Source of the DNA: Fomitopsis serialis
Lineage: Eukaryota > Basidiomycota > Agaricomycetes > Polyporales > Fomitopsidaceae
DNA: 64,000 bases
NCBI RefSeq assembly: GCF_022376445.1
Contig: NW_025955028.1
Span: forward strand, 124,001-188,000
Direction: 5' to 3'
Positions 1 to 64,000 of this stretch are shown piece by piece. Below the pieces are notes generated by a model. The model had not been told where the DNA came from, ran no database searches, and saw only the letters and a list, made by a program, of their open reading frames with translations. Position 1 is the first letter of the stretch. Each line of letters opens with the position of its first letter. Both the position numbers and the translations under genes were made by a program.

Positions 1-685
1 TGCGTAGGTGATCGAAGATGTTGCGGAAGGCGGTGGTGAGACTTTGAGGCCATTTAGTAGCTCATTGAAGTGTTTATGTTGCATCTAGTGGCGTACGTCG
101 TGTTAAGACAGGCGATAACACGGCAGAGGTGGCAGGGAAATGGGATGAAGACATGACTGAAGACACGCACTGGCGACATATTGGACTCAAACCGGTAGTC
201 GATCGTGTTCGGCATTAGTACTGTGTGAAGACAAGATCGACGAGGTAAATTGAAGATTGGCATGAGATTGGCGCATTTCACATGAGAAAGGCTACTCGCC
301 ACCAAGAAGGGTACAGCGACGTACTCGACTCAACAAGCACCGGCAGTTGTATTCTCTGCCCGCTCGCCTTATCCTTCAGCACGCCAATCTTCGCCTCCAC
401 CTCCACCTGACCCTCGACCTCTCGCCTTGTCATGATTGTGTGGTGCACAAAGTCGGCGATCTCACGTATGAACTCGTCCAATGGCTCGACGCCGAGAATT
501 GACAATGATAGAGGAGGCAAAGGTTGTGGTGTACCGCCATTTCCGTGTGCGTTCCCATTGCTGCCAGGATGCACGGAGCCCGACGTGGACGGGCGGGCAC
601 TGGAGGGTGGTGGCGTTCTGCGTGCACGTTTCGGTGGTCTGTGACTGTCGTATTCTGTATCTTCATATTGTTCTCTAACATCCAT
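1..685 (-). CDS. CET1: mRNA 5'-triphosphatase, Cet1-type capping enzyme beta subunit (partial)
   Basis: Removes the gamma-phosphate from the 5' end of nascent nuclear mRNA, the first step of cap formation. The gene runs off the left edge, so the C-terminal part is missing. Three exons are seen: 685-325, 220-171 and 84-1, phases consistent. A low-complexity N-terminus rich in Pro, Ser and basic residues is followed by the start of the tunnel-fold domain. There the first metal-binding strand reads VEVEAKIG, followed by LPVLVES, then across the first intron ILMPN and RFESNMS, and across the second QHKHFNELLNGLK; these match the order in fungal Cet1 proteins. The start at 685 is the first ATG after an upstream stop. 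It is divergent from the dehydrogenase gene at 976. Family assignment is firm; the N-terminal limit is inferred. Confidence 0.85.
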
Positions 686-975
686 ATCTCCAAGAGTGTG
701 TGACAGATGCAAAGATCAAGCAGGGCAAGGACGCGAGAAGAGCAGTGAGATGGAGGTAGGGAGAGGGTCGCACACCGCGTCGAGCAGCCACTGAGTGGCA
801 GAGCGGCCAGAGCCACGTGCACGGAGACACCCAGAGACGCTCGTGTCCAGGCGCTTCGGGCCTTCGTCTGAATCGGCGATTGACTTTTGTGTCAAGCGAC
901 CGTTGACCCCAGGCCGGATCTTGAACGGGATGCACTCAGCTTCATCGTCCTCCATCGCCCCAGGACATAGCTGTG
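686..975. promoter_or_regulatory. shared divergent promoter region CET1 / BCKDHA
   Basis: This 290 bp gap separates the two divergent start codons and must hold both promoters and 5' leaders. I see no TATA box or other recognisable element in it. Confidence 0.4.
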
Positions 976-2885
976 ATGTTGCGTGCAGCGAGGACATCTC
1001 TTTTGAAGCATCAATTCGCTGCGAGAACACGTTCGATATCTAGTACACCTACCTCAGGACCCGCGAAGTCGTTCCCGAAAGAGCCTACAGTTCATGGTCT
1101 TCTGCCGTCATCCCAGTCTCCCATTGTCTCGACGCTCAAATTTTTCAATTCCGTGACGGGCGATGGAACACAGATTCCTACGTACAGGGTCTTGGACAGC
1201 GTCGGACAACCAGTCGAAGGGGCTACTCTCCCCGAAGAGGTAAGCGTATCGTCGTGTGAGAGAGAATAGATTCCTAAGACTCGAGAAGATCGATGAGGCT
1301 ATGGCGAGGCGAATGTGAGTTACATTCCTGGAAGCCAGGCCTCATCTTACCGGCGCCGGCAGGTACGAGAGCATGGCCCAGCTTCCTATAATCGACAACC
1401 TCATGTACAACGTACAGCGGCAAGGGAAACTCGCGTTCTATGTATGTGGTTCATAGCTACTCTCGCGATAGTCCCTCACCATATGAAGTTAGATGACACA
1501 TGTAAGACTCCTACTCGACGTGTTCGGCGCGTGTCTAAAATGGACGTAGTATGGAGAAGAGGCAACGTTGATCGGATCGGCCGCTGCTCTTGCGAATGAT
1601 GACGAGTGAGTTCACAGCTTAGAGGCGATATGTGCGCTGCTCACCTATGCTCCTCAGAGTACTTGGTAAGAGTATATGAGTTGATTAATGAATCCTACCC
1701 TTACAAGTGGCTGAAGGGCAATACCGCGAACTGGGAGTGCTAATGTGGCGCGGCTTCACGTTAGCTGACATGATGAACTCTTCATTCGGGAACTGCGAGG
1801 ATCCATGTTCACGCGGAAAGCAGATGCCAATGGTAAGTCGATGATACCTCTCCTAGGGGTTCGTCTCATCGGGTGTTCACAGCACTTTGGCTCTCGCAAA
1901 CACCACTTCCACATGATATCCTCTCCGCTCGCGACGCAAATACCTCAAGCAGCGGGAGTCGCTTTCGCCTTGAGACGCGATCCTGCTAGACGGGGAAAGA
2001 ACTGCGCTGCGGTTTACTTTGGTGAAGGAGCCGCGAGCGAAGGGGATTTCCACGCTGGCATGCTCTTCGGTAAGTTTGTCTAGCCCCTCAATGCCCATGC
2101 TAGCCCGCTTACTGGTCCTCGTCTCCTTTCTCGTTGCAGCATCGACGATTCCGTCGCCGACCCTCTTCATCGCGCGCAACAACGGCTTTGCCATCTCCAC
2201 ACCCGCCACTGAACAATTCTACGGCGACGGGATCGCCGCACGCGGACCCGGGTACGGGATCCACACCGTGCGCGTTGACGGGAACGACGTCCTGGCAGTG
2301 TACAACGCCGTCAAGGAGGCGCGGCGGCTATGCATCGAAGAAAGCCGTGGTGTCCTTGTAGAGGCGATGACATACAGGTTCGTCCTCCTCCGTTCACCAT
2401 TCATCTGTCGTTCACCTTGCGATCACGTCGCAGGGTCGGCCACCACTCCACCTCCGACGACTCCTTCGCCTACCGCCCGCGCCAGGAGGTCGAGGACCGG
2501 AAGAGGCTCGACGACCCGCTCGCGCGCTTCCGGCGCTTCCTCGAGGCGCGCGGGTGGTGGAGCGCCGGCGAGGAGGACACGCTCCGGGCGCGCCTCAAGG
2601 ACGAGGTGCTGAAGGCGTTCAAGAAGGCGGAGGTACTTCCGAAGCCGGCGTTGCACGAAATGTTTGAGGAGGTGTACGGCGGGGAGGAGCCATGGATACT
2701 TGTGAGCGAATTCAATGTCCGGGCCGCACGTGTTTGAGACTCACGAAGAGCGGTGATTGTAGAAGGAGCAGAGGGAAGAGCTTGGGCGGTTATTGAAGAA
2801 GTACGGCGATGTTTGGGAACCTTGGAAGACCGAGTTAAAGAAGTTCAAAGGGGAAGGGAGGGAGCTCATGGACCAGAAGTCCTGA
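976..2885 (+). CDS. BCKDHA: branched-chain 2-oxoacid dehydrogenase E1 component, alpha subunit
   Basis: Mitochondrial ThDP-dependent decarboxylase subunit that acts on the 2-oxoacids of Leu, Ile and Val. Eleven exons give an unbroken 458-residue frame: 976-1239, 1286-1314, 1363-1441, 1493-1501, 1550-1605, 1658-1665, 1717-1832, 1883-2069, 2140-2377, 2434-2701 and 2763-2885. The first about 30 residues are Arg/Ser-rich, as in a mitochondrial presequence. Family blocks appear in order: FYMTHYGEEA, GQYRE, the [12 protein letters not shown] block, the ThDP-binding GEGAASEGD...RNNGFAIS, and GHHSTSDDS with the phosphorylation-loop serines. Two exons of only 9 and 8 nt are needed to restore conserved segments. 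The length matches the family. Start is the ATG at 976, directly before the presequence. Confidence 0.93.
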
Positions 2886-4604
2886 ATCCTTGACGAATCA
2901 GTAAGTAGATACGGAGGTATACCAGTGTCACGCATGGGCGTTGTATGGATTTCTGGTCCGTGTACTCTACTCACGAACGTCTTCGCTGTACCGCATTTAC
3001 ATCACCTCCGCAGTTTCATGATCAGAGCGAGAATCCGTCTTCGGAGGACACCTCGGCTCGCCTCTGCTTGATGACGTGCTGTGTTATGTTCTCCGCCGTG
3101 AAATTTTACACAGGACTCGTTCAGAACTGAAGCGGAGCGCTCGGGACTGTATACGGTGTGTACTTAACGTGTCTTCAGCTTCAGAGCGATGGGCGCTTAA
3201 GACGACGCCCTACACAGCCAATATTGGAGGTCATTAGCGCCCCACCGCGCGGTCTACTATGGTGAGTTGTTCCTGGCGGTGCCAATCCTCCCTATTTGTC
3301 ATGGTGCCCTCCGCGAGTCGGAAGTTGGTCGGAAGGTTAATGTTCGACTAGTCTCCTTGACGACGTCGTGAGTTTTTTCGGGACCTCAACTAGCAGGGAA
3401 ACCACCTACTGAGCCGTTCCTAATGGTCAGGCCTGCAAGACCAATAGTTGAGTGAGTGGTCGACATACTCTAGATGTGACAATGGTATTGTTGTACCATG
3501 AAGCTGAAATCGCAGATCCGATGATCGCATCGCACCGGGTGCGGTACCAGTGACATTTTCTGCCATTGCGAACACTTGTATCTGAAGGATTCTGTTTGGC
3601 TCGATCGACGATCCACATGCGCCTCCCTGGTTCTACTGTGTGCATCAGATTTGATCGTTCTCGGGCGTGCAGCACCTACAAGTACCCCTATCGCAATGCG
3701 TGCGTTCTCAACATGCCAAGGTGAGCACGCTGAACTGTCATTGGTGATGAAAAGGCTAGTCTCCGTTGCAGACCATAGAACCCGACCAGCCTTTCTTCGT
3801 ATTACGTCGACTCTGTTTTCAGATGCAGGACTCAAATTCGGCAGGCCTGCTGCCCATCGGTTTGACTCCGACTGTAAACCCAGCTTCGCCGCATTGAGCC
3901 ATCGGATGAATTGCATTTTCTTGAGAAGAGTGACCATGTGGAGAGGCAGTTTCTTATCGCATCCACGAGCACTCACAACTCGCTTTACAATGATCATGCG
4001 CTCGGTCTGGGAGGTACGTTTTCTTAATATTCACTGTCTAGATCTTACTTACGGATGGGCCACAGCTGTACCGTGCAGAATATTCACCTACACTTTCGCG
4101 GAGGTTCGGCCTGTACTTTTACAACTCCCGCGGCCACACTTTGGGTACGTGTTCCATTTGCTTGCGACGTTGCTTGGCTGTAGCTCCCAGTTGTACCCTG
4201 GGTGCCGGCGTCAGCTTGTACAGCACGACTGCGTGAAAAGGCAATCACACGGGATGTTCTATAATGAGGTATTTGCATCAGACACGGAGTAATGGTCAGG
4301 TGTATAATCACACGGTGAAGTCGCAGATCGGCATCTATTTTCGTGTGTGAGATGTCTTGTGCATGAATGCATGACGGACGTGACGGCCCACCGTCCGAAC
4401 TGATGTCTGGACAAAAGCAATGAGCAGTGCGGGCCACCCAGCATCCGCACCGCCGTTGTGGGGACGTTTGGACGTTATGTGATGCCTTGTCCGAGAGCGC
4501 CGCACGCAAGAGGCGCGATCCTAGGCGATCCTCCCAAGTTCTTTGACCGTCGGTGACAATAGCTACTCGTTGTGATTACTAATGTGCTTCTCAGGCTAAA
4601 CTAC
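2886..4604. other. stretch without an assignable gene
   Basis: No recognisable protein family is encoded here on either strand. The longest open frame is 3576-4292 on the plus strand (238 codons). It is rich in Arg and Ser, resembles nothing I know, and neighbouring frames also show splice-compatible pieces. A spliced lineage-specific gene is possible, but no model could be supported. Confidence 0.4.
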
Positions 4605-4926
4605 ATGTGCGCCATTCAATCTTCCCTTCCTGAAGAAGCGCATGTCAATATCGGGACATCCACCCGCGTTGTCCGCGCTCCTTCATGTCGAACTGTCATG
4701 TTCGCGGAACGCGAGTCTCTGAAGGTACGCCTCTCCGAGGATATGCGTGATGGATACACCCACACTCATCTCATGTCGGGCACAGAGTCGGGTACATGCA
4801 ACGAGTCACTGGATATCATATGACAGTGTTCAGCGGCCGGCGACGGTAACAAGGCGCACCCATGTCACCAAGAGGCAAACCTGCACAGCCGCGGCACTGC
4901 TCGATTTGCAGTGCGTAGCCGCGTGA
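4605..4926 (+). CDS. possible small two-exon gene of unknown function
   Basis: Candidate exons are 4605-4724 (40 codons, ends in a GTACGC donor) and 4786-4926 (47 codons including stop), separated by a 61-nt intron ending in CACAG. They join in phase 0 to give 86 residues without a recognised domain. It could instead be the 5' part of the zinc-finger gene that follows. Support rests only on the splice sites and the continuous frame. Confidence 0.25.
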
Positions 4927-5298
4927 GGGCCACAGAGGCAGCCTCCATGCTACCTCATGCGCTTCGTTCGCTCGGGACAACACCAAATGCATACGTCGTA
5001 GCTGTGTATGCCGACGCATCTAGCGATCGCGCCGCTATGAGCTCGCGAGGGGCGCTCCGCTTCAGCTGGGCAGTGGTGCGCGCGAAGCCTTAGAGAGAGA
5101 CGAACATACCCATACTTAAGTGCGGGCACCCTCGCCTGTCTCTGGCTAACTCCAGAAAGACTTCCAGCTTCCGCCTTTTGGTTCAAATCTTCTAGTGAGT
5201 TGTGTAGCATGTCTGGGGCACTTACACATGTTGATTAAGATGGGTACAGGCCGCGTATCATTTGAACGTACATTTCTACCTTTTCACTGCTGCACAAG

Positions 5299-5688
5299 AT
5301 GCAGGGACATCTCCCTCAGGCTTTCCCCTTTCCATCCGACAACGGGTCAGAGATCCAGTTAGTACCTATGCATATCTCTACGGTTTCGTGTCTCATCCTA
5401 CAATCTCTACAGACTCGTCAATGTAGGGGTGGCGGACAGAGCTCCTGCGGATCGCACGTATCGTGAGATCAGCGACAGCCATAGCCTCGGTGAGCAAAGA
5501 CTTCATGCAGAAGGCTCCGAGTCGGGTGATCTAACCAGCTAGCCTATTTTGGGACAGGTCTCACACATCCAGCTTTCATGCACGCAATCTCCACAGGAGA
5601 GAAAGCGTGCTCAAAATGCGGAAGGACCTTCAATCGAGAGGACGCCTATCGAAGGCACTTGCGCGAGGGGTGTCCGAGTCGACGTTAG
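5299..5688 (+). CDS. small C2H2-type zinc-finger protein
   Basis: Three exons (5299-5357, 5413-5489, 5558-5688) join without a frame break into 88 residues. The C-terminal 30 residues form a zinc finger: TGEKACSKCGRTFNRED then RRHLREGC, that is Cys-x2-Cys, a 12-residue finger, then His and a final Cys in place of the second His. A TGEK linker preceded by a His-x4-His pair suggests the tail of a degenerate finger just upstream. An in-frame stop upstream of 5299 makes this ATG the first available, but earlier exons (for example those at 4605-4926) cannot be excluded. Likely a nuclear DNA- or RNA-binding protein; the target is unknown. Confidence 0.55.
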
Positions 5689-6624
5689 ATTCCTTTCGAT
5701 TTACCCCTCGACTGCAAGCATATTCACGAGCGTGACAGTCTAGTGGGCGATGTCAATTCTAGATGGTGTTGGAGCGGAGGAGCGGAGCGGTTTCATCGTT
5801 CATTGTATGCTTTACGTCACGATGGCGGTAGCTTTTTCCCCCATGTGTTCCGCATGGGTTTTTTTATGCAACCGTCTTTTTCATCGGAGTCACTGCTGGT
5901 GAGTGTCGATAGCGGCAGGTCGCTGAAGTACTGACCAGTACTGGCTTGGAGACAAGTAAACCGTTGTGCCGAATTGAAAAAGTGCGGCCCAGTACTCAGT
6001 GTCAATGTTCAGCGCCTTCACCTTTGTAATATGAACTTTTGAGCAGAACGCCTCGTGTGATATCTACGAGTCTCACATCACATGCACAGTTCCAACGTCG
6101 AAGTAACAGACATGAGCAGAGCCGATGTGATTGCGGGAGCGACTAGCAGGACTAGACTACATGACTTGAAGCTACTAATACAACGGGACGAGAAGTGCAT
6201 ATGCTACGGAAACAGGAACACGCGAAAGCAAATGCAAGAGCGCAGACACAATCCCAGCTTGTTTCGCTACAGAACGAGACTATGTATCCTGTCCATCGGA
6301 ATGGATCTATCGCAGGTCAGGTATCCCAGAAAACCAGTATGTCCGTCATCCTCTGTGGGGCAGCTCTGGTCCGCCCGGGACACAGGAGGTGCACAAGGGC
6401 CCCCACCCGGTGCCGGGGGGCACACATCGCGAGGGCGCCCAAGGGGCACCCCGCTCTGCACGGGCGGGCGACCCATTGAGCACACCGCCCCAGGCAGGTC
6501 TCGTCACGACAAGCACGGCGACGCATCAAGCGTCCGAGTCCCGTCTCTCAACACGGCCCGACTCGATTAAGTAGTCCACTATCCGTACCACACACCCAGG
6601 GCATGGCGTCGCGTCGTCAGGGCA
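5689..6624. other. intergenic, nothing recognised
   Basis: I see no conserved coding sequence, repeat or RNA gene here. Several short GC-rich open frames around 6270-6600 overlap one another on both strands and look accidental. Confidence 0.5.
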
Positions 6625-8585
6625 TCACAGGGGCGAGGGGAAGGGCGAGGGCATTGGCGACTGCGGGACGTTCGCCTGCGGGGGCTCGCGGATCACCTCC
6701 CCCGTGGGGCTCACGTGCACCGTGGGCGAGGTCATCAGCAGGCGGTTCGCGCCCGCGCTCTCGCGCTCGCCTTCGTGCAGTGAGTACAGCGACGAGGCGG
6801 AGCTCGAGGGTCTCCTCCGATCCTGCCCTAACTGTAGGTTCGGCGGGGTCACACGCCCGCGTACAAGCGACGGATTGCTCGTGTTTGTTGCAGAGCCCTC
6901 GCGCGAATGCGCCTTCCTCGCTGCCCCGAACCCGTTCAGGTCTGGGAACTGCGCGGCGTAGTAAGCACTGTTGCGGATAGAGTCGCGCCTCGGCGCGTAC
7001 AGGGACTGACGCAGCGGGAGGGGTGGTGTTGGATCGCGGGCGTCGCTACTACTGGGGGCATAGCGCGCTGACATGTCGAGGATGTGCTCGATATCAATGG
7101 TACTGATCGTCGGCGCAAGGGACGCTGGAGAACGGGGCGAGCTCGACGACGCGTGCCTAGAGCCCCACGCGGAAGACTGCGTATGCGAACGCGAGTGCCT
7201 TTGTGTACGGGAGGCTGTCTGGGAGCGGATAGACCCGGCGGAGGCCGAGGCGGGAGGGGTGCGGCGGAAGGCCGAGGCCGAGGCGAGGCGAGCGGTCGGG
7301 AGGACGCCTGCGAGGGAGAAGCTGCTACTTGGTAATCTGGCGCTAACAGGCGACGACGCCTTGGACAAGCCAGCCAGCGCGCTTGACGCCGTGGGGGATG
7401 ACAGCCAGAGATTCGGGTCGGTGTAGAGTGGGTTGCGCTGCACGTTATCCGTCGATTTTGACCGAGAGCTCCCCCATGATGTCTGCATTTGGAAGTCCCA
7501 CGATGCATTCGTAGGCATCGAGCCAGCTGGGGCAAGGCTTGGGGGTTTCTCTGTCATGTTGGCATCTGGCGGAACGCTGGAAGTTCCTGCTTCGAGTGAT
7601 GCTGCGCGCGCTGCAGCTTTGACTTTCCTGCGAGAGCAGAAGATCCAGATCCCCATTGCGACGACTATGGTCCCGATAACCGCGCCGGACGATGCTGCTA
7701 TCGCGATGATAGCACCCCTGCAGAGGTGGAAGAACAAAACGGATGGGTTATGAGCTGCGAGCATTGGAATGGTGACCAGGCTTACTTCGACAGCGATGCT
7801 GTAGAGTTCCTCGATGCCCAAGAGTCTGCGGATGCCGACATTGACTTTGTTGCGGGTGAAGATGTATTCGTACCCGTGCTGGCAGTAGCAGCAACTAGGC
7901 ACGTACCACTGCTCCTCGCGTTTCCTCCAACGGTGAGCAATCCACTGGTAGCTTCAACGCTGCCGTTGCTGATCACCAGAGCAAGATCTGTTCCACGCGC
8001 TGCATCCATCAAGTACGATGCCGTATTGGTTGCATCGTCGTCTTTAGTCTGGTTTATAGTGAAAGCGAGCTTGCCGGGGATAAAGGCGCGGATAGATGGT
8101 GCGTCCGCCGTGCCGTAGTTCACTGTGAAGGGCTGACACTGCGATACGTTACTGGTAACGGAGAACGCGTTCGTTGTCACATCGTCGTTCGACTTGAGAC
8201 ACCTGGTGAAGTTGGAGGCGCCGGTGGTGAGTACCTCGGAGACAGGACCTGCGGACGCGCCGTTGCCATCGTCAAGGGAAGCTAAGAACTGCGTCCCTTG
8301 CGATAGAGGGAGAAAGGTGGTAGCATGGCCAGTCGCAGTGGTGTCGTTAAACGCTGCATCGAAGAGACGGATAGAAATGGGTGTCGAGTTGAAAGGAACG
8401 ATGGTGAGCTGTGGCGGCCAGCTGGTGGGTGCGGACCCTCCGGAAAACTGGACCGTGAAGGGTGCGCACTGGAGCGCAGACGAGAAGGTGACGAAGTCGA
8501 AGACGGAGAGGGCGGGCTGGGGACCGAGAGCGAGGACAAGAAGGCCGACTAGGGCAGAAGGAGAAAACGACGGGGGGAGGAACAT
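6625..8585 (-). CDS. single-pass membrane protein with Ser/Thr-rich cytoplasmic tail (wall-sensor-like)
   Basis: Two exons, 8585-7786 and 7717-6625, joined across a 68-nt intron (GTAAGC...CTGCAG), encode 630 residues. The order is an N-terminal signal peptide (hydrophobic core LVGLLVLAL), an ectodomain of about 230 residues with several N-glycosylation sites, a Thr/Ser-rich stalk, one transmembrane helix beginning GAIIAIAAS and running through TIVVAMGIWIF, a basic stop-transfer CSRRKVK, and a long Ser/Pro/Arg-rich tail. The layout is that of fungal plasma-membrane sensors and Axl2/Skg6-like proteins, but I see no WSC or cadherin signature, so the ligand is unknown. The intron falls just before the membrane segment. 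Confidence 0.75.
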
Positions 8586-9565
8586 GGTAAGGAACGAAGG
8601 CGTCCTGCAAGGCCTGGCAAGACTCGCCTGTCTGTTCAAGGACAAACCAGGCTCGTGCGCATCCAGCACACTGGGCACAAAAGCGCTAGCGCTGCGAAGA
8701 GATGCCTGCAGAAAGGCGGCAGGGATGAGCGAAGCTGCTGCTCTTGCATGAGACTTGCGCGAACAGCACCGTCGCCAGGCGGTCTGACTGCGTGTGAATG
8801 CCACTCACCCGGTCCACCCATACCCCATCCGCACTCGCTCCGGGCCTTGCCTAGCCGCCGGATGTCTCCCAGATCCTGCATCTCTGGTGCTGTTGGATTC
8901 ACGGATGGCACACGCTCATGCAATTGCAGACTCTGGATATTTCTGAGACTGCATGTCTGTCCTCGTCCTCTCCAGAGACTCACCAAAACAAGCACGACGC
9001 GCGGTGACCCGGGGCCTGGGACAGACTTGCCACGGACGCGCTTCCAGACGCGCCTGGCTCTCATGTGATCCAATCGCGATCGACCGTCGACGGCGCACCC
9101 GTGGGAACCCGTCGCCAGGCAACCGATGCCATAGGCGCCTGAAACGAGCTCCGGATAAACCGGACCGCCGTCATTTAGCATGACGCATGCAGGCAAGAAC
9201 CATCCCGCACAATTAATGGCACTATACATGATCATCATGATGGGCTAGTGCTTACTGGGTTACTCCAAGTCTGCGACGAAGACCAAGAACGTACACTTTC
9301 ACCAACAAGCCGCGGCCACTACATACACCTGGCCCGGTTTGCGCGCTGCCAGAAGCCGGTTCGTGTCCTGGAAGCAGAGCTCATCACAATGGAAGCATGT
9401 ACGGCGGCGCCCAAGGTGGAAATCACAACTACACAGTCCAGCTGGAGCCGCAGAACAACTATATTATGATAGTCCCATCTAGTTAGCAAGCGAGAAAAGT
9501 AGTGAAATGCGGGGTATGTAGTGTGCATGCTCGTGAATTGCATAAGCAGCGACGTAGAACGCTGC
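8586..9565. other. intergenic between membrane protein promoter and separase 3' end
   Basis: About 980 bp, likely containing the promoter of the membrane protein gene and the separase 3' untranslated region. No coding family, repeat or RNA gene was recognised. Confidence 0.5.
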
Positions 9566-12500
9566 CTATAGATAGAAAGGAATCCCGTATACGATGGGCG
9601 CCGCACCCGTCAAGTACTTGAGTTTGCAACAATCTCTCGCCTGGGCAACGGCGGCCACGACCGACTTCCCATCCGCCCGTGGTCGGATCAGACCGTCGGG
9701 AGTTAATTGCAGCTCATCGAAGACCACTTGCGAGAACTTGTCGATGTCGCGGTCCGTCACATCCCAAAGATTTGCGATAAGTGTGGGGCTAGCAAAGGCG
9801 CACGTCAAGAACGGATCACATCACCCATCAATGAACACATACCATCCCGCCAACATGTAATTATAGGGCGTCCCCGTCCGGTCGAAGTCTCCCATGTCTC
9901 TGAGCGCACCTGAGGAGCAGCCCCAGAGCATAGTCGCAGCACACCGAGGCAGGTGCCTGATCTTCGTGGACCGAATGTACTGCTCCGCGCCTCCATGCCC
10001 GAAATATCTGCAACGTCGAGATGCGATCAGCCGGACCGAAAAAGATGGGGTACTAATGAACTCATGATAGAGATGGAGCACTCACATCACCAAGTCGTTC
10101 CGTGTTAGTGCGTCTACGAGCTGTTGCTCGCTCGGAACTTTCCCGATGATCCCGTCCCACCCCACCGCACGCATACCCTTCGCCCAGTCCGCAAACCGGT
10201 CCTGCGTGTTCTTGAGATCCCCGCTAGGATTGAGCACGTAGTAGGCCTTCTTCGGATCGACGTCGATGCGATCCACAATGCGCTCACTAGTCCGCGAGCC
10301 GGGTTTCCTCTGTTGCCTAGCGAGCTCGAGCCTGTCGATCAAGAAGTCCATGTTCGGGATCCGACTGATGCTCTGCCCCCTGAGGATGGGCAGGCTCTCC
10401 CAGGGGATACCCTGCACGTTCTTGTCGAGCACCAAGAAATATGATGATCGCGCACGGGGACCCTCCGGCTCTCCGTGCGTGCCCTGTGCTCCTCGAGCGC
10501 GCTCCGCAGATCAACCACGACTTGATCCACGTCCACCTCAGCCATGGCGACGGGCACGCCGTGGAACTGGTACAGATCAAGCACGAAGTAGACCAGGTCC
10601 TCGAGCTCCTCGTCCTTGCAATCCGGCGGGAGCGCGGCAAAGCACTCGAGCAGCGCATCGTCGAGCCGCACGCGCTCGTGCTGGTGCGTTTTCCGATCGC
10701 GTGCGTACGAGGCGAGGTTGGAGCGAAGAGCGTGTCGATGCGCGAGCGGAAGGCATTCATGTCCTCCGCACGCGTCTGCACGGGCGCGCTCAGGACGGTC
10801 TTGAACGCGCCGAACCAGCAGAACTCGATGTTGCCCAAGAGATCCTGCAGGCGCTGATCGAGCGCGCCTCGTGCGGCCCACCACGCAGCTCTCGCTGCCC
10901 GGTCGTTCTTCTTTACGCTTGCTGCGCCTCGAGTGCCCTCATCGTTCAGTCTCATGATCTCCTTCATCTCACCTATGGCATCGCTGAAGGTGAGACGCTG
11001 GTCCTCCTCGTCTTCGCGCCGGCCGCGGAGCGGCAGGCAGAACACCAAGGGTTCCCGGCCACTTCGCTGACGAGATACGAAGAGCATGTTCTTATCCTCC
11101 GTCACGCTGATGTTGATGACAGACCAGTTCTTGGGCAGGGGAGGGCGGCCAGCAGCAGACTGCCCGGATTCATCGAAGAAGCCGGACTGATACCGAGCAG
11201 CGATGGATTTCCAGTAGTCCTTCAGTGGAATCGCGTCGTCAAGGGTGCTACGGTCGGGCTCATCCTCGGGGTCGAGGAACAGACCCCGCCTTGATGGCTT
11301 TGGCACCTCTACATGCGGTATAGGTGTGCCGTTTAGCGTGATCCGTGGGTGCTGCAGATCATTGGCGTCCACCCAGTCGATGAACTTGTGCTTGATAGCC
11401 TCGAGCATCTCGCGACGCAGGGTGATTGAGGTAGACATATCTGATGCGATCGCTCAATCAACTCCCGGCTAAGTGAAAAGGATACGAGCTTACTACTGAC
11501 CTATGAGTCGGGCCACTAGGTGGGAGACCTCCACGGAGCCATTGCCGAGAGAGGACTGGAGTGCGCTGATCAAGGCGAGGGAAATGGCTGTGTCTCGCAC
11601 GCTTGAGACATTCCCTCGATGAGCGATGAGGCTCAAGTCGGATCTCAGAGAGCGCTCTGCAGCCGACAAGGTGTTCAGAATCTCCCGCATGACAGTGTTA
11701 GTACCGAGCACTCGGTCGCTGGAGATGCCCATAGGGATCATGATAGCTTGGGGCGAATCAGCGCTACCAACTGGGATTCGGTGGTCTTGGAACGTACCTG
11801 ACTCCGCCAGTGAGCTTAAGAACATATCGGCCCGGAACTGGGAGAAGACATCGTCGAGTGTCAGTTTCGCAGTGAGAACGCTCCCTTCCGCCGTCGTTTC
11901 TGAGGTAGGTGGCAATGTCGAGAACCGCTGGAGTAGGGCGTTATAGTCCTCGCCGGAATCACGGAGCAGCGTGACTTCACTTCTGTTAGTAAACAATATT
12001 GTTCACTAAGAAGGAAACGTACTATGTTGACGTAGAACGGCGGCGAGCAGTGTCGGAGCCAGAGCACCATCAGCATCTTGGTTCTCTGGAGCTGAAGCTC
12101 TCCGTGTTGCAGTTGTCAGAGATTTCCTTGAAGATAATCAAAGCCAGGTCATGACACGATCTTGGGGGACGCGTACCTGACGGCGTTGGTATCAAGTCCA
12201 GCGAACATCTTCCCGAGCTCATCCAACATCGCGGTAGCTTCTGTGTAGAGTTGCTGTGCGGTCTGCTCATCCGCGTTCCTCAAGCTGTAGTCGCCTCGAA
12301 GACGATGGATGTCGACTGCGTCGGGCCCACATACGTTGCTCATCAGCTTGGCGGCTTCCATCAAGAACTCGAATCCCTCCTCGAGGCGGCCGAGCCGCAA
12401 GGAGATCTCGCCTTGCCTGGCCAACGCGCGGCCGATCATGGCAGGGGCGTTCAATGAGTGCGCCAGTGCGCTCGCTTGTTGGATGAAGTAGTCTGCCTCT

Positions 12501-15500
12501 CTCGGAGAGCCGCGGGCGTAGTAGGCCCTGACCAAGGCGAAGATTGTGACCAGAAGACCCTCTGCGAGCCTCCATTCAGTGCCGTCCATGAATTGTCTCC
12601 GCTGGAATGTCTTCTGAGAAGCAAGTTGGTCCGCCATTGCCTTGTCATCCAGGGGTTTGGGTCGGCTTGGATCCGATGGAACACGGTCATCCCTCTTGAC
12701 CTCAAAGGGATTATCAGGTTCTGATTGCGGTTTCTGGGGTTGCGATGGACGAAGCCTTGAGATGGTCTCCATAGCACGATTCCACAGTCGGAGGGACTGA
12801 AGAAGGCCATCAAGAGATGTCGACGGATCATCCTATGGTCACGGATCAGGGCGAGGAAATTATTGGCAAGTTGGATCACTGACCTTCGCATGCTGAATCA
12901 TGGCGAATGCGCGTGCTGCAAGTGCCGCTCGCTCAAGTATGCTTACTCGCATTCGGACCTTCTCTGATGTTGTGACGCCTTTCTCCTCCATCGAGGACAG
13001 AGAATCTACAAGGGCCATCGCCTCACAATATGCACTAGCACTGTGACCGACTGAGTACTTTGTCTAGAAGGAGAAACGAAACCTCGTACCTCTGTAGCAC
13101 TTGTCCCGCAGCGGCAAGCGACTCAGCGTGCCGCAGATACAGAAGTGCGCGGATCTCTGGGTCGAATTCTTTTCCCGCAGCTTGCAGAACGTGCGAGTAT
13201 ATGGAGAGTGCTTTGTTTGCACGCCCCAATTGAGAATATTCGTATGCAAGCTCGATTGAGGTCACCAGGTACTCTGGCAGCCATTACATCAGCGCAGTTC
13301 AGGATGACCGTCAGTCTGAACGCATACCTCGGGATGTATCGCTAGCATTTTGCTCGCTCAATCTTCTTGCAAGACTGAGCAACTGCACTTTGACAAAAAT
13401 ATGACCCAGCATGCCGGATAACTGTGCGACCATCTCTGCAAGGATCAACACTCTCAATGAGCATTATACTGGCAGTCTTGTCATATAACTTACGGATGAG
13501 GGCAACAGCAGCGGGCAAATTGTCGAAGATCGTTGTCGAAGATTTTGGCTTGACAGGTAATACCTCCTGCGACACCTTGACGGTAGCATTCAATGAGACG
13601 TCGTTTAACGCTGCAAACCTCCAGTGAGCACAACCTCGGCGGGGAGCAAGCAGAAGCAACACACCTCTACGAGGCTTGGGAGTGACTGGTGGCTCCGTGA
13701 TTTGCACTCGCGTCATTCTGGTTGTTCTCGGGATTCCGCTCCGGGGCTTCGACGTGGCTACTGTTCTCTTCGCCGGCTTCTTTGTGGCGACTCGCAGCTC
13801 CTTGGGAGACTTGATCTTCACAAGGGATTGCCGATCGCCCGATGCTCTTGGGTTTTGTCGTACCAGGCTCTTCAGTATCGAACATGCTTCGTTGGCATGA
13901 CGAGCAATAGTCGTGAAACCGGCATCCGCTGCCATGTAACGGTGAGCATGCAGGGCGAGCCATAGATGCAGCGTCGCGAGCAACCCAGTTCGGATCTCGG
14001 TAAAGCCTGCGTCACAGCCTGGATCCTGGTTTTGTTGAGTGCACAGTGAAGTTGACGAGCCTGGAAGAGACTTACTTCACAGTTCAGCAGGGCCCGTACT
14101 TGAGTGCCAACGTCTTCGGCAGACATGCCCAAGACCTTACCACCATCGCGCTCGTCCGTCACATAGTATGCGCCCTCCAGTAGTTGCAGGAAAACCCTCG
14201 CGCGTCTGACGGGGAAGAGCGCTGCCTCGTAGACGGCAAGAGCGTGGCGGAGCAACTGTTGCACGATCCGGTCGACGCCTTGCTTCCATCTGCTCCCTTC
14301 CAGTCCAGCAACCTGCCGTTCGAGCAGAGCGCCGACGAACGCTTTGTGTTTTGCGTGGGTCGTATACCGGGAACCAGCGTTGGGCGTAACAGGGTACCAG
14401 CTCTTCGCGGAGATGACCTCGGGCTCGAAAAAGAGCTCGCATGCACCCATGTACGTGACTCGGTCCAAGATCTTGCCCAGCTGCTGGAGAGACGGAGATA
14501 TCTCGAAAATAGCAGATGCGGTAGAGGTCCCGAGACTGTCGCATACAGAGCTCAGATCCACGGGAGACCTTGATCGCTTCTATGAATGCGTCAAATGCCA
14601 GCTGCGAACATCACAGCCTCGTCAGTACGGGAAGTCATATATTCTGGATTACAAACCTTGCGGTCACCTGTCTTTGCCTGACAGACACCCAGAATCTCCC
14701 ATCTGTGCCACAGCTGCTCCTCGAGCTGCTTCCACCCTTCCCTGTCGCGTGCACCCTCCTCTTCACCAACCTCGCTCACATCGTCCATAGCCGTCTGGTG
14801 CATCGCCAACGCTAGTTTTCCCAAGGCACATCCTTCATTCAAGAACCTCACCGCATGCGAGAGGCGGTCCGCCTGGCAGAGCGTCCCCGCAACGTTATGG
14901 AACGCGCCGGCAACACAGCGGGTGTAGTTGGCGAGTGTAGCCGTGGTCGCCGACGTCCAGCCAACCTGGTCATGCGCGCTCTTCTCGTGGGGGTGTCGGA
15001 TCACGTCAAGGATCACTTCCGCCGTCGTGGTCGCAGCGCGCGACCCGCAACCGACGACATGCTGAAAGACGAGCGCCTTGGCTTGCTGAAGCGCATCCCA
15101 GGCTTTACGTACGTATCGGGATTGCGGATGATTAAGGAGGTGCGCGCAAGGACGAGTAATGTCTCCAAAGCAGGCGTCGCGAGATCGGAGTCGACCACTG
15201 TGACGCCGTCGTTCTCGATATTCTGCTAGGATCTCAGCTTCACGGGGAAATAACAGGGTCTGAGATTATACGCACCTCGCGCACAGCCTCCATTAAAATC
15301 TTACTGATCAGCTGCAAGATTTTGCGCGCACCAGCCCTGGCGTCTTCTGGCAGAGATGCATTTGCAGCGTTCTCTTGGGCTGTGGGCTCGAGTACTTTGA
15401 TGACCGTCCTCCTCAGTCGCTCCAGAGCCCGGCGGACTTTGTCTCGTGCGCGCAGTGTCTCGTCAGCATACTCGCATATTAGCGGGTGAGCGTTGCTGAC

Positions 15501-16960
15501 AGCCGCAGCTGCCGCGTCAAAACGAGCGGCACGGTCTTGAGGGAGGCACTCTGAAAGACAATTCAGCACCAGACAAGGTGATTGAGTCAGGGAATATATT
15601 CACCTGCCCATCGCTCGAACACAGCAGTTGCTTGCGACAACATCATGCATACCGTGGCTGCATCCATGGCGTGTGGCATGATTACTGAGTCCGCGAAAGT
15701 AGTACTCGAAGAGGCTGGGGAGGAATCCATTTCAAATCCCTTGTTCTGCCGAAGTTGTATGATCCTGTCGATGGCTTCGATATCTCCCATCTAGTCGTAT
15801 GTGAGCGCGTCTCTTATCATCAAGTACATATGAAACATACCTGCTGAGCCCACAGTACCCACACTTCACAGAACCTTGAAAAGCCTGGGCTTCCGATGAA
15901 AGAGGAGTCGTCTTCACGCTGGCTAATTGAGAGCACCAGACGCTGAACTGACTGCAGGATATCCTGTGTCCTCGACTCGTCGCCGGCGACGGGCTCCGCG
16001 GCATGGAAACGTGCCCACTTAACAGCTTGCTCCCAGAACGTCTCAGGAACAATGACCCCAGGACGCGTCTGAGCGAGGCATTCGAGAGCGTACATCCGTA
16101 GACCGAAGGCATGCTGCATTGCAACGCCGGGCAAAGACGCTGCCTTCGCCATGGCTGTATATGTGCGCGTGAACAGAGAGTCGTGATGTTTAGAAGGCAG
16201 AACCTTGAAGGTCGGCGCCCAAAGGAATAGGGACGGGATAGAGGGGTCGCGTAGTGTTGTGAGCATCGCCGCTACGTCGTCCGTGCGCCGGGATAGCACA
16301 GACATGGAGTGGAGTAGGAATGTAGCTACCAAAACCATAACCGTCTCCGGTATTTGAGCGTCATGGCATGGAAGGGGCAGAGCTGGGAGCTGAGAAGGCA
16401 GAGGTTCGGTGGACGGCAGGCCGTTAGGTGCGCAGAGTGTGCTCAGCGCCGGTCGCATGTCGGCCAAAATCTGTACAGCTGCGTCGTCCTAGGTATACAA
16501 TGTTGAAAAAACCTATCTAAGAGCATTCAATCAGGCAGATGGCACGTACCATCTCAAGCGAGACCAACTTCCCAGCAATACTCGAGGCTGCACGCTCGGT
16601 GTCAACGTCTCCAGGACTGAGCTCTCTGAGAGCTCTTAGAGCGCTGCAAGACGACCTTATAAGATCGCCTATCCCTTTCTGGCTCTTCTTTGCTGGACCG
16701 CCTGCTAAAAGGTCCGACAGAGTTCGGGATGCAGTATTGACTGTGCGCATTGCATCTGCCCTACGCGTCTCGATGGTTTGTGTTGTCGATGTAGCCTTTG
16801 TTTTGCCCTTTATCGTGCACGAGTCTTTTATAGTCAACTTGTTTGCAACTTCATTCGCCAGGTCGTCGGGGGTGATCGTGTTCGCCTTCGTCCTGGCTGT
16901 CGCTGAGCGCACAGGTCGCGAAGTCCCCGTCGTAGGACAGGCTCGAGTAGACGCAGGCAT
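9566..16960 (-). CDS. ESP1: separase (peptidase C50), sister-chromatid-separating protease
   Basis: Cysteine protease that cleaves the cohesin kleisin at anaphase onset. The gene spans 7.4 kb with many short introns and starts at the ATG at 16960 with a basic Ser/Thr-rich N-terminus. It continues through long helical repeat exons (for example 16467-15838 and 12772-12176) and a Lys/Arg/Pro-rich disordered stretch near 13700. The C-terminal catalytic region is diagnostic: LPKNWSVINISVTEDKN, NIEFCWFGAFKT, ELEDLVYFVLDLYQFHG, DKNVQGIPWES, the catalytic His in YFGHGGAEQYIRS, the catalytic Cys in LWGCSSG, and the end block NLWDVTDRDIDKF. Two reading-frame discontinuities that no canonical intron explains lie at 10665-10725 and 10438-10477. 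Apart from those two breaks, the exon phases I checked at the C-terminal end are consistent. Confidence 0.9.
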
Positions 16961-17240
16961 CGTAATAGAGGCAGAGTTAGTGTGTCTCTCAAAGTTATAG
17001 AGAGCGGTTTCGCGAAGGCGGAAGAGACCGGAAGAGAGCCTACTACGAGTGGTGATGGTAAGTAGAGCAGCCACGCCCGATGGTCGAACAAACGCGACCG
17101 CGCGCTCGTCTCGTGATCGCGGGATGCGTATAGTCACAGCCCAGTCACACCGTGTCAGTAACGCGACGCGTCCAGCTGCAGTTTACTCTCGACGCGTCTC
17201 TCCATCCCCTCTCCGTTCAGCATCGTCCACTTCCTCTGTC
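16961..17240. promoter_or_regulatory. bidirectional promoter of separase and thymidylate synthase with MCB boxes
   Basis: This 280 bp gap separates divergent start codons. It contains two perfect MluI cell-cycle boxes, ACGCGT at 17166-17171 and 17192-17197, plus ACGCGA at 17092-17097 and 17161-17166. ACGCGT is the binding site of the G1/S factor MBF in yeasts, and thymidylate synthase is a classical MBF target there. Control of both genes by MBF is inference. Confidence 0.6.
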
Positions 17241-18238
17241 ATGGCAGTCTCGCTACCGAATGGCGCGTCGCCGCGCAGACATGATGAACATCAGTACCTC
17301 GATCTCATCCGCAATGTCCTCGACACGGGTGAGACACGTCCCGACCGCACCGGCACGGGTACCCTTTCCATCTTCGCCCCCCCTTCCATGCGCTTCTCCC
17401 TGGCAGATAACACCCTTCCGCTCCTTACTACCAAACGCACCTTTTGGCGCGGTATACTCGAAGAGCTTCTGTGGTTCATCCACGGCTCGACCGACTCAAA
17501 GCTGTTGTCCGCGAGAGGCATCAAGATCTGGGATGGTAATGGCAGCAAGGAGTTCCTCAAAAAGCGTGGATTGGGCCACAGGAGGGAGGGAGATTTGGGG
17601 CCTGTATATGGCTTCCAGTGGAGGCATTTCGGCGCGAAGTACACGGACTGCGACGCGGACTACACGGGTCAAGGCGTTGACCAGCTCGCGGAGTGCATAC
17701 GTAAGATTAAAGAGGATCCGACCGACCGCCGCATCATTCTAAGCGCATGGAACCCGGCCGGTGAGTCTATTCGCCTTTCACGGTGCTCTCCTCTCGCACT
17801 CCCCTTACGCTGATAACGATCGTAGACATCCCGCTAATGGCACTCCCGCCCTGTCACGTTCTCTGTCAGTTCTACGTTCATCTCCCGCCGCCGTCTTCAC
17901 CAACCTCTCCAAAACGACTGTCTTGCCTCCTCTACCAACGCTCCGCGGATCTCGGCCTCGGTATTCCCTTCAACATCGCCTCATACGCGCTCCTCACACA
18001 TCTTGTCGCGCACCTCACTCATACCTCACCACACGAGCTCATCATACAACTCGGAGACGCGCACGTCTATCGGGATCACGTGGATGCGCTCGAGGAGCAG
18101 CTCAAGCGCAGCCCGCGCCAGTTCCCAAAGCTACGATTCAAACGCGATGTACAGGACATCGATGATCTCAAGGCAGAGGACGTACTGGTAGAGGGGTATG
18201 AACCTCATCCACATATCGCGATGAAGATGAGCGTATGA
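17241..18238 (+). CDS. CDC21: thymidylate synthase
   Basis: Converts dUMP to dTMP using methylene-tetrahydrofolate. Two exons, 17241-17760 and 17826-18238, give 310 residues. The family signature blocks are all present: [13 protein letters not shown] near residue 40, [23 protein letters not shown], the [14 protein letters not shown] block, [13 protein letters not shown] across the intron, the catalytic Cys in [36 protein letters not shown] and the C-terminal MKMSV. A short Pro/Ser insertion follows QFYVHL, as in other basidiomycete enzymes. Upstream in-frame ATGs exist (for example 17124), but the 17241 start gives the usual N-terminus. It is convergent with the GH16 gene, about 120 bp away. 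Confidence 0.97.
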
Positions 18239-18357
18239 AATGTGTGCTTATGTATCTACTGTCCTTCTATTAGACGGATATGTGGCGAGACTGAATGTTG
18301 TACGGTAGGTCCGGTGTATCTCGTTGCAGATTATCGAAGGCAACTGCGTACGATTGA

Positions 18358-19794
18358 CTACAAAAACAACCATCCGGTGCCCGCAACAACCGTGAAGAAC
18401 ACAGACGAAACAGTCTCCAGACGACCTTCGCCTTTGGTCAGCAACGAAACACCGCTACTCGAACTGGAATTGGAAGAGGGTTGATAGATCCGAACCGCGG
18501 CAATATCCCAGTACGCGTCCTCGAAGGCCGATGGGTTGTAATTAACATACTCTAGTAGAAGCAACCTGCATAAGCACGCATGATCGCATGCAGGGTAGGA
18601 AGACTCACCTGTGCAGTTCCCCGGACAGCCGTTGTTGCTGAACGAGTTACCAGCCCAACTACCACCTAGACGGGCAATCATAAAGACAAAGGACTAATAG
18701 ATAGGTATGGAGCCACTCACAGAATGTCAAGTTTATAATGATGTTGTTGCGCTGAAACGCAGATCCGATATCGCAGTCCGTGTTAGGAAAAAGAGCAATC
18801 GGCTTTCCCTGCAAATGCTCGCAGTCAGCCTCACCGTACACTACATGTCACGCAGAAGACGGGTGACTCACCCAGTTGTCTGTGTCGACTGCGGACGCTC
18901 CGGAGGTGATATCGGACGGGATGCTGCTATCGTTACGAGACCAGAACCAGACCCGGATATACTCCGCCGTACGCTCCATGGCATAGTACCCGCCTCCGTA
19001 CGTGTTGAAGACCTTCCCGTATGACGCGGTGTAAGGCGCGTCAACTGAACATCCGTTGTTCCCATCCGATATCGTGTCTGACGAGCTACAGTTCGTAGAG
19101 AGCGTTGTGCTGCTAAAAGCATAAACATGATGTCTACGAGATGGCAGCGACAGGATCACGTACCCTAATTGGGCCCTGTTCTCGGGCATGGTGCAGCTAC
19201 CAGTAGTATGCAGAGTAACGCTGTTTGGCGCAATGTCATTGACACCCTCCAAGATATCGATTTCCCCTGAGGAGGTCCCGACTTGGTCGTCAGCCTCCCA
19301 TACCGCAGGCCAAGTTCCACAGCCCTGGGGCATGTGTCGGATGTCGAATCTGGCGATAGGCGTATTATGCATGCGTGTCATGAGCGATAGGTGTATGAGG
19401 AAGTACTTACACCGCGACGTGCGTCCTGTATTGCGCGTAGCTCTTGATGCGGTTGCTCATCCGCCCACTTCCGCTAGCGGTAAGATTCGTGGTGTAGTCG
19501 GCCCGCATGATGAACGTGTCATCGGACGTGAATGTGAGGTTATTAGCAAGCGCAGTCGATTGATTGACATAGTGCCTGTATTAACAGCAGTAAGCGATGA
19601 ATCAATAGCACAATACGGAGGGAGTAACAGGCTTACACTCTGCCTTTGGTAGGGTCCGCGATATCCTCCCATTCGAAGTTGGTCAGGAAGTTAGAGCCAA
19701 TATTCGTCTGGTTGATGCTATACGAGCCGGCCCGGATGGCCGGTAGAAGGGACAGCGATGACACTGCAGCAGCGTAAATCAACGGGAGCTTCAT
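18358..19794 (-). CDS. GH16 endo-beta-1,3(4)-glucanase-like enzyme, possibly GPI-anchored
   Basis: Secreted glycoside hydrolase acting on beta-1,3-type glucans of fungal wall or plant origin. The ATG at 19794 opens a signal peptide (MKLPLIYAAAVSSLSLLPAI). The GH16 core has the catalytic motif in GEIDILEGVND (Glu-x-Asp-x-x-Glu), preceded by the HMPQGCGTWPAVWE block and followed by NSVTLHTTGSC and GGYYAMERT. At least six introns interrupt it. The C-terminus differs from the second GH16 copy: after the core comes a Ser-rich stretch and a hydrophobic end (VSSVFFTVVAGTGWLFL), which suggests a GPI anchor or membrane tether. Its paralog lies at 24963-26195. Confidence 0.9.
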
Positions 19795-20294
19795 GTCGTC
19801 TGGATAGGATAAGGAGGTATTTGAGGATCAACTCAATGATAGTAAGGTCAGAAAGCGACGGCTGACAGGCATGTGCAGCCAACCAAAAACCCGTTTCACC
19901 GTCTTCGGTGAGGCTGACATTTGTGCATAGAACTTCAAGCACGCATCCGGATAACGTGATGCACATTACCGAGCTTTGGAGGATTGTTCGCGGAATGATG
20001 GCGGATGCAGGCGGAGGAGGAGGACAGTGGAAATAGGCTATTTGTTTGTCTGAGTGGACCTCGGATCGCTGCGATCATGTTATTAGCGTGGGGAGGTGAA
20101 AAGAAATTGCGCCACGTTCGATTACGCTCGAGTACAAAGAAGGACCCGATAAACTTGAATATTGAAGCAGTCACCATCTCGACCCTCATTCATGTCTGCG
20201 TTGACTTTCCGTTTGTGATGAGTTCTACGGCCTGCTTGGATCGTGGTCTGATGGTGCATTTGAACTTGTGAGGATGACTGAGTGAATACATCAG
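19795..20294. other. intergenic, promoter of GH16 copy 1
   Basis: 500 bp upstream of the GH16 start and downstream of the P450 stop. No gene or repeat was recognised. Confidence 0.5.
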
Positions 20295-22426
20295 CTAAGT
20301 AATTTCTGACATAGGAAGGGTATCGTACTTGACGAGACCAGATGAGAACGTCCCCGGCGGCGTGATGTCATTACCCATTGCGTCACGAGCCTTGCCAAGG
20401 TCGAATGTTGCTACGATGTTGGCCATCGCCTGCCAAATCCCGATTTCTGCGAAGCGGCGACCTGGACATATACTGCAAATCAGCGGGAAACCCCTAATTA
20501 GTTTATCAAGCAACATAATTCAAGATGCTACTTACCGCCGACCGAAACCAAAGACGATGTTTCGTGGATCCTCCTGATTCTCATACAGCCCATTGAAGCG
20601 GTCTGGACAGAAGGTCTCCGGGTTGGGGTAGGCATCGGCATCATGCAGCATAAACCTAAACAGCACCTCGTCAACGAGTGCTACTAGAATCATGCAAACC
20701 ACTTTGACCATAGATTTGGCATGACCACTGTCCCCTTCGGTATCCAGCACCCACTATACTCGTCGTCTTCGCGTAAAACATGAGGCACACCTGTAGAACC
20801 AGCCTGAGTTCGATGACAACTAGTCGGTGAAGCCCAGAACACAGGTACCTAATGGCGCAGGGCAGGAGATTCTATGTCGCTGCAGTGAGATGATATACTA
20901 CTAGTCAAGGACGTCAACCGCCACGTACCGGTACGTCTCCTTGAGGATGCATTCAAGGTATGGTAGTGCATCCCTGTCGTTGACGGTCGGGAGCCTTGCA
21001 CCACCGATGACACTGACCATTTCTTCTTGCGCCTTGGCATAGACATCCGGATACAAGATCATAGCGAGTAGGAAGACCATGAGTACGGTGTGCGTCTAAT
21101 CAAAGAATGAGTTGATGTAGTCTGGCTATGTCATGAACGCTACCGTATCTGTGCCAGCTGTATTAAAGTCGCATCAGCGACCATGGAGTGGGTTCTGATC
21201 GAGTTGTTGAGATGAGACTCACTTGCGTACAGCGTTAGTCCGAACATCATGATTTCTGGCTTTTCTGTCTCCAGAGTCCCCTTTGATGCGGACTCCTTGA
21301 TCAATGTCGATATCACGGGGCTTTCCATGATGCCTTTGGTCCTCGATTGCTTGGTTGGGTGAGACATGCAGCGTCGTGGTATCTCGTGAATGCATAACTT
21401 ACCAACTTGCTCTCCGCCAAGTCGTACGTTCGTTGCGCAGCATCTCTGACAGCTCTCTTGATCCACACGGCATTTCGCTTGAAGCCTGCACCAGGAAACC
21501 AGGTCGGGAGGTATCTCACTGACAGAATACAACATCAGGAGCTGCCATTGAGACGACGAAACAATTAACACTGAAGTACACCCACAAGACGGTATGAAGT
21601 CCACAGGGACTGTTCCAGGAGCCGAGAAGTTCATTGTCGCCTCCGCTACCTTCTCGATGACATGCAGATATTCATCGTCTGAGGATGTTACTGTGTGCCC
21701 GTAAAGGTATTGAAGCAAAGAGGAGGCAGTGTACCTATGCCATTTGTTTATGAGGAAGGCTCAGTAACTCGATGAACCTCGGAAGCTCACCGATAGATAT
21801 GGTTTCCAAAATCCTCCGGATCGTTCAGCAATCCCATTAGTAAAGCAATCGCCTCGCGCCTCTGCATGTCGGCAACAGCGGCGAGGCAAGACTTAGAGAA
21901 GAAAGGCTTATGCATCCATCGTCGATGCTTGCGAAACTCCTCATTGTATGGCGTCAATACGAAATCGTGTTCCCATCCCAGCCTAATACATCATAAGCCG
22001 TTCATACAGGAGGTAAGGGGCCGACACTCGACTCGGATGCACTCACAGATCTATCATCATTACCGAATACGGTCTATCCGAGTATATTGCACTCCGCTTG
22101 TCCAGCAGATCTCGTGCAGCGGCTGCCGAATTGATAACCAAGACGGGCGTGTTGAACATCCTCAAGAAGATTATGTCCCCTAGTGCAACGCATTCAGCTA
22201 TAAACCCGCAGCGTAAGCATCTCGGAACGTTCATACCATACTTCTTCCTCCATTGCGCGAATCTCTTCTCCGGGAACTTTAGAGTCATCTGTGGAATATT
22301 TCCCAGAATAGGAAACGGACGAGGGCCAGGTGGTAGACGACGACGCAGCTGTCGCCAATGTAGCCCATAGTAGGCGAGGGTGACGAAAACCGCGAACGCA
22401 GCTTGGATGCCGATTGATAGAGTCAT
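20295..22426 (-). CDS. cytochrome P450 monooxygenase
   Basis: Membrane-anchored haem-thiolate monooxygenase. The N-terminus has a hydrophobic anchor followed by RRRLPPGPRPFPILGNI, the proline hinge of microsomal P450s. The I-helix oxygen-binding core ATGTDT is supplied by a 14-nt exon (21144-21157). The K-helix ExxR is ETYR, followed by a 23-nt exon (20849-20871) that restores RISCPAPLGVPH. The PERF-like motif is CPDRFNG, and the haem loop FGFGRRICPGRRFAE is split by an intron. The pattern resembles the fungal CYP64/CYP5144-type enzymes related to O-methylsterigmatocystin oxidoreductase; the substrate is unknown. About a dozen short introns are present. Its start lies upstream of the epoxide hydrolase stop on the same strand. 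Confidence 0.9.
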
Positions 22427-22821
22427 AGTTGAGGATGCGGTGGAACGGGGTTAGGCCTGTGCGTTTCTTTCAGCTTGTGGCGATATAAGTATCAGGCCTT
22501 CTGGATTATCTTGACACTCCCCGCTCAAGAACAGAAATGAAGGGATCCTTTGTGGACGATTACCGGAGTGAGGGCGCTATCTTAGAACCTTGTTTCTGTT
22601 CATTGGAGATTCTGGCAGCGTTGGGACATGTCGTAAGCTCGCGCGCGATGCCATCTGACCTTGCCAGGCACTCAGGGCAGTCAGAGGTATATATATGCTT
22701 CGATTATCGGTGTATATACATACCTCACAAGCAATTGCCCTAGTACAGCATCGAGCGGTTATGGAACAGTGACTGATGAATGTGGTCACATTACTAGGCG
22801 CATGACAGACGTACACACCGG
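22427..22821. promoter_or_regulatory. P450 upstream region
   Basis: 395 bp between the P450 start and the epoxide hydrolase stop. A GATATAAGTA element near 22481 lies 55 bp upstream of the P450 ATG, and an AT-rich alternating run ATATATA sits near 22689. No gene was recognised. Confidence 0.35.
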
Positions 22822-24460
22822 TCAGTCGTAGCCCGCCTTGCCGGCTACCACACCGAACGCAGGACCGCCCTTGCCAAACATCGCGCGCAAGTCCGCCCCA
22901 AGTTCATCGGGCTTCTCGTGTGCAGCAAAATGTCCTCCGTTCCCATGTTCAGACTCGAACACGACGTTACCCATAGTGCGCGCCCAGCTGCGTCCAGTGC
23001 CCCGTCAGTCTTTTATGAAGCGGTGAACATGAAGTCGAAACACATACGTCTTTGGTGGACGGATAAGCTCCTTGGGGAAGAAGGATACACCACCCGGAGC
23101 AGCGCACCAAGGAACGCTATGGTTTGGATCTTCTCTTACTTTCGCTTGTTCGTAGTATATCCTCGCAGAGGCGGCAGGGCCCGCTCGAGAGAACCAGTAG
23201 ATTGAGATCCACGTCAGGACTGAACATCCGGCTTCAGTTCTGCACAACTGCGTATATAAGCGTGTGAACGCACCCTCGTCGTCATCCCAAGGATAACCAT
23301 CCGACCAGAGCACGAGCTTCTCGTATATCCACGCGAGCAAGCCCGCCGGCGAGTCCGCGAGTGAATACCCGATTGTCTGCGGCTGCGTATTCTGTTCAGC
23401 GCTGTAGCCCCGTCCTTTCTGCATAAATAATTGGATGCGCTTCAAGCATGCCCGTTCAACCTCGGTATACGGTGTAAGCAGGTGCTGAAGCCAGAGCCGA
23501 GGAAAGCTCGAGAACGACGGTGGGCTGACCACACTACAAATTCCAGAGAAGGGTCAGTACGAGAATGCAATGAGTCGAGGCAGGAGGGTACGGACGCGGC
23601 GTAGTTTGTATGCCATGCTTTCACGATCTGATCGCCATACATGGCTGCCATTGTTCTCGTGATCTTAGCATGTCTAGTCAGCTCCATTGGCAGTGGTTTG
23701 GCGAAGGTCAGACAAGAATACCAACATAGGAACCCCAATCTCCCCCCTGAACCACTATGAGATATATCAGAGGGCATGGCTGTCAGCATCGAACTCAGAG
23801 ACAAACGAGTAGCAGGGCACCATATTCAGAGTAGCCCAGAGCGAGCATGAGTTTGTGACACGTCTGGGATATGAGATATATGTGATTCAGAATCTGTACA
23901 TGGCCCTTCTTGTACGTACCTCTGCGTATTGAGCAACTGTGAATCCCTGTTTCTTGACAATTTCAGAGAAGCCAAAATTCGGCAGACTAGGGGCAACAAC
24001 ATGGAAATTTGGGTGATCTGGCGACGCAGACGTCAACAAGGGGAGCAGCTTCTTGACTTCAAGGAAGTGGCCAGGCCCTGACAAGTGATGGTCCAGTAAT
24101 TGTTCCCTTGCGATGTATCGAGATGTGCCACGTACATCCATGCACGAATACTAGTGGAATCGCGTCCTTCACTTCGCTCTTCTTATGGACGTAATGCACG
24201 TTCAGCGTACCAAAGCCCTCCACTTCGACGTCTCGAGTGAACTGAGGGATCTCGTTGATGCCAGCCTCCGCAGCGCGCCAGTCATACCCGTCTTTCCACC
24301 GCGCGATGAGCCGCTTAACATTCGCAAGCGGCACGCCGTAGTTCCATGCCGCGTCGTCCAGCTCGTCAGGGAAGCGCGTCAGATCCAACTTCTCGTGCAA
24401 GAGGGCGAGGTCAGCGTCCGGAACGGATATGGTGAAGGGTTGTGGTTCTGAAGTGGCCAT
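22822..24460 (-). CDS. epoxide hydrolase (alpha/beta-hydrolase with EHN lid domain)
   Basis: Opens epoxides to vicinal diols through an Asp ester intermediate. The ATG at 24460 starts the N-terminal EHN domain ([46 protein letters not shown]). Joined exons then give the oxyanion motif VFVHGWPGHFLEV, a nucleophile elbow GGDWGSY with catalytic Asp, and the KAWHTNYA block. The later [16 protein letters not shown] and the C-terminal catalytic His in [14 protein letters not shown] are also family hallmarks. The stop is at 22822-22824. Several 50-60 nt introns interrupt the gene, some partly open in frame. It is adjacent to the P450 on the same strand, compatible with sequential epoxidation and hydrolysis, though no shared substrate can be read from sequence. 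Confidence 0.92.
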
Positions 24461-24962
24461 GATCTAGGGAGCTGAGTGGCAATGGCCAGTGCCGGTGGGC
24501 GGGATGACCTGCCGCGTTGGAATGAGACGTGTCTTTTATACGGTCGCGATCATCAGTCAGGGACTAGCAAAGACTTACTATTAGCGCGAGAGCCGCATGA
24601 GCTATCGAGTCACACTGTCAGCATTAGGAAGGTCGCATCAACGAGGATGCGGCGGCCCGCGGGGACCAAGTGGCGACGCGCTGCGGCCGAGTGCGGGAAC
24701 ACGCGACTGGTACTCTTATGACGCGTGACGCGAGAGCTCAGCGACACCCTACACGCGCGACGAGTCGGTGAAGTCGCAGTGCAATACTCTGAATATGTGG
24801 ATTACAGAGTGAATAAAAATTGGATAACAGAATGTGTGTACATTTGTAGGATCTAAGTTGAATGTTAAGTTGTGCGTGATAGTTCCGTTCCACTCCATCA
24901 AACCCCAAGCGCTAACGATCTCGTCCTGACAGTCGCGAAGACTGCATTTTGGCAGCCACCAT
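24461..24962. other. intergenic between GH16 copy 2 and epoxide hydrolase
   Basis: About 500 bp holding the epoxide hydrolase promoter and the GH16 3' flank. No gene or repeat was recognised. Confidence 0.5.
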
Positions 24963-26195
24963 TCAACTGGATGACCCCTCGTACACACGCACGGCAGCAA
25001 AGTCCCAGTAGGCATCGGAAAAGGCCGACGGATTCTCGTTCACAACTCTGGAGGCGCTGTGAGTATGAGTGCGACATGCAGCACGGTACAAAGGCTTACG
25101 AATGCAGTCCGAGCCGCAGCCAATCTCGGTGAAGTCTGCGCCTGCCCAGTTTCCGCAAAATGTAAGATCAATAACGATGTTATTGTTGCCGAAAACTTTG
25201 TTGATGTCGCAGTTGTCGTCTGGGAAGTATGCAATCGGTGTTCCCTAGCAAACAATCAGATATTGCCTCCGAGGAAGAAAATGCTGACATACCCAGTTAT
25301 CAGTGTCAACGCTGCTCGCGCCCCCCGTAATGTCCGACGGAATGCCGTCCTGATTGCGCGCCCAGAACCACACACGGATGAACTGCGACGTACGCTCCAT
25401 AGCGTAATATCCGCCACCGTTAGAGTTGAATACCGGGCCGTAGGACGAAGTGTACGGAGCGTCCACCGAACATCCATTGTTGCCGTTTCCGATGTCAGCG
25501 GTATCGCTGCAATCGTTTGACAGTGGCGTCCTGAAAAGACGTCAGCAACAAATTGATGAACAATTCTGACGAGACGCACCCCAGCTGCGTGCGGTTGCTG
25601 GGCACAGTGCAGTTGCCTTCAGTGTGCAGAGTGACACTGTTGGGCGCGAGGTCGTTCACACCCTCAAGGATGTCGATTTCACCACTGGCGGCTCCAACGG
25701 TATCGTCTGCCTCCCACACTGCCGGCCATGTGCCGCAGCCCTGAGGCATGTGGCGAATGTCGAAGCTGACCCAGAATGATCAGTCTACGAAGAGTTTCAT
25801 CAAGATACTGACGACTTACACAGCAACGTGAGTGTTGTACTGGGCATTACTCTTGATACGGTTGCTCATCCTCCCCGGCCCATCCGCGGTAAGGTTTGTC
25901 GTAGAGTCGGCGCGCATGACGAACGAATCCTCCGTGGCGTAGGTGAGGTTCTTCGCCTGCGCGGTCTCCTTGGTCACGTACTCACTGCGAGCTCTTCAGC
26001 AACAGCTCAGATGACAGGCCGAGATGCAACTCACACTCGACCGTTCGTGGGGTCCGATATGTTCTCCCACTGGAAGTTGTTGAAAAAATCAGACCCGACG
26101 TTGGTCTGGGCGATGGTGTACGGCCCTGCCATCACGGACTGCGCGACGATCCCGACCGCGAGTCCACCAAGAACTGAGCGGCGGAAGTGACCCAT
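24963..26195 (-). CDS. GH16 endo-beta-1,3(4)-glucanase-like enzyme, secreted paralog
   Basis: Second GH16 enzyme, clearly paralogous to the copy at 18358-19794. The ATG at 26195 opens a signal sequence (LGGLAVGIVAQSVMA) followed by GPYTIAQTNVGSDFF. The catalytic motif GEIDILEGVND and the flanking HMPQGCGTWPAVWE and GGYYAMERTSQF blocks are nearly identical to the paralog, and the intron positions visible in both agree. The protein stops soon after the core (AVRVYEGSSS), so unlike the paralog it has no C-terminal hydrophobic tether and should be freely secreted. The two copies flank the P450/epoxide hydrolase pair on the same strand. Confidence 0.9.
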
Positions 26196-26992
26196 ATTGC
26201 AATGAAGGGGTGATAGCGATGTGAGAAATAGAAGTGTTGGGACAGGAATGTACGAGTGCGCGGTTGAGAAACGGCACAATAATTCGAACCTTATATACCT
26301 CGCAGGCCTCGGCTGACGCAGAGGCAGAGGCAAATACGATCGGCATCCCGATCACAACTGGCCCTCCGTCATCCGTTCCAGAGCCAAGAGCGGATGCAGA
26401 TGCACAGGTACGCGGGAAGCAGGAGCAAGGCTATGCGCGGGAGCAACTATGGGTCATGCGGATACGAATGCGGAAGCTATCCTCATCCCGCAGAGAGCTC
26501 GTGGCTGAGACTTGCGTCGGTGCACAAACCAGCGGGGTGGCGCGATCGGCGGAACCTCTCGATCAGGGCCTAGATGTCGTACAGGACATGCCAGTCAAAT
26601 CGACGATCCTGAATTGTACAGTCACTGAACAAAGCAACACCGCGACGAGATCATAGCAGTAATAGAAGAACAGTCTGAGCGTACCGAGAGCGTAAGCTAA
26701 CCAAAACGCAAGTCCATAGTACATGACGAGGTATGATAGCGCATCGCGGGGAGTTCACGGTTGAACCATTCGGCATAGAAAATCGGCGGATACACAAACC
26801 CGTGGCTGTGGTGCGGGCGGGACAGATGTCTACCGCTCATGCACAAGCTGCCGCTGTTGCAGAGAGCAGGAACGTCAGCACCATCATGTGGCGAAGGAAG
26901 CATCGACGACCGGCGTTAGGCGTCACTCACAATCTACATGATAGCTGCTGGCGATTCGCATAGCTGCTCGCAGGATATTGTGTGCTCTGGGG
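26196..26992. other. intergenic, nothing recognised
   Basis: About 800 bp between GH16 copy 2 and the Cys/His-rich gene. Short overlapping frames only. It may include a further 3' exon of the neighbouring gene, but no splice-supported extension was found. Confidence 0.4.
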
Positions 26993-27926
26993 CTACACAA
27001 GGCATACGAGACCATGACCATTTGGTCTGGGGTCAACCAGATGTGTCGCAACGATGTGCTCGCACAGTCCAGCATCATAGTACCGCGCAGCGCCGCATGA
27101 CTCGCCGTTAGTCTGCCATAGACATTTGAGGACGTCATGAGCGTAGTCGCTGTCGATGTCCTGGCTGTGGTAGTGCTGCAGATGTTCGCAGACGCCCTTG
27201 GGAGTGACGTCCTGTATGGCCGTCCCACACTCCGTGCCAAATTGGCATGAGACGTAAGCCAACCCGAACTGATGCGGAACGCTGAAGCCAGCCAATCCCG
27301 GAGCATCCGTATCGAGCGGTGACGCATATTGACACGGATTCCAGCCCTGAGCTTCATTTTCAACGGGTTTATTGTAGACCAGACTTGGCAAGAATACTAT
27401 GAGCGAAGCGGACAGCATCGAAGCTTGCAGACGTACCCAGAGTCCAGATACACCGTGCCTTCAAATCCCACGTTCGATGACTCCGGATATTGCCAATATC
27501 TGCAAGTACGGTAGGCGAATGTGCACCGGGGGGGACCAAAGAAGTGATATACATACTCGTAGAGTCCTTGAGCTTGAGCTTGAGCACTTCCGCCGGGGCT
27601 GGGACTGCGGCTGGTGGAGGGCGTATGAACCGGAGGCTCCTGATAATCGCCGTGGGGAGTGCTATGCAAATCCCAAGGCATGGAGGGGGAAGTCGCGAGA
27701 TACGGATGTAGCCGAGAACTATCGGGAAGCATTTCACCATCCTTGAGCCACGCGCAGTCCTCCGGCATGGTCAGATGCGCATATACTCTGTGACAACGTC
27801 AGGCCATGGCACCACGCGGGGGGAAAGAAAGCTGTTGACGTACCCGGCGGAGCAATTGTCGCTGACCTCTGTTTGGTAGTACATCTTTGGGACAAACTGA
27901 AGCTCGGGGGAATGAGGGAATGTCAT
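26993..27926 (-). CDS. unknown protein with paired Cys/His zinc-finger-like motifs
   Basis: Three exons: the first from the ATG at 27926, the second beginning with VYAHLTMPEDC, and a third from LVYNKPVENEAQGWNPC to the stop at 26993. The last intron is 53 nt and ends in CCAAG; it restores the frame exactly. The middle part is Pro/Ser-rich. The C-terminal region has two similar units, a Cys pair followed by LCEH or VCEH and a His about four residues later (GVCEHLQHYH and GLCEHIVATH), the spacing of divergent C2H2 fingers common in Agaricomycete hypothetical proteins. No other domain is recognised. Likely nuclear; function unknown. Confidence 0.5.
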
Positions 27927-28671
27927 GTGAATACTCAGGTTGTACTTGGGTGGGTAGACGACCTGAGAGGTGGGTGAGGCAGATTCTGCTTGATGCAGTT
28001 GAGACAACCCACCTTTCCCCTTTATAACGATGAGCAAAGCTCGGTCACCCGACTGCATGTCGTGCTGTCAGCGCACGAAGTACTGTATGGCCTTGCATCC
28101 ACTATCTGATATGCCGAGATGATGCATAGAGACCGAGGTCATATCTGCCAAATGAGGCGCATGCTGGGAGTTGGTGGATGGATGGTGGATGGATGGTGGA
28201 TGGGTGGTGGATGTGAAGGTGGAAACGAGCGACGGGTGGAAAGGTGTGAAGGGGCCGGTGGACGCGATGACAAGTGAAGTCTTATCAGCCGCACAGAGCT
28301 TCGTTTGGTGGATGGCCGTGATGTTTCTCGCGATTCATAGGAGAGAACGGCGCGCGGATATAGACGCGACATACATATTTGAAGGTTCGTTTCGTATCCA
28401 CTCGAGCCTGAATTCAGTTTCAGTACTTGGGAAAGCAATTGCCAAGTGGGTCGCAAGTCGCAAGTCACCTTTAAGCGCCGTCCAGGCACGTGCGCGCGTC
28501 GCTGGAGTAAGTTGGAGAATCCGAGTCAGTCTCCTCCTCCTCGTCCTCGTCGTCCTGGCAGCAACTTGTAGCTAGCTTTGCGGTATGGCCCTGCCATGGG
28601 CATGAATGCATTACTCGTAATCATTCGAGGCCTGACCCGTCCAGATCGTCGCCGCTACTTAGTAAGGGCAG
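27927..28671. other. intergenic region left of the transposon insertion
   Basis: Contains a short minisatellite at about 28173-28213 and overlapping short frames with no recognised product. It ends at the target-site duplication of the inverted-repeat transposon. Confidence 0.5.
28173..28213. repeat. short tandem repeat, GGATGGATGGT-type
   Basis: Three to four imperfect copies of an 11-bp G-rich unit (TGGATGGATGG) in direct tandem. Confidence 0.7.
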
Positions 28672-28679
28672 ACGTCCAC
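28672..28679. repeat. 8-bp target-site duplication, left copy
   Basis: ACGTCCAC, repeated exactly at 38229-38236 outside the other end of the inverted-repeat element. Confidence 0.85.
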
Positions 28680-28703
28680 TAGGGTTCTGTAAATAAACCC
28701 CGA
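28680..28703 (+). repeat. terminal inverted repeat, left
   Basis: 24-bp terminus that pairs with 38205-38228 in inverted orientation with three mismatches. Confidence 0.85.
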
Positions 28704-28839
28704 AGACTTTCTTACATTTGTAAGTTACATCGGACCATTCAGCGGCATTTCTTACGTGTGTTATTAACAGTTATAAACAAATGGTAAGAAACGTGTAAGA
28801 AACATGTAAAGAAGTACTTTTTTACAATGTGAACAACAT

Positions 28840-29040
28840 CAGCAAAACGTCGACTTCGTCTGAACACGCCTGATACGTCTGATATCAGTCACATCAGACT
28901 CTTCAGACTCTCAGACTCGCGAGTCTGAAAAGAGTAGATTCATTTCTGAGTTCAGACCGAGAGTCTGAACTCAGTGTACCTTTCAGACCGACTCAGACCA
29001 GTCTTCAGACTCGTCAGAGGGCTTACCAGACCTGACATAC
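28840..29040. repeat. subterminal palindromic repeats
   Basis: A dense run of TCAGACT/AGTCTGA motifs. It includes a perfect 18-bp palindrome at 28911-28928 and a 12-bp stem with 5-nt loop at 28946-28974. Such arrays often bind the element's transposase; that role is inferred here. Confidence 0.7.
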
Positions 29041-29671
29041 TCACACACATTGTCATTGAAGATCATTACAGCTACCTTTGTATACATACAAAATTCGTAT
29101 TGAATCCACAAAAACCAAACCTACCTTACGGCTCGGTACTTGATGCCGTTCAAAACGGACAACTCGTGTTTGAATGGCTGCGGCACACAGCTGGAACGCA
29201 GGAGGGATACCCGTGTCGTAACGTGTGATGTAAGCTGCAAGTGACTGTGAGAACACTGCGTCGGAGATGGGGATCACCCTTGCTGTCTTTATCTCGCAGG
29301 GCAGCAACTGTTGAACGTTCGCGGGTGAGCTGATGTGTACACCAGAGGATGGGCATGGGAGGAGGAGACGACACCGAGGGCAGAGAGGACAGCGGAAGTC
29401 CATGGGATGATGGGCGCAAGGGCAGGGCCAGCTATCAAGGATGAGAAGAAGGCGCGACCATCGGAGGATCCTGGTGTCGGCGCAGGCGAGAGGAGTGCAT
29501 ACAAACAATGCATCCACGAGAGTGTTTCGTCCTCCAAGAGAGCGCGTCGAGGCGCGACACGTCGGCGCAGAAAGGGACCGAAGCGCGTCGACGGAGGGCG
29601 AACGACGGGAAGACAGTCGAGGCACGGTCAACGGGCAGACACGAGTTGAGCAGCGGCGCGCGATCGGACGC

Positions 29672-30804
29672 CTACGCAGCGCCCGATATATCTGTATTGA
29701 AGGCGGGCTCATCTTCGTGTGATGGCGCGCCGGACTTGACGTGGTGCGGTTGTTCGACCTCGAACTCCGAGACGGTGAGGCTGGGAGGGTTACCGGGCGT
29801 GCGTAGTCTTGCTGCGCGTACGTACCAGCAACAGGCGCGTAGACGAGATCGGCGAGAGGCTCGGCGCCACCCTGCATGTCTGAGAGGCCCTCGCCGTCTG
29901 CACCCGCGAGCCAGAGGTGACTTGGTAGCTCCGCGCCCCAGTCTGACGGGCCTCGGGTGAATGCGACATTGGTTGCTGATGGAAAGGGATAGGCGAGAGA
30001 CGTGAGCGCACTTCAGAGGAACGTCCACCAGAGCCGGACTGAGACAAGACGCACCTGTTTCCATGCCCAGGCATGCTGCCGATGCTCCCAACACGGCTGT
30101 GCCTCATGTCGAGGCTGCGACTATCAGGACCGGGGCTGAACGAGCGTTTCGTACCCGATATCAGAGGTGGCGCGCGAGATGACATTGGTGGCTCACAATC
30201 ATTATGCATCGTCTTGGGCCAATGACCTAGCCCAGAATGTAGACCACCTGGTCCAATCGGCCCACCAGGACGAGGACCGAAGCTGCGCAGGTCAGCTGGT
30301 CCACGGTACAGCGCGCCCGAATTCGACGTGAGCCTCATGGGAGCCTTCGCAACGCCTTCGTTGAAGTCCCTGTCGACGGGCCTTGCAGGCGGTGGCGGCG
30401 CGCTGCCCGTCGGCGATGGCTGCACCAAGCGACTTGCGCTTCCCGAGCCTGTCGCGGGCTGCCCTTCAGCTGCCTGTTGTAAACTTGTAATCAGCGCCAT
30501 ACGCCGGTGTCTCCTGATTACTTACTTGGCTCCTTCTTCACGCGCTTTGCGGGTGCCCGTCGCATGCGCTCTTCCTTCGGTGCCTCGCTCGCCGCGGCGA
30601 CACTCCTGTTCGAGCTCTCCGAGACCTTGTCCTTCGTGGTCCGGCGACGGCGGTCCTTTGCCTCGGCCCTCGGACATCCTAGGCATCGGCTGCTGCAGTA
30701 TGCGCAGGCTCTCCGACGTACTTCTATAGCTGATTGACAGAGAATGGGACGCCGCACCGAACGACGGGGTTGGCAGGAAAGTCGCGAGTCGCAACCGTTG
30801 ACAT
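29672..30804 (-). pseudogene. degraded or captured gene of unknown function inside the transposon
   Basis: Coding-like segments on the minus strand include a basic exon with CAYCSSRCLGC then RRRRTTKDKVSESS and KRVKKEP. It is joined in phase across an intron (GTAAGT...GGCAG, about 30530-30478) to a Gly/Pro/Ser-rich exon TEGQPATGSGSASRL. Downstream, coding-like stretches occur in three different frames (for example VSEFEVEQPHHVKSG and GAEPLADLVYAPVAG), so the 3' half is probably frameshifted. No ATG was found in the frame of the basic exon. Its 5' part may have been displaced by the LTR element inserted at 30863. No domain recognised. Confidence 0.35.
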
Positions 30805-30857
30805 GGACGAGTGGGTGACGTGGCGCGCCTGTTTAGGGCAGGCGCCCGCGGTACTTC

Positions 30858-30862
30858 GTTCG
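30858..30862. repeat. 5-bp target-site duplication of LTR element, left
   Basis: GTTCG, repeated exactly at 36869-36873 directly after the right LTR. Confidence 0.9.
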
Positions 30863-31063
30863 TGTAACGGATATTCCCGTTACGGTATGTCTTACGTTAT
30901 ATGTTTGTCTTTGTTTGCTCGAGGACTCGTATGGCGCGCCAGTGCACCTACGAGTCCTCAGCCTTTACCTCGTCACCGCCTTTGTATGCAATCTGTAGAC
31001 AGTATCTCTTGAATAGAGACTGGGTGCAGCGCATACGAGGCACGACGAGTAAGGCGTCTTACA
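30863..31063 (+). repeat. 5' LTR (201 bp)
   Basis: TGTAACGG...CTTACA, identical by eye to the copy at 36668-36868. It includes an inverted repeat around GAGGACTCGTA/TACGAGTCCTC. Confidence 0.92.
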
Positions 31064-31188
31064 CTTTTTTGCGCTCCAGAAAAAGCTTCTATCTCTGGGG
31101 ACTATCTACTCTAGGCAACAAACTCTCGAACTCTCGAAATTCTATGCTCTATAACAACCTCTAGTCGACCCAGCAACACCTCAGCAAG

Positions 31189-33894
31189 ATGTCTGAGTCG
31201 ACACCCAACCCCTCCGAAGCAACCCGGAGCAGTCGCGGATCCCGTAGCGGAACCCGCAGCAAGCTCAAGGTGTTGCGCGCGGAGATCAAGTCCAAGCTCG
31301 CCGCGAGCCAAGAGCAGCTCGAGCAAACACTCGCCGAAGCCGCGGCGAGTCAGCAGCGGATTAATGCTGCGCTCGAGGAGTCCAAGCAGACCCGCAAGGA
31401 TCTGATGGACGCCGTCGACGAGGCACTGTCGGCAGCGAGCAGCAGTCGCAGCCGCTCATCGCGTGCGCAGACCGCTCGGACTGAGTCCCCCGACCAGGAG
31501 AACTCAGCCGGAGCACCCACAGAGCAGGCGCCGTCCGACCGTGAGGTCGAACCCGCACTGAGCACTGAACAGCCCGAGCCCACCAGTGGGCCTGCTCAGA
31601 GCCACCCGGAAACACTATCCCGGGCAGCTCCAGCCCAAGCAGCGAAGCCGGGCACCCTCCCGAAGGATGGTGCACGCGCCGAGTTCGACGACAGGCCTGT
31701 CGCCGAGCTCGAACCCGAACTGAGCGAGCGGTGCGTCGAGTCGACGCATCTCCAGGTTCGGGAGGGTATAGGCACACAGTACTACAGTAGTACTGTGTGC
31801 AGTGGGAACGAGCCCACGCGTGTAGATACGCTCGTCGCGTGTTCAGAGATGAGCTGCGACACAAAAAATATATATTCGTTGTCGAATGACGTGCGCGCCA
31901 TGTCGAGCAACTTGCTCGACGCGACGCGCGACGCGCTCGACCCTACGGGCGTCGAGCGTCACGGGTCCGTGGCGAGCGCCCTGAGTGCTAGCGCTCGCCG
32001 CACTGCACTCGACCGCCACCACCGACTCCACGTCCTCGACCACTCCCACTCTCTGGGCAGCCACCTCGAGCGCCCGTCCGGCGGACCAGACGCGCGCGCG
32101 GCCCCAACGCGAGTGCGAACTCGCGTTCGCGAATGGCTGGCTGACTTACCGCCAGTCCAGTCAGTGGCGACCGACGACCTGGTACCTCCCGGTACCAGAT
32201 CGTCAATTCCTTCCCCCCCGGCTCCTCACCTCACCCCTCTCGGCTCGCGCATTGACTCTGGCGATCGATACCGCGGCTCTGGCGACACGCAACCCAGCCG
32301 CGCGACCCAGGGCTTGAACACCGCGCACTCAAGCCCAGCGCCGAGCTGCAAGACCGAGCGGACCACGAGGAACGCGGATCGTGGAGGCGGCGAGGAAATC
32401 CCGAAGAAACGAGAAGGGTGCGAGGAAGGCACGAAGGGAGAGAGGGAGGAAGGGTGCGGGGCGAGCAGGGAAAGCGAGCAGGAAGGCTCACAAGTCGAAG
32501 GTACGCCCATGCTGGACGTACCCTCCTCGCCTCCGCCTGTGCCAGTACCCCCGCCAGCGTGCGTATCGACGAACACGGAGTTCGTCGAGCGTACCGCTGG
32601 CCACGGAACCAGGTACGACTGCGAAGTCGTATCTTCCTCTCCGCAAAATAGCACGTCTGTGCTGCGGTACGACCTCCAGGTCGTACCTGGACCTTCCACA
32701 TTGCAAAGCGACACGGCGGACGCGCAATACCGCACGTCCGACGTGTCCCATTGTTCCGCAACCGGATGTCGAGTAACGGGTACGCCCCAAATGGACGCAC
32801 CCGCATCGATACCTCACTTCTCGCCCGTGTCCGCACCAGCAAGCATAGCGACGAACATGAAGTTCGCCGTATGCGTTGCTGGCCAGGAAGACGGCAGGCT
32901 CGCCCTGCAGGACGACCTAATGGTCGTCCCTTCCGCTCTGCAAGAGAGCACACCTGCGCTAGGGGACGACCTCGCGGTCATACCATCCATACCCCCTGTA
33001 CCCGCGCCAGTAGGCGTATCGACGAACTCAAGACTTGTCGTGCGCACTACTGGCCATGACTATGGCACTCCCGCCCTCAGGTACGACTGCGAAGTCGTAC
33101 CGGATGTCCCACGGGCGCTGCGGTACGACCCTGAGGTCGTACCAGGACCCTTCACTCTGCAAGGCGATACGACGGACGCGCAACTTTGCACGTCCGACGT
33201 ACCCCACCACACCACGATCGCGCTGCGCAACGACCTAATGGTCGTGCCTCCCACACTGCACGGCGGCGCACTTGTGCTAGGGGATGACCTCGCGGTCGTA
33301 CCCTTCAATTCGCAAAGTGGCACGATGGACACGCAGCAATGCTTGTCCAACGTGTCCCACTCAACCTCGTCTGCATGTGGCGCGATGTATGCGCCTCAAG
33401 ACGGCCTGCACGTCCTTGCGGAAGTGCAGACCTCCGACTGCCCCGGCACAGCGGAACCTCTTTTGGTTCAGCCAGCCAAGCCGTGGAACGTCCCGGACGA
33501 TCTCTCCCGTGACGCGCTCGACTCCGCAAGGCTTTTGGAAAGCCGACCGACGCGTATGGCCTCTCTGCGAGAGGCTCGGACCGTCCCTTGGCGAGCACAA
33601 GCAGCTCAAGTCCGCGCAGCTGAACCGCTCGCGGTTCAACTGGCAGAACCTCCGTACGGCCTCGCCTTCGATTTGAACCTATCCAGCAGCCACCAACCGC
33701 GCGCGACCGTCTTTCAAGAGGAATTGCACTTCCCACAGGAAGTGCAAGCCCCCGGCTTCTCCAAGACAACTGAACCTTTCGCGGCTCAGCTAGGAAGCCC
33801 GCGATACGACCTCGACCGGCGCGACGACGCGGCGGACCTCGACCTCGACTTGTTAAGTGACCACCACCCCTTCGCGACCCTGGCGCCCCGGTGA
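31189..33894 (+). CDS. LTR-element ORF1, coiled-coil N-terminus, repetitive unknown protein
   Basis: 901 residues from the ATG at 31189 (context AGCAAGATG). Residues about 25-85 form a heptad-like Leu/Ala/Glu/Lys coiled coil (SKLKVLRAEIKSKLAASQEQ onward), the kind of segment that could multimerise as a Gag protein does. The rest is Pro/Thr/Ser/Val-rich with recurrent DDLxVVP and RYDxEVVP units. Those units coincide with DNA hairpins such as 32666-32687, 33080-33101 and 33122-33143. No zinc knuckle, protease or polymerase motif is visible. The frame is fully open despite the heavy palindrome content, which suggests selection or recent origin. A structural role in particle assembly is speculation. 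Confidence 0.55.
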   Translation: MSESTPNPSEATRSSRGSRSGTRSKLKVLRAEIKSKLAASQEQLEQTLAEAAASQQRINAALEESKQTRKDLMDAVDEALSAASSSRSRSSRAQTARTESPDQENSAGAPTEQAPSDREVEPALSTEQPEPTSGPAQSHPETLSRAAPAQAAKPGTLPKDGARAEFDDRPVAELEPELSERCVESTHLQVREGIGTQYYSSTVCSGNEPTRVDTLVACSEMSCDTKNIYSLSNDVRAMSSNLLDATRDALDPTGVERHGSVASALSASARRTALDRHHRLHVLDHSHSLGSHLERPSGGPDARAAPTRVRTRVREWLADLPPVQSVATDDLVPPGTRSSIPSPPAPHLTPLGSRIDSGDRYRGSGDTQPSRATQGLNTAHSSPAPSCKTERTTRNADRGGGEEIPKKREGCEEGTKGEREEGCGASRESEQEGSQVEGTPMLDVPSSPPPVPVPPPACVSTNTEFVERTAGHGTRYDCEVVSSSPQNSTSVLRYDLQVVPGPSTLQSDTADAQYRTSDVSHCSATGCRVTGTPQMDAPASIPHFSPVSAPASIATNMKFAVCVAGQEDGRLALQDDLMVVPSALQESTPALGDDLAVIPSIPPVPAPVGVSTNSRLVVRTTGHDYGTPALRYDCEVVPDVPRALRYDPEVVPGPFTLQGDTTDAQLCTSDVPHHTTIALRNDLMVVPPTLHGGALVLGDDLAVVPFNSQSGTMDTQQCLSNVSHSTSSACGAMYAPQDGLHVLAEVQTSDCPGTAEPLLVQPAKPWNVPDDLSRDALDSARLLESRPTRMASLREARTVPWRAQAAQVRAAEPLAVQLAEPPYGLAFDLNLSSSHQPRATVFQEELHFPQEVQAPGFSKTTEPFAAQLGSPRYDLDRRDDAADLDLDLLSDHHPFATLAPR

Positions 33895-36437
33895 GCGCGC
33901 AGATCGACGCTGGCGTAGTCCCAACGGACGCGCGAGCCCGAGATCGCGACCATATTGCTGCACTACCGACAGCGCAGCAGCCGGCGCTTACGGACTCCGA
34001 CCGACCAGAACGGTCGCTCGACCGTCAAACCGGCGAGAACTTTACAGTTCTCGCCGATGGCTCAATCCTAGGGACCCCCAGCCAACATATTGTCGACCTC
34101 TCCGCGCGCCCCAACACCGCTGGAGCCTACGACGGGCACAACGAGCTCCAGGTCGAATACGCACTCGGGAGGTCGCGCGAAGGGTGGAAGGACGGGCAAG
34201 GCAGGGACGGAGAAGACGTGGACGAGGGTGTGAAAGCAGGAGAGTCCGACGGGGATGGTCAGGCAGAAGGAGGAGAAGGGGAAGGGTGCGGTGTACGCGA
34301 AGGAGTCGAGCATTCAGGCTCGAAAGGCGCAGGTACGTCATTATTGGACGTACCCCTTTCATGGGTACCACCACTCCCTATCCCGAGGTCACCACCCGGG
34401 ATGACTACGACAACCAGTGCGGTTGTCGTGGCCGTCACTGCGTACGGCAGTGGTACGGTCAGTCCACGAGGTGACCTACAGGTCGCGTCCAGCACGCATG
34501 TACAGCGCACGCACGACGCACAGAGGTCGAGCCCAATGCTCGAGGAACACACTACTGAGCGCACCGGCGACCCGAAGCGCGAGTACCAGGCGGTACTCGC
34601 TTCACGTCCATCGACACCCGTTTCCGTACCACTGCCCGTGCCGATCGCGACCACCTCAAAGGTCGTCGCAATCGACAGTGGTCCATCCACACCACAGAGC
34701 GACATCGTAGTCGTGTCAGTGGCCACGCACGGCGGCCTCCATGCCGGGGATCGCGTGCAATCAACCAAGACGCCTACAGCTGCAGACGTACGACAGGTCG
34801 CACCCGAGACCGGATGGCGACCATCGGGACTATACATGCCGCCTGCACGACGCGTCCACGGCCAACAAGACCGATGTGAGCCAGCTACGGTCGACGGCGA
34901 TGTGAGCCAGGCCAAGTACCTCGCGGTACTTGACATCTCTAGCGAGCGAAGTCAGGATCCACCGCGGAGCACGTCCAAGATGGACGTGCTGCCGTCTTCC
35001 CCGGACCCAGCGCAGTCAAATGAAGGAACGGGGACTGACGAGGTCACGTCGGTGGTTCCAGGGCAAGGGAAACTTGGCGAGGACGACTCCTCGTCCTCGC
35101 GGGTACAATTACCTGGACCGTATAGTGTGGCAGGCACATCCAGCTTACCGGGTGATGCACCCGCATCGAATGACGCGACGACCAGGGCGTCGTCGCGCGC
35201 CCATAAGAAGGAACATCCACCGCGAGGGCTGGATTCATCGGACTCAGGTGAACGGCGACGTTCAACGACTACCGGTGGTATCGAGACCGAGCCGGCGCGA
35301 GCGCAGACCTCCTCTACGAGGGGGGGTACTCTCTTGAGAGGGGAAGGGAGCGGGGCCTCGAACGGCCGCCGCTCGTTCCACAACACAACCAGTACATCAC
35401 ACGAAGATGTACTGGCCTCGGACCCGGCAGCGACACGGACGCCAAGCCGTGAGATTGACGTACGGGCCACCCACGGGAATTCGACGCGAATGCCAGCTAC
35501 TCGCACATCGAGTAGTCAGCGCGATGTGCAGGATACGGCGCGAGTGGCCAGTACATCATACAATGGTGTATTGGGACCAGATGTAGTCTCGGGCCGTACG
35601 TCCAGCGTAGTGCTCGACGTACGAGCTTCACATCGGACATCAAGACGCGTACCACCGGTACCACGCGCATCGAGTGATCGACTCGAAGTGCAGGATACGG
35701 GTGACCGTCGCAGCCACGACATCACTCGGGAAGCCAGTACCTCGCGCCGCGAAGTACTGGAACTGAACCGAGTGTCGACCGCACTGGATTTTTCAGTAAC
35801 CGTTGATGTGAGTCGATGGCCGAGTGACAAGAGGTCGCGCGAGGAATGCTTCAGCCTCCTTGCAGACCAACTTGACCACGATTTCGACGAGGCCGATGTC
35901 GCGGCGAGTGACGGCGAGTGGGCCATTTGGGCTCACTGTAAGAGGTCTGCACTTAGCTGTGGGCAGGCCCTCGAGGAGATGTCCCCGCGACCGGGGACAT
36001 ACTCTCGTGCAGCTCGTCGAGCATGGGACCACTTCCAGAGGGAGTTGGAAGTGGTCCCTCTCGAGTTTGACCCCTTGCTCGTTGCGCCACTACCTAAGGA
36101 GGTAGTGCGTCGATGGGTCTACAACAAGCTGGGCTGGCTTGTGGTACCGCCTTGTCAACCAGTGGATGACTCCGATTGGTACATCTCCTCCGATGAGGAG
36201 CTTCCTATCACAACTCGTGAGGAGTACCCTGACCATACTGAGTCAGAGTACTTCTCCGAGTCCGAGCACCATAGCTTGCGGGACTCACGAAGTCCAGAGT
36301 CTGAGGAGACAAACTCAGTAGTAGTCTCCGACTACTACGAGCAGTCTGAGATGGAGGATACCCAAACTTTTTCTGCACTATCTGCCGAAGATGAGGATAA
36401 CTCTGAAGATGCTGACTACTACTCCGAGTCCGAGTAG
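33891..36437 (+). CDS. LTR-element ORF2, acidic C-terminus, unknown protein
   Basis: 848 codons open in the -1 frame relative to ORF1. The two frames are both open from about 33861 to 33894, and the frame first offers GTG at 33891 rather than an ATG, so translation by frameshift or reinitiation would be needed. The first two thirds are low-complexity Ser/Thr/Arg/Asp. Residues around 650-770 look globular (WAIWAHCKRSALSCGQALEE and RRWVYNKLGWLVVPPC). The end is strongly acidic with Ser/Glu/Tyr runs. Short hairpins recur throughout (for example 34031-34056, 34579-34600, 35389-35415, 36025-36058). A one-base indel splitting a single 1750-codon ORF is an alternative. No homology recognised. Confidence 0.5.
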   Translation: MSAQIDAGVVPTDARARDRDHIAALPTAQQPALTDSDRPERSLDRQTGENFTVLADGSILGTPSQHIVDLSARPNTAGAYDGHNELQVEYALGRSREGWKDGQGRDGEDVDEGVKAGESDGDGQAEGGEGEGCGVREGVEHSGSKGAGTSLLDVPLSWVPPLPIPRSPPGMTTTTSAVVVAVTAYGSGTVSPRGDLQVASSTHVQRTHDAQRSSPMLEEHTTERTGDPKREYQAVLASRPSTPVSVPLPVPIATTSKVVAIDSGPSTPQSDIVVVSVATHGGLHAGDRVQSTKTPTAADVRQVAPETGWRPSGLYMPPARRVHGQQDRCEPATVDGDVSQAKYLAVLDISSERSQDPPRSTSKMDVLPSSPDPAQSNEGTGTDEVTSVVPGQGKLGEDDSSSSRVQLPGPYSVAGTSSLPGDAPASNDATTRASSRAHKKEHPPRGLDSSDSGERRRSTTTGGIETEPARAQTSSTRGGTLLRGEGSGASNGRRSFHNTTSTSHEDVLASDPAATRTPSREIDVRATHGNSTRMPATRTSSSQRDVQDTARVASTSYNGVLGPDVVSGRTSSVVLDVRASHRTSRRVPPVPRASSDRLEVQDTGDRRSHDITREASTSRREVLELNRVSTALDFSVTVDVSRWPSDKRSREECFSLLADQLDHDFDEADVAASDGEWAIWAHCKRSALSCGQALEEMSPRPGTYSRAARRAWDHFQRELEVVPLEFDPLLVAPLPKEVVRRWVYNKLGWLVVPPCQPVDDSDWYISSDEELPITTREEYPDHTESEYFSESEHHSLRDSRSPESEETNSVVVSDYYEQSEMEDTQTFSALSAEDEDNSEDADYYSESE

Positions 36438-36658
36438 TAGTCTACCTTCTGGCCTGCATAACTCTGTCGAGTTATGTACGACAATGATGAATGGTTGTGT
36501 CTGCTCACTGACACGATCTAGCATGTTGTTGTCTACAGTTCAACATCATCCTTGTTTGCCAATTGCTACCACCGTTGGGTTGTTGCATATATTTCCTTTC
36601 TTTTTCCTTTTTCTATCTGTTTCTCTGGTTATCGCTGGGACCCGTGGTCGTGTCCAGT

Positions 36659-36667
36659 GGGGGAGGG
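36659..36667 (+). other. polypurine tract
   Basis: GGGGGAGGG immediately upstream of the right LTR, the expected plus-strand primer site of a retroelement. Confidence 0.75.
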
Positions 36668-36868
36668 TGTAACGGATATTCCCGTTACGGTATGTCTTAC
36701 GTTATATGTTTGTCTTTGTTTGCTCGAGGACTCGTATGGCGCGCCAGTGCACCTACGAGTCCTCAGCCTTTACCTCGTCACCGCCTTTGTATGCAATCTG
36801 TAGACAGTATCTCTTGAATAGAGACTGGGTGCAGCGCATACGAGGCACGACGAGTAAGGCGTCTTACA
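36668..36868 (+). repeat. 3' LTR (201 bp)
   Basis: Identical by eye to the 5' LTR, implying a recent insertion. Confidence 0.92.
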
Positions 36869-36873
36869 GTTCG
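36869..36873. repeat. 5-bp target-site duplication of LTR element, right
   Basis: GTTCG, matching 30858-30862. Confidence 0.9.
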
Positions 36874-38204
36874 TCACCGCAACCTCACCGAGTCCTTCCC
36901 TCCCGTCTGAGCGCTAGCGCTCAGCCCTACGCACAGTAAGTATCCCGAGTTGATACCACAGTGCTCGTGTTATGTAGTATTCGTGTACCAAGGTTTATCA
37001 GGAAATAACGTAGACTACTTACTAGTAGTCAAAGCTTTGTTCAATCTATTTCGTCAGAGCCTGTGATACTAGCTTCAAGTTGTATGTACTACTAGTAGTG
37101 GTAGCTTCGAAACTACGGTCTGTCGCGACTGATACGACTGACGCGACTGAGGAGACTGACGGGCTCTGATTGAGTGAGCCAAGAACGACCCGAGGCCGCG
37201 CGGAGCATAAGCGCCCAATCATGTCAGCCATGACAGCGATCTCAGACTCCGGATCAGGCCCTTCATTAGCCTCAGGCGCCGTCAGACAGTGCGCCGTTTT
37301 GCTGATGAATGTTTTAGCCGTTTTAAAATAGACTCTGCTCACGGAGAAGCACCCTCGCGAGAAAGAGGAAGGGCCCCGAGCCTCCAGCTAGCGCAGGATG
37401 AGGGGGTTGTGAGGGGCCCGGGGCGAGACTCGAGAGCAACTTGAAGCTGGTAAGAGTGTTGTCTCCCCGGCCTGGCTGACAGTAGAGGACTTGATTTCCG
37501 AGGTCAATGTCCCTTCAGCTCAACTCAGCGAGTCCGCCTGATATCAAAGTTGCATGATGGCGTAACAAGCAGGATTGGTTCGGGCCCGGGCAGTCGTAGA
37601 CTTGTAGTGGTTGCGGTTGCAGCGCAGAATGGGCGAAAGAGATGAGAACGAGCACGGAATGGGTTCATATACTGGTGTTGGAAAGGTGCACGAATAACTA
37701 CTGTCACGGTAGTACTGTGAGTACAGGCTGGCGCGATGCGGTATCTACGTGCTGATGTAAGCATCGGACGACTTGGCCCCACAGCCCCGTCACTGTCAAT
37801 AAGTAACTTACTTATACTTGTCCATGCAATCAGAGAACACCCTTACGTCTGCGAGGATGTCATGCTCTTTCAAGCTGCTAAGTGTCGTCCTTGCACAATT
37901 CCGGGTGACGGCGAGGGCATTCGAAGATGTTCCGCGCGCCCGATCAGCCGGCCGCCTAAACCGGAACTCTCTCTGAACAAACCGCTAGACTCAATGTCAT
38001 CCTCGCCAACATATCCACTGGCATCAACTCTCACTAGTGGAGAGCAAGACTCACTGACCTGGACTAGGTCAGTGAGATACACGGGCTTAGTGGTTGTGAC
38101 TTTCTTACACTTGTTTACATGCAAAATCTGGCCTCGAGCGGACCCCATGTTAATAACATGTTATTAACGTGTTATTAACACGACTTGTTTACAAAGTATA
38201 TTAG
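36874..38204. other. right interior of the TIR transposon
   Basis: No confident gene. It contains a perfect 18-bp palindrome at 36907-36924, a 10-bp stem at 38051-38075 and a 9-bp stem of GTTAATAAC at 38149-38168. An open minus frame of 98 codons (37046-37342) has no recognised domain. Confidence 0.5.
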
Positions 38205-38228
38205 TCGGGGCTTTCTTACAGAACCCTA
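38205..38228 (-). repeat. terminal inverted repeat, right
   Basis: Inverse of the left terminus with three mismatches in 24 bp. Confidence 0.85.
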
Positions 38229-38236
38229 ACGTCCAC
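38229..38236. repeat. 8-bp target-site duplication, right copy
   Basis: ACGTCCAC, identical to 28672-28679. Confidence 0.85.
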
Positions 38237-39181
38237 CTCTTGTGTAACCTGACGCCGTACGGTGGAACTTCCGAGTCCTGGCACTGGCGGTGCGGTGGAA
38301 CAGAAGTTTGGCTTCGGAAGCATACGACGTAACGCGGTTACGGTATAGGTGTGTGATTACTCGCACGCTGCTATGTAAATATGTGTATTTTCGAATTATG
38401 TATTTCACAAGGTCCAAATGCACCACGCCCGCCGCGGTGCCAGTGGGCTCAGGAGCGACTCAATCTCTTAAGGCACATAGCTCTTCAGTTAATACCTTGA
38501 GCTTGTCGTCGGTGTGGCAAGTGGCCTCTGTCTACTTGCCAGAATCAGTCAATAGTAATCAAAATTTGAACAGTCTTGTCGACGGTGCTTTACACCAGGC
38601 CGCTCGCCCTTGTATGTAATGCCCGGGGTAACTATTGCTGCTCAACGCTTGGATCACCCGGGTCTGCTCCGCTGATAGCGCTACAGTGGGCAGTAACAAC
38701 AACTTTGCTGCGGCCTGTCCAGTGGAGCACACCATTAATTGCCTGCATACGCCGATCCCCGCAATGGCACAATAAGGATTAGTTGGCATTATTCGGCAAA
38801 GTTGTCTACGCTCACAATGTCTCAATTTCAGTGAATCAGGGGCATATGAGCCAATAGCGTGCATATACAGCGACACCCATTAGTTTGGCCACCATGGGGC
38901 GGTTTCCACAAGCAAGCTAGGTGAGCAATGTTGAGATGAGTGTCTAATTGGGATATAACAGCTGAAAAATCAGCGCCGCCCTCGTGTAGACAATCGCATC
39001 TTCTCGTAGCGGACTCGGTCTCGAACTCCTGCGTTCTCCAGTCGCCGGCGCGCTGCCCACTGTCATCTCTTTAATTCATGAAGACGGATCGTTTCTGGCT
39101 CATGGATAAATCACATCCACTGAGTGGTTGAGAGGTTCGCTTACCAGTCCGCTATGATGCTGTCCTCTCCGCTAAATCCCG
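38237..39181. other. intergenic right of the transposon
   Basis: No gene supported. A possible exon-like frame at about 39010-39110 (GLELLRSPVAGALPTVISL) could belong to the weak gene that follows. Confidence 0.4.
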
Positions 39182-40028
39182 TTGTGGGTTACAGACGCGA
39201 CATTGAAGCGAGGCTTGACCTTAATTTGCTGCGGACTGCTGCCTGATCCACCGGTCTACTACTTTCTACAACATCGACGACTTGAAAGTGCTCTTCTTTT
39301 CTTCACAGATCCGGAGCACTCCGAGAAATGTCTCCCTGATGGTATTTCGCTGGACGCCACGCGCATCGCTATATGGGTGCCTCTGTAGGTGGGCTCGCAG
39401 CCCGCACTGCGGCGAGCCACGCTCAGCCCAACTCCCGCTGCTCTTCGCAATGGTAGGCGAGTTGATGAGCGACCACTGGGTCACATTGGACTCGGTCTCC
39501 GCAGGTGTCCATTGCATTCCAACCGAGTTTGTCGCCCCCTCATTCGTTCGCCTGTCGCCTGCGTCTCCTGACGTCCCGCTAAGCCTCACCGTGAAATTTG
39601 CCCTGCGCTACTGGGAAGGTAGCATTTGCCTGTATTCTTACCTGCGCACGGGCGAGTTCCTCGGTAACTTGGTGCGCCCAGTGCATCCTCGACACTTCGT
39701 GCACTACCCGCCTCCGAGTCTGAGCGCCTCGCAGCCATCCCCCGACACCCGCGCCCCCGTCCTTGAGGCTCACATCGATGTGACCTTCCCGCCTACGTGT
39801 ACCATGCTCGTGCATAGCGTAGCTGACCCAGTAGGTTTTCCTGAGGAGGAGGAGGCCCGGGAGGAGGAGGGGAGTCCATGGTCGCGGGCTACGTACGATC
39901 GGCTGCGTTCGGAGCTGGGTGTCAGGACAGAAGTAGATTACATTCCTGACGCCATACATGGGCTCCTCCTCCTCGGGGTGGAGGTGCCAACTGTTGGAGG
40001 CTCAACCGGGAGCGGTAAATTCCGTTAA
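39182..40028 (+). CDS. weakly supported unknown protein
   Basis: A 248-codon open frame ends at 40028, and its part from the ATG at 39450 reads like protein (ALRYWEGSICLYSYLRTGEF, EAHIDVTFPPTCTMLVH, an acidic EEEEAREEEGS stretch, YIPDAIHGLLLLGVEV). Upstream, another frame from 39182 also looks coding (LQHRRLESALLFFTDPEHSE, then DATRIAIWVPL before a GTAGGT donor), but I could not join the two in phase. No domain is recognised. It may be a decayed or mis-spliced gene. Confidence 0.35.
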
Positions 40029-41229
40029 GGTAACACCGAGTACGGCATTTTCCGCCCTCTGCGCGTACATAGTGTTTGCCACCTCCTGGATAGAATATGT
40101 CAGACACCTAGATGCATCATCCAATAGAGAATGTGAGATGCATACTGCGGACCAATGCCCATGGCGTCAATGGCATGAAGGTTCAATGAAACGGATCAAT
40201 ACACCGGACCACGGGTATGACGACAGGATAATATATACAAGGACCACACAAACAGGCATACTTATCCCATCCGAAGTAGAGATAAATAGTGAACACATCT
40301 TCTAGCGCCGCAGACGGCAGGTATGCTGAGGCAAGTACATACGATGGAAAGAATATGACACACGATAAATATCACGGTAAATACTATGCAGAATCCCATC
40401 CGACAGATCGCTGACCGAAGAACAGTGCAAGTCGTTCAGGCTGGCACATGGACCGTATCAGCATCCGTGTCAAACATATAGAGAAGAAAAAGCTAGATAC
40501 CAGGGCACCCAGGGCTCCCCATGTGGCGGTCGAGAATATCCTTCCTCATCAGGGAAAACCGCCTATTTCCCAAAGCACTTTCATAGTTTTGACGAGCATA
40601 AAAAGTGTTTACAAGAGTCCCAATTGGCCTCGAGTGCGCGGAGCAAACTCAACCACTTTCCAACACAAGTTCGCTAATTGGGAGATTGATGCACGGGAAA
40701 GAAGCGCTTGAAATCACCAATGAGATAATGGAAGCACTTGTAAGAATTCCAATTAGACGCCCAGAAACCAAGGAGCTCGTCTTAGGAGCATTTGTGACTA
40801 CTCTCTAGCCGTTGAGAGCGCTTTCAAATATCAACAACCGGTTACTAGTTCTCTCAGATGCTTATTAATGCCTTCAGATGCACTCAGAGGGGATGACAGT
40901 GATCGTAAAAATCGTATTCGGCATTGTACAGTCATGATACAACAATAGAACACATCCAGCTGCTGAGCGTACAGAAGAGAGGTATTGTGGCTGGAGGGAT
41001 GGCTGTCAACGATACAAATGGAGACGTGGGGGCGGCAACAAGGGCAAGGTATGAGACGACCAGAATGGCCACGAAGATGAAATATTTACGGCCGACCAGC
41101 GAGGTCGGGACATCAGCGTAGTCTTACACCACCTGTTGATGATGCTGCCTTGAGCTGAGTCAATAGCAGACCAACCTAGTATCATGCGCACCTCTGAGTG
41201 TGCTGTCCATGCCTCCTCTTCCATCATCC
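40029..41229. other. intergenic, nothing recognised
   Basis: About 1.2 kb of relatively AT-rich sequence without a supported gene or repeat. Confidence 0.5.
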
Positions 41230-44020
41230 TCATGCTGATGGCTGGCTCTGGGTGCTCGACGACGGGCCGGCCTCTCCACCAGTGTTCTCAGACGACAGGC
41301 CCGCGGTTTTCATCCACCGAGAGGACAGACGATCCATGTCGAGGTTGAGGTTAATAGTGGCGCGCTGTCCTTCCGAGTCGGTCACCTCGAGTTCAGGCTC
41401 CGCGATCCTCGCAACAGTTCTGACCCACGGACCCCTTCAGTAGTTCAAGTATTTGGACGAACTTATTGAGCTTACCGTATGCAGTTGACCAGAGAGTTGT
41501 TCATGGATTTGACTAACTCGCTAATCCCCTTGTTGAAACTGGGATTCTTCGGATCAGCAAACCGGCGAAGCATGTCGATACCGGCTCTGAAGCGGTCGTG
41601 CCTGCAGATAAAATCATCAATATCAACTTTGGAAAATTGAAGCAACGCCAGGCCCAACACACTCCGGCGTGTATGTCTTCTCGTCGAAGTTGATGGTGAT
41701 GTTACCCTTGAGGGCCTCCTCCAGAGTCACCAGTATCTGACAACATATAGATCAGATATTCACCGTGCATTCTGTAGAGCACTTGGTTACTCACCGCGCT
41801 GCACACAAGAGCAATCATGTTGCTCGACAGAGGAACCTTGTTGATATCGAATATTTCACGGTGCTCAGGGCGCAACGCCTCGGGATTCTGTCCCAGCCAC
41901 CAATGACGAGCCATCACTTCTGCAATGGCCTCGTTGTGGAACGGGGCGTCACGTTCGGCCACCCACAGCTGCTCCATGTGAGCTGTTAGTTCTGCCGTCA
42001 TCTCAATTGAGGGGCTCACCGAGGGCTCAACGTCTGGATCGGGCATGGTGAGGTTCCCGTGGTGGAAGGTGTCCGAGTCCTTGAGCCACCTGATACGCGC
42101 CTCCAAAGCGTTCTGTAGCTTATCTGCGCGGGCCACAGCGTTCAGCCTTTCGCCGTTGGGTCCAAGGTCAGAGACCTTGATCGACAGGAACTCCTTTTCC
42201 ACCACACGCTTGGCCTTCTGTTTCACCTCCTGGCGAAACTGCGCTGCCAGCCTGTAGACCTGAAGCCGGGAAACTGTCACCGGGGACATCCAGAATAGCC
42301 ATACCACTTACCTTGTGCCGCAGCACCTTTCTCGTGCTGAACTCAGCCATCATCTTGTCGTATCTCGCCTTGAACTTGGGTGCCCGATAGATCTTGTGCT
42401 TGGCTATGACCCTCTCATACATTGACAATGGAGCGTCCCACTTGCCGACGACCTTGTCGTTCTGACGGGGCCACGCGTTTTCGACACTGAGGTACGCCCT
42501 GAATTCTAGCTGGGCGAGTTGCACGAAAGTCCGGAACGGCTCCTGTTCGAGTTCAGCGATCACTTCCTCGGAGACCTTCGACGCTTTCGGCTTGCCCTGG
42601 GCCTTGACCTTCGCAGTCTTCGACTTCAATTGCGGCTTCTCCTCCGACTTCACAATGATCTTAAGACCTTGTTAGCGTTGTACTCCATCAACATTATCAT
42701 TATCCACATACCTCGTCGCTCTCAGAGGCGTTCTCCCCGAGCTCGTCATCGTCGCTGTCTACCTTATTCTCCTCCTCCGATACGTGATAGGACTGGCTGT
42801 CGTCCCCAGAGGCAGCTTTAGATGCGTGCCGAGTGGTGCTAGTCTTGCTCTTAACCGCTCCTCGACCCGACGCTTGGGGGGCTCGCAATCCATCAGTATA
42901 TTGGCTATGCATACCAGGGAAGTTGAACTCACTGTCGTCCTCAGAGTCCTCCATCTTCGAGCCTTCCTCTGACAATTGGTCCTTCTCGCTCTCTTCCTCA
43001 CTCTGTACGCGTGCCGTCCCCTTCCCAGTCCGTGCTCCTGTCTCTCACATGGCCGTTAGTTTCCCTTCAGACTGGTAAAATCAATCCCACTTACGCAGAC
43101 GCTGGAGCACCAGGTCCTCATCCTGGGTTAACGCAGGGATTGCGGGACGGCGTGACTCAATGACTACCTCCGCCCTCTTCTTCCCAGGTGATGGGGCTAC
43201 CAGTAGTGGGGCACATTAGAGGCACGCATGCAAATGCGGTAGTACGGGCAACTCACGCGATGTAGGAGAGCTATGCGCCGCAGGCTGCGACGCCCTAGCC
43301 CCAACAGCTTTACCGGGGCTCTGCACCTTCGCCCTCTTCTTTTCAGGCCGCTCAGGGGCTCGCTGGACAAGATCTGTGTCGCTGCCTTCCTTGTCTGATA
43401 CTTGCTCGGCCTTCCTCTTTCGCGGCCTCGGGCGGGGCTTTGGCTTCGGAGGCGAAATAACTGTATTCTCTGAACATCGTTAGACTATCAGGCGAGCTTC
43501 TCTACCATCCACTTGCCTCTGGCGGTTGCCTTTCCCTTTCCCTTCGACATAGCGGGTGCATCGCCATCGGAGGGCGAGAAAGATGGTTCCTCTTCCGCCT
43601 CCTCTCCACTGGTGTCTTGTTCGTCCCCAGCTACAACCTCAGGCTCTTCATCGTGGCCTTCAGCATCCTTGTCCAACATCGCCGCACTATTCGCTTGTAT
43701 GGCTAGAAGGGAGTATAGTTAGCTGATTACGCTGTAGCCACTCGTAACTTACTTTCTTGACGCTCCTTGTCTGAGGCGGGACTCTTTTTCATATCCGCGA
43801 GCAACTTTCGAGCCTTTGTCATGACCTCTTTCTCGGACGCGTCAGGGTTCGTCATCCTCACGGCCTCCTTGACGCGCTGGAGAGCATCGCCTTGGTCCAC
43901 TGTTGCAGAGATCGACGAGGCACCAGATTTCTTGGAGGTCGCCTTGGGCGGGGCGGGAGCCTTGGAGCTAGTCTTTTTCTTGTCCTTGGTGGCAGCTGAT
44001 CGCGTTCGGCGAGTGGCCAT
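41230..44020 (-). CDS. DUF6532-like protein with Lys/Ser-rich acidic N-terminal half
   Basis: The ATG at 44020 opens a highly basic start (MATRRTRSAATKDKKKTSS), followed by exons rich in Lys, Ser, Glu and Asp typical of disordered nuclear proteins. The second half is globular. It includes LEARIRWLKDSDTFHHGNL, PFHNEAIAEVMARHWWLG and IALVCSA, joined across a 57-nt in-frame intron to ILVTLEEALKGNI, then after another intron EHDRFRAGIDMLRRF. This order resembles the DUF6532 domain common in Agaricomycetes. The end is a Ser-rich tail (GEAGPSSSTQSQPSA) with the stop at 41230. It lies 309 bp downstream of the TET/JBP-like gene on the same strand. Biochemical role unknown; a chromatin role would be inference. 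Confidence 0.6.
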
Positions 44021-44328
44021 GGTTATAGCAAAGCGAGAGTACGGCGGAGAGAGTGTGTGTTGAGGTCAAGGAACTAACGTCGCCAACGCGTCTTGCAGAA
44101 GATTTCGGAGATGCGGAGCTGAGCCGAACTCCGGGGCACCATATTGGCCGCGAACATCTGTTCCCTAGCTCTTTCCAGCGCAGGGCAAAAAGGCAACCGT
44201 GGATATGGTATGAAGCTTTGGAATTGAGAGATACCGTACTTGTTACATGGTAGGGAGAAATCGGCAGTCCACGTCAACTGATTCCAATACATGCAGATAG
44301 ACGTAATGGGCGCTGCGCAGCGCTTGTG

Positions 44329-47242
44329 TCAATGAAAGTGTCGGTTCCCCTCCCAACCGTTTCGCCCTCCTTTCGTCCACTTTTCCATCTCCCTGTCGGT
44401 GTGGAATACTATGGAAGCACGTCGACCGACGAAGTTTAAATTGAAGTGTGTGATGCGGTGGGATGGAAAAGCAATGAAGTCGCCATTTTGCAGTGGCAAA
44501 ACCAGCCCAGGCTCGTACATGCATAACTCTCCGCCCGTGTGATCTCCCACAACAAGCACAACACAGAGGGTTTTGTCTTGCCGGTCCCTGTGAGCCAAAG
44601 TGGCAACGTTGATGTTAATAACAAGTGAGAGGAAGGGATGCACTATGGAGTGCTCGTTCCCTGGGAGGACTTCCGCATCCATGCTGAGGATTTCGTACTC
44701 TTCGAGCAACGATTCCTTGATCTGTTGCATTTTAGTGAGCCCATATCAGAGAATTCACCAGTAAATATCTTGCCTGCTCGGCCATGAACTCAAACACGTC
44801 TCCCAAAATCTCCTCCAGATTGTGATATATCTCCTCGAATTTGCTCATGTCTCGAGAGGGATAAGGGAGCATCTGTGCGTAGTTAGTGCGGGAGTGATCT
44901 TCCTTCTCCATGAGAATGGGATGCAGGTTCGAAGGGATTTTATGTCCCTGGCGATGCGCCCTCATCTGAGTATTGACTGTAGACATGAGTGAGATTACAA
45001 GACGTACCCTCATGCCGTGACGATTGTACCAAGAGAAATGTAGGGCTGGGAAGCGGTAGCTTCTGCCCTCGGACGCCGAGTCGGTCTCTTCAAGATTGGC
45101 CGACTGTGCATCCAAACATGCGATCATCTTCAACCCCAGTGTCTGTCGCATAGAGTCCGGCATGCTTGAGAAGATGCAGCCCACCAAAGACCCGTGCTCA
45201 TCCTCGATCCTGAGCGGACCACTGCAACGGAATTAGCACGCGTAACAGCCTGAGTGAGTAGCAGCTAACTTGGGAATCACGTACTTGGCATCTGACAGCC
45301 CGATCCTGGCGTATTCCTGATAATCAACCCGACGGCCTTTGCTGTACATACTTGACAACTGGGATGGGTCAGATAAGTCCCTGTAGGAGAACTCTACATG
45401 GATGGTACCTTCGCTCTTAACTCGGTAAGACTGTCATGTTTGCTCGCTGTCTCCGCAAGAGAACGCTGCTCTTCGGTCCATGAAAAGGCTTCGTCCTCGT
45501 CCTGTGGTACCGGGTACCGTTGATGCTGGTCCAGATCTAGCTGAAACCCCTGCAGCGTCACAGTGGCACCATGTGAGCTAGACAGCGACGGCTCGGCAGT
45601 TAGGCATGCGCCGCTGCTCTCAACCTCCATCTCATTGTCACTGATATCCGTCAAAGGTGAGGGCGGATCAAAGCTTGCTGGATCCTCATATTGAAGGCGG
45701 AATATGCGATGGCTAACGGTCGTTAGGTGAATGTGCTGAGATTCTTCGAGTACCGAAGCGCATGGCGCCCAGACGGCAAGATTTCTAGGGATAGGTTTAA
45801 ACGTACTGTGATGACGGATCAACGTTTAAAATAAGGCTGATTAGAATGCACCCTATGCGCACTTACTTGAGATCCAGCGAGTTCAGTGCGTCGTCCGATT
45901 GTACTAGATTCCAGCATGCGATCTTGTCTGTTGACATGCTGAGTTCAGCCAGGACTGTCCGTGGAAACAGAGTATCGAAAGTCAAAGGAAGCAATTGGCG
46001 TAGGCTGGCGACGGCTGGAATAATGTGCTGAATGATAGCCTGACCTGCCGGTGTAGCTAGTAACAATAATTAGACCGTATACCACGAATATCTTGGTGAC
46101 GCACTAGGTTCAGGATCTCGAAGCAGGTTTGACAATTGCCATGCAAGATTACCGACGGACTTCATCAAGGGCACCCGCAAATTCGCAAATGCAACAATGG
46201 CAAGAGTGTAAATCGAGCCTGAAGACGCATTAGTTCACTCCAATCTCCCAAAGCAATGATCGTGGCGTATAGCACCTCCAAGGGCAACAGCGGCAAATTT
46301 GCTAGCCGCCGCAATCCAGTACATGAACGTTCGACGACGCGGTGCTCCATCAAGGCCTCGAATGTGGCGTCGGTAGACCTCCGAGATGCTCAGCGAGTCA
46401 GCGCGGCGAAGACTGAAACAATTCTTAGAGGACACATTGCGGTCATGCGGTTGCACACGACGTACCTTGTGCATTTGCATAGCAATTGCAAATGGTGTAT
46501 TATGATTAAAAACGCAACCGCCGCGCCATTGCGCTCAATTCGCTTGCATCGCTGCAGGATGGATGGCAGGCTGTCATCTAAGAAGCCTTCTGCTCCGTCC
46601 CCGTGTCTCAGCAAGGTCTGCAAAGAACTTGCGTACTCGCCAAACGAGTCCTCGGTGACAGCGCTGCCGAGGCGTACCGCAAATGCAGTTACTGACGGAG
46701 CCAGAGCCATTGCAGGCCTGCTACGCTCCACCCACTTGCGTAGGCTTGTTCCACCCGTCTTTTTGGGACAGGGGGCACCGAATGAGTAGTCGGCCCGCCG
46801 ATGATGCTTCGATTTCTTGGGCTTTGGTTGAGAGCGAGCACGACTAGGTGTGATACCTGTGGAAACCAGTTGTCCGTTGTATGCTGTACTCGCGGAAGCA
46901 TGGACGTATGGACTCACCACTAGACTGCGCAGTCTCCAGTGATTCCTCCTCCGTCTCCTCTGCTGCTATGCTCCCGTCCATAGAGCAACATGATAGACTT
47001 TCTTCATCTGAGGACGGCGACCTGTAACTCTTGGGAGAGGCCGACACATTCTCGGTTGCCTGCAGCCGGAATCCCTGCGCTTTTGCGGAGCCACGAAGAC
47101 GGTGTAGAATGGACTGAAGAGGTTTGTGTGCGAGCGGACAGCGCTCGAGAAGCTGATCGAGTGCAATAGCCTCATCTAGAGACACCCAGAAATACCAACC
47201 GGTCGTGATATCGAACGAAGGTTCAGTTACCTGGTCTGACAT
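44329..47242 (-). CDS. fungal TET/JBP-like 2-oxoglutarate/Fe(II) dioxygenase
   Basis: Proteins of this family oxidise methylated bases in nucleic acids. Start is inferred at 47242 (MSDQVTEPSFDI); several exons encode a long N-terminal region with a basic Lys/Arg stretch (PKPKKSKHHRR). The catalytic part lies in the last exons: FPALHFSWYNRHG, HPILMEKEDHSRTNYAQMLP, AEVLPGNEHSIVHPFLSL, then the iron-binding His-x-Asp in NVATLAHRDRQDK. Next come GDHTGGELCMYEPGL, NGDFIAFPSHRITHFNL with the distal His, and GRRASIVFHTDR with the Arg for 2-oxoglutarate. All metal and cosubstrate residues appear intact. Such genes are expanded in Agaricomycetes, often with KDZ transposons; no KDZ transposase is visible here. 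The 5' exon set is less certain than the catalytic end. Confidence 0.75.
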
Positions 47243-47360
47243 GATTGGGATGTGAAGCGCTCGTCGTGCTATCTCTTTCCGAGTGTCACAAAGCTCTTTG
47301 ATTGACATACATGTGATACAAAATGCTTACAAACATCGTTACAGGTCCCTACTCTATACC

Positions 47361-48634
47361 TCATCGATTCTCGTTTGGCCCGCGAGCCCAGCCGCCAGCA
47401 CCGTTCCTCTGTACCATCTCCCGGAACCTATCTCCTGCGTGCGTTGAGACCAAGTCTCGCAGGCGATTGAGCGCGACACGCAAGATAGCCGTGATGCTCT
47501 CTTCCGCACTCAACGTCACCAGCCGTGGGTCTTGCGTGGCTACAATGAAGAGCGGATCGTCCTCTTCGAGCGTGACAGCGTCGTGCGGATAGCCACGAAG
47601 GCGGTCCATGAGGAAATTGAGTATGACGCTGTTGCGCCCCGCGATGAGCATCTCCCACTGCCGCTCATCTGGAGTCGGCCCAATCGCTCTGAACATAATG
47701 AGCGATGTTTCTACCACCTTCTTTAACTCCCAAGAAATCTGAGAGACGGCTTGCGGGGAAGCGAGGCCGCTGACCCCGTCCTGACCGATGTCATGGCGAA
47801 GCTCCTGAATGGACATCCGGCTTGAGTCAGTGGTAAAACAAAAGAATCGATGGCTTACCACGCAAGGTAACTCCTCGCACAGACGCGGTAGCGGCCACTT
47901 CTCGTCTGCAGCTTGGGAGATGACGGGGTAGTTGTTATGATTGGCGACGACGAAGTACGCTCGCTGCCCGCCATGGATCCTAGCCCCACCCACCCTGACC
48001 TCACCGATTGGCGGATCATTGCGCCGTCCTCGCGTGGTGCCCGGTCTGAAGCCGTAAGCGTTCCGGGTGGGCTGTTTGCGGAAGCCCCAGTCCGGGTTGA
48101 CCAGAGGCTGCGCCTCAATAAGTCCCCGGCCCCATTTCTTGCCCATAGGTTTGGAGCACTTGAGAAGCCTGAACATGGCGTTTGAGTGACGCCCCGGTGC
48201 CTCGTACCGTTGCCAGTGGTGGCTCATAGGCGTCTGGAGGGTATCGTGCGCCTGTTCTGGTATGAATACCAGGAATATGGCCACAGCGGGCTGGCATGCG
48301 GAGTCTATCGCTCTAGCCCACTACGGGGACCTTTAGTAATGCCAAAACCACGGATACACAGCGCTGAGGGACTCACCTTCGCTGTTACATTTGGCGCGCT
48401 CTGAGTAGAACAAACGTCCAAACCGGCCACCAGGTGCAATGACCCGCCCAAATCCAACAGAAAGGACGCATCCGGTATGATCGCGTCGCCGACGGACGGC
48501 TTCAATTTAAACCGAGGCGACCACTCCATGTTGTGCGCCATCCTACCGCCTGTTTTTGAAAGCGGTGCCGAGAAAAGGTGAATCAGATTAGAGGCGAAAT
48601 AGTACACCATCCCCTCATGCATACGGCTGGGCAT
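47361..48634 (-). CDS. unknown protein, middle gene of the TET/JBP block
   Basis: Three exons are supported. The first runs from an ATG at 48634 (MPSRMHEGMVYYFASNL) to SAPNVTAK before a GTGAGT donor. The second begins PAVAIFLVFIPEQAHD after an 86-nt intron, and the third begins ELRHDIGQDG. The protein has a segment KPSVGDAIIPDASFLLDLGG, basic blocks (CSKPMGKKWGRGL), and a helical end (LKKVVETSLIMFRAIG, LAGRNSVILNF-like, RVALNRLRDLV). No domain is recognised. It is only 118 bp downstream-to-upstream from the TET/JBP-like start and on the same strand. Earlier exons cannot be ruled out. Confidence 0.5.
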
Positions 48635-48871
48635 GATAGAGGATGGAGAGAGCTTTGACGGCTTCCTTTCTCACCGTCAGCGAGGTGTTCTGGTGATCGC
48701 TCCCGGAGAGCAGTTGCCGCTTTGGGCCAGTATGGAGCCCGTGCAATGAGTTGCACGGGCGTCTTCCTATGGTGACCCACCGAGGCACGCATGTATGAGA
48801 GCCACTTCGTAAAACATCGTTTTTTTAACCAGTAGTACACGTCGCATGAAGAAATTAAAATACAGTAGAGT

Positions 48872-50562
48872 TTACGCATCGTACATGTCCGCTCTGAAAA
48901 CACCGTCGAAGTAGTATGGCTCTCGCCCCTGCAACAGGCTGACGCGACCCCTTCCCGCCTTCATGGCACGAAGATCCAGTGCCAACCGATGGGCACAGGA
49001 TTGCAGCTTGGCCAGCACGCGCCCAGGCGCGGAAAGGAGTGCCTCGGCTTCCACTTCAGGAGATCGGACTGCAAACGAATACGGCTGGAGCTCGTCGAGG
49101 TAGGAGCTGATGATAGAACGGATACAGTGGTCGAAGCGAGCGAGCCCTTCAGGTGGTGTCGTGGCGGGGCCACTGTCCATGTTGTCGGCTGGGCCATGCA
49201 CTCGCTGAGTTTGAGTGTTGTCGGCTGGGCCATGCACTCGCTGAGTTTGAGAGTACATCAGGAGACGTACACAAAGTATGCGACTGACTTACCATAAATC
49301 CCGTATCAATCTCCCAGTCATGGAACTCTGCTGCACGAGCAGCGGATTCCACGAACGTTCCAAAGTCATCTCGCTGATAGGAGAGTACGCACAACTCGAC
49401 TCCAGTGGCATGATCTTCTTTGGTACCCGGAATGCTATCTTCGTAGATAAGACTGTGGTCATCTTGCCAGTCGAGTTCGCCGAGAAGCGCAAGGACAAAG
49501 CCTTGAAGCTTTCCCAAAGACTGAGCCACGAAGGCCATCTAGTAGTGTGGAAAAGAGTGATTAATAAGTGAATGTCTCCGTGCTGATTTGAGTGCGTACC
49601 TTCCTAGCTTGATACATAAACTCGTCTCGGGTCTGGGCCACCATACACATGAACACTTCCGTCCCTGGCTCCAGGCTTCGGAGTTTGTCTCGCAGAATCG
49701 CACCGAACTTCACGCCGAACTGCACGGCTGACGTTGTGATGAAGCACTTTGGTGCCAGACACGGCCTCGTGACGGACCAAGTGTCAGCGCACTGTTTCAT
49801 GGTCACCTCGAGGACCGCCACAAGAGGTGACGTGAAATCTTCATCGAACGTTGGTGCGATGGCCACTGCTACGCCTTCCTCAGGCCAGAAATCGAGGCTG
49901 TGGCATGTGAACATCAGTATACAGGAGGCGAACGACGTATCTAGCTCACCGCATGCAACGAAGGAATGATATCCAGTGCTTGAACTCTCCCTTGCGCAAC
50001 TTCCACTTCCAGCTCCGCTCCAGCGTCTTCTGCATCAGCCAAAACTGTGCTTCGCTCATCCCCTCGATGGACTGAATAAGATAATGGTCGATCAAAACTA
50101 GTATAGATGTCGCTGAATGTGAATTACCTTCGTCACGAACCCTTTACGACCAACAGCCACCCACTCCATCTGCAGCTCCCATATAATCTTCACATACCCG
50201 CGGAGGCCATGGTATGTGTCGTGGTCAGGGCAGGCGTGCCTCAATAGCTCCCAGAACTTGTCCGGGATGACGACTTCGGTGAGAGTGTCGATAACGTAAC
50301 GACCGGTGACGGCATCATCTCCGTACCCGAGGGACTTGACCAGTGGCAGTCGATCGCTGTCGTTCTCCGTAAAGGAGCGACCAGGTGAGTATATAGCCAC
50401 CTGCCCTAGCTGCTGAGGATCCGGCGGTGTGCTGGGCTGGGTTTCCGCGTCCGAAGGTGGGTCAGACTGAAGACTGAGATTACTGTCGGCGATAGATTCG
50501 TGGTCTGAATCAGTATCAGAACGGGAGGCGCTGTGCATCGAGGAATCGCAGCTGGGAGACAT
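48872..50562 (-). CDS. unknown acidic-N-terminus protein, first gene of the TET/JBP block
   Basis: Starts at the ATG at 50562 with a Ser/Asp-rich stretch (MSPSCDSSMHSASRSDTDSD), then AIYSPGRSFTENDSDRLPLV and a region WELLRHACPDHDTYHGLRGY. Further exons give GMSEAQFWLMQKTLERSWKW, PEEGVAVAIAPTFDEDFTSP, LVAVLEVTMKQC, FGKLQGF-like and the C-terminal GREPYYFDGVFRADMYDA, stop at 48872. The segment with Asp residues followed by AVLEVTMK could be a PD-(D/E)xK-like nuclease core, but this is only a motif-level guess. Near the C-terminus a 36-bp direct duplication encodes a doubled TQRVHGPADN unit. No family recognised. Confidence 0.5.
49180..49251 (-). repeat. 36-bp perfect tandem duplication within coding sequence
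   Basis: Two consecutive copies of a 36-bp unit (12 codons, TQRVHGPADN core) in the C-terminal exon of the gene at 48872-50562. The frame is preserved. Confidence 0.85.
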
Positions 50563-51552
50563 ACTGAGTCCCGAGTGTCAAGAGACGAGTTCAACGTTCA
50601 ATGCCGAATGTTCGTCAGCCACTCCTGGGTCATGGGAACAGCCGGGGTACAACTCCGACACAGAGCCTCCACTGCCCAATATGCTATAATAAACAGAACG
50701 TACGAGGCTCAGCAGACCCATGCGTGCAATCACACACATCTATGGCGACGATTGTTCCCGCGAGTTCATGCCAGGGATAGGGCTTCAAGCTTCAAGTTTC
50801 GAGGCGTGCAACCTGTGCACAAACCGTAAAAGGCAAGTCCTATAATGCACCTCAGGATGACGGGTCACCGTCAGTAACTTGTGCGTATCAACAGATGTCA
50901 TGACCACGCACCAGTCTCCAATACCAATGTAGTAACAGTGGTGTATCAGAAGGCTACAGTAGCCCAATTGTAATGTCCAAGGGCGGCTTCAGCCTCAAGG
51001 GATTAATGCCACAGTGAGCGTGCAACAGATTGCACAAGCCGTAAAAGGCAAGTCCCAATATCGCTCTTCAGAATGGACACCACTTCAGCGTCGAAAATAT
51101 GAGATAGTCACTTATTCATTCAGCTGCGATGGAGTGAGTTCGTTGAATCCTCAGCGACTGACGCCGTGTATGGACCATAGACGGCAGTTGCAGGCCCACT
51201 GCCTGGCAACTACATCCATAGTGGGACCCACATTGACCAAGGACCACGGAGTTGGTAGCACACCAAAACCCCGACAACTAGAGCGATGAAGTGCGTGATA
51301 CTGAGGTGAGTGCTCGACAGAAAAAGCGGGGAGGAACGACCTGGGAAATGGCAGGTCACTTTACCTCATAACTGGAATGAATGGGGATCAGACGCCGGCA
51401 TAACCGACTTCAGGGCGCTCCGAGAGCGACGCGTTGACCTTGGGAGCGGTCTCTACTTCTTCACAACGCAGGTGAGTGAGCACATATCGCCCGTCTGGAG
51501 TGCTGATTGAAGCCATTTGTTTATTCTGGGCAGCTACGAAACACGACCGAGC
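50563..51552. other. intergenic before the Plavaka transposase, with a spaced direct repeat
   Basis: No gene supported. It contains two related 37-38 bp copies at 50804-50840 and 51018-51055. It may include the 5' end of the Plavaka element, whose terminus I could not define. Confidence 0.5.
50804..51055 (+). repeat. pair of 37-bp direct repeats, 214 bp apart
   Basis: Both copies share GCGTGCAAC, then TTGCACAA/TGCACAAA and the exact block CCGTAAAAGGCAAGTCC. Copies are 50804-50840 and 51018-51055. Confidence 0.75.
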
Positions 51553-54500
51553 ATGGCAAGAGGCAAAGCCAAATCGCTCCACACCAGGAACATTGCTCCT
51601 AGCAACGCAGAGGACACCATTTGCCCTGCTTGTGACAAGCCTCTCAAATCCGCTCAAGGCGTCATGGCCCACCTGTCAACGGCTCGGTCTTGCCTGTGGT
51701 ACAGAAAAGGAAAAAACCCGGAGCCAAGGTGTGACATTCCAGAAGTGGTGGAAGAGGAGGGTGCTTCCGGCGTGGACATGGATGTCGACGTGGAAGATTT
51801 CCACGACGTGCTTGAAACTAGGGACCTGTTCCAGTTCGTACGCCCCACATCTGCACCTGATTCATCCGTCTGGAATGAGGGCGAGGCTTCGACATCATCG
51901 TCTACAAGGCAGCCCGCTGCCCAACCTTTACCGATGCGCCAGGGCCAGCGTTAGATGACGACGACGACACCAGAGTAGAGGAAGAAGACGAGCTTGTTGG
52001 CAGGGTGATACGGATGGAACCAACTATAGTGGAGACGTGGAGGGCTTATTTTGGAGAAGATGAAGACGGGGATAATCCAGGTGAAGACGACCGAATGGAT
52101 GTGGATGATGGTGAAGACGCGCCTCAACAGCAGCTAGACCCGAACAGCAAGTGGAAGCCCTTCGCGTCCGAGCTCGACTGGCGTGTAGCCATGTGGATAG
52201 TTCGAGAGGACGTCGGTCAGAAGTCGCTCAATCGATTTCTGAGCATACCGGGTGTACGTCTCTTTATTTCTATGCTGGACCAATCTCAACTCAGAGTGGA
52301 CGCTTGTAGGTCGTTGACAAGCTGGGTCTAACGTTCAAGGATATACGGGAGCTCTTCATGAAGATCGACGACATCCCAGACAGGGCAGCCTGGAAGACAT
52401 CATCTCTGGCATTTCCCGACCGCCCGGATGAGAAGCATCTAGTTCGATATCGAGACATCCTTGAAGCAATCAAAGCGCTTCTGGGCAACCCTTCCTACGC
52501 AAAGTACATTGTGTATCGACCGAAGCGTGTCTTCACTGATCGGTCCAGGACGAAGCGTATTTTCACCGAGATGTGGACGGGACTGTGGTGGAATGCGGTA
52601 CAAGTGAGTGTCCATTCAATAATGTGGAATGCTACATAAGATTCTGAAGAGTGGGCAATAGAAAATGATTCCTCGAGAGCACGCCATCGCCCCTGTCATT
52701 ATTTCCACAGATAAAACGCAACTCACACAGTTCTCCGGTAACAAAGCGGCGTACCCGGTGTACCTCACCCTGGGCAACATACCTAGAGCGATCCGCCGCA
52801 AACCGACCGAACACGCCTGTATCCTCCTGGGATATCTGCCTGTCACCAAAATTGGCAAGGCGCAGCTCGGCAAGCGTGAACGGAAAGCGAGGGGCCAGAG
52901 ACTCTTTCACGCGGCAATGCGTATCATTCTGCAACCTCTTGTGCAAGCCGGCTTGGACGGCATCGAGGTCACCGGCGGTGACGGCTCCGTCCGCCACGTT
53001 CACCCCATCCTCGCTTCGTACGTCGCAGACTACCCTGAGCAGTGTCTGGTAACCTGTTCGAAGTACGGTACGTGCCCGAAGTGCCTATGCCCTGCAGACA
53101 AGTTGCAAGACGATGTCGCCAAGGAACCACGAACCCCCGAGGAGACGGAACGCATCATCCGGGAGGCACGAGAAGGAAACACCGCCGCCGCCGCCGACGC
53201 CCTGTGTATGGAACAGGAGGTCTGCGGCGGTGTGAAGACGCCGTTCTGGATGGACCTGCCGTACACTGATATCCACATGTCCATCACCCCGGACGTGTTG
53301 CATCAGCTGTACCAGGGGGTGTTCAAGCACCTGGTCTCGTGGTGCCAGGACCTTCTCAGCCCTGAGGAACTAGACAACCGTCTCCGGTGTCTACCAGGCG
53401 CTTACGGCATCCGGCACTTCAAAAACGGGATCTCGTCGCTGGCCCAGGTGTCGGGCAAGGAAAGAAAAGAGATGGCCCGCGTACTCCTTGCTTGTCTTGT
53501 GGGAAAGATACCCAAGGGCGTCATGCTCACCTTCCGTTCCATCCTAGACTTCATCTATCTCGCGCAGTACCCGACTCACGACGACACCACTCTAGGGTAT
53601 ATGACCGACGCTCTGAAGACGTACCACAAGAATAAAGACGTCTTGATCAAGCTTGGAATCCGCGACAACTTGAACATCCCGAAATTTCACTCACTCCTGC
53701 ATTACGCCGACTCCATCCGTCAGTTCGGAACCACGGACAACTACAACACGGAGATGTTCGAACGTCTCCACATCGACTTCGCCAAAAAGGCATGGCGCGC
53801 CTCGAATCACCGGGACGAGTTCCCTCAAATGATGAAATGGATCACACGGCGAGAGAAGATGGCGGCATACGAGGCCTTTCAAAAGGAGTGCCAGGCGGAG
53901 GAGGTAGCTGAGGACTTGGACGGTGAGCCTGAGGAAGCCGCCTGTCATCCAGAAGAGGTCGTCGACGTTGGGAACGCCATCAAGATAGCTAAGTATCCTC
54001 CAGCCCCTCAGCAAAATCTGGCTCGTATCCAGGAGCAGCACAAAGCTCCTGGATTCTCAAATGCCTTGGTCGCCTTCATCAACGACATACAGCCACCGGA
54101 ACTTCGCCTGGGTCGAACAGATATCGCACTAACGTGGCTACCGTTCGACCGAGTGGACGTGTTCCATAAATTCCGCTTCAGTCCGTTCTCACTGTCGGAC
54201 GGTAAGGTGGAGGAAGATGCTGTAAAGGCCATTCCGGGATCCGTTGTTAAAGGCCGGAAAGCACGCTATGACACCGTGATTGTCCTCGAGAATGGGGAGG
54301 CGGAGTCCACAGGTGTTAGAGGTAAGCTCATCAGTTCCGTCATCACGACCTGGCCTCTCACAAAGAACTGTACAGGTACAAGAGCCGGGAGAGTAAAGGT
54401 TATATTCAAGCTGCCTGAGAAGCTCCCGGCTCGCCAAGGCGGCGGACCTTCACCCGCATGGTGGCCCAAAGAACCACTTGCGTACGTCGAGTGGTACACA

Positions 54501-54758
54501 AGATTCGCAGGTGCCGCCGATCCCGTTCACCTCATGTACACGCTAAATCGACCACCGCTAAGATCTGACGGGCTCCCTCCGGGCAACATCATTCCCCTCT
54601 CACACATACGTCAGTCCTGTCAACTTGTACCAGGTTTCCCTGATGGGTCCTGCGGTGCTGTTCCCTTGGATTGGAACTCGGAGAACGCACTGGACAAAGC
54701 CAAGAGATTTCTATTGAATAATTGGGCTGGAATGTACTCATATCAGACGTTGTGGTAG
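51553..54758 (+). CDS. Plavaka-family transposase (CACTA/EnSpm-related)
   Basis: Catalyses excision and integration of a DNA transposon. From the ATG at 51553 an N-terminal C2H2-type finger reads CPACDKPLKSAQGVMAH with a following Cys, then acidic stretches. The core begins WKPFASELDWRVAMWIVRED and continues after an intron with KLGLTFKDIRELF. After a 58-nt intron ending at 52661 comes KMIPREHAIAPVI, then STDKTQLTQFSGNKAAYPVY, RRKPTEHACILLGYLP, SYVADYPEQCLVTC and CPKCLCPA, the usual Plavaka order. The exon 52662-54758 is open for 699 codons without stop. A frame change within the acidic linker (about 51900-51975) is explained only by a 74-nt intron with a weak donor, GTCTAC. Otherwise it looks intact. 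Confidence 0.88.
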
Positions 54759-55007
54759 TTCCCTATATCCATCTCTAATTCATTTACAATGCACACAAAT
54801 CCGAGAGCTTCGCTTGTGAGCGCTTGTAGCGGACACTTCGCGGTTGCAACGCGAGACGCGCTGCTTCAGATTCCTCCGGCGACTTGTCACTCTAGCAGAC
54901 GCCCCTCCTCTTGCTCCAACAGCAGACCACTTGCTTACTCAGTAGAACGCTACAGTGGACCGCAGATCACTTGTCCGCACCATATACCGATTGCTTAACC
55001 CACAAGA

Positions 55008-56259
55008 ATGGGTCGTCCTGATCCTCGAGTGCTTCGGCTGCTCGCTCCAGCTCTTCCGACCTATGCGATTGCTGCTCACTACTCGCGGTGCTGTCGAGTG
55101 GGACCGGAGATCAACCATGTCACAGTGGTTTGCTTGGAGAGAAGGTACTTCGGTGTTCTGTTTGAATACGTGAGTGCATATATTCTATTCCTCGGCATAG
55201 ATTGACGTGCTGCGATTCTACTCTAGTGCATGATGTACGACTGCTCGGTCTGTCCAGCCACGCGCAGCGTGGAGCAAGGGAATAAGAGGGCTCGGATGCA
55301 AGCTCTGGTAGCGGTGGACTCGCTGGATCCTCCAGCCACGCTGAGCGGATGGGTTCTCTTGGGGTCGATACTGGAGAGTCACGTCGGAGTTTTCATACCG
55401 AGGTGTTTGCAGGGGCCGTCCGTGAAAGTTGTTGTGGAAACTCTGGTGTTTGCTTTGGTGAGTTGTAGAGCCTCTAGAACGGTATTGTGACGTGCTCACG
55501 CTATGCCCTCTGGTTTAGGATGCATATCCTCCTTTGTCGCTCCCTCTAATATGGGAGATACACGGGGATGAAATAGAAATCTCGCTCAGTCAACCCGTCA
55601 TGATACAGCTCTTCCGCGGGCTAAACGTGTGGAAGAGCCATCAGGGACCACTCGGAATGACTTTCGATTTCTTCCACGTCCCCGCCAACAAGTTCATCCC
55701 TGCGTGTCTGCGTCCCCAAGTACCCTTTCGCCTCGCCTTCCCTCTCCAGTACACGCCTGTCTTCAAAGACTCAGCGGTATCTATCACCGTGCATGCCGAC
55801 AAATACGCTGGTGGCCAGAGGCCTATGCCTCCCATGTGCTCCATGAAGGCCGAATTCTTGGACTTCGACTTTGTCTGTCCTGTGGACTTGCCGCAGCCCC
55901 GCAAATGTCTTAAGGCCAAGTGGAGAATCGAGCACCGTGGCAGCCCCCAAGGAACTGTTGCGGTGCGACCTCTCATGGGCGAAGACGGGTGTACAGTGGA
56001 GAACCTCGTGACGCTCGACCCAGACCCGGACTTGGACTCGGACTTGAATTCGGACAGATCAGAGGCGGTAAATGGTGTGGTTGCAACGGCTGTTGCTTAT
56101 GGCGTAGAGGAACTGGACGCAGTGGAGATCTGGGAGATTCTCCCAGGAGGCAAGGAGATCCCATACGTCGAGGGCGAGAGGGCCGCTGAGGAGTTTCAGC
56201 GTTCGGAGGTGGAGGTCTGGGAGATCAGGCCCAACGGCTTTCTTGTTCCCTGTATTTAG
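55008..56259 (+). CDS. unknown conserved protein, tandem paralog A
   Basis: Three exons all joined in phase 0, 55008-55169, 55227-55457 and 55519-56259, give 377 residues. No domain is recognised. Exon 1 ends INHVTVVCLERRYFGVLFEY and exon 2 contains LSGWVLLGSILES. Exon 3 contains LFRGLNVWKSHQGPLGMTF, FPLQYTPVFKDS and PMCSMKAEFLDFDFV, followed by an acidic tail. Each of these blocks has a counterpart at the same place in paralog B, and intron positions and phases agree, so this is a tandem duplication. It lies 250 bp downstream of the Plavaka transposase on the same strand and could be a cargo or an accessory gene. Confidence 0.65.
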
Positions 56260-56628
56260 TGAGTGAGACATGTATCTGCGACGAATGAAACGTATATTTC
56301 TCTCCCATTTTGAGCGGCGGATCCATGAACAACAAGTGTTTTTCAGGTGCTCGAACTCTGTTGCATCCTCTTCACTGGGCGACCTCAGAATAACTTCAGC
56401 ACTCGTCAACGTTCTAGCACACAGGGGTATTTATTTTGAGCAGCGTGAGTTCCAATCCTCAGAATAATATCTATACTTCCTCCGACCGTACGGTGTGGCC
56501 ACGGGCGCTTCATTGCAACAAAGACGCGCTGAACCTTCCCACGAGCTCTCAGTCTCTTTCAACTGCTTGGGTTTGCTCAAATTCGCTTTTACCTGTGTTG
56601 CTCGCCACTTCCCCTCCCATTCTTCACT

Positions 56629-57841
56629 ATGGCTGGCATCTACATCGATCGGAGAGTCCTCCCCATCATTGCTACCCACAGAGCTCCTACCATCAGCTCC
56701 GTGGAGTACTTTGGAGCCACCCAGCTATGCCCCTTCAAGACCGGTCTAGCTCACATTACCGTCATGTGCCTGGACAGGGCACACATAGGAGAATTATATG
56801 ACTATGTACGTGCGATTCATTGACGAATATGGGCAGTTGTACTAACGGGTTAACTCACCAAGTGTTCGATGTACGGACCGGACGCTTGCACCATGCACCA
56901 GACCGATCATGTCATGCAGCCGACGGATGAGGAGCGGCGCCTCATTCTCGAGGACGTCGACGCAACGAGGCAGACGGACGACCCGATTAGGCTGGGAGGG
57001 TGGGTGTTTCTGGGGGCGGTCGCGCAGTTCTACGCCGACCAGGTGCGAGTCCCCCCTCTGTTGCGGGTGCGTGAGGATGGACAGCTACCGAGGGTTGCGG
57101 TAGTGGAGACATTGTTCTTCATAAAGGTACATTCCACGAGTTCTGTAGCGACTTAGCTTAATACTGACTTCTGGATGGATACAGAACGCCTCTTCGCCCA
57201 TCAGCATCCCACTCCTCTGCGAGATAGGCCCGTTCGGGCTGCAGATCGAAATACCCGGTCCAGCCCACCAACCGCTCATGCAGCAGGTGTTTCCGGGCCT
57301 AAATCCGTGGAAGGATTCGGAGGAACGCCGCAGCTCCTTGGGCGTGACCGGATTCGACCTCTACGATGTCGACCAGGAGACGTTCTACCCGACGATCTTG
57401 AGAGGGAACGTCCCCATACGCTTCAATTTGCCCCTCCAGCAGATGCCAATCTTCAAGCTCTCCCATGTGGGCACGACGCCCAAGGTTTACAGCTACGCCC
57501 ACGGTATCTACCCTGACATCAAACCGCTGTGCTCCATGAAGCGTCAGTTCATGGACCTGGAGTACGTCTGGCCCCAGCTTCCCCTTCCACGCGCGTACAT
57601 GGAGGCGCAATGGAGTGTCGTTAATGCCGGACCCCTCGGAATCGTGGCCCAGCGCCCTGCCTTGGACGAACCCGGCTGCACGGTCGTAGTACCTCAGAAT
57701 TGGCCGGTGGCGGATGATCACGCTGACGAGAACAGCGGCAGCAATGATGCGGGGGAGGAAGCGATGGAGACGGACGATCCAATGGGATACTTTGACTGGA
57801 ACGACGAGGGGTTCAAGTTCATTGGGCAAGAGGATTTCTAG
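56629..57841 (+). CDS. unknown conserved protein, tandem paralog B
   Basis: Three phase-0 exons, 56629-56805, 56863-57126 and 57185-57841, give 365 residues. Diagnostic blocks matching paralog A are LAHITVMCLDRAHIGELYDY, LGGWVFLGAVAQFYAD, VFPGLNPWKDSEE, LPLQQMPIFKLS and PLCSMKRQFMDLEYVWPQL. The C-terminal 50 residues are acidic and end FDWNDEGFKFIGQEDF. The protein has no signal peptide, membrane segment or known catalytic motif. Divergence from A is considerable outside the shared blocks, so the duplication is not recent. Confidence 0.68.
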
Positions 57842-58127
57842 CGGCCAATCTCAATGTAATACTAAGACACTGGTAGTGTAGTGAAACTTTCGTGCTGTAT
57901 CTGTCAGATAAACGTTGTATCCAAACTGTAGAACAGTAGTCTCTAGGTACCAATATCATATTCAATGTATACGCAGGCTGATTGAGCATAGGCTATCTGG
58001 TAAACTTGCACAAGACGGCTTCATAGATGTCAAAGTCTACAGTGTGCTTTTACTAAAGAACGAATGGGTCAAAGCTAGCCGAAGTGCTTTCAACCGCTCC
58101 AGATGAAACGAAATTGCTTGGAAGCGA

Positions 58128-58496
58128 TTAAAGTACCTTCAAAAGTGTTGGACTGTCTTGAGGGGGAAAGTGGTTTTTCCTGATGCTGTTGCACGACCAA
58201 CCGCATTTCGGACAGACAAATTTACCCCCGGCTCCGCTCAATACGGTGTACTTCGCCGCGGGTACGGACATCGTGTACGGTGTCATGGCAGAGGTGGTCT
58301 CGTCTGTGCCTTCGGAAATCGACATAGATGATTTCCATGAGAAGCAACTTGGAGGTCATCCGAGTCAGTACGGTGGGTCAGAGTATCGGTAAATGAGAAC
58401 GTACTTTGCGGAAGTTTGAACCGGTTCTCGGGCGTATGCCGTGGTGCCTACGGGGGCGTCGAGGGCTGGCGTAGTCTGACGGTTGTAGTAAACCAT
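58128..58496 (-). CDS. possible small zinc-ribbon-like protein
   Basis: An exon from the ATG at 58496 (MVYYNRQTTPALDAPVGTTA) ends at a GTACGT donor. Downstream a frame ends at 58128 with KFVCPKCGWSCNSIRKNHF, a Cys-x2-Cys then Cys arrangement. I could not join the two with exact phase, so this may be one gene, two, or a remnant. Confidence 0.25.
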
Positions 58497-58928
58497 TTCG
58501 GTGCTGGACTTGCGACGGTTGGTAGGACTTCTTGCTGGGGGAACTGTCACCTTCTCCTGTGGTTTTAAACCAACTGGGCACAGCGTAGTCGTGCATCATC
58601 AAGGCCACCGATGCATGGAGTCGAGTCCCTAGAGTTAGCAATGTTTCCGTCCTCCGCGACACCCCGGTGCGCCCAGGACCGTTGTTGTTACCGATCCGAA
58701 GGACGGGATGCAGGAGGCTGAGGTCCCAGCAGACTAGTGCAGAGCACGGGTCCACCCGAGGGTGTCCCGAGGCTGACCCGCACCCTTACCCGTGAGGGTA
58801 TAGACCCGCGAGAACGGGTACGGGTTTGTGCGCGGGTCGTGCGGGTCTGGGCGCGGGTCATGCGGGTTCGAGCGGGTCGCGGGTCATAACATTATATTGC
58901 AGAGTGTATCGTAAGGCTCGAACTGTAT
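58497..58928. other. region holding a putative hAT transposon terminus
   Basis: From about 58770 to 58885 the sequence is a run of CGGGT-type motifs (TGACCCGCACCCTTACCCG, then repeated GCGGGTC), the kind of terminal and subterminal repeats seen in basidiomycete hAT elements. It lies just beyond the 3' end of the hAT transposase remnant. No inverted partner was found within the window. Confidence 0.5.
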
Positions 58929-59462
58929 CTAGTCAACGTCGATGACCGGCCGCTCGTAATCCTCTGCACCAGTGTCAGGTTGCGAAGTAACTATGCTTAC
59001 ATCATCATCTTCGACATAACCCTTGAGACTCCAATCACCCAGACAAAGCAGCGCGCGGATTGATTGCAACGCCAAGCCATTCCGCACATGTGGAAGGATG
59101 AGACGGCCGCGACTGAACATACGCTCGACGTCCGCAGAGGTAGCTATTGATAGAAAAGCCATGACATTAGTAACTTCCGACGCCCAACAAGAAGACGTAC
59201 CGGGAATGGTTAGATAGCTCTTGGCCATCCGCGAGAGGTTGGGGAATTTGCGACGACGCTCATGCCACCATTTGAGAGGGTCATATACAGCCTCGACGTC
59301 AGCAGCGAGGTAGGTCTCGAGCTCGTCTGCAACCTTCGTCGGCTTGGGCAGTGCGAGAGCAGGTATGTTGTCGAACATATTCTTTGACTGTAAGGTGTGA
59401 GCAGCGGCCACGTACAAGAACGAAGACACATACCTTCTTCCTTGGAGGCGGTTGGAGCCCAT
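58929..59462 (-). pseudogene. hAT transposase C-terminal remnant (dimerisation region)
   Basis: Encodes the conserved C-terminus of hAT transposases: DPLKWWHERRRKFPNLSRMA, then SADVERMFSRGRLIL, HVRNGLALQSIRALLCLGDW and an acidic end, stop at 58929. A 57-nt intron (59144-59200, GTACGT...CAATAG) is in frame; removing it gives the standard LTIPATSADVER junction. The N-terminal zinc finger and the catalytic Asp-rich region are absent; upstream sequence is minisatellite. The copy is therefore truncated and should be inactive. Confidence 0.8.
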
Positions 59463-59653
59463 TCAGCTGTCTCATGGATGACCATGGTACAGCCGACGTG
59501 CAGTCTCGTGGAATGGGATGGGATGGGCCGACCTCGGCCGACCGCAACTGTCTCATGGAAGGTGATTGAGTCGGCCGAGCACAAGGCGGGCAAGGCGGCA
59601 CAAGGCGGGCAAGGCGGTGCGTGGGATGATTGGCTGACCCAGACATTCTCGCC

Positions 59654-60045
59654 CAGCCGACCATTCTGTCTCACCCAAGATGATGCGCTATCCGACTCTC
59701 GGCTGGAGAAAATCTGTAACTGATCACCGTCTTGATTCAGCCGACTGTCTTGTCTCGCCCAAGACGATGCACTATCCGACTCTCGGCTGGAAAAGCTTTG
59801 CAGCCGACCACCGTCTTGATCCAGCCGACCTTCTCGTCTCACCCAAGACGATGCACTATCCGACTCTCGGCTGGAGAAAATCTGTAGCCGACCACCATCT
59901 TGATTCAGCCAACGGTCTTGTCTCACCGAAGACGATGCACTATCCGACCATCGGTTGGAGAAGGCTTGCAGCCGACCACTGTCTGGATTCAGCTGACCGT
60001 CTTGTCTCACCCAAGACAATGCATGAGCCGAGCATCAGCTGAGGT
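59654..60045. repeat. 84-bp minisatellite, about 4.6 copies
   Basis: Units start CAGCCGAC at 59654, 59738, 59822, 59906 (CAGCCAAC) and 59990 (CAGCTGAC), exactly 84 bp apart, with 85-95 percent identity by eye. Because 84 is a multiple of three, both strands stay open as 28-residue repeats; I do not regard these as genes. Confidence 0.92.
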
Positions 60046-60090
60046 ATCTTTCCTGGCCGATATCCATCTTGACTCAGCCGACCGTCTTGG

Positions 60091-60150
60091 ACCTTCTTGA
60101 CCTTCTTGACCTTCTTGACCTTCTTACTCACTAAGACCTTCTTGACCCAA
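60091..60150. repeat. 9-bp tandem repeat TTCTTGACC
   Basis: Four direct copies followed by two degenerate ones. Confidence 0.85.
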
Positions 60151-60297
60151 GGTAACGGTTGGCTCATCTTGGTCAATACCAACATGTTAATGAGGTATCT
60201 AGGTGGGCAAACACCAATGAGGTTTCAACATGGAAAGTGTCAAGGAGGATATCAAGATGGCGAGCATATTGAAGAAGCCTTCTTGGAGGTGTCAAGA

Positions 60298-60505
60298 CGG
60301 ACAAGTGAAGACAGACAAATTAAAACGAACAAGTTAAGACGGACAAGTTAAGACGGACAAGTTAAGGCGGACAAGTTAAGGCGGACAAGTTAAGACGGAC
60401 ATTGTCAAGACGGACATTGTCAAGACGGACATTGTCAAGACGGACATCTCAAGACGGACAAGTTGAGATGGACATCTCAAGACGGACATCTCAAGACGGA
60501 GAGCT
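60298..60505. repeat. 14-18 bp tandem repeat based on AAGACGGACA
   Basis: About a dozen copies that change along the array: AGTTAAGACGGACA, then TTGTCAAGACGGACA, then TCTCAAGACGGACA. Confidence 0.88.
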
Positions 60506-60529
60506 CCTTGGAGGTATCAAGGCGGACTG

Positions 60530-61700
60530 GTCAAGAAGCCTCCTTGACACTCACCGTCTTGAATCGTGAATCGTGATAACCTCCTTGACATTGACAAGGC
60601 AGCAAGTATGCATCTTGTTTCTTCACTCGACTTGAATGGTATGTACGTGCAAAACTGTATGCTGTTTGCTCATTGGTTTGGGGCCAATGGTGTGGATGTA
60701 TTATTGAACATGTCCAATATATGTTTGTACCGTGACTGTGTCTACTATAGACAGTCATTACGGTGTTGAGGTGCAATACACCATGTAGTAACTGTATATC
60801 AGCAAATAGAGATACAATGGTAAGACACTGAGGTATTCCTTGTTCTGTTAGAGTGATTCCTGAATGGCTCACAGCAATTGACAATGATGATACTTCGCTG
60901 ATCTACTGAATTTGCTGTAGAACTACATGTAGTAGATTAGGCAAGCCACTCACGTGGGCCATTAGCCTCATTGTTGTATATGTAAAGAGCACTTTGGCTT
61001 TGTGTAATCTCAGCTCATACAGGAAGAGGATCTCAGTATATGTCTCAAAAATGATATGTTGTTTGGAGATATTGAGAGGCATGTGGATTAAATCTCAGCT
61101 TCTGCAAGACAATTGTTTCAATCAAGTACATACAGAAGTTGTATTCATGCTGTGTCTATGGTACATGTTGCTGCTGGCAATTCTCTGAAGCAATCTGGCA
61201 ATGTCATAGCTTGAGATAGCTAAGAAGGTTATACATGGAGAGCATGTCTTAGACAAATGCATCCCACGGTTCAATTCTCACAGAATTGTATACAAGCCAT
61301 GTACTGCATATATTCATGCTTGGTACAAAGTCTCATAGCATATGGCAGCACAGAGGTGAAGTTATAATGAGAACGAGACCATCCCGGGTGACTCGGGGAC
61401 ATGACCGAGGCAATGACCGAGGGCAAATCACCGGAGAGTTCCCACATTTAATGAGCACTCTCTCTGGCTGCATACTTGTTGTCCAATGTTCCTTCATACT
61501 TCTATACTACTGAATCACAACAAGGATTGTACTGAACATATGATTATGATATTTTGAAGTAGTATTAGCCTCACCCACGCTCCCTCTCGTCCAAGATATT
61601 GATTATTGTTACTAGTACTACTTTTATACCTAACTTCACAGACAATGCATCTCAGTCATTTGCCTTCGCATTCATTTTCAAGAGACTGAGTTCTTCATAC
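60530..61700. other. AT-rich stretch without genes
   Basis: About 1.2 kb of AT-rich sequence between two repeat blocks. Only short random frames; no RNA gene or mobile element recognised. Confidence 0.5.
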
Positions 61701-61719
61701 ACTAGCGAACTTGAGAAAC

Positions 61720-63120
61720 AGGTCAGCGAGTGCGTGAGATGGTGGGCAAACAAGACAGCAGGCAATGAGAACGGCCAATGTACAAGACGGCGGGTGAGCA
61801 GAACAGCAAGTCGGGCCATGTGCAATATGGTGCGCGAGACAGTAGGATAGGAGAGACGAGTAGGACACTGGTTGTAATATGGTAGATAGGCGGGTAGATA
61901 GGCAACGCGGTGGACAAAACCGTGACAGGATTTGGGTGAGATGGTAAGTAGGCGAGATGGCGAGCAGGTAAGACGGTAGGCCAGCGAGATCGGCGACAGA
62001 CAGGCGGAAACGGGCGGATGAGAGCCTCCCGGGGTAGCGAGAATGTTGAGCAAGGGTGTATGCACGGAGTGGGGATGTAGAGAGGACGAGGCCGGGGGTG
62101 TGTCGCACGATTGTGTGAGGAAGGGTGGAGGGCGACAGGCAGGGGTATTCAAGTTTACCGTGGTCAGCCCTTCTCATTTCTCCTCTCTGTCGACCTCCCT
62201 GCTCCTCTCCTTGCGGTGACTCGTCCTTGCGTTAGTCGGGGCCTCCTTGGGGTGCCTTGAAGCACGCATTGACATGTCGTACGAGGCGCGGGCTCACGGA
62301 CGAGCGAGCGATCATGTGGACGAGCGAGTGATCGTGTGGACGAGCGAGCGATCGTGTGGACAATCGGGTTGATGAGTGGGCTGAGCAGAGGAGAGCGCGG
62401 GCGACAGTGGAGAGCGTGGGCGAGAGGGTGTAGGCGGGGCGTGGGCGAGAGGGCGCGAGCAAGAGCGCACGGGCGAGAGGAACGAGGAGCGCGTGGGCGA
62501 GATGGCACATGGGCAAAACGGCACCGCGGGTGAGACGACGGGCGGGTGAGACGACAGGCAGGTGAGACGACAGGCGGGTGAGACGACAGGCGGGTGAGAC
62601 GATGGGCAAGATGACGGGCGAGATGCAGGCGAGCAAGACGGCCGGCAGGCAGCAGGAGTACAATATCAAGAGCAAGCGAGACGGCGGGCGAGACACGGAG
62701 GTGGGACAGAGAGATGCCGAGCCTATGAATCGGTGGGCCTGCGAGACGGTGGGCCTGCGAGACGGTGGGCCTGCGAGACGGGTGGGCGAGACGGTGGGCG
62801 TGTGAGACGGGCGTGCGAGACGGTGGGCGTGCGAGACGGTGGGCGTGCGAGATGGTGGGCGTGCGAGACGGCGGGGGTGTGTGATGGGGATAGCGTGACG
62901 AGACGGAGGGCAAGGGCTTGTAAGACGGCAGGCTCGTAAGACGGCAGGCACGTAAGACGGCGGGCGTGCAAGACGGCGGGCGTGTAAGGCGGCAGGTAAG
63001 ACGGTAGACAGGCAAGACGGCGTGCGAGCAGGACAGCAGGTGTGCAATTACACAGGGGATGCAGGCAAGACGGTATGCGCGCAAGACGGCGGGTGACATG
63101 GTGGACAGGCAACCTGGTGA
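61720..63120. repeat. degenerate satellite of GCGAGACGGTGGGC-type units
   Basis: A 1.4 kb array of imperfect 12-16 bp units around GAGACGGYGGGC, best conserved at 62730-62880. It produces long spurious open frames rich in Arg, Leu, Pro and His on the minus strand, which I rejected as genes. Confidence 0.85.
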
Positions 63121-63614
63121 ATGAGAGGGCAAGGTGGTGCGTACGCAGGCGAGTATGTAGACGGCCCGGGGTGGCGGCGGCGGATAAGCAGACGACAGGG
63201 AGCTGGGCTGTCTGCAAGGCGAGCAGCACGCGCAATGTTCTTCGCATCCATCGCACAGGCTCTTGTGAGGCAGGTGTCAGCATAGATACATTGGATGGGA
63301 GCGTACCTGCATGTTCTGAGCTATATGATGCTCCCCCTCGGTACACCCTTTCTTCCTCTCCATTACAACACTCGTCTCACGTTCCGATGCTCGTTTCCGA
63401 GTTGGGCCTAGGTGATCTTGCCACAGGAGGGCTTGGTGAGGGTCGTATGGCCAGGCTGTGTGTCAAGAGGGTCGAGCGATTGGCAGTTTCAGCAGTGATG
63501 CAGTGAGAATTGCCTCGTTGAAATGTTGAAGTTTCCGAGTAAGTAAACACGTCCGAACGCGCGCCTGATCGCAACGCGCTGCAGCGCGGCGCGTCACCGC
63601 GTCACCTCTCGTTA

Positions 63615-63895
63615 CGCTTGGGCATTCACCAGCACAGACCGACACCTCAACTGCGTCAGCCGACGCTTTGAGTATACAAGCAGAGCCTAGCCGACCATTT
63701 CACCGTCACGATTGCGCATTCACCAGCAAGCCGTCGCCTTAACTGCGCCAGCCGACGCTTTGGGCAGTGCGGGCTGCCTATAAACTTAGCGCGACACCAT
63801 GGACGTGTCACAGTCGGGCATTCACCCGCAAGACGACGCCTTGACTGCGCCAGCCGATGGCTTGAGCATGCAACAAGAGCCCAGCCGACCATTGA
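63615..63895. repeat. three copies of a roughly 100-bp repeat
   Basis: Copies begin GGCATTCACC near 63622, 63715 and 63818 and share GCGCCAGCCGACGCTTTG and CAGCCGACCAT blocks. The CAGCCGAC core is also that of the 84-bp minisatellite. Confidence 0.75.
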
Positions 63896-64000
63896 ACATT
63901 TGAACTATTGATTAGGGTACTGTATACATCCCGCCCAGGCAACTACATTATACGCCTCTGTCGGCTGTACGATCCTCATCGTACAATCCGACGCGTCGGC

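What the first reader, a model, noticed from the sequence alone, without database searches (positions are those of the whole stretch)
31189..36437. Retroelement ORFs packed with dozens of short near-perfect hairpins
The two long ORFs of the LTR element contain many short inverted repeats with loops of 1-11 nt. I counted more than twenty by eye. Examples: a 13-bp stem with 3-nt loop at 31772-31800; 10-bp stem with 2-nt loop at 32666-32687; 9-bp stems at 31902-31920, 32106-32127, 33080-33101 and 33122-33143; 10-bp stems at 33724-33747 and 34031-34056; 8-10 bp stems at 34579-34600, 35389-35415 and 35979-36000; a 12-bp stem at 36025-36058. Stem sequences differ from site to site, so this is not one repeat copied, yet the frames stay open. 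In the protein they appear as RYDxEVVP or DDLxVVP units. Ordinary fungal genes in this window do not show this. Possible explanations are a structured packaged RNA, hairpin insertion by an unknown mechanism, or compensatory selection on RNA folding.
Basis: seen in the sequence. Interest (0 to 1): 0.88.

Follow-up and report, generated by a model that had tools for sequence, protein, structure and literature searches.

The report
Hairpin-studded non-autonomous fungal LTR retrotransposon
A young jumping element in a wood-rotting fungus carries about thirty short self-complementary hairpins inside its reading frame, and evolution protects the hairpins more than most of the protein; what they are for is not yet known.

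Summary
The element (30863-36868; identical 201-bp LTRs, 5-bp TSD) has 32 perfect stems of 8-14 bp, against 16 in the other 58 kb. It is a young, multi-copy, gag-pol-less LTR family in Fomitopsis serialis; 10 of 19 other copies examined keep one frame of 1,517-1,865 aa, while the window copy is split into 901 + 848 aa. No Pfam match. Stems diverge about half as fast as the rest, equally at all three codon positions; loops do not. 59 of 671 pairs show two or more Watson-Crick types, against 11-23 in slid controls. Best reading: purifying selection on self-complementarity of the element's nucleic acid. The signal looks strand-blind: G.T is no better tolerated than A.C, and GNRA loops and their complement are equally enriched. 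That argues against a plain sense-RNA fold and leaves room for a DNA-level role. Template switching gets weak support. A degenerate locus joins this element to a gypsy pol and hints at a helper.

The parts
30858..30862 (.). target-site duplication GTTCG (left)
   Evidence: read; repeated at 36869-36873
30863..31063 (+). 5' LTR, 201 bp, TG...CA; holds a 7-bp hairpin at its start (30864-30883) and an 11-bp inverted repeat with 17-nt spacer (30921-30959)
   Evidence: direct repeat 100% identical; hairpins read
31064..31188 (+). 5' leader; CTTTTTTGCGCTCCAG follows the LTR here and in most sister copies; no canonical TGG primer-binding site seen
   Evidence: CACTTTTTTGCGCTCCAG found 37 times in the genome with up to 2 mismatches, 34 of them exact
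31189..33894 (+). ORF1, 901 aa, N-terminal half of the family's long frame; coiled-coil-like start, otherwise probably disordered (judged by eye)
   Evidence: no Pfam match; relatives in F. serialis and Rhodofomes roseus
31732..33747 (+). 15 of ORF1's 16 hairpins (stems >=8 bp), e.g. 31772-31800 (14 bp), 31902-31920, 32106-32127, 32666-32687, 33080-33101, 33122-33143, 33724-33747; the other one at 31329-31350
   Evidence: one search list; conservation and covariation
32542..33307 (+). cluster of locally duplicated 62-95-nt units (60-81% alike), several carrying hairpins
   Evidence: families D2-D4
33891..36437 (+). ORF2, 848 aa, C-terminal half of the family's frame; well conserved at its end (about 35778-36434)
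34031..36442 (+). 15 hairpins in and at the end of ORF2, e.g. 34031-34056 (11 bp), 34579-34600, 34968-34990, 35077-35100, 35389-35415, 35979-36000, 36025-36058 (13 bp), 36414-36442 (11 bp, spans the stop)
   Evidence: one search list
36457..36476 (+). hairpin in the 3' untranslated part (8 bp, 4-nt loop)
   Evidence: compensated pairs in sister copies
36657..36667 (+). polypurine tract GTGGGGGAGGG next to the 3' LTR
   Evidence: read; the 26-base PPT/LTR junction found 44 times in the genome with up to 3 mismatches, 35 of them exact
36668..36868 (+). 3' LTR, identical to the 5' LTR
36869..36873 (.). target-site duplication GTTCG (right)
   Evidence: read

Best explanation
This is a young member of a non-autonomous LTR retrotransposon family (a large gag-pol-less element with one long ORF of unknown function) in the polypore Fomitopsis serialis. 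About 30 short, exact Watson-Crick hairpins per 6-kb copy are kept by purifying selection on self-complementarity: arms are protected and sometimes change in concert, while loops and much of the encoded protein drift. Shown: the elements, the excess of hairpins, the arm-specific constraint at all codon positions, the compensation, the lack of excess in host DNA of the window, and a junction with a gypsy pol at a related locus. Inferred: that the hairpins act in cis during replication by a gypsy helper (packaging, reverse transcription, or protection of RNA or cDNA), and that the selected molecule need not be sense RNA, because the constraint looks the same for both strands.
For: 32 hairpins against 16 in the other 58 kb; 20 of 20 sequences above all codon shuffles. 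Divergence at codon positions 1/2/3: stems 0.092/0.076/0.088, loops 0.187/0.245/0.246, 15-nt flanks 0.183/0.187/0.228, rest 0.181/0.193/0.232, measured between copies other than the one that defines the hairpin. Within five groups of near-identical copies, sites that are stem in at least half of the outside copies vary at 17 of 2,377 against 395 of 25,103 non-stem sites, ratio 0.45, Fisher p 0.0005. 59 of 671 pairs show two or more Watson-Crick types against 11-23 in six slid controls. Spacer 4 is the commonest (119 of 358 stems with spacers 0-12 in 13 sequences, orthologues counted in each) and C-G closing pairs exceed G-C 64 to 24, as expected of something that folds. Distant relatives keep the excess with many different hairpins: L030 (51-53% nt identity to the close copies) 19 against 3.0 in shuffles, L032 25 against 2.1, L033 25 against 2.3. 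13 of 17 LTR pairs have no substitution and 10 of 17 show matching 5-bp flanks. L029 joins element sequence, up to about window 35962, to gypsy gag-end/pol within 2 bases, where L034 is the intact relative; the same order of protein matches is at C40 and C412.
Against: No benefit of the hairpins is shown. The mismatch spectrum in stems looks unselected: single-change states are 98 G.T, 123 A.C and 136 others, the same transition/transversion ratio (1.63) as outside stems, though the two counts are of different kinds; selection on a folded molecule should spare G.T/G.U. The intact gypsy L034 also has an excess (stems >=6: 47 against 10.1; >=7: 21 against 2.6) and low folding energies (z -5.1 to -8.0), yet its stems are hardly conserved against L029 (0.247 against 0.270; the other three settings 0.274/0.267, 0.240/0.267, 0.222/0.268), so an excess can exist without clear constraint. 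If stems are taken as the union over all copies the constraint is weaker (ratios about 0.67 and 0.71). Copies are mosaics of one another, so counts are not independent events. Hairpins are defined as perfect in at least one copy, which inflates pair counts somewhat. The helper is inferred; L034's own LTRs were not found in the stretches fetched.
Confidence: 0.55

Rival explanations
1. Mutational origin without function: template switching between inverted-repeat arms, by the helper reverse transcriptase or a DNA polymerase, creates and homogenises hairpins in each replication cycle.
For: The process is known: arm homogenisation and spacer inversion in yeast genes, and short inverted repeats in proteobacteria more conserved than their surroundings, which those authors ascribe to repeated template switching (PMC8604942, passages read); creation and maintenance of RNA hairpins (PMC8794818, abstract, outline and start of the introduction read). 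It predicts Watson-Crick-only, strand-symmetric stems, as seen here. The excess is absent from host DNA of the window and from LINE-like L038, but present to varying degree in L034 and, about two-fold, in L037 and L040. Comparisons with 3-6 single-side mismatches have them all in one arm 28 of 80 times against about 16 expected from the binomial (my arithmetic). Five hairpins show an exact 4-nt loop inversion.
Against: Two-mismatch comparisons show no one-arm excess (65 of 142). Loop inversions are not above a cross-hairpin null (5 against 2.2, p 0.07; one mismatch allowed or longer loops p 0.3-0.6; with distant copies p 0.2-0.7). Of 590 mutation clusters (8 matching bases asked), a reverse-complement source explains 14 of 230 two-base clusters against 9 complement, 5 reverse and 10 direct; 1 of 135 three-base clusters against 2, 3 and 0; and none of 225 larger ones, where the controls are also none, so power is low there. 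Unbiased arm copying should not lower the per-site rate (my reasoning), yet stems evolve at about half the rate.
Confidence: 0.22
2. Sense-strand RNA structure selected for packaging, dimerisation or stability, as in structured viral RNAs.
For: Energy far below codon shuffles, e.g. L016 z -13.3 sense; 4-nt loops and C-G closing pairs favoured; 11 of 60 4-nt loop variants are GNRA against 2.1 expected; a gag-pol-less element must be packaged in trans.
Against: No preference for G.U (in imperfect hairpins 18 G.T, 39 A.C and 55 other mismatch types at 97 sites). The complement of GNRA is as enriched (11 of 60 against 1.6). Antisense z is about the same (L016 -11.2). Loop sequences vary, unlike a coat-protein packaging loop. 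GNRA and its complement shrink to 6 and 4 distinct inner arms, against 25 for other loops.
Confidence: 0.17
3. Insertion of small hairpin elements, one per site, into the ORF.
For: Many discrete hairpins; some lie in columns where many copies have gaps.
Against: Most hairpins align gap-free across 18 copies with unrelated stem sequences; gap cells are 592 of 4,998.
Confidence: 0.03
4. By-product of a repetitive protein (RYDxVVP units) or of codon bias.
For: Some hairpins sit in such units; 62-95-nt local duplications exist.
Against: Codon shuffles that keep the protein and codon usage lose 81-95% of the hairpins (20 sequences); stems are constrained equally at codon positions 1, 2 and 3.
Confidence: 0.02

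Closest known systems
Large non-autonomous LTR elements (LARDs and gag-only or ORF-only LTR derivatives; characters recalled)
   Same: LTRs, polypurine tract, TSDs, young copies, no RT/integrase found; would need a helper
   Different: LARDs as I recall them are mostly non-coding; here intact copies have a single 1,517-1,865-aa frame and about 30 constrained hairpins
Ty3/gypsy element L034 (same genome; zinc knuckle, protease, RT, RNase H, integrase)
   Same: a relative of it forms an abutting junction with this element in L029; also hairpin-enriched, with shorter stems
   Different: full pol, different ORF, stems mostly 5-7 bp and not clearly conserved against L029
Template-switch hairpins (PMC8604942, PMC8794818)
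   Same: perfect inverted repeats, arm homogenisation, compensatory changes
   Different: there single events in host genes or RNA genes; here dozens of hairpins per 6-kb element with arm-specific constraint, and no clear excess of templated mutation clusters
Genome-scale ordered RNA structure of RNA viruses (recalled; search listing only)
   Same: excess local structure throughout coding sequence
   Different: strand-symmetric, Watson-Crick-only discrete hairpins in an LTR element

Membership tests
LTR retrotransposon | two LTRs, TG...CA, target-site duplication | tested here: met
LTR retrotransposon | polypurine tract beside the 3' LTR | tested here: met
LTR retrotransposon | primer-binding site beside the 5' LTR | tested here: inconclusive
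   conserved CTTTTTTGCGCTCCAG, no tRNA 3'-end match recognised by eye
Autonomous Ty3/gypsy | RT, RNase H, integrase, protease | tested here: not met
   ORF1 and ORF2 have no Pfam match at E<=1
LARD / non-autonomous LTR element | large internal region without gag-pol, mobilised in trans | tested here: inconclusive
   gag-pol absent; young copies; helper inferred from the junction in L029, not shown
Sense-RNA structured genome | G.U tolerated better than A.C in stems | tested here: not met
   98 against 123
Template-switch hairpins | multi-base changes explained by a nearby reverse complement | tested here: inconclusive
   14 of 230 two-base clusters against 5-10 in controls, nothing for larger ones, low power; one-arm clustering 28 of 80 against about 16
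Template-switch hairpins | spacer inversion | tested here: inconclusive
   5 exact against 2.2 expected, p 0.07
Rfam RNA family | match to a covariance model | tested here: not met
   0 matches up to E 1

The most novel reading that the evidence does not exclude
The element is written in a strand-blind palindromic code: dozens of exact hairpins selected as DNA (single-stranded cDNA or cruciforms) or in both RNA polarities, with a reading frame that over most of its length mainly has to stay open. Such a constraint on a retroelement was not found in my ten searches of the held library.
Probability: 0.3. Interest if true: 0.85.

Novelty: new variant of a known kind. Interest (0 to 1): 0.7.

Why it matters
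It is a natural system in which nucleic-acid hairpins appear to be better conserved than most of the protein of a multi-kilobase coding element, with tens of diverging copies in one genome. That makes an open question directly testable: how perfect stems arise and persist under mutation (selection, compensation or templated repair) in a retroelement. It could also show how a gag-pol-less element wins packaging or survives reverse transcription by a helper.

Tried and rejected
Protein repeats or codon usage as cause: rejected. Fixed hairpin insertion: rejected. Pfam and Rfam: nothing. Structure of the conserved C-terminal 219 aa: mean pLDDT 49, four helices, no fold search made. Loop inversion looked striking at first but failed a proper null. 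Early counts suggesting an excess of A.C over G.T, i.e. antisense folding, became a difference between 5' and 3' arms when split by pair type: single transitions fall 138 in the 3' arm and 83 in the 5' arm (my sums); unexplained. Regular spacing of hairpins: coefficient of variation 0.77-1.23 in five sequences, i.e. irregular. Whether the R. roseus protein could encode hairpins: weak test, p 0.215, 0.04 and 0.085 at three thresholds; of five known positives L030 failed all three thresholds and L010 and L032 one each, so inconclusive. Helper by shared LTR: not identified; L034's LTRs were not found in the stretches fetched. L031 matches the element only in its LTR part.

Rows dropped: L009 (448 bases at a contig end) unused; L017 and L027 (one LTR match each) left out of the alignment; 10 of 18 aligned copies used as a less redundant set and elsewhere; L029 and L031 not in the hairpin alignments; L001-L008 duplicate other stretches and were not analysed.
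Full report
WHAT IS THERE. The window belongs to Fomitopsis serialis (Polyporales): relatives of the ORFs carry that name, and their contig lengths equal those of this genome (18,488 for C616; 307,180 for C335 and 370,473 for C257); lineage. The finding lies in an LTR element at 30863-36868: 201-bp identical LTRs (TG...CA), TSD GTTCG on both sides, polypurine tract at 36657-36667. ORF1 (901 aa) and ORF2 (848 aa) overlap in different frames; neither has a Pfam match at E<=1.

FAMILY. The LTR search gave 40 scored matches (a lower bound). Of 20 stretches fetched, 19 were examined: 17 have two LTR matches (one of them with a short 5' match), 13 of these without a substitution between the LTRs, and 10 show matching 5-bp flanks. 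Ten of 19 keep one frame of 1,517-1,865 aa. ORF1 and ORF2 each match many more loci. A search of 5.8 billion proteins, in which about 7,990 candidates were scored each time, found only F. serialis with single queries (7 and 4 hits); with an alignment query 10 of 11 hits are F. serialis and one is Rhodofomes roseus, 50% identical over 60% of the query. In that record the element-like part follows about 400 other residues, so it looks like a fused gene model.

HAIRPINS ARE REAL AND NOT DUE TO PROTEIN OR COMPOSITION. See the observation check. The 18 two-LTR copies aligned have 3.99-5.33 hairpins per kb. The excess is greatest for spacers of 3-5 nt (182 against 4.0), less at 0-2 (51 against 5.6), 6-8 (85 against 4.2) and 9-12 (40 against 5.6), and about 2-fold beyond 30 nt (13 sequences, block-shuffle control). 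The commonest spacer is 4.

WHAT EVOLUTION PROTECTS. Searches agree. Stems change at about 0.4-0.55 times the rate of the rest, in all bands of divergence (0.55 above 95% identity, 0.46-0.55 below), at codon positions 1, 2 and 3 alike. Loops and flanks are close to the rest (loops slightly faster at position 2). Outside stems the three positions differ little (0.181, 0.193, 0.232), and dN/dS over the frame is 0.53-0.71 (27 of 28 comparisons of 8 intact copies; one with low dS was not printed), with better conserved ends in most windows. So the protein is probably made and loosely constrained, and the hairpins are the more constrained layer over most of the frame. Some hairpins are invariant in all close copies, e.g. 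32179-32198 (17 of 17). If stems are defined as the union over all copies the effect is weaker (about 0.127 against 0.191; in close pairs 0.0083 against 0.0118).

COMPENSATION. Of 671 pairs, 363 are invariant and 59 show two or more Watson-Crick types; controls with the 3' partner slid by 1-3 give 11-23. Hairpins are perfect in at least one copy by definition, which favours the true register somewhat. In the relatives L030, L032 and L033 (51-72% nt identity to the close copies) many hairpins lie elsewhere, while the excess stays: positions turn over, density is roughly kept (L030 is the sparsest, 20 in 8.5 kb).

WHICH STRAND, WHICH MOLECULE. Three results look strand-blind. Single-change states in stems: G.T 98, A.C 123, other 136. 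Four-nt loops: GNRA 11 and its complement 11 of 60 variants, against 2.1 and 1.6 in shuffles, reduced to 6 and 4 distinct inner arms against 25 for other loops. Energies: both strands similarly low, which follows from Watson-Crick-only stems. A sense-RNA structure should tolerate G.U and should not favour the complement of GNRA. I therefore do not adopt the packaged-RNA reading as shown, though RNA selection plus efficient repair of mismatches could mimic it.

MUTATIONAL ALTERNATIVE. Template switching between inverted-repeat arms is known to homogenise arms and invert spacers (PMC8604942: search listing and passages read; the authors also report that short inverted repeats in proteobacteria are more conserved than their surroundings and ascribe this to template switching) and to create and maintain RNA hairpins (PMC8794818: abstract, outline and start of the introduction read). 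Here one-arm clustering is mildly in excess for 3-6 mismatches (28 of 80 against about 16) but not for two (65 of 142). Loop inversions are not significant. Mutation clusters are not better explained by nearby reverse complements than by controls except marginally for two-base clusters, and the test has little power for large clusters. By my reasoning neutral arm copying would not slow stems. It may contribute but does not seem to suffice.

OTHER RETROELEMENTS. At stems >=6 (spacers 3-8) against local dinucleotide shuffles: window element 50 against 10.5; L016 59 against 10.8; L030 38 against 16.1; gypsy L034 47 against 10.1; host DNA 34 against 39.4 and 25 against 25.4; L037 17 against 8.1, L039 11 against 7.8, L040 16 against 7.6, LINE-like L038 5 against 6.7 (element types read from the translations by eye; L040 may be LINE-like too). 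At >=8 the window element has 26 against 0.8 and L034 4 against 0.6. In codon shuffles (stems >=8, spacers 0-12) L034 is unremarkable in gag-protease (1 against 0.97) and slightly high in pol (3 against 0.68, maximum 2). L034's energies are also below codon shuffles (z -5.1 and -5.2 for gag-protease, -8.0 and -6.4 for pol, sense and antisense). So a milder hairpin excess is shared by some retroelements; in L034 the stems are not clearly conserved against L029 (0.247 against 0.270 and three similar settings). This suggests that something about replication by reverse transcription is involved, and it weakens the claim of uniqueness.

HELPER. L029 (C516) is a degenerate locus: element-like sequence ends at base 2087 of the oriented locus (element base 5100, about window 35962) and gypsy sequence 71% identical to L034 starts at 2089. 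The same order of protein matches appears at C40 and C412, whose DNA I did not fetch, so neither the junction there nor independent origin is tested. An abutting junction is what copy-choice recombination in a shared particle would leave; I infer that the L034 lineage, or a relative, is a past helper.

PRINT. Ten searches of the held library gave no description of such an element; apart from the two papers named, I saw titles and starts of abstracts only, and the library lacks most subscription journals.

VERDICT. Real, unusual and testable; a new variant of non-autonomous LTR element. The function of the hairpins is inferred, not shown.

Noticed in passing
L029 (G000:C516:4500-9900, minus strand); similar order of matches at C40 and C412: Degenerate locus in which this element's sequence is joined, within 2 bases, to a gypsy gag-end/protease/RT; looks like copy-choice recombination between two packaged RNAs.
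   Followed up: partly
L034 (G000:C12:30500-38600): Intact Ty3/gypsy (1,343-aa gag-protease, 1,107-aa pol) with a 5-8-fold excess of hairpins of 6-7 bp and more over dinucleotide shuffles; its LTRs were not found in the fetched stretches.
   Followed up: partly
stems of the aligned copies: Single transitions in stems are commoner in the 3' arm (138) than in the 5' arm (83); no explanation found (my sums).
   Followed up: partly
L022 (C476) and L024 (C516): Two copies with the same flanking bases and similar frame breaks: probably one insertion duplicated with its surroundings or assembled twice.
   Followed up: no
window 59653-60500 and 62298-62996: Tandem-repeat arrays: an 84/168-bp unit, a 14-bp unit (14.6 copies) and several mostly 13-20-bp units.
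   Followed up: no
P0012, Rhodofomes roseus, residues about 400-1686: Relative of the element ORF predicted as the tail of a longer gene model; similar N-terminus and acidic tyrosine-rich C-terminus by eye, likely a fused gene model over an insertion.
   Followed up: partly
31064-31080 and sister copies; L034 and L035 near the first ORF: LTR end followed by CTTTTTTGCGCT (here) or what looks like TCTTTTTGAGCT (L034 locus) instead of a tRNA 3'-end site; possibly self-priming or another primer.
   Followed up: no
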